Origin: Scleromatobacter humisilvae
GTDB lineage: Bacteria > Pseudomonadota > Gammaproteobacteria > Burkholderiales > Burkholderiaceae_C
Direction of reading: 5' to 3'
Length of the DNA stretch: 64,000 bases
NCBI RefSeq assembly: GCF_023231945.1
Contig: NZ_JAJLJH010000001.1
Span: forward strand, 1,054,001 to 1,118,000
Under the pieces are notes generated by a model. The model saw only the letters and a program-made list of their open reading frames with translations. It did no database searches and was not told where the DNA came from. Numbering within the stretch: the first letter of the stretch is position 1; each line of letters begins with the position of its first letter. This document shows, piece after piece, positions 1-64,000 of the stretch. A program made the translations under genes and the position numbers.

Positions 1-253
1 CGCCCAGCGGCGCGAGCAGCATCGCGAGGCCGCCCATCAGCATCGCGGCGCGGTAGCGCACGATGCCGTCGCGCAGGCCCAGCGTCGCGGCCATCGCGGC
101 GGCCAGGCCGACCGCGAGCAGGCCGATCGGCGCCGCCTGCGCGAGGCCCAGGTGCAGCGCGAACACGAGCAGCGGCACCGCGAGGATGCCGCCGCCGGCG
201 CCGGTGAGCGCGAGCAGCAGGCCGACGAGCGATCCGAGGACGAAGGACATCAT
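1..253 (-). CDS. TSUP-family (TauE/SafE-like) membrane permease, N-terminal part only
   Basis: The first 84 residues of a protein that runs off the left edge of the window. They are almost entirely hydrophobic and begin MMSFVLGSLVGLLLALTGAG, followed by GGGILAVPLL. This glycine-rich first helix with the VP motif is the signature of the TSUP (TauE/SafE) family, inner-membrane permeases often linked to export of sulfite or organosulfonates; the substrate here cannot be told. At least two to three transmembrane helices are visible. The start is at either of two adjacent ATG codons (253 or 250). It is divergent from the PAS gene at 367, with about 110 bp between them for both promoters. Confidence 0.75.
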   Translation of the reverse strand, partial: MMSFVLGSLVGLLLALTGAGGGILAVPLLVFALHLGLAQAAPIGLLAVGLAAAMAATLGLRDGIVRYRAAMLMGGLAMLLAPLG

Positions 254-366
254 GGACGTATTTGAACAGCGCGCACCGTACGCGAGATTGCAGCGCACGC
301 CCATCGGGTTCGTCCTCACCTGAAAAGGGCTTGTCGGCACCCGGGCGTCGGTGAGAGACTGGCCCG

Positions 367-1338
367 ATGGACAGCCAACACGCCACCCTCGATCCGCAGT
401 CCCACACCTGGCTGGAGCTCGGAGAAGTGCAGCAGTTGCTGCTCGACGCCTACCCCGGCGTGGTGCTGGGCGTCGATGCCAACAGCCGGATACGCTGGAT
501 CAATCCGGTCGCGGCCGAGCGTCTCGGCTACGGCCGCGACGAGCTCGCCGGCAAGCCCATCGCGGGCAGCCTGATCGCGCTGGAAGAGCTGGAGGCCCGC
601 GCCGTGGAGCTGTCCGCGATCCTCGGCGAACACGTGGTGGCCGATGCGGGCGTGCTGGGCACGGCGCTGCGGCGCGACGGCGTCGCCAGCGAGCACGACT
701 GGGTGCTGCGCCACAAGGACGGCTCGCCCCATCCCACGCGGCTCAACGTCGGCGCGCTGCGCGACGGCCGCGGCCAGGTCACGGGCCTGATCGCCGTCGA
801 GCCGCTGCATCGCGGCAGCGAGGAGTCGCCGCTGCGCCTCACGCACCACGACAGCCTCACCGGCCTGCCCACGCGCGCGGTCCTGCAGGATCGCGCCGAG
901 ATGGCGCTGCTGCGAGCCGCGCGGCAGAAGAGCCTGCTGGCGATGATGCTGATCGCGATCGACGGCTTCGACGCGATCTGCGAGCAGTACGGCCACACCG
1001 TCGGCGACGACGTGCTGCGCGCCACCGCCGGCCGGCTGCACTTCGAGCTGCGCAAGACCGACACCGCGGTGCGGCTGGATCGCGGCCAGTTCGCGGCGAT
1101 GCTGGTGGACCTGCACCAGCCCGAGGAGGCGCAGCGCGTGGCCGCCAAGGTCGCGCAGGCGCTCGGGGCGCCGGTCAACGTGGGCGTGGCCAGGCTGACG
1201 CTCGCGGCGCGCGTGGGCGTCGTCTGGTCGCCCGCGCACGGCAACCAGCTGCTGCCGCTGCTGCAGGCCGCCGAGGCCGCGCTGGCCTCGTTGCCGGCAG
1301 GGCAAGGCGGCGTCGCGTCGCCGCCCGCCAAGGCCTAG
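367..1338 (+). CDS. PAS domain protein with degenerate GGDEF domain
   Basis: A 323-residue cytoplasmic signalling protein with no transmembrane segment. Residues about 22-145 form a PAS domain, including the typical RWINPVAAERLGYGRDEL stretch. Residues about 158-305 form a GGDEF-type domain that keeps the entry motif HDSLTGLPTR (161-170) and the nucleotide-fold section around 195-217. The active-site loop that should read RLGGDEF is RLDRGQF (236-242), so diguanylate cyclase activity is unlikely. Such decayed domains usually act as GTP or c-di-GMP sensors or as protein-interaction modules (family knowledge). The stop codon is interlocked with that of the convergent hibernation factor through a shared CTAG at 1335-1338. 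Confidence 0.8.
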   Translation: MDSQHATLDPQSHTWLELGEVQQLLLDAYPGVVLGVDANSRIRWINPVAAERLGYGRDELAGKPIAGSLIALEELEARAVELSAILGEHVVADAGVLGTALRRDGVASEHDWVLRHKDGSPHPTRLNVGALRDGRGQVTGLIAVEPLHRGSEESPLRLTHHDSLTGLPTRAVLQDRAEMALLRAARQKSLLAMMLIAIDGFDAICEQYGHTVGDDVLRATAGRLHFELRKTDTAVRLDRGQFAAMLVDLHQPEEAQRVAAKVAQALGAPVNVGVARLTLAARVGVVWSPAHGNQLLPLLQAAEAALASLPAGQGGVASPPAKA

Positions 1339-1721
1339 AAGGGCGCGGACGACGGCACGAAGTCGTCGTCGGTCGTGTCGCCGACCGGCAGCTGGCGCCC
1401 CTCGTGCGCGTGCTTGTCGGCGCGGCCCAGCGCGTGCTCGGTCGCGCGCACCAGCTTGTGCACCGCGCCGTTGACGGCCGCGTCCAGCGACGGCGCGTCG
1501 TTGGTCACCGCGACCGGCGGGCGGCCGTTGACGCGCGCCTCCATCTTGCAGCGCAGCACCGCGGCGCCGCCCTTGCCGGCGTTCTCGTCGCTGAGGTGCA
1601 CCTCGACGCGCGTCACGTTGTCGGCAAAGTGGCTCATCGCATCGTCGACGACGCCGCTGGCCCACTGCTCGCGCGCTTCGCTCCCCTGCAGGTGATGGTC
1701 GGTGTTGATCTGGACTTGCAT
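1335..1721 (-). CDS. Short HPF/RaiA-family ribosome hibernation factor
   Basis: A 128-residue protein matching the ribosome-associated inhibitor/hibernation-promoting fold: an N-terminal strand (MQVQINTDHHLQ), a helix over residues about 13-35, then RVEVHLSDENAGKGGAAVLR and a second helix over about 78-100. Family members bind the 30S decoding region in stationary phase and stop translation. It lacks the C-terminal dimerisation domain of long HPF, and ends in an acidic tail (TTDDDFVPSSAPF). The start at 1721 is supported by an AAAGGA ribosome-binding site about 9 bases upstream. Being monocistronic and far from rpoN, it is probably a secondary paralogue rather than the rpoN-linked hpf (inference). 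Confidence 0.75.
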   Translation of the reverse strand: MQVQINTDHHLQGSEAREQWASGVVDDAMSHFADNVTRVEVHLSDENAGKGGAAVLRCKMEARVNGRPPVAVTNDAPSLDAAVNGAVHKLVRATEHALGRADKHAHEGRQLPVGDTTDDDFVPSSAPF

Positions 1722-1835
1722 GTTGTTGTTCCTTTGAGTTCGAGTCGGTGCATCGCGGCAGCCGTCGTGCCCAGCGCCTCGTCCTCCACGGCATGTGGAT
1801 TGCCCGACGGGACGATTCCCACCAAGGCCACCATC

Positions 1836-2099
1836 ATGAGCTCCAACACCTCCGAACCGCGCACCCGCGACGACCTGCCCGACGGCCGCAACGGCCACGT
1901 CGTCGGCGAGAACGACGACAACGTGCTCGAATCGATCGGCAAGGCCATCGTCGCGCCGGTCGAAGGCGCCGACGAGGATGCCGAGCCCGTCGACGGCGAG
2001 CACGGCCGCGCGTTCGTCGACCTGACGAAGACGCTGCCGCAGGGCCAGAAGGAAGTCGGCGCGCCGAACGCGCCCAAGCCCCAGGGCAAGGCGCTTTAG
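1836..2099 (+). CDS. Small acidic hypothetical protein
   Basis: An 87-residue hydrophilic protein that I do not recognise. It is rich in Asp, Glu, Gly and Pro, has no signal peptide or membrane helix, and is probably largely disordered. The middle section (residues about 25-45) is the only part with helix potential; the tail is basic (KEVGAPNAPKPQGKAL). ATG at 1836 is the first start in frame after a plausible intergenic region shared with the divergent hibernation-factor gene. Its stop overlaps that of the convergent GNAT gene by four bases (TTAG at 2096-2099). The pairing with a hibernation factor could mean a stationary-phase or stress role, but nothing in the sequence proves it. Confidence 0.55.
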   Translation: MSSNTSEPRTRDDLPDGRNGHVVGENDDNVLESIGKAIVAPVEGADEDAEPVDGEHGRAFVDLTKTLPQGQKEVGAPNAPKPQGKAL

Positions 2100-2806
2100 G
2101 CCGGCACCGGCCTGCCGTTGCGCTGCAGGATCGTCAGGCGCGTCCGCAGCCGCGGGCGCAGGCCCAGCTTGCCGTAGAGCGCGATCGCCGACGCGTTGTC
2201 GGCGAGCACGTGCAGGAACGGCGTCTCGCCGCGCGCGACGATGGCCTGCGAGACCAGCCGCATCAGGTCGGCCGGCAGGCCCTGGCCGCGCCAATCGGGG
2301 TGGCAGCAGACGGCGCTGATCTCCGTGTGGCCGGGCACGCGCATGCGCTCGCCCACCATCGCGACGAGCCGGCCGTCTGCCTCGAAGCCCACGAAACGGC
2401 CGAGCTCCGGCGTGCGTTCGAACCACGGGCCCGGCTCGGTCTGCTGCACCAGCGCCGTCATCCGCGGCACGTCGGCCGGGCCCAGCGGACGGAAACGCTG
2501 CGGCGCGCGCACGTCGCCGGCGGCCGCGCCCACCATCTGCACGAGGTCCTTGCGGTCGATGGCCTCGAACAGCGGGCCCGGGTCGAAGTCCTCCACGTTC
2601 GAGAGGGCGACGACCTCGTCGGGCGCCATGTCGGCCGCGAGCGCGGTCAACGTGGCCTCGGACACGATCGGCACGCCGGCGAAGCGCGCGAACTCGGGGC
2701 GGAACCGGCGCGCCAGCGCGTTGCCGCGCGACCAGTCGCGCTGCGCGGTGGTCAGCGCGGTCCACATGACGTTGTCGAGAGGATGATCGGACGAGTTCGA
2801 AGTCAT
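2096..2806 (-). CDS. GNAT-family N-acetyltransferase (FR47-like)
   Basis: A 236-residue protein with a GNAT fold in its C-terminal half. The acetyl-CoA-binding motif A is visible as HPDWRGQGLPADL (169-181), followed by the conserved NASAIALYGKLGLRPR helix-strand near the end. The N-terminal 100 residues are a helical extension seen in FR47-like members. The family transfers an acetyl group from acetyl-CoA to an amine; the substrate is unknown. It is transcribed away from the second GNAT gene at 2887, with 80 bp between the start codons, so the two probably share a divergent promoter region. The two acetyltransferases are not close in sequence, so they are not a recent duplication. Confidence 0.8.
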   Translation of the reverse strand: MTSNSSDHPLDNVMWTALTTAQRDWSRGNALARRFRPEFARFAGVPIVSEATLTALAADMAPDEVVALSNVEDFDPGPLFEAIDRKDLVQMVGAAAGDVRAPQRFRPLGPADVPRMTALVQQTEPGPWFERTPELGRFVGFEADGRLVAMVGERMRVPGHTEISAVCCHPDWRGQGLPADLMRLVSQAIVARGETPFLHVLADNASAIALYGKLGLRPRLRTRLTILQRNGRPVPA

Positions 2807-2886
2807 GCCCGACAGTGTGCCCGCGTCCGCAAACCCGCGGGCGAGCCCGCATTCCGCCGTGACGCGCGCGGCATCATCATGCGGCC

Positions 2887-3411
2887 ATGTCCGACGCCGT
2901 CCTGCAAGTGCGCTGGCCGCTGCCCGACGGCCGCCAGGCCACGCTGCGCCCGATCGCGCCCGGCGACTTCGCGCTCGAGTCGGCCTTCCTCGACACGCTG
3001 TCGACGGAGACCAGCTACAACCGGCTGCACTCGGCGCGCCATCCGTCGCCCGAGGAGATCCGGCGCTGGACCGACATCGACCCGGCGCGCGAGGTCGCGT
3101 TCATCGTCACCACGCGCGACGCGAGCGGCCACGAGACGATGCTGGCCGTCGGCCGCGCGGTGCACGACGACGACGGTCCCGATACCGAGTTCGCGCTGCT
3201 CGTGGGCGACGCCAGCAAGCGGCTGGGCCTGGGCCGGCGCCTGCTCGAGACGCTGATCGCCGCGGCCCGCGCACGCGGCGTGCGCACGCTGTACGGCTCG
3301 ACGCTGTCGACCAACGCCGCGATGCTGGGCCTGGCGCATCGCCTGGGCTTCGGCGCGCGGCGCGAGATCGGCGAGGCGTTCGTGATGCGGGTGTCGCTGC
3401 GGCTCAACTAG
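2887..3411 (+). CDS. GNAT-family N-acetyltransferase
   Basis: A 174-residue single-domain GNAT protein. The acetyl-CoA-binding segment is at about 107-124 (VGDASKRLGLGRRLLETL), followed by STNAAMLGLAHRLGFGARRE, the conserved C-terminal motif of the fold. The N-terminus (LPDGRQATLRPIAPGDFAL) resembles the acetyltransferase domain found fused to protein-lysine acetyltransferases of the Pat type, so protein acetylation is possible, but no regulatory domain is present. ATG at 2887 is the only sensible start. The gene ends inside the 3' end of the convergent sensor kinase, overlapping it by eight bases. Confidence 0.8.
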   Translation: MSDAVLQVRWPLPDGRQATLRPIAPGDFALESAFLDTLSTETSYNRLHSARHPSPEEIRRWTDIDPAREVAFIVTTRDASGHETMLAVGRAVHDDDGPDTEFALLVGDASKRLGLGRRLLETLIAAARARGVRTLYGSTLSTNAAMLGLAHRLGFGARREIGEAFVMRVSLRLN

Positions 3412-4912
3412 CGTCGAACGACACGAGGAACTCGGCGCCGGTCGTGCCGTTGCGCGCGACAAGCGACCAGCCGTGCGCCAGCGCGATCTCGTGGCAGATG
3501 GCCAGGCCCAGGCCGGCGCCGGTGTCGCGCCGCGCGGCGCCGCGCCAGAAGCGCTTGAACAGCTCGGGCAGGTGCTCGGGCGGGATGCCGTCGCCCTCGT
3601 CGCGCACCGACAGGCCGTTCGCGCGCACGTCCACCGTCACGACGGCGCCGCTGGGCGAGTGCTGGAGCGCGTTCTCGATCAGGTTCTTCAGCAGCACGAA
3701 CACGGCCCCGCGATCGGCGCGGCGCGCCGGCAGCGCGTCGGCCAGGCGCAGGTCGAGGTGCACGTTGCCGCGCTGCGCGAGCCGCTGCAGGAAGGCGACG
3801 GCCTCGCCGGCCACGCCGCCCAGGTCGGTCTCGGCCATCTGGAAGTTGCGCGCCTCGCTGACTTCGGCCAGGTGCAGCAGCTGCGCGACCTGGCGCGCCA
3901 TGCGGTCGATGTCGCCCAGCAGCAGCTCGCGGTCGGCCGACTCGCTCAGTTCGACCTGGCCGCGGATCAGCGCCAGCGGCGTCTTCAGCTCGTGCGCCGC
4001 GGACGCGAGGAACTCCTGCTGCACGCGATACCCCTGCTGCAGCCGATCCAGCGCCTCGTTGAACGCGCGGATCAACGGCCGCAGCTCGCGCGGCATCGCG
4101 GCCTCGGACAGCCGCGTCTCGAGGTTGCGCGGCGCGATGCGCGATGCGGCCTCCGACGCGCGCCGCAGCGGCAGCAGGAAGTGGCGCAGCGAGCCGTGGA
4201 TGCCGAAGGCGAACAGCAGCAGCGACACCGCGGCGATCAGCAACGCGTTCTGCAGGATCGGGCCGACGATGGCGCCGCTGAACAGCGCGGCCGCGCGATC
4301 GCTGATCGCGGCCTGCACGACGTAGCGATGGCCCGCGTGCGTCAGCGCCTTCGAGACCACGTGCAGCGGCAGGCCGTCGACGACGACGTCGAAGCGCTCG
4401 CGCGCCGCGTCCGCCGGCGTCGGCGCGAACGGCGGTGCGCCAGTGTCCGACGACAGCACCGCGACGCCGCGGCCGTCGACCACGCGGTACTTCCAGTCGC
4501 GCGTCGCGGCGGTGTAGACCCAGGCCGTGTCGGGCGGCTCGCGCAGCGCCACCGGCGTGCCCGCGGCGTCGAAGGCGAGGTGCGATTCGATCCAGTCGAC
4601 CTGCTCGCTCAGGGCGTGCGACAGGGCCATCGAGCGATGCCAGTTGAACGCGGTCTCGAGCACGAGCGCGGCCAGCAGGATGCTCAGCAGCGACGCCACG
4701 ATGAACATCGCGAGCAGGTTGCCGCCGAGGCTGCGCCCCTGGTGATGGCGGCGGTAGTGCATCAGCTCCCACGCCGCGCGCCGGCGCCAGCGCAGCTCGC
4801 GGCGCGACGCGCCCTTGTCGCTGCCGCGCCGAGGCTCGCTGGCGCCGGCGTCCCAGCGGCACCAGTCGCTGTCGCGCCAGGGCCGGCGCGCGGAGCGGTG
4901 GTCAGGACGCAT
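3404..4912 (-). CDS. Two-component sensor histidine kinase
   Basis: An inner-membrane sensor kinase of about 502 residues. An Arg-rich cytoplasmic leader precedes the first transmembrane helix (about 66-87). A periplasmic sensor region follows to about 215, then a second helix (about 220-240), a HAMP-like linker, the HisKA domain with phospho-acceptor His307 (in AAHELKTPLALIRG) and an HATPase_c domain with N, G1 (DEGDGIPP) and G2 (GAGLGLAI) boxes. It is the last gene of an operon with the siderophore-interacting protein and the OmpR-type regulator. ATG at 4912 overlaps the regulator's stop by 11 bases, suggesting translational coupling; starts at 4927 or 4762 are also possible. The ligand is unknown; the operon context suggests an iron or redox signal (inference). 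Confidence 0.85.
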   Translation of the reverse strand: MRPDHRSARRPWRDSDWCRWDAGASEPRRGSDKGASRRELRWRRRAAWELMHYRRHHQGRSLGGNLLAMFIVASLLSILLAALVLETAFNWHRSMALSHALSEQVDWIESHLAFDAAGTPVALREPPDTAWVYTAATRDWKYRVVDGRGVAVLSSDTGAPPFAPTPADAARERFDVVVDGLPLHVVSKALTHAGHRYVVQAAISDRAAALFSGAIVGPILQNALLIAAVSLLLFAFGIHGSLRHFLLPLRRASEAASRIAPRNLETRLSEAAMPRELRPLIRAFNEALDRLQQGYRVQQEFLASAAHELKTPLALIRGQVELSESADRELLLGDIDRMARQVAQLLHLAEVSEARNFQMAETDLGGVAGEAVAFLQRLAQRGNVHLDLRLADALPARRADRGAVFVLLKNLIENALQHSPSGAVVTVDVRANGLSVRDEGDGIPPEHLPELFKRFWRGAARRDTGAGLGLAICHEIALAHGWSLVARNGTTGAEFLVSFDAS

Positions 4913-5582
4913 CGGGACGCAGCGCATAGCCGTGGCCGCGCACGTTGACCAGTTGCAGCGTCGAGTCGATCGCCTGCAGCTTCTTGCGCAGCCGGTGCAG
5001 CGCGACGTCGAGCGCGTTGGGCGTGACGGCCTCGGTCAGCCCCCAGGCCGCCGCCTCCAGCGACGCGCGCCGCACGACCATGCCCTCGGCCTTGACCAGG
5101 CACAGCATGATCTGCAGCTCCGCGGACGGCAGCGTCACCGTCTCGGCGCCGCAGCTCATCCTGCCCTGGTCGGGCGCGAGCTGGATGTCGCCGAACGCCG
5201 GATTGAGGCTCTGCATCGCGGCCGGCCGGCGCAGCAGCGCGCGCACGCGGGCCGCGAGCTCCTCCATCGAGAACGGCTTGGCGAGGTAGTCGTCGGCGCC
5301 GGCCTCGAGGCCCTCGACGCGGTCGTGCACGGCGTCGCGCGCGGTCAGCATCAGGCAAGGCGTGTCGTTGCCGTCGGCGCGCAGCCTGCGCACCAGCGAC
5401 AGGCCATCGCCATCGGGCAACCCGCGGTCGACGACGATCGCGCCGTACGGCGTCTCGGCGATCGCGTGGCCGGCGCTGGCGATGCGGTCGAACACGTCGA
5501 CCTCGATGCCGGCCGCGGCCAGCGCCTTGCGCACCAGCGTGGACAGGCGTTCGTGGTCTTCGACGAGGGCGATGCGGTTCAT
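4902..5582 (-). CDS. OmpR/QseB-type response regulator
   Basis: A 226-residue DNA-binding response regulator. The receiver domain (1-115) has the acidic pair Glu8-Asp9, phospho-acceptor Asp52 in VVDRGLPDGDG, Thr80 and Lys102 (AKPF). A winged-helix DNA-binding domain fills the C-terminal half, ending in the family motif VNVRGHGYAL. All phosphorylation residues are intact. It starts two bases after the stop of the upstream ferric-reductase-like gene and overlaps the downstream kinase gene, so the three are almost certainly one transcript. It lacks a strong ribosome-binding site of its own, which fits coupled translation. It probably regulates its own operon and genes elsewhere. Confidence 0.9.
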   Translation of the reverse strand: MNRIALVEDHERLSTLVRKALAAAGIEVDVFDRIASAGHAIAETPYGAIVVDRGLPDGDGLSLVRRLRADGNDTPCLMLTARDAVHDRVEGLEAGADDYLAKPFSMEELAARVRALLRRPAAMQSLNPAFGDIQLAPDQGRMSCGAETVTLPSAELQIMLCLVKAEGMVVRRASLEAAAWGLTEAVTPNALDVALHRLRKKLQAIDSTLQLVNVRGHGYALRPDAS

Positions 5583-5584
5583 GG

Positions 5585-6361
5585 TTAGTCGAGAGCGATT
5601 TTTCCTGGCGCCCAGTACGCCTTCGCGAGCAGTTGCGACGGCTTCGCGCCGGCGGCCTTCAGCGAGCGCTGCAGGCGCTGGATGGTCAGCGACTGGCCGC
5701 TGAGCACGTATTGGCGGAACGAGTCGGCGGCGGCGTAGCGCGCCAGCGCCGCCTCGACCTCCGCCAGGTGCGTGGCGTCGGCCCGTCGTTCGACCAGCCA
5801 CGCATGTTGCAGCATGCCACGGCCCATCGCGTCGAGGACGGCGCGCACCTCGACGGCGTCGCCGACCTCGAAGATGAAATGCGTGTCGAGCCCGCCCAGC
5901 GGCGTGCCGCACAGCGCGAGCGCCAGGCCCAGCGAGGTCTCGTCGCCGACGAACACCGTGGAACGGTCGATCGCCGCCAGGTCCATCGAGCGCCGCGGGC
6001 CCAGCACGTGGCAACGGTCGCCGGGGGCCACGGCGTCCAGCCAGCGGGCCGCCGGCGCGTTGCCGTGCGCGTAGCAAAGCAGCTCGAGCGAGTCGTCGCC
6101 CTCGCCCAGGCGGAACGGCGTGAAGGTGCGGAACGCCATGCCCTGCACGCGCACCTGCACCTTGTCGCCGGGCCGGTGGGCGACGCGGCGCAGGGCGTCG
6201 CTGCGCAGCGAGACGAGCCGGAAGCGCGGCGACAGCGCGTGCACCGCGTCCACCCGCGTCTCGAGCGTCAGCAGCCTCAGCACGGCCTGGCCGACCCGGC
6301 CAGGGTCGGTGCGCGGGCCGGCGTCGCGCAGGGCGGCGGGGGTCGATGCGGTGGAATCCAT
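5585..6361 (-). CDS. Siderophore-interacting protein, FAD-dependent ferric-chelate reductase
   Basis: A 258-residue cytoplasmic flavoprotein of the SIP (ViuB/YqjH) family, which uses NAD(P)H and FAD to reduce ferric-siderophore complexes and free the iron. The FAD-binding motif RTFTPF is at 78-83 (family consensus RxYSxR-like), followed by the GDRCHVLGPRRSM phosphate-binding loop (about 114-126) and the NAD(P)H-side strand VFVGDETSLGLA (136-147). The start at 6361 is chosen because GGAG lies about 6 bases upstream; longer frames reach back to 6448 without a good site. It is the first gene of an operon with a response regulator and sensor kinase. No Fur box of obvious quality is visible upstream. 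Confidence 0.85.
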   Translation of the reverse strand: MDSTASTPAALRDAGPRTDPGRVGQAVLRLLTLETRVDAVHALSPRFRLVSLRSDALRRVAHRPGDKVQVRVQGMAFRTFTPFRLGEGDDSLELLCYAHGNAPAARWLDAVAPGDRCHVLGPRRSMDLAAIDRSTVFVGDETSLGLALALCGTPLGGLDTHFIFEVGDAVEVRAVLDAMGRGMLQHAWLVERRADATHLAEVEAALARYAAADSFRQYVLSGQSLTIQRLQRSLKAAGAKPSQLLAKAYWAPGKIALD

Positions 6362-6508
6362 GGCGCGCTCCGGAAGTGTTCGTCGAATGCGTCCATCGTC
6401 TCCGCGGACGGCTTTCCGCCGACTTACCGTCTGCGCAGGGGTAGCCACGACCTCCGGGAAGACCCGTGCGTGTCGACAAAACGCCGCTTCGCTTGAGGCG
6501 AGTGTGCG

Positions 6509-6518
6509 GAACTAGTTC
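6509..6518. promoter_or_regulatory. Perfect 10-bp palindrome in divergent promoter region
   Basis: GAACTAGTTC reads the same on both strands and lies in the 257-bp gap between the divergent siderophore-interacting and PEP-CTERM-like genes. A longer-range inverted pair, GTTTCCG (6521-6527) and CGGAAAC (6561-6567), sits next to it. It could be a dimeric-regulator site, perhaps for the response regulator of the operon, but this is a guess from position alone. Confidence 0.3.
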
Positions 6519-6618
6519 ACGTTTCCGCTTCCGGCCTGCAATCGCCCCGCATGCGATGGACGGAAACACATGGTCGGGCCAGTAACATGCAGTAACTTGC
6601 TCATCATTCGGACGTCCC

Positions 6619-7476
6619 ATGTTCAACACCAAGCGCAAACGTGCCGTCGTTCTGGCACTCATCGCCTTCTTCTGCGGCGCCACCGGTTACGTGGCCGTGG
6701 ACTGGAAACGCTTCGGTGGTGGCTTCCTGGCCTTCTTCAAGTCCAAGGGCGATCCGGTCGTCGTCACCAGCGGCGCCGGCTCGCCGTCGGGCGCGGGCGG
6801 CGCGTTGACCGTGAGCGAGACGCGTCCGAACCCCGGCCCGAACCTGCAGGTCGCGGCGGCGGCCGTGCACCGCCACACGAGCAGCGTGGGCGGCGGCTCC
6901 GGCGGCCACAAGGGCGATGACGACCTGTTCAAGTACGGCGATCCGGCCGCCGGCGGCATCCCGCCTGGCAGCTTCGTGGTCGCCCAGAATGACACGCCCG
7001 GCGGCGGCAACACCGGCGGCGCCGGCGCGCCCCCGTCGATCGGCGCGCCCGCGGCACCCGAGTCCGTCGCCGGACCCACGGGCGGCGACGCCGGCGGCGG
7101 CAGCGGCGGTGGTGGCGTCAGCTCGCCGGCCCCGGCGCCCGGCGGAAGCAACGGTGGCTCAGGCGATGGCGGCATCGTCGTCAAGACGCCCAGCCCGCCC
7201 CCGTCGACCACCCCGCCCCCGCCGACGACGTCGATCCCGACGCCGCCCCCGCCCGTGACGCCGCCCCCGCCGCCGACGCAGTCCGGCACAAGCGACCAGA
7301 ACCCGGGCGACGGCGGCGGCGACAACGGCGACCCGACGGGCGGCGGCACGACGCCGATCTCGTCGCCGCCGCCGGTCTCGGCCGTTCCCGAAGCGTCCGA
7401 CGCCGCCATGATGACGCTCGGCGCGCTGTTCCTGGCCGCCGTCGCCATGCGCAAGCGCAAGGACGAGCAGGCCTGA
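6619..7476 (+). CDS. Gly/Pro-rich exported protein with PEP-CTERM-like C-terminal anchor
   Basis: A 285-residue low-complexity protein. It has an N-terminal membrane helix or signal (residues 8-25, after MFNTKRKR), a long region of Gly, Ser and Pro with repeated GGG and PPP runs (about 60-250), and a C-terminal tripartite tail: VPEA (256-259), a hydrophobic stretch (262-277) and a basic end RKRK (278-281). That tail has the layout of PEP-CTERM sorting signals, recognised by exosortase in EPS-producing proteobacteria, but Pro is replaced by Ala in the third position of PEP. Probable location is the cell surface or matrix. The gene is alone, with a stem-loop terminator after it. No enzymatic domain is visible. 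Confidence 0.65.
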   Translation: MFNTKRKRAVVLALIAFFCGATGYVAVDWKRFGGGFLAFFKSKGDPVVVTSGAGSPSGAGGALTVSETRPNPGPNLQVAAAAVHRHTSSVGGGSGGHKGDDDLFKYGDPAAGGIPPGSFVVAQNDTPGGGNTGGAGAPPSIGAPAAPESVAGPTGGDAGGGSGGGGVSSPAPAPGGSNGGSGDGGIVVKTPSPPPSTTPPPPTTSIPTPPPPVTPPPPPTQSGTSDQNPGDGGGDNGDPTGGGTTPISSPPPVSAVPEASDAAMMTLGALFLAAVAMRKRKDEQA

Positions 7477-7513
7477 AACGGCCGGCGCCTCGCGCGCCAC
7501 CGCATCCGACCTT

Positions 7514-7548
7514 CGGGCGCCCCTCTTCGAGCGGCGCCCGTTGTCCTT
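7514..7548 (+). terminator. Intrinsic-type terminator hairpin
   Basis: A perfect 8-bp GC stem, CGGGCGCC (7514-7521) pairing with GGCGCCCG (7533-7540), is followed by TTGTCCTT. It lies 37 bases after the stop of the PEP-CTERM-like gene. The T-tract is weak, as is common in high-GC genomes. Confidence 0.55.
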
Positions 7549-7758
7549 GCGGGCCGCGCATTCGAGGCGATTGAGGCCCGTTCTGTCGCGCGAGGCCCGG
7601 CGTATCCCTAGCTTCGCGCCAACGCGTCTTCAACTGTCACCACGGCGCCTGTAGCATCCTGCTCGGCAGCGACGACGTTGCCGAGGTGACTCCCGCCGCG
7701 CCGCTGCCGGCCGTGCCGTCGCCACCATCGACGACGCCGAGGAACCGGACAGCAAGGC

Positions 7759-8619
7759 ATGGCCAAGCCCAATTTTCTTGATCGCAGCTGGCAGGAGATC
7801 GACTGGGAGACGTGGGGCTCGCAGTTCAGCATCGTCGACCGCGCCTCGTCCGTCCGCGAGCTGCAGAACGGCATCGGCACGCGCTACATGGAAGTGCAGG
7901 ACCTGCTCTCGCAGCTGCCGCCGCACGCCGGCCGCGCGCACGCCCTGGTGGCGGCGTGGCGCGCCGAGGTCAACGGCTACGGACGCGCCATCGTGTTCTC
8001 CGAATCCGCCCGCATCCTGCGTCGGCTCGACGAGCTGCACGGCCAGGTCACCGCGCAACTGCAGGCCGCGCGCCAGGCCGCCAAGGCCGCACGCAAGGCG
8101 CGCCAGCGCGCGCTGCTCGCGGGCGCGCCGGCCCCCGCGCGCGCGGGCGGGGCGGCCACGCACCGCAGCTCGGACGCCGACACCGACGATTTCGAAGGCA
8201 TGCGCCACAGCGCGGCCACCGCGCGCCAGCGCCGCGACGACGTCAACCCGGGCCAGCAGACCGCCGCGATGCGCTGGGCCGCGGTGCAGGCCGCCATGGC
8301 GCGCGAGTGCGAGAACCGCCTTGCCGACACGGCCAGGCCCGTCACCGCGCGCCAGTTCCGCGACGCGGTCGACGCCCCGGCCGACGCCGTCGTCGAGCAG
8401 TTCCAGGCGACGCGCGACAACGCCATGGTGCGCATCGTCGTGGCCGGCCGCGCGCAGTTCTGGACCACCGGCCTGCCCAATCTCGAGAACCTGGGCATCG
8501 CCCGCTTCTCGATCTACCGCCGCGACGGCAGCACGCGCCGCTTCGAGTACGTGGCGGGCGTGCGCCGGCCCGAGGACGTGGCGGCGCAGCGCGAGATCGA
8601 GGAACGCCGCAGCGGTTAG
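7759..8619 (+). CDS. Hypothetical cytoplasmic protein
   Basis: A 286-residue protein I cannot assign to a family. It has no signal peptide or membrane helix. Residues about 70-118 form a long Ala/Gln/Arg-rich helix likely to be a coiled coil (RRLDELHGQVTAQLQAARQA), then a disordered linker (about 118-165), then a mixed C-terminal part with strands such as AMVRIVVAGRAQFWTTG and FSIYRRDGSTRRFEYVAG. The gene stands alone between a terminator and a convergent GNAT gene. Codon bias matches its neighbours, so it is real. The start ATG at 7759 is the first in the frame; the only Shine-Dalgarno-like AAGG lies too close to be convincing. Confidence 0.6.
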   Translation: MAKPNFLDRSWQEIDWETWGSQFSIVDRASSVRELQNGIGTRYMEVQDLLSQLPPHAGRAHALVAAWRAEVNGYGRAIVFSESARILRRLDELHGQVTAQLQAARQAAKAARKARQRALLAGAPAPARAGGAATHRSSDADTDDFEGMRHSAATARQRRDDVNPGQQTAAMRWAAVQAAMARECENRLADTARPVTARQFRDAVDAPADAVVEQFQATRDNAMVRIVVAGRAQFWTTGLPNLENLGIARFSIYRRDGSTRRFEYVAGVRRPEDVAAQREIEERRSG

Positions 8620-8651
8620 ACGTTTCGCCCTAGGACGCCAGGCCGCAAGCT

Positions 8652-9212
8652 CTAACGGCGCACGTACTCGAAGTCGTCGACGAGCACGCCGCGCAGCGTG
8701 TCGTTGCCGGCGAGCACCCGCTCGCGCACGAAGCCCGCGCGCTCCAGCACCCGGCACGAGGCCTCGTTGCCGACGGTGACCGTGGCGTGCTGCTCGGTCA
8801 CGCCATGACGCCGCAGGTGCTCGCTGAGCGCCGTCACCGCCTCGGTCGCATAGCCCTGGCCCCAGTGCGCCGGCACGAACGCGTAGCCGACGTTGGTGGC
8901 CACGCCGCGCGCGGTCACCTCGGCGTCCATCTTGCCGATCCACGCGCCATCGGCCACGCGTTGCACGGCCCAGCCGAAGTCCAGCACATCCACGCCGACG
9001 AGCGGGCATTGCGCGACGCGCGCCCAGCGCGCGCGCAGGTGCGCGACGTCCGGCGAAGGTTGCAGCGAGATCCATTCGTAGATCGCCGGGTCGCGCAGGC
9101 CGTCGAACAAGGGCGCGGCGTGGCGCTCGTCCAGCGGCTCCAGCCGCAGGCGCGCGGTGGCGAGCGTGACGTTGATGGCGGGACCGTTCACGGGGATGCG
9201 CGTGCGTTGCAT
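8652..9212 (-). CDS. GNAT acetyltransferase, RimJ/RimL type
   Basis: A 186-residue GNAT protein of the RimJ/RimL-like group (Acetyltransf_3). It opens with the family pattern TARLRLEPLDERHAAPLFD, has the acetyl-CoA-binding helix as AHWGQGYATEAVTALSEH, and ends with NEASCRVLERAGFVRERVL, the conserved alpha4-beta6 section. Members acetylate the N-terminus of ribosomal proteins or small amines, and the substrate is not evident. ATG at 9212 is chosen because the family homology begins within a few residues; the frame continues upstream to 9296 without conserved sequence. It diverges from the phosphatase gene at 9401. Confidence 0.8.
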   Translation of the reverse strand: MQRTRIPVNGPAINVTLATARLRLEPLDERHAAPLFDGLRDPAIYEWISLQPSPDVAHLRARWARVAQCPLVGVDVLDFGWAVQRVADGAWIGKMDAEVTARGVATNVGYAFVPAHWGQGYATEAVTALSEHLRRHGVTEQHATVTVGNEASCRVLERAGFVRERVLAGNDTLRGVLVDDFEYVRR

Positions 9213-9266
9213 GGCCCAGTGTCGTCGAGCTGGACCGCCACGCAATCGCTGGCAAGAGGAAATCCC

Positions 9267-9371
9267 CGCGGCCACTCGGGATGGCGATGCGGACATGCAA
9301 CGGTCACACTCCGACCCCGTGTTGACCCGGTTGAACTGCAGTCCAGGGTCGATATCCTCGCGGCCACTCGG
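9267..9371. repeat. 13-bp direct repeat pair in intergenic region
   Basis: CGCGGCCACTCGG occurs at 9267-9279 and again at 9359-9371, 92 bases apart, both between the GNAT start and the phoD start. The second copy sits just upstream of the phoD ribosome-binding site. It may be a regulator site or a small local duplication. Confidence 0.4.
9331..9358 (+). promoter_or_regulatory. Candidate sigma70 promoter for phoD
   Basis: TTGAAC (9331-9336), a 16-base spacer and TATCCT (9353-9358) resemble -35 and -10 elements. The start codon follows 42 bases later, after an AGGAG ribosome-binding site. No Pho box is obvious. Confidence 0.3.
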
Positions 9372-9400
9372 AAACAGCTCAGGACTCAGGAGACAAGCAC

Positions 9401-11179
9401 ATGGACCGCAGACAACTACTCAAGCGTGGCGCCTTCTTCACCGTCGTCGCGGCCACCGGCGCGCTGGCCGCGTGCGGCGGCGACACGGGCCCGGACGCCG
9501 GCACCTACCGCTTCGACCAGGGCGTGGCCAGCGGCGACCCGCGCGACACCAGCGTCGTGTTCTGGACGCGCTGCGTGCGCGCCGACGGCGCCGCCGAGAC
9601 CATCGACGTCTACCTGGAGGTCGCGACCTCGTCCGACTTCGGCACCGTGCTCGGCCACGCCTCGCTGACCACCAGCGCCGACTGGGACAACACGCTGCGC
9701 GCGAAGATCACCGGCCTGCCCGCGAACACGCCGCTCTACTACCGCTTCGTCGCCGGCCGCGACATCAGCCCGATCGGCAAGACCAGGACGATGCCGGCCG
9801 CCACGGCCGCCGTCGCGCAGGCGAAGTTCGCGTGGTTCACGTGCCAGGACTGGTCGATCAACCACTGGGGCGCGATGTCGCTGCTGGCTGCCGAGCCCGA
9901 CCTCGACTTCATCGTGCACGTGGGCGACTACGTCTACGAGACTGTCGGCGCCTCGTTCCAGGTCGGCGCCGCCGAACCCGCGCACACCGCGCTGGCGCTG
10001 CCCGACGGCCTGCCGCTGCCTTCCGGCGGCAAGTACGCGAACACCCTGAACGACTACCGCTACCTGTATCGCACCTACCGCGGCGACGCGCGCCTGCGCA
10101 CGCTGCACCAGCAGTGGCCGCTGATCGCGATCTGGGACGACCACGAGTTCAGCGACGACTGCTGGCAGGACCACCAGACCTACACCAATGCCAACGTGCA
10201 GCAGACCTCGCGCCGCCGCAACGCCTCGCAGGCCTGGGTCGAGTACATGCCGCTGGACTTCGGCGACGTCTCGTTCGACACCGCCAACGCCGCCTACGAC
10301 AACATCCGCATCTACCGCGACTTCCAGTTCGGCAACCTGCTGCACCTGGTGATGACCGACGAGCGCCTGTACCGCGACGACCACGTCGTGCCCGAGGCCG
10401 CGATCGCGCAGGCCCAGGGCCACGATCCGATCAACGGCAGCGACTCGGTCGGCTCGCGCTACTTCGTGCAGCAGCCGGTGCTGGCGCAGTTCGAGGCGCT
10501 CAAGACGCAGGCACTGGGCCGCGCGCCGTCCATCCTCGGCACGACGCAGGAGGCCTGGTGGAAGACGACGATGACGTCGTCGTCGGCCACCTGGAAGGTC
10601 TGGGGCAACGAGGTGATGCTCAATCGCCTGTGGGTCGACCTGACGCAGCTGGCGCCGCCGCCGTACAACGCGAACTACGTCGTCAACTGCGACTCGTGGG
10701 ACGGCTACCCGTCGCACAAGGCGGAGCTGCTGGGCTACCTGAAGGCCAACAACGTGCAGAACGTCGTGGCGATCACCGGCGACCTGCACGCGTTCCAGTG
10801 CGGCGTCGTGCGCGACGTGCCGGATCCGGCCACCGGCACGCCGGTGCTCGTCGACTTCGTGACCGCCGGCATCTCCAGCTCCAGCTTCTTCAAGTACCTG
10901 CAGGCTGGCGCCCAGGGCACGCCGCTGGCGTCGCTCGTGGCCAACCAACCCACCTTCGAGGGCCTGGTCGGCGCGAACAACCCCGACCTCAAGTACCACG
11001 ACCACGACGCGCAGGGCTATGCCACCGCCACCGTGACGGCCACGCAACTGGTGGTGACCTACAACAAGGTCAAGCCGCTGAACGCGGACGGCACGGCGCC
11101 GGCGGCGCCGCTGCTCAAGCGCACGCAGATGACGCTGGCCGCCGGCAGCCTGGTGCCGGTGATCGCCGACAACGTCTGA
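9401..11179 (+). CDS. phoD: PhoD-family alkaline phosphatase/phosphodiesterase, Tat-exported lipoprotein
   Basis: A 592-residue calcium/iron-type PhoD phosphatase that cleaves phosphate mono- and diesters outside the cytoplasm. The N-terminus carries a twin-arginine signal (MDRRQLLKRG, Arg3-Arg4) followed by a lipobox ending at Cys25 (ALAAC), so it is predicted to be a folded, Tat-exported lipoprotein. The PhoD N-terminal domain follows (GVASGDPRDTSVVFWTR), then the metal-binding blocks HVGDYVYE (about 172-179), WDDHEFSDD (about 245-253) and the late GDLHAFQ motif. Length and motif order are normal for the family. It is monocistronic, with a good AGGAG site at proper spacing. It probably serves phosphate scavenging. 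Confidence 0.9.
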   Translation: MDRRQLLKRGAFFTVVAATGALAACGGDTGPDAGTYRFDQGVASGDPRDTSVVFWTRCVRADGAAETIDVYLEVATSSDFGTVLGHASLTTSADWDNTLRAKITGLPANTPLYYRFVAGRDISPIGKTRTMPAATAAVAQAKFAWFTCQDWSINHWGAMSLLAAEPDLDFIVHVGDYVYETVGASFQVGAAEPAHTALALPDGLPLPSGGKYANTLNDYRYLYRTYRGDARLRTLHQQWPLIAIWDDHEFSDDCWQDHQTYTNANVQQTSRRRNASQAWVEYMPLDFGDVSFDTANAAYDNIRIYRDFQFGNLLHLVMTDERLYRDDHVVPEAAIAQAQGHDPINGSDSVGSRYFVQQPVLAQFEALKTQALGRAPSILGTTQEAWWKTTMTSSSATWKVWGNEVMLNRLWVDLTQLAPPPYNANYVVNCDSWDGYPSHKAELLGYLKANNVQNVVAITGDLHAFQCGVVRDVPDPATGTPVLVDFVTAGISSSSFFKYLQAGAQGTPLASLVANQPTFEGLVGANNPDLKYHDHDAQGYATATVTATQLVVTYNKVKPLNADGTAPAAPLLKRTQMTLAAGSLVPVIADNV

Positions 11180-11200
11180 CGACCGCGGCGCCGGCGCGCA

Positions 11201-11611
11201 TCAGCCCTGGGGCATCCGGGACATGTCCATGAAGAACGGCTCCCAGTTGTGGCCGTCCAGGTCCTCGATGCTGCGCTGGTACATGAAGCCGAGATCCTGC
11301 GGCGGATTGGCGTCGGCCTTGCCGCCGTGGGCGGCGCCGGCCTTGACCATCGCGTCGACGTCGGCGCGGCTGTCGCAGATGAGCGCCAGCGAGACCTCGG
11401 ACGCCTCGTGCGCATTGGTGATCGGCTTTTTCGTGAAGCTGCCCCACTTCGCGTGGGTCAGCAGCATCACGTAGATCGTGTCGGACAGCACCATGCAGGC
11501 CGCGGTGTCGTCGGTGAACTGCGGGTTGTTGGTGAAGCCGATCGCCTCGTAGAAGGCCTTGGACTTCGGAAGGTCGCGCACGGGCAGGTTGACGAAGATC
11601 TGCTTGGCCAT
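11201..11611 (-). CDS. VOC-superfamily (glyoxalase/bleomycin-resistance-like) protein
   Basis: A 136-residue protein of the vicinal oxygen chelate fold: it begins MAKQIFVNLPVRDLPKSKAF with the typical YEAIGF, contains the paired beta-alpha-beta modules, and ends near HNWEPFFMDMS, where the metal-ligand glutamate of the family would be. It resembles the extradiol dioxygenase-like subgroup annotated only as VOC family, so the reaction is unknown. It is convergent with phoD, 21 bases away, and has a clear ribosome-binding region (AGGAGAACC) before ATG at 11611. It appears monocistronic. Confidence 0.75.
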   Translation of the reverse strand: MAKQIFVNLPVRDLPKSKAFYEAIGFTNNPQFTDDTAACMVLSDTIYVMLLTHAKWGSFTKKPITNAHEASEVSLALICDSRADVDAMVKAGAAHGGKADANPPQDLGFMYQRSIEDLDGHNWEPFFMDMSRMPQG

Positions 11612-11731
11612 GAAGGGTTCTCCTGTTGGATCGTTGCGGATGATGGGGCGGCCGCCATTTCCGGCACGCCACGTCCATACGACGAACGGGAACCCCGCGT
11701 TTCGACACGGCTCGCGCAGAAGGACGCCGGA

Positions 11732-11905
11732 TCAGTTCGGCGGATCCTTCAGGCGGGTGCGCGACACCGCCATCATCACGCCGACGCCGGCGACGATCAG
11801 GCAGACGATGGCCACGTAGGTCGACGCGACGTGCGCGGCGACCAGCGCCCACGCGATGCCGCCGACGACCAGCACGAGTCCGACGATGTAGAGCAGGAAC
11901 GACAT
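11732..11905 (-). CDS. Small two-helix membrane protein
   Basis: A 57-residue protein made of two hydrophobic helices (about 3-22 and 28-47) with a short basic tail RTRLKDPPN. It is too short for most gene callers, but the start at 11905 has an excellent ribosome-binding site (GGAGGTG, 5 bases upstream), and hydrophobic residues occupy the second codon positions throughout. Similar tiny membrane proteins are common and mostly uncharacterised. No partner gene is obvious: it lies between the VOC gene and a glycine-zipper gene, all on the minus strand but with gaps of over 100 bases. Confidence 0.6.
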   Translation of the reverse strand: MSFLLYIVGLVLVVGGIAWALVAAHVASTYVAIVCLIVAGVGVMMAVSRTRLKDPPN

Positions 11906-12009
11906 GGGCACCTCCGAAGGTTGCTGACGTTCCGACGATAGGCCCCGCCGCCGCCGCCCCCCATCGGCAGGCGCCGCGGACGGTCGTAGGCCGATCCCTA
12001 CAGTGCGCC

Positions 12010-12267
12010 TCAGCGCCCCGTGGCGGCGCTGGCCGGCGCCTGGTTCGCCGCGGCGGCCTGCGCGGCCTCGCGATCCTTCTTGGCGGCCAGGTGATGGCCG
12101 ACGGCGCAGCCGACGACCGCCCCCGCGACGGCGTGGTGGCCGGCGAAGTGGCCGCCGACGCCGCCGACGGCGGCTCCCTTCAGGCAGCCCTTGGCCTGCG
12201 CCGGCACCGAGGCGGCCAGCGTGCAGGCGGCCAGGACGGCGGCCATGGCGATGCGTGCTTCGAACAT
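12010..12267 (-). CDS. Small exported glycine-zipper protein
   Basis: An 85-residue protein with a signal peptide (1-25, cleavage after VPAQA) and a central glycine-zipper region (about 27-60: KGAAVGGVGGHFAGHHAVAG and onward) that can form tightly packed membrane helices. The C-terminus is Ala/Gln-rich and polar. Glycine-zipper proteins of this size (17-kDa antigen-like or OmpA-associated) are usually outer-membrane or periplasmic stress proteins (family knowledge). The start at 12267 is supported by AAGGAG eight bases upstream. Several His residues inside the zipper are slightly unusual and could bind metal. Confidence 0.65.
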   Translation of the reverse strand: MFEARIAMAAVLAACTLAASVPAQAKGCLKGAAVGGVGGHFAGHHAVAGAVVGCAVGHHLAAKKDREAAQAAAANQAPASAATGR

Positions 12268-12452
12268 GTCTTGCTCCTTGGTGGGTGACGGCTCGAACTG
12301 TCGGCCCTCGCGCCCAAGGCGGCAATCGCCGTGCGACGCGGCGCCGCGGACGCCCGACGGACCGCAGCGGCGCCGGACGGCCGGCATCCGCGCAATCCCC
12401 GTGCCGCATCCGGCCGACATGAGCGACGATCGCGCATCGACGAGGAGACCCC

Positions 12453-13268
12453 ATGGACGCATTGCGGGACGACACCCCGGCTCGACGGCAGCTCGCCGCG
12501 ATGGCCGGCATCGCGCTGGGCCTGGGCGCGCTGGGCGCACTGGGCGTGGGCAGCGGCGACTTCGCGTTCCAGTGGCAGCCCGTGCCGCCCGACGTGCCCG
12601 CGCGCGGCGCGCTGGCCATCGCGGCCGGGTTGCTGGAGATCGTCGCCGCCGTGCTGCTCGTGTCGGTGCGCCTGCGGACGGCGGGCGCCTGGCTCGCGGC
12701 CGCGATCCTCGCCGGCTGGACGGCGCTGCACGTTCCCGCCGTCGTGCAGCGGCCGGCGTCGATCGCGGACTGGCTGGGCATCGCCGAGAGCGCGGCCATG
12801 GCGAGCGCCGCGCTGATGTTCGCGGCCACGCAGGCCGGCAGCGCGTCAGCCGGCGCGATCCAACGCGGCGGCATGTTCGTGTTCGGGCTCGCCGCGATCC
12901 TGTTCGGCGTCTCGCACTTCGCCTATGCCGACTTCACGGCCTCGATGATTCCCGCCTGGCTGCCGCAGCGCGTCGCGCTCGCGTACCTGACCGGCGCCGC
13001 GCACGCGCTGGCCGGCCTGGCGATCGCGTCGGGCCTCTGCCGCACGCTGGCCGCGGCGCTGGAGGCGTCGATGATGGCTGGCTTCGTCGTCCTCGTGCAC
13101 GTGCCGCGCGTGCTGGCGCATCCCGACAGCCGCATGGAGTGGACGATGCTGTTCGTCGCGCTCACGCTGAGCGCGTCGGCGGCGATGGTGGCGGCGATCT
13201 CGCGGCGTCGCAGGATGTCGATCGGCGCGTCCTCGATGTCGCCCGCGACCTCGCTCCCGAACGCGTAG
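12453..13268 (+). CDS. DoxX-like integral membrane protein
   Basis: A 271-residue multi-pass membrane protein with about six to eight hydrophobic helices spread over the whole length and a short cytoplasmic basic tail (SRRRRMS). The arrangement of two similar halves, each with a helix ending in FG..H/L and a FADFTASMIPAWLP-type motif (around residues 165-180), resembles the DoxX/DUF4267-like membrane proteins, which have poorly defined roles in quinone or thiosulfate metabolism. The start at 12453 has GAGGAG seven bases upstream. The gene is isolated; it is followed by an MBL-fold hydrolase on the same strand but 105 bases away. Confidence 0.6.
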   Translation: MDALRDDTPARRQLAAMAGIALGLGALGALGVGSGDFAFQWQPVPPDVPARGALAIAAGLLEIVAAVLLVSVRLRTAGAWLAAAILAGWTALHVPAVVQRPASIADWLGIAESAAMASAALMFAATQAGSASAGAIQRGGMFVFGLAAILFGVSHFAYADFTASMIPAWLPQRVALAYLTGAAHALAGLAIASGLCRTLAAALEASMMAGFVVLVHVPRVLAHPDSRMEWTMLFVALTLSASAAMVAAISRRRRMSIGASSMSPATSLPNA

Positions 13269-13373
13269 CCAAGGCTCCGAAGCGACGGATCGCGGCACGA
13301 TTGCGCACTCGACAATGACTTTCGGCGCCCGATTCGCACGCCGGGCACCGGGCGGCCGTACAGTGGGGGCGCC

Positions 13374-14411
13374 TTGTCCACCCCATCCGCCGACGTGACC
13401 ACGCCCCTGCCACCCAACGCCTTCGCGGCGGCCTCGTTCCACCACGGCGCGTTCCACAACGCCAGCGGGCGCGAGAAGCACGGACTCGCGAACGCGCTGC
13501 GCTGGATGCTGACCCGCTCGCGCGGGCCGTGGCCGACGCATGTCGAGGACGTCCCCGTCGCGCTGCCGGTGGACCGCGTCGACGACGGCTCGATCCGCGC
13601 CACCGTGATCGGCCACGCCACGGTGCTGGTGCAGGTCGACGGCCTGAACATCCTCACCGATCCGGTGATGTCCGCGCGCATCGGGCCCACGCCGTGGACC
13701 GGCCCGAAGCGCGTGCGCCCGCCGGCGGTGCCGTTCGAGGCCATCCCCGCCATCGACGTCGTGCTGCTGAGCCACGACCACTACGACCACCTCGACCGGC
13801 CGACGCTGCGCCGGCTCGTCGCGCGCGACAACCCGAAGATCCTGACCGGCCTGCGCGTCGGCAAGGCCGTGCCGTCGAAGAACGTCGTCGAGCTCGACTG
13901 GTGGCAGGGCCACGCGATCCGCGACGGCGTGACGGCCACCTACGTGCCCGCCGAGCACTTCTCGGGCCGCGGGCTGTTCGACCGCGACAAGACGCTGTGG
14001 GGCGGATTCGTGCTGGAGACGCCCGCCGGCAAGGTCTACTTTGCCGGTGACACGGCCGCGGGCACGCATTTCCAGGCGATCCGCGAGCGGTTCGGCGCGA
14101 TGACGCTGTCGCTGCTGCCCATCGGCGCCTACGCGCCGCGCTGGTTCATGGACCGCGTGCACATGGATCCCGACGAGGCGCTGCAGGCCAGCCTGACGCT
14201 CGAATCGCAGACCACGCTGGCGATCCACTTCGCCACGTTCAATCTCGCCGACGACGCCTACGACGCGCCGACGCACGCGCTCGCGCGCGCCGTCTCGCAC
14301 CTGGTCGACCATCCGCCCGGCGGCGACTTCCGCGTGCTGCCGTTCGGCGAGGCCGCGATCGTGCGGATCGGCGAAGGGCGCGAGGCCGCGGCGCGGCGTC
14401 GCTACGCGTAG
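13374..14411 (+). CDS. MBL-fold metal-dependent hydrolase (NAPE-PLD/UlaG-like)
   Basis: A 345-residue metallo-beta-lactamase fold protein. The zinc-binding motif HDHYDH is at 134-139, with downstream metal ligands in the AEHFSGRG and FAGDTAAGTHF sections and a final conserved His in LAIHFATFN. The N-terminal part (TVIGHATVLVQVDGLNILTDPV) is the hallmark of the group that includes N-acyl-phosphatidylethanolamine phospholipase D and UlaG-like lactonases; bacterial members are mostly uncharacterised phosphodiesterases. The start is a TTG at 13374 preceded by GGGGG at good spacing; a GTG a few codons later is an alternative. No signal peptide is visible. Confidence 0.8.
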   Translation: MSTPSADVTTPLPPNAFAAASFHHGAFHNASGREKHGLANALRWMLTRSRGPWPTHVEDVPVALPVDRVDDGSIRATVIGHATVLVQVDGLNILTDPVMSARIGPTPWTGPKRVRPPAVPFEAIPAIDVVLLSHDHYDHLDRPTLRRLVARDNPKILTGLRVGKAVPSKNVVELDWWQGHAIRDGVTATYVPAEHFSGRGLFDRDKTLWGGFVLETPAGKVYFAGDTAAGTHFQAIRERFGAMTLSLLPIGAYAPRWFMDRVHMDPDEALQASLTLESQTTLAIHFATFNLADDAYDAPTHALARAVSHLVDHPPGGDFRVLPFGEAAIVRIGEGREAAARRRYA

Positions 14412-14418
14412 GTCGTCG

Positions 14419-15987
14419 CTAGCGCAGGCGTTCCCAGTCGAGGTAGTCGCGCATCGCCTGCGGGTCGCGGCGCGCTGGCGGCAGCAGTTCGTCGTCGTGC
14501 GGGGGCAGCGGCGCCGTCTCCAGCGCACGCCCGGCGGCCGCCCACAGGCGCGTGCCGCCCTGCAGCCAGGCCACGTGCACGTAGCCGCGTCGGCGCAGCG
14601 TGGCCGCCGCGAACGCCGACTGCGCGCCGTCGGAGCAGGTGACCAGCAGGGCTTCGTCGAGCGACGGCACGACGCGCCCGATGCGCGGCTCCAGCCAGCC
14701 GCGCGGCAGCCACCGCGCGCCGGGCAGGTGCCCGCGCCGGTACGAGGCGCTGGTGTCGACATGCAGCACGTGCGCCGGCGCGTACGCGGCCAGCCAGCGC
14801 GACACGTCGTCGACACCCAGCCCCGGCGTCACCGCGCTCGCCTCGCTCCAGCCCAGCGGCAGCTCGGCCACCACGCTGGCCGGACGTCCGCTGGCCGCCC
14901 AGGCCGCGATGCCGCCCGCCAGCTCCTGCACGCGCGGCAATCCGAGCCGGCGCAGCCAGACGCCGGTGAGCAGCGCGCGCACGCAGTCGTCGTCGATCAG
15001 CACGACCGGCGCGTCGCGCAGCGCGACCAGCTCGTCGTGGCGCACGATCAACGCGTCGCTGGACACCGACACGCTGCGCGGCACGTGCGCCACCACGTGG
15101 CTGCCGAGATTGCGCAGGTCGAAGGCGCTGAAGTTGCCGCTCGTCGCGTACAGCAGCCCCGCCAAGTCGGCCGCCTCGATGCGCTCGACGCCGAAGTGCT
15201 TGGCCAGGCGGGCCGACCCCAGCTCGGCGAACTGGCTCGCCGGCGTGGACGGCTTCACGCGCCGCCGCCGCGAGCCCTGCTCGAGCTCGTGGCCGGCCAG
15301 GCGCCAGGCGAGCACGCCGCCTTCGAGGACCATGACGTCGCTCAGGCCGAGATCGATCAGCGTGCGCGCGACGATCAGGCTGCGCGTGCGCGCGCTGGAG
15401 CACAGCACGATGACATCGGACTCGCCGGCCATGTCGAGCGCGTGCGAGACGATCTCGAAGCCGGGCAGCGAGACCGCGCCGGGGATGCAGCCCTCGGTGT
15501 GCTCGTCGGCACCGCGCACGTCGCACAGCGCGACGCGCCGGCCTTCGTCCAGCCAGCGTCGCAAGGTCTCGACGTCGATGCTGGGCACGCGCTCGAGATC
15601 GCCGATGCGGCGCCCGAAGGCCTTGCTCGACACCTGCGTGCCCGAGACGATGGGCAGCCCGGCGTGGCGCCACGCGGCCACGCCGCCGTCGAGCGCGGCG
15701 ACGTCGCGATAGCCGAGCGCCGACAGCGTCTCGCCGGCCAGCGCCGCCCGCGGGTCGCGCGCGCCGTCGTCGATGTCCTCGCCGCTGTCGACGACGATCA
15801 GCGGCGTCGCGCGATCGCGCACCAGCGCCTCGATGCGGAACTCGATGCGGCGGCGCGGCAGGATCGTCGCGCCGGGAATGTGGCCGCGCTCGGACTCGAT
15901 CAGGTCGCGCACGTCCAGCAGCGCCGGCGGGTGTTCGCCGGCGAGCGCCGCGACGAGTTGGTCGATCGTGACGAGGCGGGTCGCCAT
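14419..15987 (-). CDS. Four-domain rhodanese-like sulfurtransferase
   Basis: A 522-residue cytoplasmic protein made of four tandem rhodanese domains (about 5-115, 130-240, 250-370, 385-505). Rhodaneses move sulfane sulfur through an active-site cysteine. Here the cysteine loop is intact only in domain 2 (CSSARTR, Cys196) and domain 4 (CSDGAQS, Cys451); domains 1 and 3 carry Asp at that position (VVDSG and LIDDD). The alternation of inactive and active domains repeats the layout of two-domain rhodaneses such as TST, but twice. ATG at 15987 fits the start of homology. A candidate promoter lies at 16176-16204. It converges with the MBL gene, seven bases apart. Sulfide or thiosulfate handling is likely. 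Confidence 0.85.
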   Translation of the reverse strand: MATRLVTIDQLVAALAGEHPPALLDVRDLIESERGHIPGATILPRRRIEFRIEALVRDRATPLIVVDSGEDIDDGARDPRAALAGETLSALGYRDVAALDGGVAAWRHAGLPIVSGTQVSSKAFGRRIGDLERVPSIDVETLRRWLDEGRRVALCDVRGADEHTEGCIPGAVSLPGFEIVSHALDMAGESDVIVLCSSARTRSLIVARTLIDLGLSDVMVLEGGVLAWRLAGHELEQGSRRRRVKPSTPASQFAELGSARLAKHFGVERIEAADLAGLLYATSGNFSAFDLRNLGSHVVAHVPRSVSVSSDALIVRHDELVALRDAPVVLIDDDCVRALLTGVWLRRLGLPRVQELAGGIAAWAASGRPASVVAELPLGWSEASAVTPGLGVDDVSRWLAAYAPAHVLHVDTSASYRRGHLPGARWLPRGWLEPRIGRVVPSLDEALLVTCSDGAQSAFAAATLRRRGYVHVAWLQGGTRLWAAAGRALETAPLPPHDDELLPPARRDPQAMRDYLDWERLR

Positions 15988-16175
15988 GGTCAGGCCTCGG
16001 GCCCGGACGCGACGCCGCGGCATGGCGAGGCGCCGGGCACGCGACGTCCGGGAGCGGGGTGTCCCGTTGCCGGTCGAGCGACGACGAGACGATTTGGTCG
16101 ACTCATCTGCGAGCCCTGAAACACACGCGAAGCCATGGCCTGGCTTTCGTTGACGTGAATGCACCCTGTCGAACG

Positions 16176-16204
16176 AGTCTATGTGTCGGGCCGCCCCGGG
16201 TCAA
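16176..16204 (-). promoter_or_regulatory. Candidate sigma70 promoter for the rhodanese gene
   Basis: On the minus strand TTGACC (16199-16204) and TAGACT (16176-16181) are separated by exactly 17 bases: a 5/6 match to -35 and a 4/6 match to -10. The predicted transcript would have a leader of roughly 180 bases before the start codon at 15987. Confidence 0.45.
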
Positions 16205-16257
16205 TCGTGACAGCGCTGGAACGGGTGGGGCAACCTGGACGGTCGTCGAGTCTTGTC

Positions 16258-17128
16258 CTAGACACCGGCCACGTCGACCGTTGCGCGACGCGCGGTCGCC
16301 GCGCCGCCGGCCGACGCGCCGATGATGCAGGCGATCGCGAGCCATTGCCACGCAGTCAGGCGTTCGCCCAGCACGACCGCACCGCACGCGGCACCGACGG
16401 CGGGCGTCGCGCTGACGAGGATGCCGAACACGTGGCGCGGCATGCGGCGCAGCGCGGCCATCTCCAGCGAGTACGGCACCGCGCTCGACAACAAGGCCAC
16501 GCCGAGGCCGGCCAGCAGCGTCGTCGGCACTCGCATCGCAGCGCCCGCGTGCGCGATGCCGATGGGCACCGCGAACAGCGCCGCCACCAGCATGCCCAGC
16601 GACACCGCCTGTCCGCTCGCGAGGCCGGACACGCGTTTGCCGAACACGATGTAGAGCGCCCACGACGCGGCCGCGCCGAACGCGAACAGCAGCCCGACCG
16701 GATCGAGCGGCTGGCTCGCCGTGAGCGGCAGCAGCAGCGCGAGCCCGGCGAGCGCGAGCACGACCCAGGCGACGTCGAGCGCGCGCCGCGAGGCGGCCAG
16801 GACCACCACCAGCGGGCCGGTGGTCTCGATCGCGGTGGCGATGCCGATGGGGATGCGGCCGAAGGCGTGGTAGATGCACAGGTTCATGCCGCCCAGCATC
16901 GCGCCGTAGACGACGACGTTGGCGACGTCGCGCCGCGCCACTGGCATGCGCCAGGGCCGCCAGAACGCGAGCAGCAGCAGCGCCGACAGCCCGACGCGCA
17001 GCGCCGTCATGCCTTCGACGCCGACCACCGGGAACAGGCTCTTGGCGACGGCGGCGCCGAGGTTCTGCGACACCAGCGAGGCCATCAACGCCGCCAGCGG
17101 CAACGCGCCGGCCGGCCGCGCCGCGGCG

Positions 17129-17136
<8 letters not shown>
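16258..17136 (-). CDS. EamA/RhtA-family DMT exporter
   Basis: A 292-residue inner-membrane transporter of the drug/metabolite superfamily with ten predicted helices in two EamA repeats (about 12-135 and 148-280). Conserved features include the IPIGIATAIETTGPLVV segment and the VFGILVSATPAVGAACG segment of RhtA-like threonine/homoserine exporters, so amino-acid or metabolite efflux is the best guess. The start is a TTG at 17136, overlapping the stop of the upstream dioxygenase by eight bases; this implies translational coupling. The LysE gene, dioxygenase and this gene are all on the minus strand and closely spaced, probably one transcript. Confidence 0.8.
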
Positions 17137-17935
<799 letters not shown>

Positions 17936-17938
17936 GGT

Positions 17939-18577
17939 TCAGGCCGCCTGCCGCCGCAGCGTCAGCAAGGCGGCGCCGAAGCCGACGAAGATCGCGCCGA
18001 CGCTGCGGTTGAGCCACAGCGAGAAGCGCGGACGCGCCAGCAGCGCCCGCGCGCGCGCCGCGAGCAGCGCGTAGGTCACCAGCGACGCGAACGATAGCGC
18101 GCAGAACAGCCCCGTCAGCACGAGGAACTGCGGCAGCAGCGGCGCGTGGGCATCGAGGAACTGCGGGAACAGCGCGGTGAAGAACAGGATGGGCTTGGGG
18201 TTGGTGCTGGCCGTCAGCAGCGCCTCGCCGAACAGCCGCGAGCGCCGCGGCGGTGCGGCGACCGCGGCGCCCTCGGGCGGCACCAGCGTCACGCCGCGGC
18301 CGGTCAGCTGGCGAAAGCCGACGTAGAACAGATAGCCCGCACCCAGCAGCTTGACGACGCCGAACAGCACCGCCGACGACTGCAGCAGCACGCCCAGCCC
18401 CAGCATCGCGGCCGCGGACAGGCCGAACAACCCGCACACGTTGCCCAGCGTCGACCAGATCGCCGTGCGCGGACCCCAGGCCATGCTGTTGCGCAGCGCG
18501 AGCAGCGTCGCGGGCCCCGGGCTGAGGATGGCCACGGCGGCGACGGCGGTGAAGGCGATCAGGGTGTGGATCTGCAT
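17939..18577 (-). CDS. LysE/RhtB-family amino-acid exporter
   Basis: A 212-residue inner-membrane protein with six hydrophobic segments. The first loop carries the family signature LSPGPATLLALRNSMAWG, and the middle has ASTNPKPILFFTALFPQF, which defines the LysE/RhtB translocator family. Members export basic amino acids, homoserine, threonine or related metabolites. ATG at 18577 is chosen; the frame goes on to 18607 but without homology. It is the first gene of a three-gene minus-strand group with the DODA-type dioxygenase and the EamA transporter, spacing three and minus eight bases. No linked regulator is visible. Confidence 0.85.
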   Translation of the reverse strand: MQIHTLIAFTAVAAVAILSPGPATLLALRNSMAWGPRTAIWSTLGNVCGLFGLSAAAMLGLGVLLQSSAVLFGVVKLLGAGYLFYVGFRQLTGRGVTLVPPEGAAVAAPPRRSRLFGEALLTASTNPKPILFFTALFPQFLDAHAPLLPQFLVLTGLFCALSFASLVTYALLAARARALLARPRFSLWLNRSVGAIFVGFGAALLTLRRQAA

Positions 18578-18687
18578 GGCGTCCCCATTGTCGCGGCCCG
18601 GGTTCAATCCGACGGCCGGGCAGGGACTTGTCGCGCGCCGGCGGCTTTCGCGGGCACCATGGCGCCTTCTCCCGACAAGGCCTCGCC

Positions 18688-19044
18688 ATGCGCATCCTGT
18701 TCGTCTCGACGTCGCTCGCCATCGCCCTCGCCAGCGCCCACGCGCAGGACGCCGCGGCCGGCGGCATGGCCTTCCAGCAGTGCGCCGAGTGCCACAGCCC
18801 GGGCACCGGCGACGGCGCGGGCCCGGGACTCAAGGGCGTGTTCGGCCGCCGCGCTGGCAGCAAGGACGGCTTCGAGTTCAGTGCGGCCCTCCGGAAATCC
18901 GCCATCCAGTGGGACGACAAGACGCTGGACGCCTTCCTCGCCAACCCGCAGAAGGCCGTGCCCGGCACGTCGATGGCATTCGGCGGCGACGAGGACGCCA
19001 AGGAACGCGCCGACCTCGTGGCCTACCTGAAGACGCTCAAATGA
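18688..19044 (+). CDS. Class I c-type cytochrome, periplasmic
   Basis: A 118-residue mono-haem cytochrome c. A signal peptide (1-19, ending SAHAQ) precedes the haem attachment site CAECH (Cys32, Cys35, His36); the distal ligand is Met96 in GTSMAFGG. The PGLKGVFGRRAG and DLVAYLKTLK motifs are those of the small cytochrome c2-like proteins of proteobacteria, electron carriers between periplasmic donors and terminal oxidases. The gene is divergent from lysE, and its 3' end overlaps eutC (convergent) by eight bases. AAGG lies about 8 bases before ATG at 18688, which is favoured over the longer frame from 18628. Confidence 0.85.
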   Translation: MRILFVSTSLAIALASAHAQDAAAGGMAFQQCAECHSPGTGDGAGPGLKGVFGRRAGSKDGFEFSAALRKSAIQWDDKTLDAFLANPQKAVPGTSMAFGGDEDAKERADLVAYLKTLK

Positions 19045-19861
19045 GCGGCGGCTCGGGCGTCGGGTAGCCGCCGACGGCCGGCATCTCGCTGTCGTCCTTC
19101 AACTCGATGCCGGTGAGGCGGCGCCGCTGCGATTCGCGTACCAGCCAGGCGATGCGCGCGGCGGCCTCGGCCAGCGGCAGGCCCTGCGGCCGGATGTTGC
19201 TGACGCAGTTGCGCTGGCTGTCGATGCACCCGACCTTCGGCGCCCAGGTCAGGTAGGCGCCGAGGCTGTCCGGCGAGCTCAGGCCCGGACGCTCGCCCAG
19301 CAGCACCAGCACCAGCGACGCGCCCAGCCGCTCGCCGATCTCGTCGCCGAGGGCCACGCGCGCCTGCGTCGCCACGACCAGCCGGCTCGCCTCGATTCCG
19401 ACACCGCGCAACGCGGCCACCAGCGCGGCGGCATGCGTCTGCGCGGCCACCGCGGACAGCCCGTCGCCGACGACGATGCACAGCCCGCCGCCGGCGTCGC
19501 CCGCGAGCGCGTCGCGGCTCGCGGGCGCGAGCTGCCGGCCGAGATCGGGGCGCGTGAGGTACTCGACGCGCGAGCCCGCGCGGCTCGCGACGACCGCCGC
19601 GTCCAGGCCCTGTGCGCGCAGGTCGGCGATCAACGTGGGCACGTCCAGCGGCAGTTGCACCGCGTCGCGCGCGAGCGCGTGCGCGGCGGCGAAGCGCAGC
19701 ACCTCGGCGGTCGGCAGGCTGGTGCCCGAACGTCCGAGCGAGATACGGGCCGGGGTATGACGGCGCAGCGCCGTCCATGGATCGCCCGGCGGCGTCGGCG
19801 CGGGCTCCGGCTCCTCGCCGTTGTCCCAGTGCATGGGATGGTCGGGCAGCGTGCGCGTCAT
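19037..19861 (-). CDS. eutC: Ethanolamine ammonia-lyase small subunit
   Basis: A 274-residue EutC. With EutB it forms the adenosylcobalamin-dependent enzyme that splits ethanolamine into acetaldehyde and ammonia. Recognisable blocks are ISLGRSGTSLPTAEVLRFA, QARVALGDEIGERL, LLGERPGLSSPDSLGAYLTW and DSQRNCVSNIRPQGLP, all conserved in the family. The start overlaps the eutB stop as ATGA (19858-19861). Neither EutA (the reactivase), an ethanolamine permease nor microcompartment shell genes are in this window, so acetaldehyde would be handled by dehydrogenases encoded elsewhere. The gene closes a four-gene minus-strand operon. Confidence 0.93.
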   Translation of the reverse strand: MTRTLPDHPMHWDNGEEPEPAPTPPGDPWTALRRHTPARISLGRSGTSLPTAEVLRFAAAHALARDAVQLPLDVPTLIADLRAQGLDAAVVASRAGSRVEYLTRPDLGRQLAPASRDALAGDAGGGLCIVVGDGLSAVAAQTHAAALVAALRGVGIEASRLVVATQARVALGDEIGERLGASLVLVLLGERPGLSSPDSLGAYLTWAPKVGCIDSQRNCVSNIRPQGLPLAEAAARIAWLVRESQRRRLTGIELKDDSEMPAVGGYPTPEPPLI

Positions 19862-21249
19862 GCCGGCAACCTCCGCGACATCGCCTGTGCCAGCGCCGGC
19901 ATCGCCGCGACCGGGCGCAGCGCCCCGTGTTCGTCGGTGATGCCGCGGGCGTGCAGCCAGGCCTCGAACTCGGGCGCGCGCCGGCGGCCCAGCAGCTTGC
20001 GCGCGAACAACGCGTCGTGGAAGGACGTGCTCTGGTAGTTCAGCATCACGTCGTCGGCGCCCGGCACGCCCATCATGAAGTTGAGGCCGGCGGCCGCGAG
20101 CAGCACCAGCAGCGTGTCCATGTCGTCGGAGTCGGCCTCGGCGTGGTTGGTGTAGCAGATGTCGCAGCCCATGGGCAGGCCCAGCAGCTTGCCGCAGAAG
20201 TGATCCTCGAGGCCGGCGCGGATGATCTGCTTGCCGTCGTAGAGGTACTCCGGCCCGATGAAGCCGACCACCGTGTTGACCAGCAGCGGCCGGTAGCGCC
20301 GCGCGACGGCGTAGGCACGCGCCTCCAGCGTCTGCTGGTCGACGCCGTGATGCGCGTCGGCCGACAGCGCGCTGCCCTGCCCCGTCTCGAAGTACATGAC
20401 GTTGTCGCCCAGCGGCCCGCGGTTCGACGCGAGCGCCATGGCGTGCGCCTCGTCCAGCAGCGCCAGCGACACGCCGAAGCCGCGGTTGGCCGCCTCGGTG
20501 CCGGCGATCGACTGGAACACGAGGTCGACCGGCGCGCCCTGCGCCATCGCGCGCATCGTGTTGGTGACGTGGGTCAGCACGCAGGCCTGCGTCGGGATCT
20601 GCTGGCCGGCGATCAGGTCGTCGAGCTGGCGCAGCAGGCGGATCAGCTGCGGCACGCTGTCGGCCGCCGGGTTGACGCCGATGACCGCGTCGCCGGCGCC
20701 GTACATCAGCCCGTCGACGATGCTCGCGAGGATGCCGGCGGCGCTGTCGGTGGGATGGTTGGGCTGCAGCCGCACGGCCAGCGAGCCGGGCAAGCCCAGC
20801 GTGTTGCGGAAGCGCGTGACGACGCGGCAGCGGCTCGCGGCGAGGATCAGGTCCTGGTTGCGCATGATCTTGCTGACGGCTGCGGCCATCTCGGGCGTCA
20901 GGCCGGGCGCGAGCGCGGCGAGCGTCGCGGGCGTCGCCGCGTCGGACAGCAGCCAGTCGCGCAGCCCGCCGACCGTGAGGTGGGCCACCGGCGCGAACGC
21001 GGCGGGGTCGTGCGTGTCGACGATCAGCCGCGTGAGCTCGTCGGCCTCGTAGGGCACCACGGCCTCGGACAGGAACGTCGCCAGCGGCAGGTCGGCCAAC
21101 GCCGCCTGCGCCGCGACGCGCTCCTGCGCCGTCTCCGCGGCGACGCCGGCGAGCCGGTCGCCGGAGCGCAGCGGGCTCGCCTTGCCCATCAGCTCGCGCA
21201 GATCGGCGAAGCCGTAGACCCGTTGACCGACCGTGGCGCGATAGCTCAT
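19858..21249 (-). CDS. eutB: Ethanolamine ammonia-lyase large subunit
   Basis: A 463-residue EutB, the catalytic TIM-barrel subunit that binds ethanolamine and, with EutC, adenosylcobalamin. Typical sequences include YGFADLRELMGKASPLRSGD near the N-terminus, RFRNTLGLPGSLAVRLQPNH, ADAHHGVDQQTLEARAYAVA, and the substrate/cofactor region DHFCGKLLGLPMGCDICYTN. Length matches the family (about 450-460). ATG at 21249 is 28 bases after the stop of a PNPOx-like gene, and the downstream junction is ATGA with eutC. No cobalamin riboswitch fits in the short upstream spacer, so any control acts further upstream, at the AhpD-like gene promoter. Confidence 0.95.
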   Translation of the reverse strand: MSYRATVGQRVYGFADLRELMGKASPLRSGDRLAGVAAETAQERVAAQAALADLPLATFLSEAVVPYEADELTRLIVDTHDPAAFAPVAHLTVGGLRDWLLSDAATPATLAALAPGLTPEMAAAVSKIMRNQDLILAASRCRVVTRFRNTLGLPGSLAVRLQPNHPTDSAAGILASIVDGLMYGAGDAVIGVNPAADSVPQLIRLLRQLDDLIAGQQIPTQACVLTHVTNTMRAMAQGAPVDLVFQSIAGTEAANRGFGVSLALLDEAHAMALASNRGPLGDNVMYFETGQGSALSADAHHGVDQQTLEARAYAVARRYRPLLVNTVVGFIGPEYLYDGKQIIRAGLEDHFCGKLLGLPMGCDICYTNHAEADSDDMDTLLVLLAAAGLNFMMGVPGADDVMLNYQSTSFHDALFARKLLGRRRAPEFEAWLHARGITDEHGALRPVAAMPALAQAMSRRLPA

Positions 21250-21277
21250 CCGCCGACGATACCCGGATCGCGGACGT

Positions 21278-21889
21278 TCAGGCGGAGTTCCTGAGCGCCG
21301 CCAGCTCCTTCTCCAACGCCGCGATGCGCGCGTCGCGCTCGACGATCGCCGGCACCACCTCGTCGACCGGCACCAGCTGCGGGATGTGCTGCGGGCAGTT
21401 CGCGTCCCAGGCCTTCACCGTGAAGACGATCGCCTGCTCGGCCCGCGCCTTGTAGCCGGCCGGCATCAGGCGCTCGACCAGCGCCGGGTCGGTCTCGACG
21501 CGCGCCTCGCCCCAGATCTTCAGCCGCTGCCGATGCGCGTAGTCCATCAGGAACAGCTGCGCCTTCGGGTTGTCGGCCAGGTTGCCGGTCGAGACGAACT
21601 GCCGGTTGCCGGTGAAGTCGGCGAAGGCGATCGTGTGTTCGTCCAGCACGTGCAGGAAGCCGGGCGGGCCGCCGCGGTGCTGGATGTAGGGTTGGCCGTC
21701 CAGGTTGGCCGTCGCCATGAACAGCGTCGTCTGCGCCTCGATGAAGCCGCGCATGCCGTCGTCGATGCCCGTCCGGAAGCCACGCCCCTGCTCCATGCGC
21801 GCGTACGCGTGACGCGAGCCGCGCGCCTGCTGCAGCGCCTTGACGCTGGGCGTGAAGACGATGTCGCTGGGATAGGCAGAGGCGGGCAT
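21278..21889 (-). CDS. Pyridoxamine 5'-phosphate oxidase-like FMN-binding protein
   Basis: A 203-residue split-barrel flavoprotein of the PNPOx-like superfamily. The segment TLFMATANLDGQPYIQHRGG followed by PPGFLHVLDEHTIAFADFTG and then NLADNPKAQLFLMDY is the FMN-binding core; the C-terminus is a short coiled coil (VERDARIAALEKELAALRN). This group is not the true vitamin B6 enzyme; functions range from flavin reductase to unknown. The start at 21889 has AGGAG seven bases upstream. It lies 11 bases after the AhpD-like gene and 28 before eutB, so it is part of the same operon. Confidence 0.8.
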   Translation of the reverse strand: MPASAYPSDIVFTPSVKALQQARGSRHAYARMEQGRGFRTGIDDGMRGFIEAQTTLFMATANLDGQPYIQHRGGPPGFLHVLDEHTIAFADFTGNRQFVSTGNLADNPKAQLFLMDYAHRQRLKIWGEARVETDPALVERLMPAGYKARAEQAIVFTVKAWDANCPQHIPQLVPVDEVVPAIVERDARIAALEKELAALRNSA

Positions 21890-21900
21890 GACAGGCTCCT

Positions 21901-22452
21901 TCAGGCGGTTTCGAGGGGCGCGACGACGGGGAAGTCGATGTCGGTCGCGGCGACCTCGTTGAGATAGTTCGTCCACGTGTTGAGCGCGACGTGCTGCACG
22001 ATCTCGACGACCTGCGCATCGCTGTAGCCCGCCGCGCGCACGGCCTGCAGCGCGGCCTCGCCGACGTGGCCGCGGGCACGGGCGACCAGCACCGCGAAGC
22101 GGACGGCGGCGTCGGCCTTGGCGTCGTTGGACGTGCCGGCGCGGTTGGCCGCGATCTCGGCGTCGTCCAGCTTCGCGAGGTTCTTGCCGAGATAGGCGTG
22201 CGCGGCCAGGCAGTAGCTGCAGCCGTTGACCTCGGCCACCGCCAGCGCGATGCGCTCGCGCGTGGCGGCGGGCAGCGCGCCCTTGGCGAGCGCGCCCATC
22301 ATGCCGAGATAGCCCTCCAGCGCCGCCGGGCTGGTCGCGGCGAGGCGGAACAGGTTGGGCACCGAGCCGAGCTGCTTGTTGACCGCCTCGAGCAGCGGTT
22401 GCGAGGCGGCCGGGGCGGTGGCGATCGAGGGCGGGGTGGGAATGCGGGACAT
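21901..22452 (-). CDS. AhpD/carboxymuconolactone decarboxylase-like peroxidase
   Basis: A 183-residue AhpD-like protein. The redox motif E-x3-C-x2-C-x3-H is complete (Glu74, Cys78, Cys81, His85 in VNGCSYCLAAHA), so it is likely an alkylhydroperoxidase-type reductase. It is the first gene of the operon that continues to the PNPOx-like protein and EutBC. The start at 22452 has AAGGAG upstream, and this ribosome-binding site lies inside an inverted repeat (see 22454-22478) that could mask it. The divergent LysR gene at 22549 is the obvious candidate regulator. Confidence 0.85.
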   Translation of the reverse strand: MSRIPTPPSIATAPAASQPLLEAVNKQLGSVPNLFRLAATSPAALEGYLGMMGALAKGALPAATRERIALAVAEVNGCSYCLAAHAYLGKNLAKLDDAEIAANRAGTSNDAKADAAVRFAVLVARARGHVGEAALQAVRAAGYSDAQVVEIVQHVALNTWTNYLNEVAATDIDFPVVAPLETA

Positions 22453-22453
22453 G

Positions 22454-22478
22454 AGTTCTCCTTGACGGTGGGAGAACT
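22454..22478. promoter_or_regulatory. Inverted repeat over the ribosome-binding site of the AhpD-like gene
   Basis: AGTTCTCC (22454-22461) and GGAGAACT (22471-22478) are perfect 8-base complements around a 9-base loop. Read on the minus strand, the second arm holds the AAGGAG-type site just before the start codon at 22452. It can be a DNA operator or an mRNA hairpin limiting translation. Confidence 0.45.
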
Positions 22479-22516
22479 ATGGATCCTTCCAATCGATTCC
22501 ACCAGACGCTAAGATC

Positions 22517-22546
22517 TGGAATCACTCTTCCATATTTCGGGAATAT
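22517..22546. promoter_or_regulatory. LysR-type operator candidates
   Basis: Two short inverted repeats lie directly before the LysR start codon: TGGAA-N6-TTCCA (22517-22532) and ATATT-N5-AATAT (22532-22546). LysR regulators bind T-N11-A palindromes in the shared promoter of the divergent genes, and this 96-bp gap is the natural place for that. Confidence 0.45.
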
Positions 22547-22548
22547 TC

Positions 22549-23448
22549 ATGGACCGGCTCGACGCCATGACCGTCTTCCTCGCCGTGGTCGACGAGGGCA
22601 GCCTGTCGGCCGCCGGGCGCCGGCTGGCGATGCCGCTGGCCACGGTCAGCCGCAAGCTGGCCGAGCTCGAGGCGCATCTCGGCGCGCGGCTGCTGAACCG
22701 CACGACGCGCCGGCTGGAGCTCACCGACCCGGGCCGCGACTACGAGCAGGCCTGCCGCCGCATCCTCGACGAGGTCGCCGGCGCCGAGGCCGCGGTGGCC
22801 GGCGAGTACGACGCGCCGCGCGGCGAGCTGGCGATCACCGCGCCCATCGTGTTCGGCCGGCTGCACGTGCTGCCGGTCGTCAACGAGTTCCTGCGCGCCA
22901 ACGCCGAGGTCGACGTGCGCCTCGCGCTCGGCGACCGCATCGCCCACCTGCTGGACGAGCACGTCGACGTCGCCGTGCGCATCGGCATGCTGCCCGACAG
23001 CCGCCTCAACGCGGTCGGGCTCGGCACGCTGCGCTCGGTCATCTGCGCCAGCCCGGACTACCTCAAGGCGCACGGCACGCCGCGCACGCCGACCGACCTG
23101 GCGCGGCACCGCTGCATCACCTTCGACGCGACCTACCCGACGCCGTGGCGCCTTGCCGGCGACACGAGCTTCGTGCCGGCGCGTCCGCGGCTGGTCGTCA
23201 ACACGGCCGAGGCGGCGATCGACGCGACCATCGCCGGGCTCGGCGTGACGCGCGTGCTGTCCTACCAGGCCGACGCCGCGCTGCGCGGCAAGCAGCTGCG
23301 CCTGCTGCTGCGCAAGTTCGAGCCGGCGCCGGTGCCGGTCAACCTCGTCTACGACGGCCAGCAGCGCGTGACGTCCAAGCTGCGCGCGTTCCTCGACTTC
23401 GCCGCCCCGCGCCTGCGTCAACGACTCGCCGCGCTGCGCGCAGAATGA
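22549..23448 (+). CDS. LysR-family transcriptional regulator
   Basis: A 299-residue LysR regulator. The winged helix-turn-helix is at about 5-60 (GSLSAAGRRLAMPLATVSRK is the HTH proper), followed by a linker helix and a periplasmic-binding-like effector domain (about 90-290) with the typical CITFDATYPTPW segment. Residue pattern RLDAMTVFLAVVDEGSLSAAG is the family N-terminus. It is divergent from the AhpD-like/PNPOx/eutBC operon and most likely controls it and itself through the palindromes between them. The ligand is unknown. The glycerate kinase gene follows four bases after its stop on the same strand and may be co-transcribed. Confidence 0.9.
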   Translation: MDRLDAMTVFLAVVDEGSLSAAGRRLAMPLATVSRKLAELEAHLGARLLNRTTRRLELTDPGRDYEQACRRILDEVAGAEAAVAGEYDAPRGELAITAPIVFGRLHVLPVVNEFLRANAEVDVRLALGDRIAHLLDEHVDVAVRIGMLPDSRLNAVGLGTLRSVICASPDYLKAHGTPRTPTDLARHRCITFDATYPTPWRLAGDTSFVPARPRLVVNTAEAAIDATIAGLGVTRVLSYQADAALRGKQLRLLLRKFEPAPVPVNLVYDGQQRVTSKLRAFLDFAAPRLRQRLAALRAE

Positions 23449-23452
23449 CGCC

Positions 23453-24727
23453 ATGACCGCTTCACCCGACCCGCGCAGGCTGCTGCGCCAGATGTTCGAC
23501 GCCGCCATCGCCTCCGCGCAGCCCGCGCTGTGCCTGCCGCCGCACCTGCCCGCCCCGCCGAAGGGACGCACCATCGTCATCGGCGCCGGCAAGGCCTCGG
23601 CCGCGATGGCGCGCGCGCTGGAGGACCACTGGCCGGGGCCGCTGGAGGGGCTGGTCGTCACGCGCTACGGCTACGAGGTGCCGTGCGCGCGCATCGAGAT
23701 CGTGCAGGCCGCGCACCCGGTGCCCGACGAGGCCGGCGTCGAGGCCTCGCGCCGCATCGCCGCGATGGTCACCGGGCTGACCGAGGACGACCTCGTCATC
23801 GCGCTGATCTCGGGCGGCGGCTCGTCGCTGCTGGCCGCGCCCGCGCCGGGCCTGACGCTGGCCGACAAGCGCGCCGTCAACGCGGCGCTGCTCGCCAGCG
23901 GCGCCTCGATCGGCGAGATGAACTGCGTGCGGCGCCACCTGTCCGCGCTGAAGGGCGGCCGGCTCGGCGCGCTGTGCCATCCGGCGCGCGTCGTGACGCT
24001 GCTGATCTCGGACGTGCCCGGCGACGATCCGCGCGACATCGCGTCGGGCCCGACCGTCGCCGACCCGACCACCTGCGCCGACGCACTGGCCATCGTCGAT
24101 CGCTACCGGATGGACGTGCCCGACGCCGTGCGCAGGCTGCTCGAATCGGGCGGCTGCGAGTCGGTCAAGCCCGGCGACCCGCGGCTCGCGCGCGGCGAGG
24201 TCCGCATGATCACCGCGCCGCAGATCGCGCTCGAGGCGGCCGCGCAGGTCGCGCGCGACGCGGGCATCGCGGCGCACATCCTCGGCGACAGCCTCGAGGG
24301 CGAGGCGCGCGACCTCGGCAAGGCGATGGCCGGGATCGCGCGCCAGGTCGCGCTGCGCGGCCAGCCGTTCGAGGCGCCGTGCGTGCTGCTGTCCGGCGGC
24401 GAGACGACGGTCACCCTGCGCGGGGACGGCCGCGGCGGGCGCAACGTCGAGTTCCTGCTGTCGCTGGCCGTGGCGCTCGACGGCCTGGCCGGCGTGCACG
24501 CGATCGCGGGCGACACCGACGGCGTCGACGGCGCCGAGGAGATCGCGGGCGCGCACGTCGCGCCCGACACGCTCGCGCGCGCCTGGGCGCGGGGCGTGAA
24601 CCCGCGTGCGAGCCTGGACGCCAACGACGCGCACACGTTCTTCAGCGGGCTCGGCGACTCGGTCGTCACCGGACCGACGCTGACCAACGTCAACGACTTC
24701 CGCGCGATCCTGGTCGAGAAGCGCTGA
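23453..24727 (+). CDS. Glycerate 2-kinase (TtuD/GckA, MOFRL family)
   Basis: A 424-residue DUF4147/MOFRL protein. It was historically called hydroxypyruvate reductase (TtuD); characterised members phosphorylate D-glycerate to 2-phosphoglycerate with ATP. Visible motifs are VIGAGKASAAMARALE (about 42-57), LISGGGSSLLAAPAPG (about 118-133), LISDVPGDDPRDIASGPT (about 184-201), and in the C-terminal MOFRL domain CVLLSGGETTVTLRGDGRGG and NVEFLLSLA. Length is normal. It begins four bases after the LysR stop and converges on a sulfotransferase gene three bases beyond its stop. It probably feeds glycerate from glyoxylate, tartrate or serine breakdown into glycolysis. Confidence 0.88.
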   Translation: MTASPDPRRLLRQMFDAAIASAQPALCLPPHLPAPPKGRTIVIGAGKASAAMARALEDHWPGPLEGLVVTRYGYEVPCARIEIVQAAHPVPDEAGVEASRRIAAMVTGLTEDDLVIALISGGGSSLLAAPAPGLTLADKRAVNAALLASGASIGEMNCVRRHLSALKGGRLGALCHPARVVTLLISDVPGDDPRDIASGPTVADPTTCADALAIVDRYRMDVPDAVRRLLESGGCESVKPGDPRLARGEVRMITAPQIALEAAAQVARDAGIAAHILGDSLEGEARDLGKAMAGIARQVALRGQPFEAPCVLLSGGETTVTLRGDGRGGRNVEFLLSLAVALDGLAGVHAIAGDTDGVDGAEEIAGAHVAPDTLARAWARGVNPRASLDANDAHTFFSGLGDSVVTGPTLTNVNDFRAILVEKR

Positions 24728-24730
24728 GCC

Positions 24731-26311
24731 TCACGCCACCTCGGGAAACGCGTCCAGCAGCTCGGGAAGGTGGGTCGCGTAGTTGCGCCAGCGCTCGACC
24801 GCGGTCGCATACACCGGCTGGCGCGCCTGCCACGTGCTGGCGGTGACGATGGCCTGGCGCCGACCGCCGTCCGCGGCCGCCGGCTCGGCGTCGCCCAGTC
24901 CGATGAAGCCGCGCACGCGCGCCAGCATGGCCTCGGGTTGCGCGACGACATCCTCGTAGTCGACCGGCAGCACGGGCACGCCGGCCTGCATCCAGTGCCG
25001 CATCAGGCGCTCGCAGTCGCGCGACACCGTGGCGATGTCGTCGAAGTCACGCGCGTAGCCGTTGTCGGGGTTGCCGAAGAAGTGGCTCCAGATCGACAGT
25101 GCCGTGTCGCGCGGGTTGCGCCGGCACCAGATCACGCGCAGGTTCGGGAACAGCGCGGCGGCCGTCCCGAGGTGGCGGAAGTTCAGCGGGTTCTTGTCGA
25201 CATGCCACTGCGCGGGCGCGTCGTCCTGCCGCAGGTGGGTGCGATAGAGATGCGCCGCCTGCGCCACGCGGTCCGGCGACGGGTCGGCCTCCAGCATCGC
25301 GTGCACCTGCGGCAGCCACGCCGATTCGTCGCGGTTGCGCACGCGCTCGTCGCGCCCCAGGCGCTCGGCGATCAGCGTGGTGCCGCTGCGCGGCATGCCG
25401 ACGATGAAGACCGGAGTGAACGACGCGTCGACCGCCACGTCCGCGACGCATGCGGCAGCGGCCAATTGACGTTCGACAGCCCGCGTCCAGTCGTCCTGCG
25501 ACCACGGCCGCGCGCCGCGCAGCAGCGCGTTGCCTTCGCGCAGCGCGCGCACCGCGCCCGGCCGGTCGCCGACTTCGTCGCGGGCCTTGCCGAGCGCCAG
25601 CAGCGTCGCGCCGCGCGCGACGGGCAGCAGCGCCGGATCGCGCAGCAGCCGCTCGAACAGCGCGAAGTCGGGATGCCCCGCGTCGCCGTAGCGCTGCGCC
25701 ATCGACAGCAGCAGCGCGACATGCGACTCGTTGTGGTTGACGCCGCGCGCGATGGCTTCGAGCAGGCGCACGCGCGCACGTTCGAAGTCCCCGAGCACCA
25801 GCGCCGTCCGTCCGGCCAGCGCCAGCAGGCGCGCATCGGCGGAGCCCGCCGTCACCGCCTCTTCGCACAGCGCGTGCGCCAGCTCGTCGCGCTGGCATTG
25901 CATCGCGAACTGCACGCAACGCGCGACCCCGATCGCGTCGTGCGGCGCCTGCCGTGCGCAGCGCGCGACCTGGCGCGCCGCGGCGTCGTAGCGCCCTTGC
26001 TCGCGCAGCACGTGGGCCAGCGAGAACGCCACGGCCGCGTCCGCGGGATGCCGTTGGGCCAGGCCTTCCAGCACGCGCAGCGCGCGCTCGCCGTCGCCCG
26101 CCAGCTGCCAGGACTCGCCCTGCCGCATCTCCAGCTCCACGCGCCCCGGATGGCGCTGCAGCGCGCGTTCGAGCAGGCGCGCGGCGAGCGCGTACCGGCC
26201 GCTGCGCACGAGCGCGTCGGCGCTCTGCTGCCACCGCACGGCGTCCTTGCCCTTGAGCTGGGCGCACAGCGCGGCGAGCCCGCCGTCGGCGGTCGCGCTT
26301 TCGTTGGTCAT
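24731..26311 (-). CDS. TPR-sulfotransferase fusion protein
   Basis: A 526-residue cytoplasmic protein. The N-terminal half (about 15-270) contains six or more degenerate TPR-type helix pairs (ALAARLLERALQRHPGRVEL is a clear one). The C-terminal half is a PAPS-dependent sulfotransferase: the 5'-phosphosulfate loop GMPRSGTTLIAERL (about 303-316) and the 3'-phosphate motif RRNPRDTALSIWSHFF (about 394-409) are intact. Such TPR-fused enzymes in proteobacteria are thought to sulfate peptides or glycans, the TPR part docking the acceptor. ATG at 26311 or 26320. It is followed on the minus strand by nothing close; the metallophosphatase upstream ends 34 bases before. Confidence 0.85.
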   Translation of the reverse strand: MTNESATADGGLAALCAQLKGKDAVRWQQSADALVRSGRYALAARLLERALQRHPGRVELEMRQGESWQLAGDGERALRVLEGLAQRHPADAAVAFSLAHVLREQGRYDAAARQVARCARQAPHDAIGVARCVQFAMQCQRDELAHALCEEAVTAGSADARLLALAGRTALVLGDFERARVRLLEAIARGVNHNESHVALLLSMAQRYGDAGHPDFALFERLLRDPALLPVARGATLLALGKARDEVGDRPGAVRALREGNALLRGARPWSQDDWTRAVERQLAAAACVADVAVDASFTPVFIVGMPRSGTTLIAERLGRDERVRNRDESAWLPQVHAMLEADPSPDRVAQAAHLYRTHLRQDDAPAQWHVDKNPLNFRHLGTAAALFPNLRVIWCRRNPRDTALSIWSHFFGNPDNGYARDFDDIATVSRDCERLMRHWMQAGVPVLPVDYEDVVAQPEAMLARVRGFIGLGDAEPAAADGGRRQAIVTASTWQARQPVYATAVERWRNYATHLPELLDAFPEVA

Positions 26312-26345
26312 GGCGGACATCCCCGTTGTCGGTCCCGGACCGGCC

Positions 26346-27413
26346 TCAGGCGCCGGACGTCGGCAGCATCTCGCCGGTGTCCAGCGCCAGCACGCGCTCG
26401 GGCCAGCGCAGCGCGCCCAGCCGCGAGCGCGGCACGGCGCCGGCCGCGAGCGGGCGCTCGAGGAAACGGCCGCCGACCGAGAAGTCGATGCAGAACACGT
26501 TGCGATGCCGCCCATGCCAGGCGGTCGGCGCGAGGTCGGTGAACAGGTTCTCCTCGGTCTTGCCGAGCGAGGCGCGATCGACGTGCGCGAACTGGCGCCA
26601 GTAGTGGCCGACGATCACCGGCACCTCCTCGGCGTACTCGTCCCACCAGCGGATGCGCTCGACGAAGCGCCAGTGCCCGCTCGCGAAGAACGGCCGCGCG
26701 GCGCCGCGCTCGATGCCGGAGGTGACGACGCGGATCGGGTTGGCCATCTGGCGGATCTCGTCGACCTGCGCCGTCGCCGCCAGCATCGGCACCGGCAGCG
26801 AAGGGTCGACCAGGCGCTCGCGGTACTCCTGGTACTCGATGCGCGCCGCCTCGCCGATGCCGTGCGCGGCGATCAGGGCCTCGGCGTCGGCGTCCCAGCG
26901 CCGGAAGTGCTCGACGCGGCTCAACGCCGGATCGGCCGCGCGCAGCTGCGCGATCGAGGCGACGTCCCACGCGGCGTGCACCACGCGCAGGTCGTCGCGC
27001 TCGAGGGCCAGCGGCAGCGTGCGCAGGAAGGCGATGACGCCGTCGCGCCGCTCGGGCGGCAGGTGCGAGCGCGGCTCGTACTTGGCGTCGCGCGCGTTGA
27101 ACTCGCTCCAGTACCAGTCGTTGCCGTCCTTGCGGTCGCCGCGCAGCAGGTTGATCTCGTGGTTGCCCAGCGTCGCCAGGGCCCGCCCCGATTCGACCAG
27201 CCGCTGCACGAGCGCGATGACGCCGGGACTTTCCGGCCCGCGGTCGCACAGGTCGCCGACGAAGACCAGGTGGCGGCCGTCCGGATGGTCGCCGTCGGCG
27301 TCGTAGCCCAGGCGGGCCAGCAGCGCGAGCAGCGCGTCGAGCTCGCCGTGGACGTCGCCCACCACGTCGAGCGGACCTTCGGGCAGCGGAGCGAACATGG
27401 GCGTGCGGGGCAT
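26346..27413 (-). CDS. Calcineurin-like metallophosphoesterase
   Basis: A 355-residue protein phosphatase-type metalloenzyme. The metal-binding blocks GDVHG (19-23), GDLCDRG (53-59) and GNHE (83-86) are intact, with a later VIVGHYW and CIDFSVGG that complete the active site. The layout resembles bacterial diadenosine tetraphosphatase/PrpE and PP2A-like phosphatases; the substrate may be a phosphoprotein or a nucleotide. It is immediately upstream of the TPR-sulfotransferase (34 bases) and 30 bases downstream of the kai operon's histidine kinase, though a stem-loop separates it from the latter. Confidence 0.82.
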   Translation of the reverse strand: MPRTPMFAPLPEGPLDVVGDVHGELDALLALLARLGYDADGDHPDGRHLVFVGDLCDRGPESPGVIALVQRLVESGRALATLGNHEINLLRGDRKDGNDWYWSEFNARDAKYEPRSHLPPERRDGVIAFLRTLPLALERDDLRVVHAAWDVASIAQLRAADPALSRVEHFRRWDADAEALIAAHGIGEAARIEYQEYRERLVDPSLPVPMLAATAQVDEIRQMANPIRVVTSGIERGAARPFFASGHWRFVERIRWWDEYAEEVPVIVGHYWRQFAHVDRASLGKTEENLFTDLAPTAWHGRHRNVFCIDFSVGGRFLERPLAAGAVPRSRLGALRWPERVLALDTGEMLPTSGA

Positions 27414-27421
27414 GCCCGTAG

Positions 27422-27440
27422 TTTCGCCTATGCCGCGAAA
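27422..27440 (-). terminator. Candidate stem-loop after the kai operon
   Basis: TTTCGC (27422-27427) pairs perfectly with GCGAAA (27435-27440) around a 7-base loop, immediately after the histidine kinase stop. There is no T-run, so termination would be weak; it also overlaps the upstream region of the metallophosphatase gene. Confidence 0.35.
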
Positions 27441-27443
27441 GCC

Positions 27444-29942
27444 CTAGCGTTTCGGCAGCTTGCGGATCAGCTCGATCAGAGCCTCGACATCCACCGGCTT
27501 GACGAAATGGTGGTCGAAGCCGGCCTCGCGAGACTTGCGCCGGTCCTCGCTCTGGCCCCAGCCGCTCAGCGCGATCAGCCAGGGTCGATCGCCCTCGGGC
27601 AACGCGCGGATCGCGCGCGCCGCCTCGAGGCCGTTCATGCGCGGCATGCCGATGTCCAGCAGCGCGACGGCCGGCCGCCAGTTCGTCGCCATCTCCACGG
27701 CCTCGACGCCGTCATGCCCGACGGCCACCGGATAGCCCAGGATCTGCATGACCTGCGACAGGCTCTCGGCCGAGTCGACGTTGTCGTCGACCACCAGCAC
27801 CCGCAGGCCGTCGGTGTCCTGCGCGATCAGCTCGTGGCCGGCGTCCAGCCGGGGTGCGCGCGCGGGCACGCGGATCAGCGGCAGCCGCACGACGAAGCGG
27901 CAGCCGCGGTCGGGGCCGTCGCTGGTGGCGTGCACCGCGCCGCCGTGCATCTCGACCAGCCGCTTGACCAGCGCCAGGCCGATGCCCAGGCCGCCCTGCG
28001 CGCGCTCGCGCGAGCGGTCGGCCTGCGTGAACAAGTCGAACACGCGCGGCAGCATGTCGGCCGACAGGCCGATGCCCGAGTCCTGCACGGAGATCACCGC
28101 GTCGTCGCCGTCGCGCTCGGCCAGCACCTGGATGTGGCCGCCCTCGGGCGTGTACTTGGCCGCGTTGTTCAGCAGGTTGGCCACGATCTGGCTCAGCCGC
28201 GTCGTGTCGGCGTCCACCATCAGCGCGCGCGGCGGCGCGAGCCGCGTCGTGAGATGGTGGCGGCCGGCGTCGATCAGCGGGCGGCTGGTCTCGATCGCGG
28301 CGCTGACGGCGTCGGCCACGTCGACCTGCTCGCGGCGCAGTTCGACCTTGCCCTGGCTGATGCGGCTGACGTCGAGCAGGTCGTCGACCAGGTGCACCAT
28401 CTGCCGCAACTGGCGCTCGATGATCTTGCGCGCCTTGCCGTGCATCGTCTCGTCGCGCGAGAGCTGCATGATCTGGACCGCGTTGCGGATCGGCGCGAGC
28501 GGGTTGCGCAGCTCGTGCGCGAGCGTGGCGAGGAATTCGTCCTTGCGCAGGTCGGCGTCGTGCAGCGTGGCCTCGGTGTGCTTGCGCAGCGTGATGTCCG
28601 CGATGATGCCCAGGAAGCGCAGGCGCGGGCTCTCGCGTTCGCTGGCCCGTGCCGAGACGTAGGGGCTGCCGTGCACGTCGATCCAGTGCTCGCTCGCGTC
28701 GGGCCAGACGACGCGGGCCTCGAACGCGAGGTCGGTGCGCGTCGCGAACGCGCGCGTGACGAGGGCGCGCACGCGCTCGCGGTCGTCCGCGTGCAGGTGC
28801 GCGTAGAGCGTCTCGAGGTTCCAGCCCGGCACCGGCGCGGCGTAGCCGAAGCAGCGGTCGTACAGGTCGGAGTGGCGCGACTCGCCGCTGTCCACGTCGA
28901 TCTCCCACTCGCCCACGTGCGCCGCGGCCAGCGTGAACTCGAGCCGCGCCTTGCTCTCGCGCAGCGCCGCGTCGATCATTTCCTGCTCGGTGATGTTGGA
29001 GGCGATGGACAGCACCGACTCCACCTCGCCGTCGTCGGCGAATTCGGGGATCAGCCGCGACGAGAACATCCACGCCTGCCCGCCCACGCCGCTGAAGCGG
29101 AACTTGATCGCGCCGACGGCGCCGGTCTCGAACACGCGGCGCACCGCGCGCTCCCACTCGGACTGCACGTCGGGCATCATGCCCATCTCGGCCGCGCTGC
29201 GACCGAGGTACGCGGCCGCCGGCACGCCGGTGTAGCGCTCGACGACCGGGCTCACGTACAGATGGCGCAGGTCGCGGTCGAAGCGCGAGAAGATGTCGGG
29301 CGAGTTCTCCACCAGCGTCGCGAACTGGCGTTCCCGCTGGGCCAGCGCCGCGGCGGCCAGCGCCAGCGTGGCCTGCGACTGCGCGCGCTCGTCGATGTTG
29401 CGGATCACGGACATCGTGCCCAGCGGCTCGCGCGCGCCGTCCTCCAGCAGCGAGACGGTGCACTCCACGTGCATCTCGTGGCCGTCGCGCCGCACGTGCA
29501 CCGACTCCGCCCGGTAGCTGCCGGTGCTGCGCAGGCTCTCGCGCGCGTGCATGGCGCGCTCCGCGTCCGGCCAGCGCTCGCGGAACAGTTCGCCGCGCTC
29601 GCGCCCGAGCATCTCGGTGGCGCTGCAGCCGTACTGCGACTCGGCGGCGGGGTTCATGTAGATGACGTGGTCGTCGACGTCGAACGCCAGCACCGCGTCC
29701 TGCATCTGCGCCAGCACGTCCTTGCGCATCGCGTTGGTGGCGGCCTGGGCGCTGTCGAGCGTGTAGATGTCCTCGCCGACGATCAGCGCGTCGACGTCGC
29801 CGTTGCGGATCGCCGCCAGCGTGTCCTCGGCCTCGCCCAGGCGCGTCTCGAGCTCGACGTTGGCGCGCCGCAGCCGCGCCAGCTCGTCGTCCGCCGCGTC
29901 GCCCCCGGTGGCGGTGTCGCGTTCGAATTGGTCCTTGCTCAT
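27444..29942 (-). CDS. Hybrid sensor histidine kinase with three PAS domains
   Basis: An 832-residue soluble hybrid kinase. A coiled coil at 20-45 precedes three PAS domains (about 72-185, 203-325 and 330-455). HisKA follows with phospho-acceptor His476 (LAHELRNPLAPIRNA), then HATPase_c with NLLNNAAKYTPEGG (N box), QDSGIGL and GGLGIGLAL. The C-terminal receiver domain (about 713-830) has Asp719-Asp720, phospho-acceptor Asp763 (LLDIGMPRMNG) and Lys815. All catalytic residues are present. It lies 25 bases downstream of the second kaiB in the kaiC-kaiB-kaiB operon, so it is the likely output or partner of the Kai proteins, in the role that SasA plays in cyanobacteria (inference). No transmembrane helix; no DNA-binding domain, so a separate regulator is needed. 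Confidence 0.88.
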   Translation of the reverse strand: MSKDQFERDTATGGDAADDELARLRRANVELETRLGEAEDTLAAIRNGDVDALIVGEDIYTLDSAQAATNAMRKDVLAQMQDAVLAFDVDDHVIYMNPAAESQYGCSATEMLGRERGELFRERWPDAERAMHARESLRSTGSYRAESVHVRRDGHEMHVECTVSLLEDGAREPLGTMSVIRNIDERAQSQATLALAAAALAQRERQFATLVENSPDIFSRFDRDLRHLYVSPVVERYTGVPAAAYLGRSAAEMGMMPDVQSEWERAVRRVFETGAVGAIKFRFSGVGGQAWMFSSRLIPEFADDGEVESVLSIASNITEQEMIDAALRESKARLEFTLAAAHVGEWEIDVDSGESRHSDLYDRCFGYAAPVPGWNLETLYAHLHADDRERVRALVTRAFATRTDLAFEARVVWPDASEHWIDVHGSPYVSARASERESPRLRFLGIIADITLRKHTEATLHDADLRKDEFLATLAHELRNPLAPIRNAVQIMQLSRDETMHGKARKIIERQLRQMVHLVDDLLDVSRISQGKVELRREQVDVADAVSAAIETSRPLIDAGRHHLTTRLAPPRALMVDADTTRLSQIVANLLNNAAKYTPEGGHIQVLAERDGDDAVISVQDSGIGLSADMLPRVFDLFTQADRSRERAQGGLGIGLALVKRLVEMHGGAVHATSDGPDRGCRFVVRLPLIRVPARAPRLDAGHELIAQDTDGLRVLVVDDNVDSAESLSQVMQILGYPVAVGHDGVEAVEMATNWRPAVALLDIGMPRMNGLEAARAIRALPEGDRPWLIALSGWGQSEDRRKSREAGFDHHFVKPVDVEALIELIRKLPKR

Positions 29943-29967
29943 GACCACGTCTCTGCAGGCCGCGTGC

Positions 29968-30261
29968 CTACCGTCCGACCGGGACGTCGAGTCCCTTGAG
30001 GACGCGTGCCACGTCCGACATGTCGCCGATGATTCGGCGCGCCGGCGGCGGCGCCAGGCGCAGCAGCGTGGGCGCGCAGATGATCTGGTCCTCGGCGGCC
30101 TGCGCCACGTGCTCGGCGATGTCGAGGATCTCCAGCGAGTAGCTGCCCGGCAGGTGCTCCTCGAGGATGCGGCGCGTGTTGACGATCGCGCGCGCGGACT
30201 TCGGCGTGGCGTCGGTCACGTAGAGCCTCAGCACATACGGCTTGAATTCGCTGACGCCCAT
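29968..30261 (-). CDS. kaiB: KaiB-family protein, second copy
   Basis: A 97-residue thioredoxin-like KaiB. The core PYVLRLYVTDATPKSARAI at residues 8-26 matches cyanobacterial KaiB, and RRIIGDMSDVARVLKGLD is the conserved C-terminal part in which the fold-switching Gly and Asp lie. The middle loop is divergent: the NPxLAEEDKILATPTL section of canonical KaiB is HVAQAAEDQIICAPTL here. It starts six bases after the stop of the first kaiB and ends 25 bases before the kinase start. KaiB binds phosphorylated KaiC hexamers and competes with the output kinase. The copy is clearly distinct from its neighbour, implying different binding behaviour. Confidence 0.88.
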   Translation of the reverse strand: MGVSEFKPYVLRLYVTDATPKSARAIVNTRRILEEHLPGSYSLEILDIAEHVAQAAEDQIICAPTLLRLAPPPARRIIGDMSDVARVLKGLDVPVGR

Positions 30262-30267
30262 GCCGGC

Positions 30268-30642
30268 CTACCGCCGCGGCTGGACGTCGAGACCGACCAG
30301 CACGCGCTCCTCGTTGGACAGGTCGCCGATGATCTTGCGGATCGGCTCGGGGAACTTGCGCACCAGCGTGGGCACCGCCAGGATCTGGTCGCCCGCGGCC
30401 AGGCGCGGGTTGAGCAGCAGGTCGACCACCTCGATCGAGTAGCGCCCGGCCAGGTGCGTCTCGCACACCCGCTTCAGGTTCTCGAACGCGGCGATGGATT
30501 TCGCCGTCTGGCCGGCGACGTAGAGGCGCAGCTGCCACTCGGCGACCTCGGGCTGCTCCTCGTGCAGCGCCTTCTCGACCAGCTCCGCGAGGCTGGCGCT
30601 CGCGCTGGCCTTGGGCTTGGCGGAGGACTTGTGCGCGTTCAT
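30268..30642 (-). CDS. kaiB: KaiB-family protein, first copy
   Basis: A 124-residue KaiB with a 37-residue Ala/Ser/Lys-rich extension before the domain. The domain ([20 protein letters not shown], then [20 protein letters not shown], then [18 protein letters not shown]) is nearer to cyanobacterial KaiB than the second copy. It overlaps the kaiC stop as ATGA (30639-30642), and its ribosome-binding site AAAGGAGG lies inside the last codons of kaiC, giving one of the best sites in the window; high translation relative to kaiC is therefore expected, consistent with the KaiB excess needed in the known oscillator. Confidence 0.9.
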
Positions 30643-32411
30643 TTCTCCTCCTTTCGCGCCGTCGGGCGCACCAGTGGCGGACGCGGCCGTGGCGGTGGCA
30701 CGTCGCGCGACTGCGCGATCGCGCGGGCCCGCGAGGACGCGCCCTCGGCGTGCAGGCGCTCGCGCTCGATGGCGAACTCCACCTCCCCGGCGCGCTCGTC
30801 GGCCTGCGCATTCAGCGCCGCGATCTGCGCGTCGATCGCCTTGCGATGGGCGGCGAGTTCCTTCACGCGCCGTTCGTGGTCGCGCCGGCGCAGGTCGCTC
30901 GCAGCCTCCTCCTGCGCCACCTGCGAGACGCGCGCCGTGCCCGTGAGCACGCGGTCGCCGGACAGGTAGACGTCGACGAGATCGACGCCCTTGTTGCCCA
31001 TCACGAACTCGCGCACCTGGTGCGAATGCGCCATGCCGCGCGACTTCAGGACCTGCAGCGTGCGCGTGCGCTCGCCGTTGCCGGCCAGGTTGGACAGCAG
31101 GATCCAGGTGTCCATCAGCGACGACACGCCCACCTGCGAATCGGCCACGTCCACGCCCGCGTCGCTGGTCAGGCTGGTGAAGAGCGCCGTGACGCCCTGC
31201 TGCTTCAGGTAGTCGATCAAGCGCATCAGCGTCGGCTTGAGCGAGCGGTCGTCGCGATCCATCGACAGGTTGCTGATCGGATCGACCACCACCACGGACG
31301 GCTTGAAGTCGCGCACCAGGTTGTACATGTGCACCAGGTGCTGCTCGAGGCCGTGCAGCGTCGGGCGCGAGGCGTCGATGCGAAGCCGGCCCTGGCGCTC
31401 CCACTGGGCGAGATCCAGGCCGATCGAGGCCATGTTGCGCATCAGCTGGCTTGACGATTCCTCGTACGCGAACAGCAGCGCGCGCTCGCCGCGCCGGCAC
31501 GCCGCGTCGGCGAAGCTGGCGCCCACGCTGCTCTTGCCGGTGCCCGGCGCGCCCGAGACGAGCGTGCTGCTGCCGCGGTACACGCCGGCGGCGCCCAGCA
31601 TGTCGTCAAGCCCGTCGATGCCGGTGGACACGCGATCGGACGAGGCCTGGTGCTCCAGCCGCAGCGAGGTGATCGGCAGCACCGAGATGCCGTCGGGGGC
31701 GATCAGGAAGGGATACTCGTTGGTGCCGTGCGCCGTGCCGCGGTACTTGACGACGCGCAGGCGCCGCGTCGACACCTGGTCGACGATGCGGTGATCGAGC
31801 AGGATCACGCAGTCGGCCACGTACTCCTCGAGGCCGAAGCGCGTCAGCGACGTCTCGCCGCGCTCGCCGGTGATGATGGCGGTGACGCCGCGATCCTTCA
31901 GCCAGCGGAACAGCCGGCGCAGCTCGGCGCGCAGCACGGCGTGGTTGGGCAGGCCGGAGAACAGCGCCTCGATGGTGTCGAGCACGACGCGTTTCGCGCC
32001 GATGCTGTCGATGGCGTGGCCGAGGCGGATGAACAGGCCCTCGAGGTCGTACTCGCCGGTCTCCTGGATCTCGTTGCGCTCGATGTGGACGTGGTCGATC
32101 GCGATCTTCTTCTGGCGCTGCAGCTTGTCGAGGTCGACGCCCAGCGAGCGCAGGTTCTGCGTCAGCTCCTCGGCGTTCTCCTCGAACATCATGAACACGC
32201 CGGGCTCGTCGTATTGCAGCGCGCCGTGCACGAGGAATTCCGCGGCGAGCATCGTCTTGCCCGAGCCCGCGGAGCCGCACAGCAGCGTGGGACGGCCGCG
32301 CGGCAGGCCGCCGCCGGTGATCTCGTCCAGCCCCTGGATGCCCGTGGGCGCCTTGGGCAGGCTGGTCGCTTCGGGGTCGCTCGTCTTCGCGGTTTTCTTG
32401 GGGCGCGCCAT
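30639..32411 (-). CDS. kaiC: Circadian clock/stress ATPase KaiC homologue
   Basis: A 590-residue double RecA-domain KaiC. CI (about 20-250): Walker A GSAGSGKT (46-53), catalytic Glu77-Glu78. CII (about 258-495): Walker A GAPGTGKS (287-294), Glu317-Glu318. The autophosphorylation pair of the cyanobacterial protein (Ser431-Thr432) aligns with Ser430-Ser431 here, in [12 protein letters not shown]. After the CII core comes a long charged coiled coil (about 498-560) and a Pro/Arg tail, replacing the A-loop and KaiA-binding tail. KaiC hydrolyses ATP, forms hexamers and cycles its phosphorylation with KaiB. ATG at 32411 has GAAGGA upstream. First gene of the operon kaiC-kaiB-kaiB-hybrid kinase; kaiA is absent, as expected outside cyanobacteria. 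Confidence 0.95.
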
Positions 32412-32483
32412 GTCGTTCGGTCCTTCAGGGCCGTTGCGGTGAAACGGGGAGGCGGAGCGGCCTGCGAAGGCTGCTCCCGGGCG

Positions 32484-32509
32484 ATGCAGGCAGATCATCC
32501 GTCCTGCAT
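32484..32509. promoter_or_regulatory. Inverted repeat upstream of kaiC
   Basis: ATGCAGG (32484-32490) and CCTGCAT (32503-32509) are perfect 7-base complements separated by 12 bases, centred about 85 bp before the kaiC start. The centre-to-centre distance of 19 bases (about two helical turns) fits a dimeric regulator. It may be an operator controlling the kai operon, the divergent small basic protein gene, or both. Confidence 0.45.
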
Positions 32510-32706
32510 GGCGACGAATTTGGCAAGTGGCATGCCCGACCGTCGGCGGGTCCACTGTCGAGCGACGCGGCCTTCAAAACCGGGCCGCGAAAAATTTGCC
32601 AGCGCGACTGCAGAGTTTGCTGAAATGGCCGGGCTGCGCCTCGCGCGCCCCCGCAATGCCTTACCATTTCGGCCGAAGTCTTCATCCACCAACCGGAGTC
32701 AATGCC

Positions 32707-32850
32707 ATGGGCAAGGAACAACGCGCAAGCAAGAACGAGAAGAAGCCGAAGAAGGACGCCGCGCCGCCGAAGACGGCCGGATCGGACCGTCCGACGCCGC
32801 CGGTGACGTCGGTCATGCCCAAGGGCAAGCTGGCGAAGAAGCCGCTGTGA
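32707..32850 (+). CDS. Small basic protein
   Basis: A 47-residue, Lys/Pro-rich, very hydrophilic protein (begins [19 protein letters not shown], ends [11 protein letters not shown]). No domain is recognised; similar short basic proteins are frequent hypothetical genes in Burkholderiales, and the composition suggests nucleic-acid or ribosome binding (inference). ATG at 32707 has CGGAG eight bases upstream. It is divergent from kaiC with a 295-bp gap and is followed by a strong GC hairpin. Its conservation pattern, rather than function, is the reason to accept it as real. Confidence 0.6.
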
Positions 32851-32856
32851 CGCCTC

Positions 32857-32888
32857 GGCGCGCGCCCGGCACCCCCGGGCCGCGCGCC
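32857..32888 (+). terminator. Strong GC hairpin after the small basic protein gene
   Basis: GGCGCGCGCCCGG (32857-32869) pairs with the segment 32875-32888 over 13 base pairs with a single bulged base and a 5-base loop. No T-run follows, so it may act as a pause site or a Rho-assisted terminator. It lies seven bases after the stop. Confidence 0.45.
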
Positions 32889-32902
32889 CCGGCCATCGTT
32901 CG

Positions 32903-33448
32903 ATGGACGACCTGCGCGCGCTGACCGCGCGCTTCCCGCGCGCGGGCCGGGTCGAGGCAATCTACCTGCGTCCCGGCCGCGACCAGGCGGCGGTGGCGGT
33001 GTCGTCCGCCCGCGCCCTGGCCGATCGCGGCCTGGAGGGCGACCGCAGCGCCGCCAAGCCGCCCAGCCGCGCCGGCGGCGGCAAGCGCCAGGTCACGCTG
33101 ATCCAGGCCGAGCACCTCCCGTTGATCCGGCTCTGGGCCGATCGCGACGTCGCCGCCGCCGACCTGCGGCGCAACCTGGTCGTCTCCGGCATCAACCTGC
33201 TCGCGCAGCACGCGCTGTTCCCCGACCAGCCGCTGCAGGTGCGCCTCGGGCCCGACGTGCTGATCGTCGTCACCGGGCCGTGCGACCCGTGCTCGAAGAT
33301 GGAGACGCTGCTGGGCCCCGGCGGCTACAACGCGATGCGCGGGCACGGCGGCACGACGGCGCGCGTGATCCACGGCGGGGTGGTCTCGGTGGGCGACGCC
33401 GTCGTCGTCGAGCCCGGCGCGAAGCCGGCCCAGGCCGGACTCTTCTAG
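32903..33448 (+). CDS. MOSC-domain protein
   Basis: A 181-residue single MOSC domain, the fold that carries sulfur or molybdenum cofactor in Moco sulfurases, YiiM and mARC proteins. Typical blocks are [39 protein letters not shown], and [13 protein letters not shown] with the conserved Cys pair, then [13 protein letters not shown]. It is shorter than YiiM and has no ferredoxin domain. Likely a molybdenum-cofactor-binding or N-hydroxylated-compound reducing component. The stop is interlocked with the convergent carboxylesterase stop through CTAG (33445-33448). Confidence 0.8.
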
Positions 33449-34107
33449 GCCAGAACCTTCAGCAGCCAGGCCTGCATGTCGTCGATCTCTTCCTGGCAGA
33501 CCGAGTGCTGCATCGGGTACTCGTGCCATTCCACCGGATGGCCCAGCTCGACGAGCGCGTCGCGCGTCTCGACGCCGCGCGCGTACGGCACGACCGGATC
33601 CATGCGGCCATGGGCCAGGAAGATCGGCACGTCGCGGTTGGCCTCGCTGCGTTCGGCGGCCGTCGTGGCGGCCAGCGGCAGGTAGCCGGACATGCCCAGC
33701 AGGCCGGCCAGCCGCTGCGGCGCGCGCAGGCCGGCGAGCAGCGTCATCGCGCAGCCTTGCGAGAAGCCGCCCAGCACGATGCGCGAGGCCGGGATGCCTT
33801 GCGCCACCTCGCGGTCGATCAGTGCCTGCACGTCGGCCGCCGACTCGCGCAGGCTCTTCTCGTCTTCGCGGCGGACGAGGTCGACGCCCAGGATGTCGTA
33901 CCAGGCCGGCATCTGCATGCCGCCGTTGATGGTGACCGGGCGCACCGGCGCATCCGGGAAGACGAAGCGGACATCTCCGATCGCGCGCAGGTTCCACTGG
34001 CGGCCGACCGGCACGAAGTCGGTCGCGCTCGCGCCCAATCCGTGCAGGATGATGATGGTGGACTTCGGCGAGTCGCCGGTCTGGAAATGGAGGGTGTCTA
34101 GCGGCAT
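33445..34107 (-). CDS. Alpha/beta-hydrolase carboxylesterase
   Basis: A 220-residue esterase of the phospholipase/carboxylesterase (EstB, acyl-protein thioesterase-like) family. The catalytic triad is complete: Ser116 in GGFSQGCA, Asp170 in GRMDPVVPY and His201 in MQHSVCQEE; the oxyanion loop is [11 protein letters not shown] (21-31). Members hydrolyse short-chain esters and may deacylate proteins. ATG at 34107 begins the family homology. It is convergent with the MOSC gene and is followed upstream by a small exported protein gene on the same strand, 57 bases away. Confidence 0.88.
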
Positions 34108-34164
34108 GCCGCCAGCATACCGGAGGTGCCGGGGCGCACGGCGCCGGCCGGAGGGCACCGCCGC

Positions 34165-34581
34165 CTACTGCAGCGCCGCGGCGCTGGGGGACATGTGCGG
34201 CTTGAGCGCCGGCACGTCCGCGATCGGCAGGGCCTCGACGTTGCCGTAGCCCGGCTCCAGCAGCATGTACTGCTTCTCGAGTCCGCCCTTGACCGTGACG
34301 CGGTAGCCGTCGATCACCTCGGCCTTGTCGCCATCCCGCTGCACGAGCACGTATTCGCCGCGCGCCAGCAGCCCCGGCACGAACCACTTGGTGCGGTCGA
34401 CGGTGCGCGTGGGGCCCATGTTGATGAGCGGCTTGGCGTGCGCCTGCCAGCCGGGCGCGAACTGGTCGCTGGTGATGAGCGTGCTCGCGGCGACGGCCGA
34501 CATGGCCGCCAGCAGCGCGACGGCGGCCAGCGTGCCCAGCACCAGGCGGGCGAAGTGAGGGGTAGCGTGAAGGCTGTGCAT
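34165..34581 (-). CDS. Exported hypothetical protein
   Basis: A 138-residue protein with a signal peptide (about 1-32, cleavage near SAVAA) and a small soluble domain that I do not recognise. Visible segments are TRTVDRTKWFVPGLLARGEY, VQRDGDKAEVIDGYRVTVKG and LEPGYGNVEALPIADVPALK, suggesting a beta-rich domain of about 100 residues. It is probably periplasmic. ATG at 34581 has GAGG about 8 bases upstream. Its neighbours are the carboxylesterase downstream and trpS upstream; there is no sign of functional coupling. Confidence 0.6.
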   Translation of the reverse strand: MHSLHATPHFARLVLGTLAAVALLAAMSAVAASTLITSDQFAPGWQAHAKPLINMGPTRTVDRTKWFVPGLLARGEYVLVQRDGDKAEVIDGYRVTVKGGLEKQYMLLEPGYGNVEALPIADVPALKPHMSPSAAALQ

Positions 34582-34730
34582 GACGAAACCTCGCTGTGGC
34601 TGATGGCATGCGCGGGATCGCCGCCATGCCCCATTTGCGGCAAACGCCGTTCCGGGCGCGCCGCTCTGCAGCAACATGTTGCGCCGTTTCGGCCGCGCTG
34701 TGCAAGCGGGCGGCGCTTCTTTACGCAGCC

Positions 34731-36023
34731 TTACTCGACGTCCAGGAAGCGGTCGAGCGCGGCGCGCACCGTCGCCTCGTCGGCGGCCAGCGTCACCGGG
34801 GCGCCCGCCAGCGCGGCCGCGCCCTCCTTCTTGAGGCGGCCGACCCACACGCCCGCGTCGCGTCCCTGCGCGAAGGCGGCGCTCTGCAGCAGCAGGGCGT
34901 CGCCCGCGCCCACCAGCTTGAAGTAGAACTGGCCGTCCGCCTCGCGGTACTGCTTGAACGTGGCCAGCGCGGGCCCGTCGGCCGTCGACGCCGCCACCGG
35001 CGCCGCCGCGAGCGGGCGGAAGCGGCGCAGGCCGACCGCCTCGCGCAGCGTGTGCAGGAACGGCCCGGCGATCGCGCGGGCCTTCCTCGCGCCGATCAGC
35101 AACTGTTCCTCGATCAGCTCCGGCCGCGCCATGAACTGCTCGTACTTGGCGCGCATCGGCCCGATCTCGCGATCGATCACGTCGTGCAGCCGCTTCTTCG
35201 CCTCGCCCCAGGCCAGGCCGGCGCGCAGCTCGGCGCGGAACGCGGCGCGCTCGTCGGGCGTCGCGAAGGCGTCGAACAGCGTGACCAGGTGCGAGGCGTC
35301 GGGATCCTTGGGCTCGCCGGGCAGCTTCGAGTCGGTGACCACGCGTGCGATGGCCGACGACAGCGCCTTGGCGCCGCCGTCGAACAGCGGGATCGCGTTG
35401 TCGTAGCTCTTGGACATCTTGCGGCCGTCCAGCCCCGGCAGCAGCTGCATCTCGGCGTCGGTCACGGCCTCGGGCAGCGTGAACAGCGCCTGGCCCTGGC
35501 CGAACATGTGGTTGAAGCGCTGGGCGATGTCGCGCGCCATCTCGATGTGCTGCACCTGGTCCTTGCCGACGGGCACCTGGTGCGCGTTGAACATCAGGAT
35601 GTCGGCCGACATCAGCACCGGGTAGCAGAACAGGCCCATGTTGATGCCGTCGTCCGGCTCGCCGCCGGCGTTGGCGTCGGTCGCGGCCTTGTAGGCGTGG
35701 GCGCGGTTCATCATGCCCTTGGGCGTGATGCAGGTGAGCAGCCAGTTCAGCTCGGGGATCTCGGGAATGTCGCTCTGGCGGTAGAACACGACGCGCTCGG
35801 GATCCAGCCCCGCCGCCAGCCACGTGGCGGCCAGCGCCAGGCGCGATTCCTCGACGCGGGCCGGGTCGTCGCACTTGACCAGCGCGTGGTAGTCGGCCAG
35901 GAACAGGAAGCTCTCGACGTCCGCGCGCCTGCTGGCCGCGACGGCCGGGCGGATGGCGCCGACATAGTTGCCGAGGTGCGGAGTGCCGGTGGTGGTGATG
36001 CCGGTGAGGACGCGAACTGTCAT
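34731..36023 (-). CDS. trpS: Tryptophanyl-tRNA synthetase with C-terminal extension
   Basis: A 430-residue class Ic synthetase charging tRNA-Trp. The HIGH-type motif is TGTPHLGNY (12-20) and the KMSKS loop is exact (202-206, in [10 protein letters not shown]). The catalytic body ends near residue 335; about 90 extra residues follow, and those from about 365 ([20 protein letters not shown], then [10 protein letters not shown]) resemble the small DUF1508/YegP-like domain. Long TrpRS versions of this type occur in Burkholderiales. The start ATG at 36023 is placed by homology to short TrpRS proteins. Essential housekeeping gene; it stands alone on its strand. Confidence 0.95.
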
Positions 36024-36085
36024 GGGAAGGCCGGGGTCTGTTGAAATTGGACTGTACCCGAGGCGTTCGGGCATAGTGGCGCCCC

Positions 36086-36904
36086 ATGTCCATCGCCGAC
36101 TTCGAACTCGCCTGCACCGCCGCGGCGCTGGTGGTCTACCCGATCAAGGCCTGCGCCGGCATGCCCGTGCAGGAACTCGCGCTCGACGCGCGCGGCGGCG
36201 CCGCCGGCGACCGCGAATGGGCGATCGTCGATGCGCAGGGCGTGGTCACGTGGCAGGGCGCGCATCCGCGCCTCGCGCTCGTGCAGCCGCGCATGACGCG
36301 CGCGGGCCTGCGCCTGGGCGCGGCCGGCGCCGACGAGGTCGCCGTCCCGGACGACCTTGCGCCGTGCAGCGTGAAGATATGGAACGACCTCCGCGCCCGC
36401 CACGACACCTTCGACGCCGCCGATGCTGGCGACGCCGTCGCCGCGTGGCTGGAGCGCGTCGTCGGCGCGCCGCTGCGGCTCGTGCGGCTCGGCGAGGCCG
36501 CGCTCGCACGCGAGGGCAACAACGCGCTGCACCTGGTCTTCACGCCCTCGGTCGCGGCGCTCGAGGCGCAATGGGGCGCGACCGACCCGCGGCGCTTCCG
36601 CGCCAACGTCGTCCTCGAGATCCCCGGCGGCGACGGCAACGCGTTCATCGAGGAAAGCCTCGCGGCGCTCGAATGGCAGGGCGACGACGCCACGCGGCTG
36701 GAGATCACCGCGCCGTGCATCCGCTGCGTCGTGCCCAACGTCGACCCGGCGTCGGCGCGTGTCGACGACAGCTTCGGCGACGCGTTGACGCGCCTGTCGC
36801 AGCAACGCCGGCCGGGCGCGACCGTGTTCGGCATCTACGCGCGCGGCGCCGCGGGCGCGCGCCTGCGCGTGGGCGACACCGCGAAGATGGAACTGGCGTT
36901 CTAG
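36086..36904 (+). CDS. MOSC-domain protein with N-terminal beta-barrel (YcbX/mARC-like)
   Basis: A 272-residue protein with the MOSC_N beta-barrel (about 12-110; [18 protein letters not shown] is diagnostic) joined to a MOSC domain (about 120-270). The molybdenum-cofactor-binding cysteine motif [11 protein letters not shown] is at about 210-220. The family reduces N-hydroxylated compounds such as hydroxylamine derivatives; YcbX of E. coli detoxifies 6-N-hydroxylaminopurine. The usual ferredoxin domain is missing, so electrons must come from a separate partner. The stop is interlocked with the convergent coiled-coil protein's stop through CTAG (36901-36904). Confidence 0.85.
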
Positions 36905-37419
36905 AGGCCGGTCGACGCGGCCGCGGCCTGCGCCGCCGCCTTCTGCCGTTCGCGCGTGACGGCCTCCATGTCCTCGAGGTGGTAGCGCAGGCCCGAGCAC
37001 TTGTGGTTGAAGGCGCTCATGTCGGCGTTGTAGGCGTCGTTCACGGGCCGCGAGTCGGCGGCGTCCTGGTTCAACTGCCTGATGTGCTCGTTGTGCTCCT
37101 TGACCAGCACGTTGAACGCCTTCACCGCGATGTCGCTGTCGTGATCGAGCTGGTCGTGCAGCTGCTCCAGGCGCGTGTTCTCCGCCTCGAGCTGGTCGAA
37201 CCGCTTCTCGTGCGCGGTGTTGGACGCGTCGATCGCGCGGAAGCGCTCCTTCAGGCCGGCCTCGGTGTCCGCGCACTCGCGCAACTGCGCGCGCGTGGCC
37301 CAGGTCGGCGCGGCCGGCTGCGACGCGGCGGGCTTGCCGGTCTTGACGGTGGTGGCCCCAGCAGCCGCAACGGCGAGGAGGGAGGCGGCGAGCAAAAGGG
37401 ACGTGCGGATCGGCGACAT
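36901..37419 (-). CDS. Exported coiled-coil protein
   Basis: A 172-residue protein with a signal peptide (about 1-22, MSPIRTSLLLAASLLAVAAA) and a long helical domain. Residues about 50-165 are rich in heptad-compatible Leu, Ala and charged residues (EKRFDQLEAENTRLEQLHDQ is a good coiled-coil stretch). Two Cys (one before, one after the coil) could form a disulfide. Function unknown; likely periplasmic, perhaps stabilising the envelope. It is convergent with the mARC-like gene and lies 50 bases downstream of tctA on the same strand. Confidence 0.65.
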   Translation of the reverse strand: MSPIRTSLLLAASLLAVAAAGATTVKTGKPAASQPAAPTWATRAQLRECADTEAGLKERFRAIDASNTAHEKRFDQLEAENTRLEQLHDQLDHDSDIAVKAFNVLVKEHNEHIRQLNQDAADSRPVNDAYNADMSAFNHKCSGLRYHLEDMEAVTRERQKAAAQAAAASTGL

Positions 37420-37471
37420 GGCGACGATTCTGCCCGACCGTGGAGCCGGTCCTGCTCGGCGTTTACCTGCG

Positions 37472-38974
37472 TCAAGCCGCTTGCGCGCGCCGCCGACCGC
37501 GCCACCAGGCCACGACCTGCACGAGCACCAGCAACGCGCTCGCCGCGACGAAGCCCGCGGCCACCGGACGCGTCACGAACACCGACAGCTCGCCGCGCGA
37601 GAGCAGCATCGCGCGGCGGAAGTTCGGCTCCAGCATCGGCCCCAGCACGAAGCCCAGCACGATGGGCGACAGCGGGAACTCGAGCGCCAGCAGGATCGCG
37701 CCGATGACGCCGAAGGCCGCCACGATGGCGACGTCGAACAGGTTGTTGCGCGTCGAGTAGACACCCACCGCGATGAAGAACAGCGCCGACGGGAACAGGA
37801 AGCGGTACGGCACCTGCAGCAGCCGCACCCACACGCCGATCAGCGGCACGTTGAGGATCACCAGCAGCACGTTGCCGATCCAGAAGCTCGCGATCAGGCC
37901 CCAGAAGATGTCGGGGTGGTCGGAGATCAGCTGCGGCCCGGGCTGGATGCCCTTGATGATCAGTGCGCCCAGGATCAGCGCCATCACGGCGTCGCCGGGG
38001 ATGCCGAGAGACATCGTCGGGATGAAGTCGACCTGCGTCTTCGAATGCGACGCGGCCTCCGGCGCCGCGACGCCCTCGAGCGCGCCCTTGCCGAAGCGCT
38101 CCGGCGTCTTCGACCACTTGCGCTCGAGCGCGTAGGCGATGAAGGTGGTGATGGTCGGGCCGGTGCCGGGCAGCGCGCCGAACAGCGTGCCCACGCCGGT
38201 GCCGCGCAGCATCGGCCAGAACGACTGCCGCATCTCCGCGACGCTCGGGCGCATGTCGCGCATGCGGACGCGCGCGCGCGACGGGCTGATCGTCGTGCGG
38301 TTGACGCTGACGAGGAAGTCGGCGACCCCGAACAGCCCCATCGTCAGGCCGCCCAGCTCGATGCCGTCGCGCAGCTCGGTGACGCCCAGCGTGTAGCGCG
38401 CGGTGCTGGTCATCTCGTCGGTGCCCACGGCGCCGCACAGCAGGCCGAAGATCGTCATCGCGACGCCTTTCAGCGGCGAGCCGCGCGCCATCGTCGCGCC
38501 GGCCAGCAGGCCCAGCAGCATGATGGCGCAGGTGTCGGCCGGGCCGAAGCTGTTGGCCGCCTTCACCAGCAGCGGCGACAGGAAGATCATCACGACGATG
38601 CCCACCGACGCCGCGAAGAACGACGCCATCATCGTGATGCCCAGCGCCGTGCCGCCCTTACCGCGCAGAGTCAGCGGATAGCCGTCCAGGCACGTGACCG
38701 CGTGCGGCGGATGGCTGGGCAGGTTCAGCAGGATCGCGCCGATCGCGCCGCCGTACTGCGAGCCGTAGAAGATGCCGGCCAGCATCAGGATCGCCGGCAC
38801 CGGCGCGATGACGTAGGTCAGCGGCAGCAGCATCGAGATCGTCGACAGCGGCCCCATGCCGGGCAGCACGCCGATCAGGTTGCCCACCAGCACGCCGAAC
38901 ACGCACCACATGAAGTTGTCCGGCTGCAGCGCGACGCCGAAGCCGTACATCAGTTGCATCAGGCTGTCGTGCAT
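37472..38974 (-). CDS. tctA: Tripartite tricarboxylate transporter large permease
   Basis: A 500-residue TctA inner-membrane protein with about twelve helices, the conducting subunit of TTT transporters that import citrate or other carboxylates with a periplasmic TctC/Bug binding protein. Duplicated signature motifs are GVLPGMGPLSTISMLLP (about 35-51) and GALPGTGPTITTFIAYALER (about 250-270). Length is typical. ATG at 38974 lies four bases after the stop of tctB upstream, so the two are co-transcribed. No binding-protein gene lies next to them; many bug genes are scattered elsewhere in Burkholderiales genomes. Confidence 0.93.
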   Translation of the reverse strand: MHDSLMQLMYGFGVALQPDNFMWCVFGVLVGNLIGVLPGMGPLSTISMLLPLTYVIAPVPAILMLAGIFYGSQYGGAIGAILLNLPSHPPHAVTCLDGYPLTLRGKGGTALGITMMASFFAASVGIVVMIFLSPLLVKAANSFGPADTCAIMLLGLLAGATMARGSPLKGVAMTIFGLLCGAVGTDEMTSTARYTLGVTELRDGIELGGLTMGLFGVADFLVSVNRTTISPSRARVRMRDMRPSVAEMRQSFWPMLRGTGVGTLFGALPGTGPTITTFIAYALERKWSKTPERFGKGALEGVAAPEAASHSKTQVDFIPTMSLGIPGDAVMALILGALIIKGIQPGPQLISDHPDIFWGLIASFWIGNVLLVILNVPLIGVWVRLLQVPYRFLFPSALFFIAVGVYSTRNNLFDVAIVAAFGVIGAILLALEFPLSPIVLGFVLGPMLEPNFRRAMLLSRGELSVFVTRPVAAGFVAASALLVLVQVVAWWRGRRRAQAA

Positions 38975-38978
38975 GGCC

Positions 38979-39455
38979 TCACCACTGGAACAAGGGCAGC
39001 AGCAGGTGCAGGCCGTAGTGAAAGACCACGACGCCGAGGATCGTCATCAGCGCGGCCAGCAGCGCCGCGTCGCGCACGCTGTTGTTGCGGTCGCCGAGCG
39101 CCGCGACGAACACCGACACGAACGACGCCGGCACCAGCCCGCCGTGCTGGCCCAGCACGACGAACGACAGCGCGCCGCCCAGGATGCACAGCCAGCCGCG
39201 CCACTGCACGACGGGGCCGGACAGGTGCGCCGTCTCGGCGGGCGCGCTGGCGAGGTGGGCGTCCGGCGCGCGCGTCGCGGAGGCGAACAGCACCGCCCCG
39301 ATCAGCGCCAGCAGCACGCCCAGCACCACCGGATAGAAGCCCGAGCCCATCGCGCGCAGCGTGCCCATGCCATAGCCGCTGCCGGCGAGCACCGTCGCCG
39401 CGCCGGTCGCCACCAGCAGCGCGCCGCCGAGGCGATCCTTGGTCAACTTGTTCAT
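38979..39455 (-). CDS. tctB: Tripartite tricarboxylate transporter small membrane subunit
   Basis: A 158-residue TctB with four transmembrane helices. The first helix is MNKLTKDRLGGALLVATGAA; the final pair flanks LHLLLPLFQW. The small subunit is poorly conserved, so the assignment rests mostly on the size, topology and immediate adjacency to tctA (four bases). The start at 39455 is the ATG in MNKLTKDRL, typical of the family. It is divergent from the CYTH gene at 39516, with only 60 bases between them. Confidence 0.88.
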   Translation of the reverse strand: MNKLTKDRLGGALLVATGAATVLAGSGYGMGTLRAMGSGFYPVVLGVLLALIGAVLFASATRAPDAHLASAPAETAHLSGPVVQWRGWLCILGGALSFVVLGQHGGLVPASFVSVFVAALGDRNNSVRDAALLAALMTILGVVVFHYGLHLLLPLFQW

Positions 39456-39515
39456 GGAGGCGACTCTACCGTCCCGGCCCGCGACAATGCAGGCAGGACA
39501 AATCCGGGGCACCCC

Positions 39516-39995
39516 ATGGGCATCGAGATCGAACGCAAGTTCCTGGTCGTCGGCGACGGCTGGCGCGCCGCGCCGGCGGTGCCCTACGCGCAGGGCTACC
39601 TCAACCGCGACAAGCTGCGCACGGTGCGCGTGCGCGTCGTGCGCGATCAGGCCTGGCTGACGATCAAGGGCGTCAGCGTCGGCGCGACCCGCGCGGAGTT
39701 CGAGTACCCGATTCCCGTCGCCGATGCCGAGCAGCTGCTGGCGCTGTGCGACGGCCCGGTCGTGCGCAAGACGCGGCGCGTGATCGAGCATGCCGGCGCG
39801 AAATGGGAGGTCGACGAGTTCCAGGGCGACAATGCGGGCCTCGTGGTCGCCGAAATCGAACTCCCCTCCGAAGACGCGGCGTTCGAACGCCCCGGCTGGC
39901 TGGGCGCCGAGGTGACGCATGATGCGCGCTACTTCAACTCCAGCCTCGCGACGGCCCCGTACTGCACCTGGCCCGAGGCACGCGCCCGCGCGTGA
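39516..39995 (+). CDS. CYTH-domain phosphatase
   Basis: A 159-residue CYTH-fold protein. It begins with the ExExK signature MGIEIERKFL (Glu4, Glu6, Lys8) that coordinates metal and the triphosphate; RVRVVRDQAWLTIKG and EFEYPIPVADAEQLL follow. Single-domain bacterial CYTH proteins hydrolyse inorganic triphosphate or act on thiamine triphosphate; the class IV adenylate cyclase CyaB is related, but this one is more like the tripolyphosphatases. The downstream NYN gene begins 44 bases after its stop, probably in the same transcript. Confidence 0.87.
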   Translation: MGIEIERKFLVVGDGWRAAPAVPYAQGYLNRDKLRTVRVRVVRDQAWLTIKGVSVGATRAEFEYPIPVADAEQLLALCDGPVVRKTRRVIEHAGAKWEVDEFQGDNAGLVVAEIELPSEDAAFERPGWLGAEVTHDARYFNSSLATAPYCTWPEARARA

Positions 39996-40039
39996 CGCGC
40001 GCGCGACCCATCCTCCAAGAACACCCAACGAAAGACACC

Positions 40040-41518
40040 ATGGCCACCTCCCCCGACGTCACCAGCATGGCGCTGTTCTGCGACTTCGAGAACGTCGCGC
40101 TCGGCGTGCGCGACGTCCAGCACGACAAGTTCGACATCAAGCTCGTGCTGGAACGCCTGCTGCTCAAGGGCAGCATCGTCGTCAAGAAGGCGTACTGCGA
40201 CTGGGAGCGCTACAAGGGCTTCAAGTCGACGATGCACGAGGCGAACTTCGAGCTGATCGAGATCCCGCACGTGCGCCAGTCCGGCAAGAACTCGGCGGAC
40301 ATCCGGCTCGTCGTCGACGCGCTGGACCTCTGCTACACCAAGTCGCACGTCAACACCTTCGTCATCATCAGCGGCGACTCCGACTTCTCGCCGCTCGTGT
40401 CCAAGCTGCGCGAGAACAACAAGCAGGTGATCGGCGTGGGCGTCAAGCAGTCGACCTCCGACCTGCTCACCGCCAACTGCGACGAGTTCATCTTCTACGA
40501 CGACCTCGTGCGCGAGAGCGGCCGCCAGTCCACCCGGCGCGAGGCGCGCCCGCCGCCCGCCGCGAGCCGCAAGCCGGCCGCGCCGGGCGGCAATCCGGAG
40601 GAGAGCCGCCGCCGCGAGGAAGCCGAGGCGCGCCGCACCAAGGGCGTCGAGATGGCGCTGCAGACCTTCGAGGCGCTGTATGCCGAGCGCAGCGACGGCG
40701 ACAAGGTCTGGGCCTCGGTGCTCAAGGAGGCCATCAAGCGCCGCAAGCCCGATTTCAGCGAGTCTTACTACGGCTTCCGCAGCTTCGGCGGCCTGCTCGA
40801 GGAGATGCAGGCGCGCGGCTTCCTGAAGATGGGCCGCGACGAGAAGTCCAACGCCTACGTGTTCCGCAGCGGCGGCGCGGACGCCGGCGCGCCGGCCGGC
40901 GAGCCCGCGTCGTCCGCGCCCGAGGTGCTGCCGGTGACGCATCGCGTCGGCGACGCCGAGGCGCGCGAGCCGCGCGGCCGCGGGCGCGCGCGTGGGGGCC
41001 GTGGCCGCAACGCGCCGGAGCGACATGACTTCGAGCCCGCCGTGGCCGTCGAGCCGCCGCAGCAGCACGCCTTGCCGTACGCCGACGAGGAGGAGGACGA
41101 CGACGCGGCCGAGCGCTTCGCCGACGCGGCGCGCGCGTCGCAGGCCGGGCGCACGGTCAATCCGCCGTCCGAGCCGGCCCCCGACGCCGACACCTACGTC
41201 ACCGACGAAGCCGTCACCGACGCCGACATCGCGCCGCCGCGCGAGGCCGGGTCGCGGCGCGGCAATCGCGGCGGCCGCGGCGGACGCGGCAACGCGGCGC
41301 GCAAGAACGCCGCGCCGGCGCCGGCGGCCGAGCCCGTCGCCGAAGTCCCGGCGCCGGCACCGGCCCCGGTCGAGGCGGTCGCACCCGTCGCCGCCGCCAA
41401 GACGCCGCGGGCGCGCAAGACCGCGGCCGCGAAGACGCCTGCCGCGGAGAAGAAGCCCGCCGCAAGGAAGGCGGCCGCGCGTCCGGCCCGCAAGACGAAG
41501 CCGGCCGACGAAGCCTGA
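40040..41518 (+). CDS. NYN-domain ribonuclease-like protein with OST-HTH/LOTUS domain and basic RGG tail
   Basis: A 492-residue protein of the LabA/DUF88 group. The NYN (PIN-like) nuclease domain (about 8-160) has acidic active-site residues Asp15 (FCDFEN), Asp87 (SADIRLVVDALD) and Asp113 (ISGDSDFSPL), all kept. A charged linker leads to an OST-HTH/LOTUS domain (about 208-285; LKEAIKRRKPDFSESYYGFR), an RNA-binding module. The rest is disordered: an RGG-type stretch (GRGRARGGRGR, about 313-330), an acidic middle, a second one (RGNRGGRGGRGN, about 409-425), then an Ala/Lys/Pro histone-H1-like end. All parts point to RNA binding or processing. ATG at 40040 is placed by homology. Confidence 0.85.
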   Translation: MATSPDVTSMALFCDFENVALGVRDVQHDKFDIKLVLERLLLKGSIVVKKAYCDWERYKGFKSTMHEANFELIEIPHVRQSGKNSADIRLVVDALDLCYTKSHVNTFVIISGDSDFSPLVSKLRENNKQVIGVGVKQSTSDLLTANCDEFIFYDDLVRESGRQSTRREARPPPAASRKPAAPGGNPEESRRREEAEARRTKGVEMALQTFEALYAERSDGDKVWASVLKEAIKRRKPDFSESYYGFRSFGGLLEEMQARGFLKMGRDEKSNAYVFRSGGADAGAPAGEPASSAPEVLPVTHRVGDAEAREPRGRGRARGGRGRNAPERHDFEPAVAVEPPQQHALPYADEEEDDDAAERFADAARASQAGRTVNPPSEPAPDADTYVTDEAVTDADIAPPREAGSRRGNRGGRGGRGNAARKNAAPAPAAEPVAEVPAPAPAPVEAVAPVAAAKTPRARKTAAAKTPAAEKKPAARKAAARPARKTKPADEA

Positions 41519-41562
41519 ACGATCGCGTTCTCCCGCCCACATCCCCGAAAAAGGATTCTTCG

Positions 41563-43479
41563 ATGCAGTCTCGCCTCTGTCTTCTGTTCATGATCGCGGC
41601 CGTGCCGCTGGCCGCGTCCGCGGTACCGCCCAAGGCCAAGCCGCCTACCGTCGCCGAGGCGCAGGCATTCATGGACAAGGTCGAGGCCGAGCTGGCCGCG
41701 CTGGACGTGGAGAGCGTGCACGCGGGCTGGATGAGCCAGACCGACATCAACGACGACACGGACTACGCGGCGTCCAAGTCGCGCGAGCGCGAGAGCCTGA
41801 AGATCAACGAGTTCGTCATCGCGGGCCGCCGCTTCGACAAGCTCGCGCTGCCGCCCGCGCTGGCGCGCAAGTTCAAGCTGCTCGATCTGAACGGCAGTCC
41901 CACCGACCCGAAGCTGGTGGCCGAGCTCGCGCAGACCTCGCTCGCGCTGGAAGGCATGTACGGCAAGGGCAAGTACTGCCTCAAGGGCGACACGACGAAC
42001 TGCCTGGGCATCGAGGACATCGGCGTGCGCATGGCCAGGTCGCGCGACCCCAAGGAGCTGCTGGACCTGTGGACCGGCTGGCACGCGATCGCCCCGCCAA
42101 TGCGCGACAAGTACGCGCGGCTCGTCGAGCTGTCCAACCAGGGCGCGCGCGAGTTCGGCTTCAAGGACACGGGCGACCTCTGGCGCGCGGGCTACGACAT
42201 GACGCCGGCGCAGTTCTCGGCCGAGCTCGAGGCCACCTGGCAGCAGCTTCAGCCGTTGTACAAGGAGCTGCACGCCTACGTCCGCTTCAAGCTGATCCAG
42301 AAGTACGGCGCGGCTGCGCAACGCCCCGACGGCATGATCCCCGCCCACCTGCTCGGCAACCCGTGGGCGCAGGAGTGGGGCAACGTCTACGACATCGTGC
42401 AGCCCACCGACCCGGCGTTCGCCAACGTGCGGATGATCGACCTCGAGGGCGCGCTGAAGAAGCAGATCGTGGCCCAGCATCCCGACGCCGCGCTCGCGTT
42501 CTCGCCCACGGCCGACCCGAGCAGCGACGCCGCGCATGCCGCCGACATCGTCGCCGGCAAGGCGATGGCCGCCTACGCCGAGCGCTTCTACACATCGATC
42601 GGCTTCGATCCGCTGCCCGCCACGTTCTGGGAACGCTCGCAGTTCGTGCGCCCGCGCGATCGCGACGCCGTCTGCCATGCGAGTGCCTGGTACGGCTTCA
42701 GCGACCCGAAGGACCTGCGCATCAAGATGTGCATCAAGGTCGACGCCGACGACTTCACGACGGTGCACCACGAGGAAGGCCACCTGATGTACGGACGGGC
42801 CTACGTGCCGCAGCCGTACCTGTTCCGCGCCGGCGCCGACGATGGCTTCCACGAGGCCATCGGCGACTCGGTGGCGCTGGCCGTCACGCCGCCCTACCTC
42901 AAGCAGATCGGCCTGATCGACGAGCTGCCGCCCGCCGAGGCCGACATCCCGCTGCAGCTGCGCACCGCGCTCGACAAGGTGGCGTTCCTGCCGTTCGGCC
43001 TGCTGATCGACAAGTGGCGCTGGGAGGTCTTCTCCGGCCAGGTCAAGCCGGCCGACTACAACAAGGCCTGGTGGGCGCTGCGCGAGCAGTACCAGGGCGT
43101 CGCGGCGCCGGTCGCGCGCAGCGAGGCCGACTTCGACCCGGGCGCGAAGTACCACATCGCCGGCAACGTGCCGTACGCGCGCTATTACCTGGCGACGCTC
43201 TACCAGTTCCAGTTCTACAAGGCGATGTGCGCCGCGAGCGGCTACAGCGGCCCGCTCAACCGCTGCACGTTCTACGGCAGCAAGCCCGCGGGCGCGAAGC
43301 TCAAGGCGATGCTGGAGGCGGGCCAGTCGGCGCCGGCGCAGCTCACGCTTCAGCGCATGACGGGCACGGATCACCTCGACGCCGGCGCGCTGCTCGAGTA
43401 CTTCCGTCCGCTGCACGAGTGGCTGAAGAAGCAGAACGAGCTCAACAAGTCGCAGCCGGGCTGGCGGCAGGCCGACTAG
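41563..43479 (+). CDS. M2-family zinc metallopeptidase (ACE-like dipeptidyl carboxypeptidase)
   Basis: A 638-residue secreted peptidase of the angiotensin-converting enzyme family. A signal peptide (1-20, ending SA) precedes the catalytic domain. The zinc site HEEGH (403-407) lies in TTVHHEEGHLMYG, matching the ACE motif HEMGH, and the third ligand is in GFHEAIGDSVALA about 24 residues on. Further ACE features are GNPWAQEWGNVYDIV and the C-terminal NVPYARYYLATLYQFQFYKA. Bacterial M2 peptidases (such as XcACE) remove C-terminal dipeptides from peptides in the periplasm. ATG at 41563 begins the signal peptide. It is monocistronic. Confidence 0.93.
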   Translation: MQSRLCLLFMIAAVPLAASAVPPKAKPPTVAEAQAFMDKVEAELAALDVESVHAGWMSQTDINDDTDYAASKSRERESLKINEFVIAGRRFDKLALPPALARKFKLLDLNGSPTDPKLVAELAQTSLALEGMYGKGKYCLKGDTTNCLGIEDIGVRMARSRDPKELLDLWTGWHAIAPPMRDKYARLVELSNQGAREFGFKDTGDLWRAGYDMTPAQFSAELEATWQQLQPLYKELHAYVRFKLIQKYGAAAQRPDGMIPAHLLGNPWAQEWGNVYDIVQPTDPAFANVRMIDLEGALKKQIVAQHPDAALAFSPTADPSSDAAHAADIVAGKAMAAYAERFYTSIGFDPLPATFWERSQFVRPRDRDAVCHASAWYGFSDPKDLRIKMCIKVDADDFTTVHHEEGHLMYGRAYVPQPYLFRAGADDGFHEAIGDSVALAVTPPYLKQIGLIDELPPAEADIPLQLRTALDKVAFLPFGLLIDKWRWEVFSGQVKPADYNKAWWALREQYQGVAAPVARSEADFDPGAKYHIAGNVPYARYYLATLYQFQFYKAMCAASGYSGPLNRCTFYGSKPAGAKLKAMLEAGQSAPAQLTLQRMTGTDHLDAGALLEYFRPLHEWLKKQNELNKSQPGWRQAD

Positions 43480-43630
43480 CGTCCCGCGTCGGTCGCCGGA
43501 GCTCGATGCGCTCGCCGTCGCGGGTCTCTCGCCCGATACCCCCCAGTGTGTGGCCAGCGCTCCGTCCGGGCGTCGTGCGCACGCTCGGCCGCGGCCCCCT
43601 GGATGGCGGCTTGCGTCGCCGCGACGCAGG

Positions 43631-44470
43631 TCAGGGCGCCTTGGCGGCGCCCGCGTCCTTCAGGCAGCGGCCCAGCGCGACCGACGCGTCGTTCAAGGCC
43701 CGCGCGACGCCGCGCACCGACGCGTCGCTGTAGGCCTTGGCCGCGGCGCTGGCGAGGTAGTCGACGTTGCGCTTGAGGTCGTCGTCGTCCAGCCCGTCGT
43801 AGGCGAACGCGTAGGCGGGCAGGCCCATCTGGGCGTAGCGCGCCACGAGTTGCGGCCGCTTGGCGTCCAGGTCGGCCTTGATGTCGGCGATCGCGCGGGG
43901 CGTCGCCGAAGGATCGGCCCTGGCCAGGCCCTCGCGCACCGCGATGGCCATCTCGATGGCGGTGTCGGCCATGACGTCGGCCGAGCGCGTCTCGGCGAGC
44001 ATCGCCTGCAGGGAAGCCCGTCGCCCGGGCGACGCGGCTTGCAGCAACTGCTCGCCGCGACGCAGGCGTTCCGCGGGATCGGCCACCTTCGCGGCCGACG
44101 CCTGCTCCAGGGCCGCGATCCGGTGGCCGAGCTCGCTGTCGTACCACGCGACGAGTACCGGCACGTCCGCGGGCTGCAGCGCGCCGGCCACCGCATCGGT
44201 CGCGGTCGCGCGCAGGGCCTCCGCGCCGTACGCCGTCGCGGCGCAGCCCAGCAGGCGAGCCTTCGTGGCCTCGGGCAGCGCGCCGGGATTGCGGGCCAGC
44301 GCGCCCGCCATGCCGGCGCGCACCTGGCCGCCCAGCGAGTCCATCTCGAGCCACATGCCCGACTTCTTCACCAGGTCCCGCGCCGCCTCGGGCGCGACCG
44401 CCGCCAGCGCGCCGCCCTGCGCGAAGACCAGCGCGACGACTCCGAGCGCCATCCCTTGCCAACGAATCAT
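43631..44470 (-). CDS. Exported DUF2059-like protein
   Basis: A 279-residue protein with a signal peptide (about 1-23, ending ALA) and a wholly helical mature part. The LPEATKARLLGCAATAYGAEA and ADVPVLVAWYDSELGHRIAALEQ segments resemble DUF2059 proteins, in which the conserved YxSxxG motif marks the last helix of the repeat; two such helical repeats may be present. Function unknown; periplasmic location expected. It sits alone between the M2 peptidase (convergent, 151 bases) and the SnoaL-like gene (divergent, 53 bases). Confidence 0.7.
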   Translation of the reverse strand: MIRWQGMALGVVALVFAQGGALAAVAPEAARDLVKKSGMWLEMDSLGGQVRAGMAGALARNPGALPEATKARLLGCAATAYGAEALRATATDAVAGALQPADVPVLVAWYDSELGHRIAALEQASAAKVADPAERLRRGEQLLQAASPGRRASLQAMLAETRSADVMADTAIEMAIAVREGLARADPSATPRAIADIKADLDAKRPQLVARYAQMGLPAYAFAYDGLDDDDLKRNVDYLASAAAKAYSDASVRGVARALNDASVALGRCLKDAGAAKAP

Positions 44471-44523
44471 CGAGTGCTCCGTTCCAATGCAGAATCGCTG
44501 ACCGCCAGTATAGGGATGGCCCC

Positions 44524-44907
44524 ATGACGAGCACCGCGGTGGACATCGTCCGCCAGTTCTGGACGCTGATGCAGAGCAACGACTTCGCCGCCGTCGCGAC
44601 GGTGCTCGCGCCCGACTTCGTGCTCGAGTGGCCGCAGACGAAGGAGCGCATCCGCGGCGCCGAGCGCTTCGTGCGCGTGAACGCGGAGTACCCGGCGCAT
44701 GGGCGCTGGGATTTCGCGATCCACCGCATCGTCGGCGACGAGCGCGACGCCGTCTCCGATGTCGGCATCACCGACAGCGTGCTGCGGGCGCGCGCGATCT
44801 CGTTCTTCGAGACTGTCGACGGCCGCGTGCGGCGCATCGTCGAGTACTGGCCGGAGCCCTACGAGCCGCCCGCGAACCGGGCGCACCTCGTCGAGCGGAT
44901 GGCGTGA
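44524..44907 (+). CDS. SnoaL/NTF2-like small protein
   Basis: A 127-residue NTF2-like fold protein: helix VDIVRQFWTLMQSNDFAAVA, then LAPDFVLEWPQTKERIRGAE and strands through VVEYWPEPYEPPANR. The fold hosts many enzymes (isomerases, hydrolases) and binding proteins; no catalytic Asp-His pair is convincingly visible, so the substrate is unknown. It is divergent from the DUF2059 gene and convergent with the exported cupin, four bases apart. Confidence 0.75.
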   Translation: MTSTAVDIVRQFWTLMQSNDFAAVATVLAPDFVLEWPQTKERIRGAERFVRVNAEYPAHGRWDFAIHRIVGDERDAVSDVGITDSVLRARAISFFETVDGRVRRIVEYWPEPYEPPANRAHLVERMA

Positions 44908-44911
44908 CGTC

Positions 44912-45334
44912 CTACTGCTCCGCGATGACGTCCACGAAGACCAGCGGCACCTTGCCGGTGTTGGCGATGCCGTGCGACTCGCCCTTGCGCACGATGGCGA
45001 CGTCGCCGGCCTTGACGGGCTTGTCCTTGCCGTCCTTGTCCTTGAACACGCCCTCGCCCGAGACGATCACGTAGACGTCCTCGTTGGTGACGTGCGGGTG
45101 GTAGCCGATCGAGTCGCCCGGCTCCAGGCGAAGCCAGCTGACTTCCTTGATGGCCTGGTCCTTGAGCGCCTTGTCGCGCGTGAACGCATACTCGCCGTAG
45201 ACGGTGCCGTGGCCGCCGGCGACGTCGTGGCGATCGTTCCTGATCAGCGACTCCTTCGGAAAGACGTCGGCGCGCGCGCCGGCGCAGGCCAGGGCCGCCG
45301 CGGCGGCGAGCAGGACGAGAGCGGTGGTCTTCAT
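44912..45334 (-). CDS. Periplasmic cupin-domain protein
   Basis: A 140-residue protein with a signal peptide (about 1-22, cleavage near AGARA) and a single cupin barrel. The metal-binding motif 1 is GYHPHVTNEDVYVIVSGEG (His residues and Glu), followed by the second motif near GESHGIANTG. The most similar folds bind metals or small ligands; the reaction is unknown. The start at 45334 has GAGGAG, and the frame continues upstream to 45406 without support. It lies 94 bases downstream of the signalling operon on the same strand, but a stem-loop separates them. Confidence 0.78.
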   Translation of the reverse strand: MKTTALVLLAAAAALACAGARADVFPKESLIRNDRHDVAGGHGTVYGEYAFTRDKALKDQAIKEVSWLRLEPGDSIGYHPHVTNEDVYVIVSGEGVFKDKDGKDKPVKAGDVAIVRKGESHGIANTGKVPLVFVDVIAEQ

Positions 45335-45394
45335 GGCGGTCTCCTCGATGCTCCGATGATGGGAAGTCGAGTGGACCGCGAATGCACGCGCCGC

Positions 45395-45429
45395 GAACCG
45401 GTGCAAACCCTTCGCGGCGAGGCCGGTTC
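45395..45429 (-). terminator. Candidate stem-loop at the end of the SBP-GGDEF operon
   Basis: GAACCGG (45395-45401) pairs perfectly with CCGGTTC (45423-45429), which overlaps the stop codon of the GAF-PAS gene. The 21-base loop contains a further small stem, and there is no T-run. Position right at the operon end is the main argument. Confidence 0.35.
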
Positions 45430-47119
45430 AGCGCTCGGCCAGCCGCGCGCGCAGCTCGGTCACTTCGGCCTCCAGCCGCTTGCGCTCGGAGATGTCCTGC
45501 GCGATCACCGCGAACTGCCCCGGGGCCGGACGGTAGGCGACGATGTCCCACCAGCGGCCCGACGCGCCGAGCTGCTCGAAGCGCACGGGCTCGCCGGTCA
45601 GGGCGACGCGGCCGAAGCGGCCGATCCAGTCCGCGGGGTCGCCGGCGATGGCCGGGAAGACGTCGGTCGCGCGCGCGCCCACCGACGTCGCCGCGTCGAT
45701 GCCCAGCATCGCGCTGAACGCCGCGTTCATCGCGACGAAGCGATAGTTGACCGGCGTGCCGGCCGCGTCGACCTCGATCGTGTGCAGCGCGTGGCCGCTG
45801 GCGAGGTGGTCGAACAGCAGGCGGTAGCGCTGCTCGCTGCTGCGCTGGCGCAGCTCGAGCGACTTCATGCCGGTGATGTCGAACCAGGTGCCGTAGAAGC
45901 CGTCGACCTCGTCGTCGAAGGGCCGCGCCGGCACCAGCGTCACGCGCAGCTGGCGCAGGCCGGACGTGGTCAGCATCGGCCACTCGAATTCCTGCCGGCG
46001 CCCGCCCAGCACGGCCTCGACGTGCGGCTCGAGCGCGGCGTAGCCGACGGCGTCGATGGCGGACAGGATCTCGCCCAGTCGACTCCCGATCAGGCGGTCG
46101 GTGGGCAGGCCCACGGCGGCCTGGAAGTCGCGGTTGACGAAGCGGGTGACGGCGTCGCGATCCCAGTAGCCGGCGAGCGCGGGCATGTTGTCGACCACCG
46201 CGTCTAGGTGCGCGTGCGTGCGGCCCAGTTCCTTCTGCAGCGCCTTGGTGGCCGTCACGTCCTCCAGCACCGCCAGCGAGCGCGCGCCGACGCCGGCATC
46301 GCCGCGCTCCAGCACCGCCGACAGCAGCACGTCGATCAGCGAGCCGTCGCGCCGCACGAACTGGTACTCGACGCGGTCGCAGAACCCGTTGCGGAAGAAG
46401 GCGGGCAGCACGACGTCGCGGGCGTGCGCCTGCGAGGCCGGCGTGAGGAAGTCCAGCGACGCGCGGCCGACCACCTCGTGGCGCTCGTAGCCCATCAGCG
46501 CGAGCCAGCGGTCGCTGACGTGGAGGAGGCGGCCGTCCGACCCCATCGAATGCAGGATCGCCGGCGTGGCCTCGTACAGGCGGCGCACGCGCAGCTCGCT
46601 GTCGGCCAACTGGCTCGTTGCGGCCAGCAGCTGGCGGCGCTGCGTCAGCATCGCGCCGACGATCGTGGCCAGGCTCACCAGCATCGCGCGCTGGTGGGCG
46701 TCGAGCCGGTGCGGCGTGCGGTCGATCACGCAGACCGTGCCGATGCGCTCGCCGCCCGGCAGAGTGATCGGCGCACCGGCGTAGAAACGGATGTCGGGGT
46801 CGCCGGTGACCAGCGGATTGGCCGCGAAGCGCGCGTCGAGCGTCGCGTCGGGCACCTCGAACAGCGCCTCGTCGCGGATCGCGTGGTCGCAGAACGCGAC
46901 GTCGCGCGGCGTCTCCGTCACGCCCGCCAGGCCCAGGTTGGACTTGAACCACTGGCGCTGCGCGTCGATCAGCGAGATGAGCGCGATCGGCACGCCGCAC
47001 AGCTGCGCGGCGGTGCGCGTGATCGTGTCGAACGCGGCTTCGGGCGAGGTGTCGAGCACGCCCAGTTCGCGCAATGCGGCCAGGCGGCGAGTCTCTTCGA
47101 CGGACGTCGCGGCGCTCAT
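45428..47119 (-). CDS. GAF and triple PAS sensor protein without output domain
   Basis: A 563-residue soluble sensor. The GAF domain (about 23-170) has the RQWFKSNLGLAGVTETPRDV and FYAGAPITLPGGERIGTVCV sections. Three PAS domains follow (about 178-300, 303-425 and 430-550), each ending with the usual D-I-T/S-E-like junction (VLEDVTATKALQ, WFDITGMKSLE, IAQDISERKRLE). The protein then ends in a short coiled coil without any HisKA, GGDEF, EAL or HTH domain. ATG at 47119 overlaps the stop of the binding-protein gene as ATGA (47116-47119), so it is the last gene of the operon. It probably works by binding the diguanylate cyclase of the same operon or another kinase. Confidence 0.82.
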   Translation of the reverse strand: MSAATSVEETRRLAALRELGVLDTSPEAAFDTITRTAAQLCGVPIALISLIDAQRQWFKSNLGLAGVTETPRDVAFCDHAIRDEALFEVPDATLDARFAANPLVTGDPDIRFYAGAPITLPGGERIGTVCVIDRTPHRLDAHQRAMLVSLATIVGAMLTQRRQLLAATSQLADSELRVRRLYEATPAILHSMGSDGRLLHVSDRWLALMGYERHEVVGRASLDFLTPASQAHARDVVLPAFFRNGFCDRVEYQFVRRDGSLIDVLLSAVLERGDAGVGARSLAVLEDVTATKALQKELGRTHAHLDAVVDNMPALAGYWDRDAVTRFVNRDFQAAVGLPTDRLIGSRLGEILSAIDAVGYAALEPHVEAVLGGRRQEFEWPMLTTSGLRQLRVTLVPARPFDDEVDGFYGTWFDITGMKSLELRQRSSEQRYRLLFDHLASGHALHTIEVDAAGTPVNYRFVAMNAAFSAMLGIDAATSVGARATDVFPAIAGDPADWIGRFGRVALTGEPVRFEQLGASGRWWDIVAYRPAPGQFAVIAQDISERKRLEAEVTELRARLAER

Positions 47120-48147
47120 TGGACAAGCCCCACTGCCGCGGCGTCGACCCGATGCAACGGCACCGCGTCGATCGCGCGCAGCACGTCGACGGCCGCGCCC
47201 GGCGCGTCGGCGTTGCGCGCGGCCCAGCGCGCCTCGCTCTGCATCGTGGCCACGAGCGACTGGTCGAGGCGGACGCGGTAGTCCTCGTTCTCCATCGCCG
47301 TCGCGGTGAGCGCCGGGGGCAGGTGCAGCCGTTCGGCCAGCAGCGCGCGCGCCAGCTCGGGCTCGGACTGGATGACGTGCTGCGCGTGCAGCAGCGCGCG
47401 CAGCAGGCGCGCGACATCGTCCTCGCGCCGCTGCAGCACCGGCCGCGCACCGACGAGGTTGAAGTGCTGCGTGTAGACGCGCGGACTGGCGAACGTGACG
47501 GCGTCGCCGCCGAGTGCCAGCGCGGCCGTCGACGCGAGCGGCTCCCAGATCGCGATGGCGTCGACGTCGCGCGCCAGCAGCGCCGGCGTGAGCTTGTCCG
47601 GCGGCAGGCCGACGACCGTCACCGAGCCCGGGTCGATGTCGTTGTAGACCAGCCAGTTGTCCAGGAAGTATTGCGCCGAGCTGCCCGGCACCGTGCCGAT
47701 GCGCTTGCCGCGGATCTGCGGCGCCTCGGCGATCTTGGCGCTGCGGCGCGCCACCAGCTTGATCTGGTAGGAGGACGCGCTGATCGTCGCGATGATCGCG
47801 AGCTCGCGATGCGCCGAGCTGCCGGTGGCCACGAGCAGCTCGGCGGCGGTCGCGATGTCGACCTTGCCGTCGGCCAGCCACTGGTAGCACTCGCGGCCGC
47901 TGCTGCATTCGCGCAGGCGCAGGTCCAGCCCCTCGTCCTTGAAGAAGCCGCGCGCCTGGGCCACGTAGATCGGCAGCGAGACCGGCCCGGTCGACACGGC
48001 CAGCGTCAGCGGCGCCGCATGCGCGCGGTTCGCGAACATCATCAGCATGCAGCCCCAGACCAGCGTCCAGGCGAGCGTCCACGCCGCGCCCGCGAGCGCG
48101 CGCCGCGTCACGCGCGCGCGGGCGGAGAGGCGCGGCGGCGCGCTCAT
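47116..48147 (-). CDS. NMT1/SsuA-type periplasmic substrate-binding protein, second copy
   Basis: A 343-residue periplasmic binding protein of the ABC NitT/TauT (NMT1/THI5-like) type. A long signal region ends near NRAHA (about 44); the mature protein has the typical opening VSTGPVSLPIYVAQARGFFK followed by ATAAELLVATGSS and IWEPLAS. Two Cys in CSSGREC are conserved with the paralogue at 50535 (CIGGTRC), suggesting a disulfide at the ligand lip. No permease or ATPase gene is next to it. ATG at 48147 overlaps the stop of the diguanylate cyclase gene as ATGA (48144-48147), and its own stop overlaps the GAF-PAS gene, which makes all four genes one coupled unit. Confidence 0.85.
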   Translation of the reverse strand: MSAPPRLSARARVTRRALAGAAWTLAWTLVWGCMLMMFANRAHAAPLTLAVSTGPVSLPIYVAQARGFFKDEGLDLRLRECSSGRECYQWLADGKVDIATAAELLVATGSSAHRELAIIATISASSYQIKLVARRSAKIAEAPQIRGKRIGTVPGSSAQYFLDNWLVYNDIDPGSVTVVGLPPDKLTPALLARDVDAIAIWEPLASTAALALGGDAVTFASPRVYTQHFNLVGARPVLQRREDDVARLLRALLHAQHVIQSEPELARALLAERLHLPPALTATAMENEDYRVRLDQSLVATMQSEARWAARNADAPGAAVDVLRAIDAVPLHRVDAAAVGLVQ

Positions 48148-50525
48148 GCCAGCCCCTTCTCTTCGATCAGGACGTCGTCGGCCATCACGCGCCAGGTGTT
48201 GCGGCCGGCCTTCTTGGCGGCGTAGAGCGCGGCGTCTGCGCGGCCGATCATCGCCTCGGCGGTGGCCGCGTCGGCGGACACGATGGCGCGGCGGAACGCG
48301 ATGCCGATGCTCGTCGTGAGCGTCAGCGAGCGGCCCTCGACCGTCAACGGACTCGTGACGTTGGCCACGATCTTGCGCGCGACGATCTGCGGCTCGTCCG
48401 GGTCGTTGACGCCCTCGAGCACGATCACGAACTCGTCGCCGCCCAGGCGCGCGACCGTGTCGGTGGTGCGCACGCTCTGCTGCAGCCGCTTCGCGAACGC
48501 CTTCAGCACCTCGTCGCCGGCGGCGTGGCCCAGCGTGTCGTTGATGCTCTTGAAGTGGTCGATGTCGAGATACATCAGCGCCAGCCCGCTCATCGCGCGG
48601 CGCGCCCGCGACAGCGCGAGCGGGAAGGTCTCGTTGAAGCTGTAGCGGTTGGCCACGCCGGTCAGCACGTCCGAGCGCACCAGCAGGCCCAGCTGCTTCT
48701 CGACGTTCTTCAGCGCCGAGACGTCGGTGGCCAGGCCGTACAGGCCGGCCACGCGGCCGTCGGACTCGATGTCGGGGATGTAGACGTAATGCAGGATGCG
48801 CGTGACGTCGCCGGTGATCGACTCCGCCTCGAACGTGACGCGCTTGCCGGTCAGGCCGGTCTCGATGTTCTCGCGCCGGCGCTCGTAGGCGACGGGCCGC
48901 AGGAGGTCGCCGATGCGCTGGCCGATCACTTCGTCGGCCGGGCGGCAAAGCCATTCCAGGCCGGTGCGGTTGACGAAGCGGTAGCGCTGCTGGTCGTCGA
49001 GATAGGTGATGGCCACCGGCAGGTTGTCCGTGATCGCGCGCAGCTGGCCCTCGAGCTTCGCGCGCCGCGCCTCGGCCTCCTTCAGCGCGGTGATGTCGAA
49101 GGTCATCAGGTAGAAGCCGCGCTGTGCGTCGGCGTCGCTGCGGTCCGGGATCATGTGGGCCTGGAAGTGCGCGGCGCGGCCGGCGAATTCGACCTTGCCA
49201 TCGAGGCGCGCGCGGCGGCCCTGCAAGGCCTCGCGCACGTAGGGCTCGTGCTGGGCGTAGACCGTCTCGCCGAGCGCCTCGCGCATGCTGATGCCGGGGA
49301 TGCGCGCGCGCTCGACGCCCAGCGAGCGCAGGCCGGCGTCGTTGGCGTAGAGGCAGGTCTCCGCCATGTCGAAGTAGCCGACCATCGCCGGGATCGCGTT
49401 GGTGAGGTCGGCCATGCGCTGCTCGCTGCGAGCGATCTCGAGCTCGGCACCGCGGCGCTCGGTGATGTCCACCGACAGCGCGTAGAAGCCGCGCACCGTG
49501 CCGCCGGGCGCGACGTCGGGGATGTATTCGACCAGCAGGTGGCGCTCGACGCCGTCGCGCCAGACGCTGCGCTCCCATTGCACGCGTTCGCCGGCCAGCG
49601 CCTTGTCCATCTTGCCCAACATCACGCTGAAGATGTCCTCGCCGAGCACCTCGGGCACGCGGCGGCTCACCATGCTGAACGGATCGATGCCCAGCCACTC
49701 GCGGTACTTCTCGTTGGCGAACTGGTAGGCGTACCCGCGGTCGATGTAGGCCACGAGCGCGGGCAGGTTGTCGGTGATGTCGCGCAGCTGCTGCTCGGAG
49801 CGGTCGCGCTGCTGGTCGCTGGCGATCAGGGCCGCGGTCATCGCGTCGAACTCGCGCGACAGGTCGCCGAACTCGTCGTGCGTGGTGTTGCCGAGACGGA
49901 AGGTCATGTCGCCGCGGCGGATGGCGGCGGCGGCGCGGTCCAGGCGCTGCATCGGCAGCAGCACGCGCCGGAGCACCACGATGGCGCTGGCCAGCAGCAT
50001 CAGCAGCATCACGCAGGGCACGGCCAGCGCGATCCAGCGGAACTCGCTCTCCGCGGCCCGGCGCTGTTCGACCGAATCCTGGAACCACTGGTAGGCGTAG
50101 TCGCTCATGGACTGCGTGTTCGTCAGCAGCTGGTCGAGCAACGCCTCCTTGCGGCGCGCGGTGAAGGCGTCGCCGTTGGACGGCAGTTCCTCCAGGCGCG
50201 TGAACAGCGCGGGCAGCGCCTGCGTGACGTCGCGCAGCTCCACCAGCGCCGGGCTGTTGCCGACGCGGGCGTCGTCGGCCAGCGCCGCGGCGATCGCCGC
50301 ATGGCGCAGACGCCACTGCTCGGCCGCGCGCGGCTCGGCGTAGCGCGCGACCTCCTGCGTCAGCGCGAGCAGGCCCGCGACCTCGTGCTCGGTCACCTGC
50401 GCGCGCGCCTGCGCGTCGCCGGCCGCGTCCTCGCGCCGGCCCGCCGCGAACACGATCGCCGCGGCCAGGATGCCGGTGCACACCGACGCCGTGACGAACG
50501 CGAGGAGCTGGTTGCGGATGCGCAT
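48144..50525 (-). CDS. Membrane diguanylate cyclase with HAMP, three PAS domains and GGDEF
   Basis: A 793-residue inner-membrane c-di-GMP synthase. Two transmembrane helices (about 8-28 and 168-188) frame a helical periplasmic domain (about 30-165). HAMP (about 187-240) is followed by three PAS domains (about 248-360, 370-485 and 490-610), then GGDEF (about 620-780). The active site is intact: SDVLTGVANRYSF, DIDHFKSINDTLGHAAGD, and the GGDEF loop at 695-699 (RLGGDEFVIVLEG). An inhibitory I-site RxxD is not apparent. It sits between two paralogous binding proteins in the same operon, so ligand-loaded binding protein may be read by its periplasmic domain (inference). Confidence 0.9.
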   Translation of the reverse strand: MRIRNQLLAFVTASVCTGILAAAIVFAAGRREDAAGDAQARAQVTEHEVAGLLALTQEVARYAEPRAAEQWRLRHAAIAAALADDARVGNSPALVELRDVTQALPALFTRLEELPSNGDAFTARRKEALLDQLLTNTQSMSDYAYQWFQDSVEQRRAAESEFRWIALAVPCVMLLMLLASAIVVLRRVLLPMQRLDRAAAAIRRGDMTFRLGNTTHDEFGDLSREFDAMTAALIASDQQRDRSEQQLRDITDNLPALVAYIDRGYAYQFANEKYREWLGIDPFSMVSRRVPEVLGEDIFSVMLGKMDKALAGERVQWERSVWRDGVERHLLVEYIPDVAPGGTVRGFYALSVDITERRGAELEIARSEQRMADLTNAIPAMVGYFDMAETCLYANDAGLRSLGVERARIPGISMREALGETVYAQHEPYVREALQGRRARLDGKVEFAGRAAHFQAHMIPDRSDADAQRGFYLMTFDITALKEAEARRAKLEGQLRAITDNLPVAITYLDDQQRYRFVNRTGLEWLCRPADEVIGQRIGDLLRPVAYERRRENIETGLTGKRVTFEAESITGDVTRILHYVYIPDIESDGRVAGLYGLATDVSALKNVEKQLGLLVRSDVLTGVANRYSFNETFPLALSRARRAMSGLALMYLDIDHFKSINDTLGHAAGDEVLKAFAKRLQQSVRTTDTVARLGGDEFVIVLEGVNDPDEPQIVARKIVANVTSPLTVEGRSLTLTTSIGIAFRRAIVSADAATAEAMIGRADAALYAAKKAGRNTWRVMADDVLIEEKGLA

Positions 50526-50534
50526 GGCGTCGGC

Positions 50535-51539
50535 CTAGCTGCCCGTTCCGACCGCGGCCGGCTTGACCGTCTTCAGCGGCCCCGCATGGATCAGCGTCAG
50601 CACGTTGGGCCGCGCGCCGGCGGCGACATGGCCCTCGCGCTGCGCCCATCGGATCTCGCCCTCCATCGTGCTGACCAGGGCCTGGTCCAGCGACAGCCGA
50701 AAGCCGAGTCCGCCCCAGACCCAGTCGACGAAGTGCTGGTCGAGCTTCAACTGCTCGCGCAGGATCGCCTGCGCCTCGGCCGGCCGGGCCTGGATGAACT
50801 GCTCCGCGCGCTCGACCGCGCGCAGCAGGCGCACGAGCTCGTCGTCGCGACTGAACAGCGCGCGGCGCGCGACCAGGTTGTAGCTCTCGATGTAGCCCCC
50901 GCCCAGCGGCAGCCGCACGCCGACGGCATCGTCGCCGTGCAGCGCGGCGTAGCCGAACGGCTCCCACACCGCGACCGCGTCGATGCGGCCCGAGCGCAGC
51001 GCCGCCACCGTGTCCTCGGCCTGCAGCGGCACCATCGTGACGTGCTGCGGGTCGACGCCGACGTCGAGCAGGTGCGTCTCGAGCAGGTATTGCGCCGCGG
51101 TGCCGGCGGTCACGCCCACCTTGCGGCCGGTCAGTTGCTCGCTCGTCCTCACGCCGCCGGCCTTGCGCGCGATCAGCTTGAGGTTGTCGCTGGCGTGCGC
51201 GATCGTCGCGACGATCGCGACGTCCGGCTGCGCGAAGGCGTGCAGGACGACGGGCATCTCCGAGGTCGTGGCCAGGTCGGCCTGGTCGTCGAGCAGCTGG
51301 CGCAGGCAGCGCGTGCCGCCGATGCAGTCGGTGATCGCGACCTCGAGGCGCTCGTCCGCGAAGAAGCCGCGCTGCTGCGCGACGTACAACGGCAACGACA
51401 CCGGCGCCCGCGACGCCGCGATGCGCAGCGTGTCGGCGGCCCCGGCCGGGGCCAGCCATGCCGACGTGGCGAGCGCGACCGCGGCGCGCCAGCGCGCGGC
51501 GCGTCGGCGAGGAGCCGTGGCGGAAGGGGTTCGGATCAT
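50535..51539 (-). CDS. NMT1/SsuA-type periplasmic substrate-binding protein, first copy
   Basis: A 334-residue periplasmic binding protein closely related to the one at 47116 (both share the VSLPxYVAQxRGFFxDExL opening, the Cys-X5-Cys element and the IIATIxAS/VATIAHAS helix), so the pair arose by duplication. Signal peptide about 1-35 (ending AGAADT). The family binds nitrate, taurine, alkanesulfonates or thiamin precursors; the specificity here is unknown. It is the first gene of the operon; nine bases separate it from the diguanylate cyclase start. ATG at 51539 is chosen by homology over the longer frame from 51605. Confidence 0.85.
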   Translation of the reverse strand: MIRTPSATAPRRRAARWRAAVALATSAWLAPAGAADTLRIAASRAPVSLPLYVAQQRGFFADERLEVAITDCIGGTRCLRQLLDDQADLATTSEMPVVLHAFAQPDVAIVATIAHASDNLKLIARKAGGVRTSEQLTGRKVGVTAGTAAQYLLETHLLDVGVDPQHVTMVPLQAEDTVAALRSGRIDAVAVWEPFGYAALHGDDAVGVRLPLGGGYIESYNLVARRALFSRDDELVRLLRAVERAEQFIQARPAEAQAILREQLKLDQHFVDWVWGGLGFRLSLDQALVSTMEGEIRWAQREGHVAAGARPNVLTLIHAGPLKTVKPAAVGTGS

Positions 51540-51669
51540 CGTCTCGTCTTTTGTGGGAATCGACGGTCCGGGCCTGCGCCCGGACCAGCCGTCACCTACG
51601 AGCATCCCGTATATGGGCTGACCGCGAAAGCGCGAAAAGACGAGGAAAGGGCCTTCAGTCGGCCCGGCG

Positions 51670-52296
51670 CTAGTTTTGCGTCGAGTGCGCCACGTGCAGC
51701 GACACCGCCCGGGTGCCGCGGAACTCGATGACCGTCGAGCTGACCATCTGCAGCCCGCCGACCTGGCTCTGGAACAGGCTGGAGAAATTGGGGCCAGGCT
51801 TGACCGGGACGCCCAGCGCCTTGCGCAGCTCGGCGCTCATCCCGCCCAGCCACAGGCCGTCGTCGAAGCGCACGGGCTTGAACTTCGCCGGCAGGTCGGG
51901 GCATTGCGGCGTCGGCCCGGCGCCGGCGGGCAGGTCGGCGGCGACGACCGCGTCGACGCGGCCGCGCGCCAGCTCGCTGGACGTCAGCCACAGGCGCTGC
52001 ATCGGCGACGCGTCGGAGACGGTGTAGCAGAGCCAGTCGAGCGAATCGGTGCCCTTGCCCTGGCGCTGGCTCACGCCGACGCCGATGGCCTGGCGCACGT
52101 CGGCCAGCGGCGAGGCGTCCAGCGTCACGCGCAGCGATCCCATCAGCAGCGGGCGCACCGGATCGGCGGCCAGCGCGACGGGCGAATCCTTGATCGAGGG
52201 CCACGCCGGCGGCGGCACGACGGTGTCGGCAAACGCGGTCGTCGCGCCCAGCAGCAGCAGCAGCGCGGACAGCCGGGAAGTCGAGCGGATGGGCAT
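51670..52296 (-). CDS. Exported hypothetical protein
   Basis: A 208-residue protein with a signal peptide (about 1-23, ending TTAFA) and a mature domain that I do not recognise. Segments such as RPLLMGSLRVTLDASPLADV, DWLCYTVSDASPMQRLWLTS and SSTVIEFRGTRAVSLHVAHS suggest a beta-rich fold. Two Cys could form a disulfide. ATG at 52296 is placed by the signal peptide. It lies upstream of the SBP-GGDEF operon on the same strand with a gap of about 130 bases, so it may or may not be part of it. Confidence 0.6.
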   Translation of the reverse strand: MPIRSTSRLSALLLLLGATTAFADTVVPPPAWPSIKDSPVALAADPVRPLLMGSLRVTLDASPLADVRQAIGVGVSQRQGKGTDSLDWLCYTVSDASPMQRLWLTSSELARGRVDAVVAADLPAGAGPTPQCPDLPAKFKPVRFDDGLWLGGMSAELRKALGVPVKPGPNFSSLFQSQVGGLQMVSSTVIEFRGTRAVSLHVAHSTQN

Positions 52297-52600
52297 TTGT
52301 GAAAGAGTCTCCGAGATCGTTATGTCTGTCTCGGGCGCCTCTGGGTGCGTCCGGTGCGGGCCGAGCCCCGCACTGCCGAGCAGTCTCACACGGAAGGGCG
52401 ACAACTGTCTTGCCATAAGCCGCCAACGTCGAGCTACGTACGGATGGTCCGGCATTTCGGAGCCGCGCGAGTGACTTCCGGAGCCAATCGGCGGTCATTT
52501 CGCACGCTCGTGGCCTCCGGCAGACGCCAGAGCCGCACTCCGCCCCAGGGTCGGGGCCCGTTTGGTAGATTGCAGTCCAACTGACGAGGTGGCAAGACCG
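52297..52600. other. Divergent intergenic region (304 bp)
   Basis: No convincing gene is present. It separates the exported hypothetical protein (minus strand) from the CoA transferase operon (plus strand) and must hold both promoters. I see no clear sigma70 match, strong palindrome or riboswitch. A GAGGTGG ribosome-binding site for the CoA transferase lies at the right end (about 52585-52591). Confidence 0.5.
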
Positions 52601-53299
52601 ATGATCGACAAGATCGTTGAAAGCGCGGCGGCGGCCCTCGCGGACGTGAAGGACGGGTCGACCGTGATGATCGGCGGCTTCGGCACCGCCGGCCTGCCCG
52701 ACGAACTGATCGCCGCGCTGTTGGACCAGGGCGCGCGCGATCTGGTCGTCGTCAACAACAACGCCGGCAACGGCGACACCGGCCTGGCCGCGCTGCTGGC
52801 CGCCGGCCGGGTGCGCAAGATCATCTGCAGCTTCCCGCGCCAGGTCGACTCCTGGCACTTCGACAAGCTGTATCGCGAGGGCAAGATCGAGCTGGAACTG
52901 GTGCCGCAGGGCAACCTCGCCGAACGCATCCGCGCCGCGGGCGCCGGCATCGGCGCGTTCTTCACGCCCACCGGCTACGGCACCATCCTGGCCGAAGGCA
53001 AGGAGACGCGCGAGATCGACGGCAAGATGCAGGTGCTGGAATACGCGATCCACGCGGACGTCGCGCTGATCAAGGCCGAACGCGGCGACCGCTGGGGCAA
53101 CCTCACCTACCGCATGACCGCCCGCAACTTCGGGCCGGTCATGGCGATGGCCGCGAAATGCACGGTCGCGACGGTGCACGAGGTCGTCGAACTGGGCGCG
53201 CTCGACCCCGAGGCCGTCGTCACGCAGGGCCTGTTCGTGCAGCGCGTGGTCAGGATTCCCCGCACCGCGACGCGCGGCGCCGGCTTCAAGGCGGCATGA
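52601..53299 (+). CDS. 3-ketoacid CoA transferase, subunit A
   Basis: A 232-residue alpha subunit of a class I CoA transferase (ScoA, AtoD, PcaI type). The CoA-binding motif is MIGGFGTAGLPDELIAALLD (about 22-41), with VVVNNNAGNGDTGLAAL after it. In this operon, beside acetoacetate decarboxylase and 3-hydroxybutyrate dehydrogenase, it most likely activates acetoacetate with succinyl-CoA; the sequence is similar to PcaI as well, so a 3-oxoadipate role is the alternative. ATG at 52601 has a GAGGTGG site 9 bases upstream. The B subunit starts one base after its stop. Confidence 0.88.
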   Translation: MIDKIVESAAAALADVKDGSTVMIGGFGTAGLPDELIAALLDQGARDLVVVNNNAGNGDTGLAALLAAGRVRKIICSFPRQVDSWHFDKLYREGKIELELVPQGNLAERIRAAGAGIGAFFTPTGYGTILAEGKETREIDGKMQVLEYAIHADVALIKAERGDRWGNLTYRMTARNFGPVMAMAAKCTVATVHEVVELGALDPEAVVTQGLFVQRVVRIPRTATRGAGFKAA

Positions 53300-53300
53300 C

Positions 53301-53948
53301 ATGAACAATCTTCCGCGCTGGACCCGCGACCAGATGGCCGCGCGCGTCGCCCAGGACATCGCCGACGGCAGCGTCGTCAACCTCGGCATCGGCCTGCCCA
53401 CGCTGATCGCCAACCACCTGCCGGCCGGGCGCGAGGTGATCCTGCAAAGCGAGAACGGCATCATCGGCATGGGCCCGGCGCCCGCGCCCGGCCACGAGGA
53501 CTTCGACCTCACCAACGCCGGCAAGCAGCCGGTGACGCTGCTGCCCGGCGGCTCGTTCTTCCACCACGCCGACAGCTTCGCGATGATGCGCGGCGGGCAC
53601 CTCGACATCTGCGTGCTCGGCGCCTTCCAGGTGTCGGCGCACGGCGACCTCGCCAACTGGCACACCGGCGCCGAGGGCGCGATCCCGGCCGTCGGCGGCG
53701 CGATGGATCTCGCGATCGGCGCCAGGCGCACCTTCGTGATGATGGAGCACCTGACCAAGGCCGGCGAGAGCAAGCTGGTCGAGCGCTGCACCTATCCGCT
53801 GACCGGCCTGGCCTGCGTCAGCCGCGTCTACACCGATCTCGCGGTCATCGACGTCGGGCCGCGGGGCGCGACGCTCGTCGACATGGTCGAGGGGCTGACG
53901 TTCGACCAGTTGCAGGCCGTCACCGCGATTCCCCTTGCTCGTGGGTGA
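53301..53948 (+). CDS. 3-ketoacid CoA transferase, subunit B
   Basis: A 215-residue beta subunit with the catalytic glutamate Glu51 in [14 protein letters not shown], the residue that forms the enzyme-CoA thioester. The [13 protein letters not shown] and [14 protein letters not shown] segments are standard. With the A subunit it makes a heterotetramer converting acetoacetate (or 3-oxoadipate) to its CoA ester. A short inverted repeat (53966-53982) lies between this gene and the decarboxylase gene and may fine-tune expression downstream. Confidence 0.9.
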
Positions 53949-53965
53949 AGAAGGCTTCCGACATC

Positions 53966-53982
53966 GACTCTTCAGCAGAGTC
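53966..53982 (+). promoter_or_regulatory. Short stem-loop between CoA transferase B and acetoacetate decarboxylase
   Basis: GACTC (53966-53970) and GAGTC (53978-53982) pair around a 7-base loop. The stem is only 5 bp, so it may be chance; if real it would be a weak pause or processing site inside the operon. Confidence 0.2.
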
Positions 53983-54019
53983 TGTTAGAAATGCTGCACC
54001 GCAACGCCGAAAGCAAGCC

Positions 54020-54757
54020 ATGACCGAAGACGAGGTGCGCCAGCGCGCCTTTGCGATGCCGCTGCACAACCCGGCGTTCCCGCCCGGGCCGTACCGCTTC
54101 GTCAACCGCGAGTACCTGATCATCTCGTACCGCACCGACCCGGACGCTTTGCGCGCGCTGATCCCGGCGCCGCTGCAGCTCGCCGAGCCGGTGGTGAAGT
54201 TCGAGTTCATCCGCATGCCCGACTCCACCGGCTTCGGCGACTACACCGAGTCGGGCCAGGTGATCCCCGTCACGTTGAACGGCGAGCACGGCGGCTTCGT
54301 GCTGTCGATGTTCCTCGATGACCACCCGCCGATCGCCGCCGGCCGCGAGCTGTGGGGCTTTCCGAAGAAGCTCGGCAAGCCCGAACTGCGCGTGCACACC
54401 GACACGCTGATGGGCACGCTCGACTACAGCGAGTTCCGCATCGCCACCGGCACCATGGGCTTCAAGCACAAGCACATGGACCACGACGTGGCCAAGGCCG
54501 CGCTCGAGGCGCCGGCGTTCCTGCTCAAGATCATCCCGCACGTCGACGGCACGCCGCGCATCTGCGAGCTGGTCAAGTACTCGCTCACCGACGTCACCGT
54601 CAAGGGCGCCTGGACCGGCCCCGGGGGCCTCGACCTGCGCCACCACGCGCTGGCGCCGATCGCCGACCTGCCGGTGCTGGAGATCCGGTCGACGGTGCAC
54701 GTCATCGCCGACCTCTGCCTGCCGCTGGGCACCGTCGCCCACGACTACCTGGCCTAA
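54020..54757 (+). CDS. adc: Acetoacetate decarboxylase
   Basis: A 245-residue acetoacetate decarboxylase, which turns acetoacetate into acetone and CO2 through a Schiff base. The active-site lysine pair is Lys116-Lys117 in [12 protein letters not shown], equal in position to Lys115-Lys116 of the clostridial enzyme; Glu and Arg of the cavity are in [16 protein letters not shown]. The start ATG at 54020 is placed by homology; the frame extends upstream to 53945. In proteobacteria such proteins accompany 3-hydroxybutyrate dehydrogenase in ketone-body and PHB breakdown clusters, as here. Confidence 0.93.
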
Positions 54758-54781
54758 CCACTCATTCCACAGGAGAACACC

Positions 54782-55564
54782 ATGCAACTCAAGGACAAGG
54801 TCGCCATCATCACCGGCTCGGCCAGCGGCATCGGCAAGGAAATCGCGCTCGAGTACGCCAAGGAAGGCGCCAAGGTCGTGATCGCCGACCTGATGCTGGC
54901 CGCGGCGCAGGCCACCGCCGACGAGATCAACAAGAGCGGCGGCAAGGCGATGGCCGTCGAGATGAACGTCACCGACGAGGCGGCGGTCGACGCCGCCACC
55001 GCGAAGGTGGTCGAGCAGTTCGGCGGCGTCGACGTGCTGATCTCCAACGCCGGCATCCAGATCATCAGCCCCATCGTCGACTTCAAGTACGAGGACTGGA
55101 AGAAGCTGATGGCCATCCACGCCGACGGCGCCTTCCTGACCACGCGCGCCGCGATGCGCGCGATGATCAAGCAGGGCAAGGGCGGCTCCATCATCTACAT
55201 GGGCTCGGTGCACTCGCACGAGGCCTCGCCGCTGAAGTCGGCCTACGTCACCGCCAAGCACGGCCTGATCGGCCTGGCCAAGACGGTGGCCAAGGAAGGC
55301 GCCAAGGACAAGATCCGCGCCAACGTCATCTGCCCGGGCTTCGTGCGCACGCCGCTGGTGGAAAAGCAGATCCCCGAGCAATCGAAGGCGCTGGGCATCA
55401 GCGAGGCCGACGTCGTCAAGAACGTGATGCTCAAGGACACCGTGGACGGCGAGTTCACGACGGTGCAGGACGTCGCGCAGCTGGCGGTGTTCCTCGCGGC
55501 GTTCCCGACCAATGCGCTGACGGGCCAGTCGATCACCGTGAGCCACGGCTGGCACATGCAGTGA
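54782..55564 (+). CDS. bdhA: D-3-hydroxybutyrate dehydrogenase
   Basis: A 260-residue SDR enzyme oxidising D-3-hydroxybutyrate to acetoacetate with NAD. The cofactor motif TGSASGIG is at 11-18, NAG at 89-91, and the catalytic Ser142, Tyr155 and Lys159 lie in [20 protein letters not shown]; the substrate-binding [14 protein letters not shown] helix and the C-terminal VSHGWHMQ are typical of BDH. Preceded by AGGAG at good spacing. It is the fourth gene of the operon and ends as GTGA overlapping the HAD gene. Together the set converts PHB monomer to acetoacetate, then to acetoacetyl-CoA or acetone. Confidence 0.94.
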
Positions 55565-56238
55565 TCCGGGCCGGCCATTTCAAGGCGGCCATCTTCGACA
55601 TGGATGGCCTGCTGATCGACTCCGAGCGCGCGATCTCGCAGGCGTGGATCGCCGGCGCGCGCGAGCTCGGGTTCGACCTGAAGATGGCCGACTTCGTGCG
55701 CGTGATCGGCACGGCGGCGCAGCAGTCGACGGCCATGCTGATCGAGATCATGGGCAGCGAGGAGCGCATGCGCGCCGTCGCCGCGAAGGCGCGCGCGCTG
55801 CTGCCGCAGGCCGGCGGCGCGCCGGTGTTTCCGCTCAAGACGGGCGCGCTGCCGCTGCTCGAATCGCTGCATGCCGCGGGCATCCCGTGCGCGGTCGCGT
55901 CGTCGTCCAGCGTCGACGAGATCCGCCATCGGCTGGGCCATGTCGACGTGCTGAAGTACTTCAAGTGCATCGCCGGCGGCAACGAGGTCACGCACGGCAA
56001 GCCCGATCCCGCGCTCTACCTGCTCGCCGCGGCGCGGCTGGGCGTGGCACCCGAGGATTGCATCGCGTTCGAGGACAGCGAGAACGGCGCGCGCGCCGCA
56101 CAGTCCGCGGGCGTGCGCGTCGTGATCGTGCCCGACCTGAAGCAGCCGCCGGACGACGTCGCGGCGCGCGCGCATGGCGTGATCGGCTCGCTGGGCGATG
56201 CGATCGACCACGTCCCGCACTGGTTCCCGAGCCTCTGA
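55561..56238 (+). CDS. HAD-family phosphatase (beta-phosphoglucomutase-like)
   Basis: A 225-residue HAD hydrolase. Motif I is [10 protein letters not shown] (Asp13, Asp15), motif II VASSSS, motif III the Lys in HGKPDPALY, and motif [11 protein letters not shown]. The cap is helical and of the PGM-beta/GS1-like type, so sugar phosphates are likely substrates, although the exact one is open. The start is a GTG that overlaps the bdhA stop (GTGA at 55561-55564), which makes it part of the ketone-body operon by translation coupling, though no metabolic link is apparent. Confidence 0.88.
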
Positions 56239-56260
56239 GCCGTGTGATGAAATCGGGCGG

Positions 56261-57229
56261 ATGAACCTGCTCGTCCTCGGCGGCACGATCTTTCTCGGCC
56301 GCCACGTCGTCGCGGCGGCGCTGGCGCGCGGCCACCGCGTCACGCTGCTCAATCGTGGCCGCCATGGCACGGCGCTGTTTCCCGAGGTCGAGCGCCTCGT
56401 CGGCGATCGCGATGGCGACATGCGCGCGCTGCAAGGCCGCGTGTTCGACGCCACGATCGACTGCAGCGGCTACACGCCCGAGCAGGTCGTGCGTTCGACG
56501 ACGGCGCTGGGCGACGGCGCGGGCCACACCGTGTTCGTGTCGTCGATCTCGGCCTATGCCGGCTTCGCGCCGGACAGGCTCTACGACGAGACCGCCCCGC
56601 TGGCCGCGGGCCACGAGGGCTACGGCGCGCTCAAGGCCCGCGCCGAGGAGGCCTTGCTCGCCGCCCGCCCCGGCCAGGCGGCGATCGTGCGGCCCGGGCT
56701 GATCGTCGGCCCGCACGATCCCACCGGTCGCTTCGACTACTGGCCGCGCCGCGTCGTGCGCGGCGGCGAGGTGCTGGCACCGGGACGCCCCGAGCGCCCG
56801 GTGCAGTTCATCGACGCGTGCGACCTCGCGGCGTGGTGCGTCGACCTGGCCGAAGCGCGGACCGCGGGCACGTTCAACGCGGTCGGCCCGCGGATGCCGA
56901 TGCGCGAACTGCTCGAGATCTGCCGCGATGTCTCCGCCAGCGACGCGCGCTTCACGTGGCTGTCCGACGAGACGCTGCTCGCGCTCGATGTCGCGCCGTG
57001 GACGGGCTTGCCGCTGTGGCTCCCCGAGTCCGACCCGGCGTTCGGCGGCATGCTGCTGGCCGACCTCTCGCGCGCCCGCGCCGCGGGCCTGCGCACGCGG
57101 GACGCGCGCGCGACCATCGCCGACACGCTCGCCTGGACGCCCGACGCCGACGACCTCGCCGCCGCACGCCCCGTCGCGACGCTGTCCGCCGAACGCGAGG
57201 CCGAGATCCTCGCGCTGCCGCGACCATGA
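56261..57229 (+). CDS. NAD-dependent epimerase/dehydratase (extended SDR)
   Basis: A 322-residue extended SDR protein. It opens MNLLVLGGTIFLGRHVVAAA, with the Rossmann motif GGTxFLG, SSISAYAG and YGALKARAEEA (Tyr and Lys catalytic). The C-terminal part is shortened against nucleotide-sugar epimerases and has the WTGLPLWLPESDP section seen in a group of bacterial epimerase-like proteins related to plant chloroplast CSP41. ATG at 56261 follows 22 bases after the HAD stop. Its own stop overlaps the YgjP-like gene as ATGA (57226-57229). Confidence 0.85.
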   Translation: MNLLVLGGTIFLGRHVVAAALARGHRVTLLNRGRHGTALFPEVERLVGDRDGDMRALQGRVFDATIDCSGYTPEQVVRSTTALGDGAGHTVFVSSISAYAGFAPDRLYDETAPLAAGHEGYGALKARAEEALLAARPGQAAIVRPGLIVGPHDPTGRFDYWPRRVVRGGEVLAPGRPERPVQFIDACDLAAWCVDLAEARTAGTFNAVGPRMPMRELLEICRDVSASDARFTWLSDETLLALDVAPWTGLPLWLPESDPAFGGMLLADLSRARAAGLRTRDARATIADTLAWTPDADDLAAARPVATLSAEREAEILALPRP

Positions 57230-57759
57230 GCGACGACCTGCGCTTCCTCGGGGGCTATCCGGCGTCCACACTCGACCAGGTGCGCGACCTGATCGCGCAA
57301 GGCAGGCTCGGCGACTACCTCGCGCGCCGCTATCCCGAACGCCACGACGTGCGCAACGACGGCGCGCTGTACGAGCACGCGATGGCGCTCAAGCAGCGCT
57401 ACCTGCGCAACGCGCCGCTGCTGTCCAAGGTGGCCTACGACGACCGGCTGCAGGTCGACCAGCGCGCGCTCGGCACGCTGACGGCGGTCTCGCGCGTGCA
57501 GGGCGGGCAGTTGAAGGCCAAGCGCGAGATCCGCGTGGCGGCGCTGTTCAAGGACGCGCCCGCCGACATGCTGCAGATGATCGTCGTGCACGAGCTTGCG
57601 CATCTGAAGGTGCGCGAGCACGACAAGGCCTTCTACGCGCTGTGCGAGCACATGCTGGCGGACTATCACCAGATCGAGTTCGATACGCGGCTGTACCTCA
57701 CGTGGCGCGCGCTCGATGGGGCCGCGGCCGTGACGGAAATCACACCCCCGAACACGTGA
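57226..57759 (+). CDS. YgjP-like (DUF45) metallopeptidase-fold protein
   Basis: A 177-residue member of the YgjP/DUF45 family, which carries a gluzincin-like metal site: His122, Glu123 and His126 in VVHELAHLKV, with a third His132 in REHDKAFY. The Trp-rich C-terminus (YLTWRALDG) is common in the family. E. coli YgjP activity is uncharacterised; M48-like peptidase activity has been suggested. ATG at 57226 overlaps the epimerase stop (ATGA). Codon use is like that of the neighbours. Confidence 0.85.
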   Translation: MSDDLRFLGGYPASTLDQVRDLIAQGRLGDYLARRYPERHDVRNDGALYEHAMALKQRYLRNAPLLSKVAYDDRLQVDQRALGTLTAVSRVQGGQLKAKREIRVAALFKDAPADMLQMIVVHELAHLKVREHDKAFYALCEHMLADYHQIEFDTRLYLTWRALDGAAAVTEITPPNT

Positions 57760-57913
57760 TTTGAGCGGCGTGCGCAGGGCCTCGCGTCACCGGACGGATT
57801 GGCGTGGCCGACTTCACGAACTGGCTCGGATTGCATCGGTGTTTCCACGGATCAGCAGGCCCCATTGCCTCTATCCTCATGGCATCCGAAAAGCACTTCC
57901 GGCGCCGTTGCTC

Positions 57914-58846
57914 ATGACCACCCTTTTCCTCGCGCTCATCGTCGCCTTCGCCGCCGGCTTCGCGGCCTGGCGAGTGGTCGTCCGCCGCCGTTCCGCAGAC
58001 ACCCAGGCCGCTCGCGAGACCGCGACGCGCACGGCGCTCGCCGCCGCGCGCCAGGGCGTGGCCGAAGGCCGCGCCCCGGTCGCCGCACCGCCCGCCAATG
58101 CCAACGCCGCCGCCGATGTCGAGGCCGCGCGCGCCACCGCGCGCGCCAAGGCCGAACGCGTGATCGCGGCCGAGGCCGCGCGCCGCAAGGCCGCGATCCA
58201 GAAGGCGCAGAACGTCGCCCGCGTCGAGGCCGAGCGCCGCGCCGCCGAGGCCGCGAAGGCCGCGGCCGAGCTCGCGTCGACGCTGCCCGCCAATCGCCTG
58301 CCGAGGGTCGAGCGCACGACGCCCATCCTGCCCAGGCCGGCCGCCGCCGCGCCCGCCCCGGCCCTCGTCGAGAAGACCACGCCCCTGGTTCGTCCGGCCG
58401 CGGTCGCGCCGCGCAAGCCCGTGCCGACCGTGCTCAAGACCGTCGAGCAGACGCTGGTCATGCTGGTCGACGATTCGAAGATGGTGCGCGTGAAGTCCAG
58501 CCGCCTGCTGGCCTCGCACGGCTTCCAGGTCGTCACCGCGGTCGACGGCATCGACGCGTTGAAGCAACTCGAGAACTGCTGCCCCGACCTCGTGATCACC
58601 GATGTCGACATGCCCGGCATGGACGGCTTCGGCCTGGTCAGCGCGCTGCGCGGCAATGCGCGCACGCAGCAGATCCCGCTGGTGATGATCACGTCCGCCG
58701 AGGATCGCCACCGCGACGAGGCGATGCGCCTGGGCGTCGGTCTCGTGATGGGCAAGCCCTACGACGAGGCGGCGCTGATCGCCCACATCCGCGGCTTCAA
58801 GTTCTTCGCCCGCGCCGACGAGCCGGAAGCGCTGGCCTGCGCCTGA
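57914..58846 (+). CDS. Membrane-anchored stand-alone receiver-domain protein
   Basis: A 310-residue protein with an unusual layout: an N-terminal transmembrane helix (about 3-22), a long Ala/Arg/Glu helix region (about 28-120, likely coiled coil), a Pro-rich linker (about 125-172), and a C-terminal CheY-like receiver domain (about 180-296). The receiver has Asp186-Asp187, phospho-acceptor Asp230 (ITDVDMPGMDG), Thr260 and Lys281, all intact. No output domain follows. ATG at 57914 is chosen because it starts the membrane helix; a longer frame begins at 57761. It resembles twitching-type regulators such as PilH/PilG in the receiver, but the membrane anchor is not typical. Confidence 0.8.
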   Translation: MTTLFLALIVAFAAGFAAWRVVVRRRSADTQAARETATRTALAAARQGVAEGRAPVAAPPANANAAADVEAARATARAKAERVIAAEAARRKAAIQKAQNVARVEAERRAAEAAKAAAELASTLPANRLPRVERTTPILPRPAAAAPAPALVEKTTPLVRPAAVAPRKPVPTVLKTVEQTLVMLVDDSKMVRVKSSRLLASHGFQVVTAVDGIDALKQLENCCPDLVITDVDMPGMDGFGLVSALRGNARTQQIPLVMITSAEDRHRDEAMRLGVGLVMGKPYDEAALIAHIRGFKFFARADEPEALACA

Positions 58847-58857
58847 GCGGCAACGGC

Positions 58858-58878
58858 CCGGCCGCCGAACGCGGCCGG
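58858..58878 (+). terminator. GC stem-loop between receiver protein and MFS gene
   Basis: CCGGCCGC (58858-58865) and GCGGCCGG (58871-58878) form a perfect 8-bp stem with a 5-base loop, 11 bases after the receiver gene's stop. There is no T-run. It would separate the two genes, at least partly. Confidence 0.4.
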
Positions 58879-58890
58879 TAGCATGTCGGG

Positions 58891-60174
58891 ATGCGCGTGA
58901 CCTTCCCGTTCAAGAGCCCGCTGCCGGGCACGTCCTTTCACTGGCTCCTGTGGAGCGACGCGCTGACGCTGCTGTCGATGATGGTGGGGGCCGTGGCGCT
59001 GCCGTGGTGGATCGCGCAGTCCGGCGGCGCGCACGACCTGGCGGTCTACGGCGTGCTGGCCGCGGCGATGGGCTTCGTCGCGCTGCCGCTGCTGTCGCCG
59101 TTCGTCGACCGCCATTCGAAGCGCAGCCTGATGGTCGTCGGCCTGCTGGGCTTCGGCATTTCCGGCGCCGCGATGGCCGCGTTCGCCTCGTGGTCGCACT
59201 ACCGGCTCGACGTGGTCGTCGCCATCGCGGCGATCGCCGTGCTGGCCAACGCGCTGGTGCAGCCGGCCACCAACAGCATCGTCACCGAACTCGTACCGCC
59301 CGCCGGGCTGTCGCAGGCGCTCGGGCTGCAGCAGTCGGCGCAGGCCGCCGGCCGGCTGGTCGGGCCCGCCATCGCCGGCGCCGTGCTGGCCGCGGTCGGC
59401 ACCGCCTGGACGCTGTGGCTGGGCGCGCTGCTGCTGTTCGCCGCCGCGTTGCTGGCCACGCGGCTGCCGCGGCCCGACACCACCGTCGCGCCGCCGCCGC
59501 GGCGCGCCTGGGCCACCGAGTTCCGCGTCGGCCTGCGCGTCAACTGGGCCATTCCGATCGAGCGCGGCTGGGTGCTCTGCAACTTCGTCGCCGCGCTGGT
59601 GATGATGCCCTGCGTGACGATGCTGGTGCCGCTGAAGGTGCAGTCGCTCGGGCTGTCGGCCGCGTGGCTGGGCTGGTGCGAGGCGGCGCTGTCGCTGGGC
59701 CTGCTCGTGGGCTCGCTCGGGCCGGCGACCTGGTGGACGCGGGCGCAGGGCCGCTTCGCGACGCGCGTGACCAGCGCGGCGCTGATCGGCGTGGGCTGCG
59801 CGATCGCGGGCTGGACAAGCGATCGCCACGTGCTCGTCGCGATGTTCGCGCTGATGGGCTTCGCGAGCGCGGCGACGAACCTGGTCGGCAAGACGCACCG
59901 CATGCTCGCGCGCCCGCTCGCGTTCCGCGCGCGCATGTCGGCGGCGGCGATCATGACGACGCAGGTGTCGCAGACGCTGGGCCCGGCCATCGCGGGCCTG
60001 GCACTGGTGCACTGGAGCCTGCGCGCCGTCTACCTCGGCTTCGGACTGGCCAGCATCGCGTCGGCGCTGGGCTTCTTCCTCATCCCGGGCTTTCGAGCGT
60101 TCATGGCGCTCGACCACGAACAGGTCGACGGCTTCTACGCCCGAACGTATCCGCAGGTGTTCGAGACCGCCTAG
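58891..60174 (+). CDS. MFS transporter (EntS/MFS_3 type)
   Basis: A 427-residue major facilitator protein with about twelve helices. The segment LPLLSPFVDRHSKRSLMVVG between helices 2 and 3 is the family motif A, and QPATNSIVTELVPPAGLSQA matches the MFS_3 (enterobactin-exporter-like) group. Export of a siderophore or drug is possible, but no biosynthetic genes are nearby. The C-terminus is a short cytoplasmic tail. Its stop is interlocked with the GFA gene's stop through CTAG (60171-60174). Confidence 0.87.
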   Translation: MRVTFPFKSPLPGTSFHWLLWSDALTLLSMMVGAVALPWWIAQSGGAHDLAVYGVLAAAMGFVALPLLSPFVDRHSKRSLMVVGLLGFGISGAAMAAFASWSHYRLDVVVAIAAIAVLANALVQPATNSIVTELVPPAGLSQALGLQQSAQAAGRLVGPAIAGAVLAAVGTAWTLWLGALLLFAAALLATRLPRPDTTVAPPPRRAWATEFRVGLRVNWAIPIERGWVLCNFVAALVMMPCVTMLVPLKVQSLGLSAAWLGWCEAALSLGLLVGSLGPATWWTRAQGRFATRVTSAALIGVGCAIAGWTSDRHVLVAMFALMGFASAATNLVGKTHRMLARPLAFRARMSAAAIMTTQVSQTLGPAIAGLALVHWSLRAVYLGFGLASIASALGFFLIPGFRAFMALDHEQVDGFYARTYPQVFETA

Positions 60175-60644
60175 CTTTCCAGGTGGTGCCGCCGGTGCCA
60201 GTCGGCCAGCGATTCCTTGGGATAGTCGTCGAAGAACTCATCGGCCGGACGCACGTGCGCGTCGACCCATTCGGGCTTGAACTCCAGCATCATGTGCGTG
60301 ACGTCGGGCGCCTTGGGCAGCTCGGTGTCGACCGCGCCGGCATGCGGGTGCACCAGCTCCGGCCAGGTCGGATCGTAGAGCCACAGCGCGGTGCCGCAGT
60401 GCTTGCAGAAGTGGCGCTGGCCGGTGCTGGCGTGGCCGTCCTCCAGCCTGGCCTGGTAGACGGACAGGTGCTCCCCGCCCTTGACCTTCAGCGTGCGGTG
60501 GTCGGCGCCCAGGTTGATGGCGTAGCCGCCCGTGCCGGCGGTCTTGCGGCAGATCGAGCAGTAGCAGCGCATGAACGGCACCGGCTCGTGCGCCGTCACC
60601 GTGTACGTCACCGATCCGCAATGACAGGATCCTTCCAGCAGCAT
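60171..60644 (-). CDS. GFA-family zinc protein (CENP-V/GFA domain)
   Basis: A 157-residue GFA-type protein with the zinc-binding cysteines of the fold: Cys7 and Cys9 in GSCHCGSV, the central CYCSICRKT, and CKHCG near residue 88-92. Members were named for glutathione-dependent formaldehyde activation, although most have unknown substrates. ATG at 60644 has GGGGAG eight bases upstream; the frame extends as GTG to 60668. The gene ends at the shared CTAG with the MFS gene and is 67 bases downstream of the AhpD-like gene. Confidence 0.85.
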   Translation of the reverse strand: MLLEGSCHCGSVTYTVTAHEPVPFMRCYCSICRKTAGTGGYAINLGADHRTLKVKGGEHLSVYQARLEDGHASTGQRHFCKHCGTALWLYDPTWPELVHPHAGAVDTELPKAPDVTHMMLEFKPEWVDAHVRPADEFFDDYPKESLADWHRRHHLES

Positions 60645-60710
60645 CGTCGCTCCCCGCGTGAGGGGCACGCGCCCGCGCGCCCACGGCGGGGATCGGCAAG
60701 AGGCGTACCT

Positions 60711-61151
60711 TCAGGCGTCGGGCATCTTGCGGAACGCGATGGCCAGCCGGTTCCAGCAGTTGATCATCGAGATCGCCAGCGTCAGGTCCATCTGCTCCTT
60801 CTGCGTGAACTGCGCGTCGAGCGCGGCGTGGACGTCGTCGGGGGCGTGGCTGGTCGAGATCAGCGTGACGGCCTCCGTCCACGCGAGCGCGGCGCGTTCG
60901 CGCGGCGTGAAGAACGGCGTCTCGTGCCAGGCCGACAGCGCGTAGAGCCGGCGCTCGGTCTCGCCGCCCTTGCGGGCATCGGCCGAGTGCATGTCGACGC
61001 AGAAGGCGCAACCGTTGATCTGCGAGGCGCGCAGCTTGACAAGCTCGAGCAGCGGCTTTTCGAGGCCCAGCTTCTCGGTGGCGGCCGAGAAGGCCAGCAT
61101 GGCCTTGGTCGCATCGGGGGAGGCCTTGTAGAGGTCGAGACGGGGTTCCAT
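60711..61151 (-). CDS. AhpD-like carboxymuconolactone decarboxylase-family protein
   Basis: A 146-residue CMD-family protein with the redox pair CAFC (Cys48, Cys51) and His55 in the NGCAFCVDMHS motif. The catalytic Glu four residues before the first Cys is replaced by Gln44, so peroxidase activity may be reduced or altered. The sequence resembles the carboxymuconolactone decarboxylase/alkylhydroperoxidase proteins that often sit next to MocR regulators. It is divergent from the MocR gene; the start at 61151 has AGGAG upstream. Confidence 0.85.
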   Translation of the reverse strand: MEPRLDLYKASPDATKAMLAFSAATEKLGLEKPLLELVKLRASQINGCAFCVDMHSADARKGGETERRLYALSAWHETPFFTPRERAALAWTEAVTLISTSHAPDDVHAALDAQFTQKEQMDLTLAISMINCWNRLAIAFRKMPDA

Positions 61152-61280
61152 GGCGTGCTCCTGGTTCGTTGAGGTGTGCACGAATCGTAGGAGCGCCGGG
61201 GCCCGCTGCGGGCGGCCAATTCCGGACAAGACGAGGTGACCACTGCCGCGGCGATGCCCGACAGCCCCGAGAATGGCGCC

Positions 61281-62714
61281 ATGGAACTGCACGTCGTGAT
61301 CACCGGCGACAAGGATCTGTCGGGCCAGCTTTACCGACAGCTGCACGACGCCATCCGCACCGGACGGCTGGCCGCCGACGAGCAGTTGCCGCCGTCGCGC
61401 CTGCTCGCCGAGCGCCTGGGGATCTCGCGCAAGACGGTGTCCGAGGTCTACGCGCGCCTGACCTTCGAGAAGCTGCTCGTGGGCCGCGTCGGCGTCGGCA
61501 CCTTCGTCGCGCCGCAGGTGCCCGCGCGCGTGACGCTCGCGCCCGCGCGCCCGCTCGCGAGCCACGCGGCGGTCGAGAAGTGGCGCACGCTGGCGCTGCC
61601 GCTGCGCCATCCGCCGGCGGCCGGCAGCGCGCGCTACGAGTTCATCGGCGGCTCGCCGGCGATCGAGCTGTTCCCGCATGCCGACTGGCGCCGCTGCACG
61701 CTGCATGCGCTGCGCGAGAACGCCCGCACCCGCGCGCTCTACGGCCCGGCCGAGGGACAGCCCGAGCTGCGCGAGGCGATCGCGCGCCACGTCGGCTTCG
61801 CGCGCGGGGTGCGCTGCAGGCCGCAGCAGGTCGTCGTGACCAACGGCGCGCAGCAGGCGCTGGCGCTGCTGGCGCGCGTGCTGGTCGAGCCCGGCAGCAC
61901 CGCCGCGGTCGAGGATCCCGGCTACCCGCAGGCGCAGCTGATCCTGGGCGCCAACGGCGCGCGCCTGGTGGGCGTGCCGGTCGATGCCGAGGGCATCGTC
62001 GTCGACGCGATTCCCGCCGACGCGCGCCTGGTCTACGTGACGCCGTCGCACCAGTTCCCGCTCGGCATGCCCATGAGCGAGCAGCGCCGGCGCGCGCTGC
62101 TGGCGCGGGCCGGCGAGATCGGCGCGATCGTCGTCGAGGACGACTACGACAGCGAGTTCCGCTACGAAGGCCGGCCGACCGACTCGCTGCAAGGCATGGA
62201 CGACAGCGGCAACGTCGCGCTGGTCGGCTCGTTCTCGAAGACGGTGTCGCCGTCGCTGCGCCTGGGCTACGTGATCGCGCCGCCGGCGGTGGCGGAGGCC
62301 GTCGCCAACATGAAGCACCTCGTCGACTGGCACACGCCCACGCAGACGCAGGTCGCGCTGGCGAAGTTCATGGCCGACGGCGACCTGCAGCGCCACATCC
62401 GCCGCTGCCACGCAGCCTACGCCGAGCGTCGCGAGCGGCTGCGGGCGCGCTTCGCGGACGACCTCGCGCCCTGGTTCGAGCTGGTGCCCACGGTCGCCGG
62501 CTTCCACATGGCGGCGCTCGCGCGCCGCGCCATCGACATGCCCACGCTGCTCAACCTGGCGCGCCGCGTCGACGTCGGGCTGTATCCGCTGGCCGGCTTC
62601 TACCGCTTCCAGCCGCCGCGCGACGGCCTGATGCTGGGCTTCGGCGTGATCGCGGCGGCCGACATCGACCCGGCGCTGGATCGCGTGCGCGACGTGCTGC
62701 AACAGATGGGGTGA
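61281..62714 (+). CDS. MocR-type regulator (GntR HTH fused to aminotransferase)
   Basis: A 477-residue MocR/PdxR-like protein. The GntR winged helix (about 10-75; LLAERLGISRKTVSEVYARL) is followed by a linker and a type I aminotransferase domain (about 105-465). The PLP-binding lysine is Lys320 in SFSKTVSPSLRLGYV; VVEDDYDSEFRYEGRP and HQFPLG are family motifs. Such proteins use PLP or its derivatives as a ligand to control divergent genes, here the AhpD-like gene. Start at 61281 chosen; 61254 and a GTG at 61236 are alternatives. Confidence 0.9.
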   Translation: MELHVVITGDKDLSGQLYRQLHDAIRTGRLAADEQLPPSRLLAERLGISRKTVSEVYARLTFEKLLVGRVGVGTFVAPQVPARVTLAPARPLASHAAVEKWRTLALPLRHPPAAGSARYEFIGGSPAIELFPHADWRRCTLHALRENARTRALYGPAEGQPELREAIARHVGFARGVRCRPQQVVVTNGAQQALALLARVLVEPGSTAAVEDPGYPQAQLILGANGARLVGVPVDAEGIVVDAIPADARLVYVTPSHQFPLGMPMSEQRRRALLARAGEIGAIVVEDDYDSEFRYEGRPTDSLQGMDDSGNVALVGSFSKTVSPSLRLGYVIAPPAVAEAVANMKHLVDWHTPTQTQVALAKFMADGDLQRHIRRCHAAYAERRERLRARFADDLAPWFELVPTVAGFHMAALARRAIDMPTLLNLARRVDVGLYPLAGFYRFQPPRDGLMLGFGVIAAADIDPALDRVRDVLQQMG

Positions 62715-62718
62715 GCGG

Positions 62719-63381
62719 TCAGGGCTGCAGCTTGGCGACCAGGTAGCCCACCAGCATCGCGTCGAGCTCGCGCGCCGCGGCCTTGAGCTCGGCGCCCTCG
62801 AGATCGCCGCGCAACTGCACCGCCGACTTCATCACGTGCTGAACGACCGGTGCCATCGCGTGCAGCGTCTTGCGGTCGGCGTGCGGCGCGTGGCGCTGCA
62901 GGATCGCCTCGACGCGCTCGCGCACCTTGCGCCGCACGCCCACCACCAGCGGCGACGGCGGGCCCGGGCGCTCCACGAGCGTCGCGAACGCCGGATGGTC
63001 GGCGCGGAACTCGACGAAGCAGACGGCCAGCGTGTGCGCCAGGTCCGGCGTGGCGAGCGCGGGCGCGCGCTCGGCCAGGCCGTCCAGCCGCAGCCACAGC
63101 GCGTCGACCTGCTCGCGCAGCAGCGCGTCGGCCACGGCCTCCTTGGTGCGGAAGAACTGGTACAGCGAGCCGATGGACGACTCCGACTGCGCGGCGATCT
63201 CGGTCATCGTCGCGGCGTCGAAGCCCTTGACGGCGAACACCTCGGCCGCGGCCGCGAGCAAGGCCTCGACGCGCAGTTGTCCGCGCGCGCGGCGCGGCGT
63301 GCGCGCCGATGCGGCGGCATCGTCGTCGACGGCCGCCTCGGCGGCGGCGGAATCCCCTGGATCGGGAAGGGCGTTGGACAT
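62719..63381 (-). CDS. TetR-family repressor
   Basis: A 220-residue TetR regulator. After a disordered Ala/Asp-rich leader (1-30) comes the HTH domain (about 33-85; FDAATMTEIAAQSESSIGSLYQFF is the HTH with the recognition helix). The rest is the all-helical ligand-binding domain. It is divergent from the isochorismatase-family gene, and the two ATGAG-N6-CTCAT operators in the short gap are the obvious binding sites. ATG at 63381 touches the first operator, so self-repression is likely. It converges with the MocR gene, four bases apart. Confidence 0.9.
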   Translation of the reverse strand: MSNALPDPGDSAAAEAAVDDDAAASARTPRRARGQLRVEALLAAAAEVFAVKGFDAATMTEIAAQSESSIGSLYQFFRTKEAVADALLREQVDALWLRLDGLAERAPALATPDLAHTLAVCFVEFRADHPAFATLVERPGPPSPLVVGVRRKVRERVEAILQRHAPHADRKTLHAMAPVVQHVMKSAVQLRGDLEGAELKAAARELDAMLVGYLVAKLQP

Positions 63382-63402
63382 TTATGAGTGTTTCCTCATA
63401 AA
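63381..63402. promoter_or_regulatory. TetR operator 1
   Basis: A perfect inverted repeat: TTTATGAG (63381-63388) and CTCATAAA (63395-63402) around TGTTTC. It contains the core ATGAG-N6-CTCAT and touches the tetR start codon, so binding would block its own gene. Confidence 0.65.
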
Positions 63403-63409
63403 CTTTGAA

Positions 63410-63425
63410 ATGAGGATGTCCTCAT
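63410..63425. promoter_or_regulatory. TetR operator 2
   Basis: ATGAGGA (63410-63416) and TCCTCAT (63419-63425) are perfect complements, again with the core ATGAG-N6-CTCAT. It lies 26 bases from operator 1 in the same phase and just before the isochorismatase-family gene. Confidence 0.65.
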
Positions 63426-63444
63426 GTTATTCCGGAATTCCATC

Positions 63445-64000
63445 ATGTCCCTGTCAAACCCCTTGAGCCTGGATGCCGCCACCACCGCCCTGGTGCTGAT
63501 CGATCTCCAGCAAGGCATTGTTCCGTACGCGAAGGCGCCCTACGACTCGGCGGCCGTGCTCGCCAACGCGGTGCCGCTGGCCGCGGCCTTCCGCGCCGCG
63601 AAGGCGCCGGTGGTGCTGGTGAAGGTGGGATTCTCGGCCGATGGCGGCGACGCGCTCAAGGCCACCGTCGACGCTCCCAACCCGCCCGGCGCGCCACCGG
63701 CCAACTGGCTGGACGACACCCCGGAACTGCCCGCGCAGCCCGGCGACATCCACATCCTGAAGCGCCAGTGGGGCGCGTTCCACGGCACCGAGCTCGACCT
63801 GCAGCTGCGCCGCCGCGGCATCAGGACGATCGTGCTGGCCGGCATCGCGACCTCGATCGGCGTGGAATCGACCGCGCGCAACGCCTGGGAGCTGGGCTAC
63901 GACATCGTCTTCGTGGAGGACGCCACCAGCGGCCCCGACGCCGGCACGCACGCGAACTCGTTCGAGAAGATCTTCCCCCGCCTGGGCCGGGTGCGCCGCA
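63445..64000 (+). CDS. Isochorismatase-family hydrolase, C-terminus beyond the window
   Basis: The first 185 residues of a cysteine-hydrolase-fold protein (MSLSNPLSLDAATTALVLID). The catalytic Asp20 (LIDLQQG) and Lys106 (HILKRQWG) are present, but the nucleophile position in the last motif is Gly139 (AGIATSIGVEST) where amidohydrolase relatives have Cys. True isochorismatases also lack that Cys, so a vinyl-ether hydrolase-like role is possible. ATG at 63445 is preferred; an upstream in-frame ATG at 63424 lies in operator 2. Divergent from and probably repressed by the TetR protein. Confidence 0.85.
   Translation, partial: MSLSNPLSLDAATTALVLIDLQQGIVPYAKAPYDSAAVLANAVPLAAAFRAAKAPVVLVKVGFSADGGDALKATVDAPNPPGAPPANWLDDTPELPAQPGDIHILKRQWGAFHGTELDLQLRRRGIRTIVLAGIATSIGVESTARNAWELGYDIVFVEDATSGPDAGTHANSFEKIFPRLGRVRR

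Follow-up and report, generated by a model that had tools for sequence, protein, structure and literature searches.

A KaiA-less kai operon with two kaiB genes and a PAS-rich hybrid histidine kinase that begins with a kai-linked module

Introduction

This work bears on the route by which non-cyanobacterial KaiBC timers hand on the state they are in. Non-cyanobacterial kaiBC genes with a neighbouring kinase or GGDEF/EAL gene were reported in 2011 (available text of PMC3164672), and a kinase beside kaiBC in Rhodopseudomonas palustris in 2016 (available text of PMC4794148). As far as the available sections of the latter describe it, R. palustris resembles the locus reported here in having kaiC, kaiB and a PAS histidine kinase (with one predicted promoter there), a Ser-Ser site, a longer KaiC C-terminus and no KaiA, and differs in that one kaiB is described. 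For Rhodobacter sphaeroides, the available part of PMC10076222 describes the coiled-coil role of the KaiC tail, and that of PMC11551320 reports that three prolines slow fold switching of KaiB.

Results

The window, meaning the whole stretch of DNA analysed (64,000 nucleotides of Scleromatobacter humisilvae), carries the following genes:

32411-30639, minus strand: kaiC, 590 aa, double ATPase of R. sphaeroides type (Pfam PF06745, NCBIfam NF006799)
30642-30268, minus strand: kaiB1, 124 aa, derived KaiB1 clade (Pfam KaiB, E 1e-24)
30261-29968, minus strand: kaiB2, 97 aa, cyanobacterial side of the KaiB tree (Pfam KaiB, E 9e-20)
29942-27444, minus strand: hybrid histidine kinase, 832 aa (module, three PAS domains, HisKA, HATPase_c, receiver)

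The original prediction of a single operon, in which kaiC is followed by two kaiB genes and a hybrid kinase rich in PAS domains, with four same-strand genes joined by junctions of ATGA, 6 and 25 bases, was borne out by the gene coordinates (all minus), which show a tight operon, and its gene names by Pfam and NCBIfam. ATGA is the overlap of the kaiB1 start with the kaiC stop, 6 bases lie between kaiB1 and kaiB2, and the kinase ATG at 29942 stands 25 bases past kaiB2, with an in-frame GTG at 29948 upstream of it that would give an 834 aa product. The predicted lack of KaiA also held, with 0 matches to PF07688 in the genome and the S. elongatus control detected; this search covered KaiA of the PF07688 type, as distinct from the divergent KaiA3 type named in the available text of PMC10931921. 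The nearest KaiC relatives that carry a name make a betaproteobacterial host plausible. No promoter-like site was found for the operon, no terminator-like site on its strand, and no RNA family at its cut-off. Five flanking proteins searched against the fetched loci with tblastn gave one match (a TPR-sulfotransferase protein in locus L025, 28% identity), so the neighbouring genes seem to lie outside the unit.

Comparison loci consisted of 80 named loci, which ranked highest among 569 in similarity to the KaiC studied here; many are metagenome bins whose phylum labels may be wrong, and in two (L009 and L034) the contig is cut before the place in question. Seven regions were examined among the plasmid matches to KaiC and KaiB1. 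The layout is spread over many bacteria and some archaea, with hosts including Bacteroidota, Geobacteraceae and Methanoperedens. The original prediction would have been refuted if orthologues never kept the gene order, and this is not the case; because the same order recurs in many phyla, kaiC-kaiB-kaiB-kinase is not a chance arrangement.

KaiC matched PF06745 in two stretches (E 4e-113) and NF006799 at 716 bits (cut-off 408), and scored below the cut-off of TIGR02655. Both ATPase sites are intact, as had been claimed: each has its Walker A lysine and its Glu-Glu pair. The best solved relative by phmmer is R. sphaeroides KaiC 8dba (612.7 bits, residues 17-569 of 590), and identity to the KaiC of R. 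sphaeroides KD131 is 55% over 84% of the query. Two features were located by alignment with R. sphaeroides KaiC:

31119..31124, minus strand: phosphosite Ser430-Ser431, aligned with S413/S414
30642..30914, minus strand: C-terminal extension, roughly residues 500-590, part of which aligns with the coiled-coil tail

By its sequence, then, this KaiC is of the R. sphaeroides type, with a long C-terminal tail (118 residues from NKGVDL to the C-terminus) and a Ser-Ser site. Of 104 aligned KaiCs, 103 have S at the first phosphosite and 98 have it at the second. Control by the tail is not obligatory, since four related loci (L037, L043, L096 and L097) have a short KaiC C-terminus.

The two KaiB proteins are distinct. 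The best solved relative of KaiB1, which has an N-terminal tail of 34 residues, is R. sphaeroides KaiB 8fwj_M; its residues 33-120 are 60% identical to KD131 KaiB, which falls in the same clade. The best solved relative of KaiB2 is 1r5p. Gene order is fixed, and a 100/100 branch separates KaiB1 from KaiB2 in 72/72 pairs from many phyla, in trees that both have just 87 columns and bootstraps that had not settled. A KaiB2 clade was rejected, as five changes were required once cyanobacterial and module-less KaiBs were added; only KaiB1 forms a clade. Mean distance is 0.69 for KaiB2 and 0.34 for KaiB1, about a twofold difference in rate, and 27/72 KaiB2 proteins carry a tail motif of their own, found in 0/72 KaiB1. 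Each fold-switch proline is kept in at least 71/72 KaiB1 and at least 71/72 KaiB2, by our own matching of columns. The predicted model of KaiB2 has the fold-switched topology (pLDDT 90.6), which is weak evidence because, according to the available part of PMC11551320, a special AF2 procedure was needed for the ground state of R. sphaeroides KaiB. As far as the open-licence literature searched shows, the KaiB1/KaiB2 split is new.

One kinase accompanied by two KaiBs, described beforehand as an unusual pairing, proved not to be unusual: among the named loci whose KaiCs are nearest, 72 of the 78 on uncut contigs have at least two kaiB genes, as do 12 of 23 module-bearing kai loci of two phylum draws (centre genomes G000 and G616 included). 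This recurrence also disposed of the idea that the pair is an oddity of one genome. kaiB2 is missing from some loci, R. sphaeroides among them, and since module loci with KaiB1 alone or KaiB2 alone occur, neither alone is required.

Genes that follow kaiB share a segment, EAEETLxAIRxGEVDALVV followed by a hairpin, for which Pfam holds no model. Its place in the kinase, and the domains behind it, are:

29706..29879, minus strand: N-terminal kai-linked module (helix, AIRNGDVDALIV, hairpin), profile A2
29394..29726, minus strand: PAS 1 (PF00989, residues 75-185)
28980..29312, minus strand: PAS 2 (PF08448, residues 213-323)
28659..28853, minus strand: PAS 3 (PF08447, residues 366-430)
28350..28544, minus strand: HisKA phospho-acceptor domain (PF00512, residues 469-533)
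27876..28208, minus strand: HATPase_c (PF02518, residues 581-691)
27465..27800, minus strand: receiver domain (PF00072, residues 717-828)

The predicted fold of the module, numbered from the ATG, is a helix (14-46) and a hairpin (52-55/58-61). Profile A2 was built from 62 of 72 extracted segments. By six-frame search it was found in 79/81 loci, 8-248 bp past the last kaiB, the contigs of the other two ending earlier; that is, in 79/79 testable loci. Genome draws, which include the centre genomes, gave the module in 5/200 genomes of the host's own family (the same 5 that carry the kaiB pair; up to 32 first-look candidates scored per genome), in 11/398 Pseudomonadota at E < 1e-8 (up to 16 candidates), where 10 copies follow a kaiB match by less than 110 bp and one adjoins a kaiC-kaiB remnant, and in 13/178 Bacteroidota at E < 1e-13 (up to 36 candidates), where every copy lies less than 300 bp past a kaiB match. 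Elsewhere in the Pseudomonadota and Bacteroidota draws, the profile had four weak matches (E 3e-4 to 7e-4). The link between module and kai genes is near-exclusive: where all candidates were scored, in 39 genomes and one plasmid, 41 of 42 module copies were at kai loci, a figure that follows from the one copy found per record and the kai-locus copy already known for each, just the extra copies having been inspected in place. A single copy was present in 38 of these 40 records, and one orphan module protein (L121) is distant from kai genes. No PHROGs family matched the module, KaiB1 or KaiB2. The module is new as far as the open-licence literature searched shows; it marks kai operons and may be the route by which such timers pass on their signal.

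Output domains behind the module change from locus to locus (HisKA, HWE, HisKA_2, HisKA_3, GGDEF-EAL, HD or PAS only). Across 77 downstream proteins, from which L009 and L034 (contig ends) and L075 and L083 (truncated genes) are omitted and in which five frames are wrong or start late (L011, L024, L028, L050 and L058), effectors were HATPase_c in 51, receivers in 37, GGDEF/EAL in 2 and HD in 2. In ten loci, Bacteroidota or Balneolota by label, the product of the gene after kaiB2 is just 232-241 aa; L041, the one short product scanned singly, has PAS and no catalytic domain. No KaiB domain was matched in the kinase or among the 25 of 26 families listed for the 77 downstream proteins, and the module and KaiB2 profiles matched at a probability of 1.6%; identification of the kinase as SasA was rejected on these two grounds. 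A PDB search with the kinase N-terminus placed PAS or LOV proteins on top among the best 50 matches.

Co-variation was measured by a distance test on 56 loci with all parts in the alignments, in which mean distance was 0.87 for the module and 2.65 for the adjoining PAS domain. With other parts controlled, partial correlations were 0.15 for module-KaiB1 (p 0.03), 0.16 for module-KaiB2 (p 0.03) and 0.12 for module-KaiC (p 0.05), and distance correlation singled out no Kai partner for the module; specific co-variation of KaiB2 with the module is unsupported, the values for the two KaiBs being equal. KaiB1-KaiB2 distances correlated at r 0.04 (p 0.33), and the best tracker of KaiC was the PAS domain (r 0.55), not the module. 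A pairing of short-linker modules with fast KaiB2 is not claimed, as it is confined to one clade and at best one event.

Discussion

The best explanation, to which we give a probability of about 0.6 from sequence and from analogy with R. sphaeroides, is a KaiA-independent KaiBC timer of R. sphaeroides type, hourglass or energy-state switch, with a dedicated kinase output. Of the timing or stress switch in the original prediction, this much is kept: the likeliest reading has a switch for timing or energy, partnered by a kinase. By analogy with the R. sphaeroides work, KaiC would autophosphorylate on Ser430/Ser431 without KaiA, would lose phosphate as ATP/ADP falls, and would be bound as a phosphorylated ring by KaiB1. 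KaiB2 may be KaiC-competent too, acting either in competition with KaiB1 or after it. The kinase would then use the helix-hairpin module at its N-terminus to read what state KaiC and KaiB have assembled into, provided that the module docks on Kai proteins, and, if it serves as output rather than input, would send the signal through its PAS, HisKA and receiver domains to a downstream target. Weighing against this explanation are the lack of a preferred Kai partner in the distance test, the loci with one kind of KaiB or a short KaiC C-terminus, and the orphan and weak module matches outside kai loci.

Somewhat less probable, though a serious competitor, is that KaiBC keeps no time and serves the kinase as a switch responsive to stress or energy charge, or as a scaffold, with no part played by delays. 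Bacteroidota, Geobacteraceae and Methanoperedens, hosts of this layout, are not known as phototrophs, and Loza-Correa is said to have linked Legionella kai to stress in 2014. R. sphaeroides KaiC responds to ATP/ADP in the available text of PMC10076222. Against this, growth of R. palustris requires kaiC under 24-h cycles but does not depend on it when conditions are constant (available text of PMC4794148), and slow KaiB fold switching, over hours, is intrinsic in R. sphaeroides (available text of PMC11551320), whose prolines are kept here.

A more far-reaching version of the timer reading, which we put forward tentatively and hold to be somewhat doubtful, makes the module a dedicated Kai-docking domain of an undescribed clock-output family with exchangeable effectors in bacteria and archaea. 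In this version the members of the old KaiB1/KaiB2 pair would both switch fold but divide the work, KaiB1 acting on the KaiC ring and KaiB2 at the point where the signal goes over to the module protein. Effectors of such a family would comprise kinases of several classes, c-di-GMP enzymes and PAS adaptors.

That the kinase is instead the input, its PAS domains sensing redox, oxygen or a ligand and the module relaying to KaiC/KaiB, with KaiBC output elsewhere, we consider unlikely: the three PAS domains, the proposal that the R. sphaeroides kinase brings a redox signal to KaiBC (available parts of PMC5520375 and PMC10931921), the ten short products and the PAS-bearing L041 without a catalytic domain agree with it, but an effector on most module proteins (HATPase_c 51/77, receivers 37/77) fits output better. 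There is a similarly small chance that the module only serves the first PAS domain as dimerising helix and N-cap, has been passed down along with the gene, and binds no Kai protein. Helical N-caps are common in PAS proteins, the predicted long helix and hairpin stand ahead of one, and gene and operon may simply descend together, PAS following KaiC closer than the module does; yet the module is far more conserved than the adjoining PAS (0.87 vs 2.65), is kept ahead of different effectors, and occurs singly in 38/40 fully scored records, PAS kinases being common elsewhere in such genomes. It is improbable that KaiB2 is a relic, or that it does no more than add to the dose of KaiB1, for although it evolves about twice as fast (0.69 vs 0.34) and is missing in some loci, R. 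sphaeroides included, the fixed order and the 100/100 branch in 72/72 pairs from many phyla (87 columns, bootstrap not settled), the fold-switch prolines and the frequent tail motif (27/72 vs 0/72) speak against it.

Comparison with known systems

Cyanobacterial KaiABC-SasA is like the present system in having KaiC and KaiB homologues and a histidine kinase partner, and unlike it in the presence of KaiA, for which this genome has no PF07688 match, in its Ser-Thr phosphosite (Ser-Ser here), and in the N-terminal KaiB-like domain of SasA, whereas the kinase here has no KaiB match and a module unrelated to KaiB2 by profile. Ramlibacter-type KaiC-Nt_HK, in the available text of PMC3164672, likewise has a kinase gene behind that of KaiC, and the N-terminal part of this kinase is conserved, but the group is described there with no kaiB (two here), with phosphosites SY, TY and SF (Ser-Ser here), and with a kinase N-terminus said to resemble KaiB/SasA (a helix-hairpin module here).

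R. sphaeroides KD131 (8dba, 8fwi, 8fwj; PMC10076222) shares a KaiA-free state, per the available text of that paper, a long KaiC C-terminal tail, the Ser-Ser site, a KaiB of the KaiB1 clade, and a kinase directly downstream (operon kaiC-kaiB-HWE kinase) with the module at its start (59 bits over positions 5-47 of the 58 in the profile). It differs in having one kaiB, an operon on a plasmid, and an HWE kinase with no receiver at E 1e-6, where the present kinase is a HisKA hybrid. The two-KaiB layout raises the question of what has led many lineages to retain a pair of KaiBs, both bearing the hallmarks of fold switching, when the R. sphaeroides system has one. The module on the kinase beside the KD131 timer, for which structures are solved and kinetics known, opens the way to a binding experiment with proteins in hand; if the Kai-docking reading is true, the solved R. 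sphaeroides timer would be a reduced form without KaiB2, studied without its reader. By its Ser-Ser KaiC, aligned tail, lack of KaiA and KaiB1-clade KaiB beside kaiC, the system described here appears to fit the R. sphaeroides type.

Layout of the window operon and its flanks

Gene calls confirmed the four genes of the original prediction at the positions proposed and on one strand, and their names are in line with Pfam and NCBIfam:

32411-30639, minus strand, kaiC
30642-30268, minus strand, kaiB1, the first kaiB gene behind kaiC (ATGA overlap with kaiC)
30261-29968, minus strand, kaiB2, the second kaiB gene (6-base gap after kaiB1)
29942 (ATG) to 27444, minus strand, kinase (25-base gap after kaiB2)

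The predicted lack of KaiA also stood, as the PF07688 profile gave no KaiA in the source genome (6.27 Mb, 28 contigs) and the S. elongatus control was positive in this search. Comparison of the five flanking proteins with the fetched loci by tblastn returned one match, at 28% identity, and the neighbors do not seem to be conserved with the operon.

Definition and distribution of the module

Proteins encoded after the last kaiB gene have differing output parts and a common start (LxxENxELRxRLxEAEETLxAIRxGEVDALVV, a turn, QVYTL, then a PAS domain), here called the module, which lies 8-248 bp past the last kaiB in 79/81 loci, the remaining two being cut. The 58-residue module segment in the window has no Pfam family at cut-off, and of the ten NCBIfam matches within kinase residues 1-198 none begins before residue 41 and nine begin at 61 or beyond, with the PAS domain. 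In the predicted fold a long helix (14-46) precedes a hairpin (52-55 / 58-61), after which another helix runs into the PAS domain; pLDDT is 88.9, with lower values at 61-80.

Genomes were searched with a 58-position profile of the module. Within the window's family, it was present in 5 of 200 genomes, and these are the five with a kaiB pair among the 11 that bear KaiB; it was not found in the six with an unpaired KaiB. A draw of 398 Pseudomonadota genomes contained the module in 11 at E < 1e-8, ten of which lie no more than 110 bp past a kaiB match, and the eleventh (genome G305) sits at a decayed kai locus (L108, 2616-2944), directly behind kaiC and kaiB pieces that share one 84-codon frame. 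This L108 copy is cut to positions 1-29, and its protein keeps a long open frame. Among 178 Bacteroidota genomes the module was present in 13 at E < 1e-13, 13/13 within 300 bp past a kaiB match. Each draw also gave two weaker matches away from kaiB (E 5e-4 and 6.5e-4 in Pseudomonadota; 3e-4 and 7e-4 in Bacteroidota).

With all first-look candidates scored, 42 module copies were counted in 39 genomes and the plasmid of Rhodobacter sphaeroides KD131, 41 of them at kai loci, with two complete operons in one genome. The orphan copy (L121, 6560-6718) belongs to an Acidobacteria bin that has a kai operon too, and neither KaiB nor KaiC was found within the 9.5 kb examined around it. Two complete kaiC-kaiB1-kaiB2-module operons (L122 and L123), each with a separate module protein, occur in genome G619, that of L076, labelled Chthoniobacteraceae. 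In two Methylococcaceae loci a second module protein follows directly behind the first (L050, 11300-11473; L057, 11357-11530).

KaiB also occurs without the module, in 5/18 KaiB genomes of the Bacteroidota draw, in 28/38 of the Pseudomonadota draw, and on Aquisphaera and Hymenobacter plasmids, where the KaiBs adjoin a PAS or kinase protein that has no module. The module therefore marks one KaiBC branch, not all.

Two forms of KaiB

The pairing of two KaiBs with one kinase had been considered unusual, which the nearest loci do not bear out. In the 80 named loci (best 80 of 569 by KaiC likeness to the window), kaiC is followed by two kaiB genes in 71, three in 1, one in 7 and none in 1; with the cut contigs L009 and L034 removed, 72/78 have at least two. 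In the phylum draws, which are less selected, two KaiBs were found in 4/10 module-bearing kai loci of Pseudomonadota and 8/13 of Bacteroidota, centre genomes included. Where a module locus has a single kaiB, this is a KaiB1 in R. sphaeroides, Falsirhodobacter, Rhizobium BG4 and G528, a KaiB2 in G442 and L032, and a form basal to KaiB1 in L049, L060, L087, G234, G266 and G274.

In a tree of 154 KaiBs (87 columns, bootstrap not settled), a 100/100 branch parts first-position from second-position KaiBs in 72 pairs, including that of the window. The two lie on opposite sides of this branch, so each KaiB has held its place in the order and its identity across phyla. Conservation of gene order, the check suggested with the original prediction, was observed. 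The pair is kept in loci whose records, many of them metagenome bins, are labelled Pseudomonadota, Bacteroidota, Verrucomicrobiota, Planctomycetota, Acidobacteriota, Chloroflexota, Nitrospirota, Myxococcota, Thermodesulfobacteriota or Methanoperedens archaea. When outsiders were added, KaiB1 formed one clade (100/99) with R. sphaeroides KaiB inside, and KaiB2 was the paraphyletic rest, cyanobacterial KaiB included, a topology that makes KaiB1 the derived form.

Three prolines slow fold switching in R. sphaeroides KaiB (PMC11551320), and each is kept in at least 71/72 copies of KaiB1 and KaiB2 alike. The structure predicted for KaiB2 has the fold-switched topology that binds KaiC (pLDDT 90.6, with 5jwr_B as top match), and this predicted form counts as weak evidence. 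The motif F-[ED]-x-x-[LIVMA], 11-12 residues ahead of the fold, was found in the N-terminal tail of 27/72 KaiB2 and 0/72 KaiB1 proteins (mean 1.9 in shuffled KaiB2 tails); it is absent from window KaiB2. The 34-residue N-terminal tail of window KaiB1 (30541-30642) exceeds that of most relatives.

KaiC

Among solved structures, window KaiC is closest to R. sphaeroides KaiC (8dba; 612.7 bits, residues 17-569), followed outside R. sphaeroides KaiC by 8zn5 (415.6 bits); 1u9i, S. elongatus KaiC, scores 350.6. The 8dba match takes in much of the C-terminal tail, which is long (118 residues past NKGVDL), and Ser430-Ser431 align with S413-S414, the R. sphaeroides phosphosite. All 104 aligned KaiCs have the Walker A lysines, Glu-Glu pairs are found in 104/104 (CI) and 100/104 (CII), and the phosphosite Ser is present in 103 at the first site and 98 at the second. 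The R. sphaeroides tail is described as forming a coiled coil that links two hexamers and accelerates dephosphorylation (PMC10076222). Four relatives (L037, L043, L096, L097) have short tails of 10-56 residues; these loci retain kaiB genes and the module despite the short C-terminus.

A second KaiC-family gene in the source genome (L094, C2:330500-342000, at 3448-5819; 95.8 bits against window KaiC) lies directly behind a histidine kinase gene. KaiB and the module were looked for in this stretch and neither was found, so this KaiC is assigned to a different group. Loci L109-L112, from the same bacterial family, hold another KaiBC type with one kaiB and no module; their KaiCs score 345-395 bits against window KaiC and have Ser-Thr or Ser-Ala at the phosphosite.

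Varying output part and proposed mechanism

Domains in 77 downstream proteins included HATPase_c (51), HisKA (46), receiver (37), HWE (11), HisKA_2 (4), HisKA_3 (3), GGDEF/EAL (2) and HD (2). At ten loci labelled Bacteroidota or Balneolota the downstream protein has just 232-241 aa, and the one scanned singly (L041) contains PAS only. Mean corrected distance over 56 loci is 0.87 for the module versus 2.65 for the adjacent PAS; the output part changes while the module stays.

We propose that KaiC would act as a phospho-timer dependent on ATP/ADP, with KaiB1, by homology to R. sphaeroides, as the probable partner of the KaiC ring and KaiB2 as a putative second partner, and that the module would be the meeting point of the kinase and the Kai assembly. 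The module occurs at KaiB1-only and at KaiB2-only loci, and the partner that it has in all cases may therefore be KaiC, or else any complex of KaiC with a KaiB. Partial distance correlations of the module (KaiB1 0.15, KaiB2 0.16, KaiC 0.12) single out no partner; PAS 1 tracks KaiC at 0.55. The kinase may be the output of the device or its input, and the device may keep time or report energy state.

Comparison with known Kai systems

Nearly all non-cyanobacterial kaiBC clusters were stated in 2011 to adjoin a histidine kinase or GGDEF/EAL gene (PMC3164672), a kaiC-kaiB-PAS kinase order was reported for R. palustris in 2016 (PMC4794148), and the clade of tailed KaiCs, with its mechanism, was described in 2023 (PMC10076222). 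Searches of an open-licence library turned up neither the KaiB1/KaiB2 split nor the module; papers beyond it may describe them. Plasmid pRSKD131A has the order kaiC, kaiB, HWE kinase, and this KD131 kinase (WP_012643402.1) starts with ELRRRLHEAEETLKAIRQGDVDALVV, which scores 59 bits against the module profile. Module proteins are also encoded on the examined kai plasmids of Falsirhodobacter, Rhizobium BG4, Sinorhizobium B11 and Pararhizobium, the last with both KaiB1 and KaiB2. The solved R. sphaeroides timer is therefore a single-KaiB version of this system: it shares with the window a module-bearing kinase after kaiB, and differs in having one KaiB where the window operon has two.
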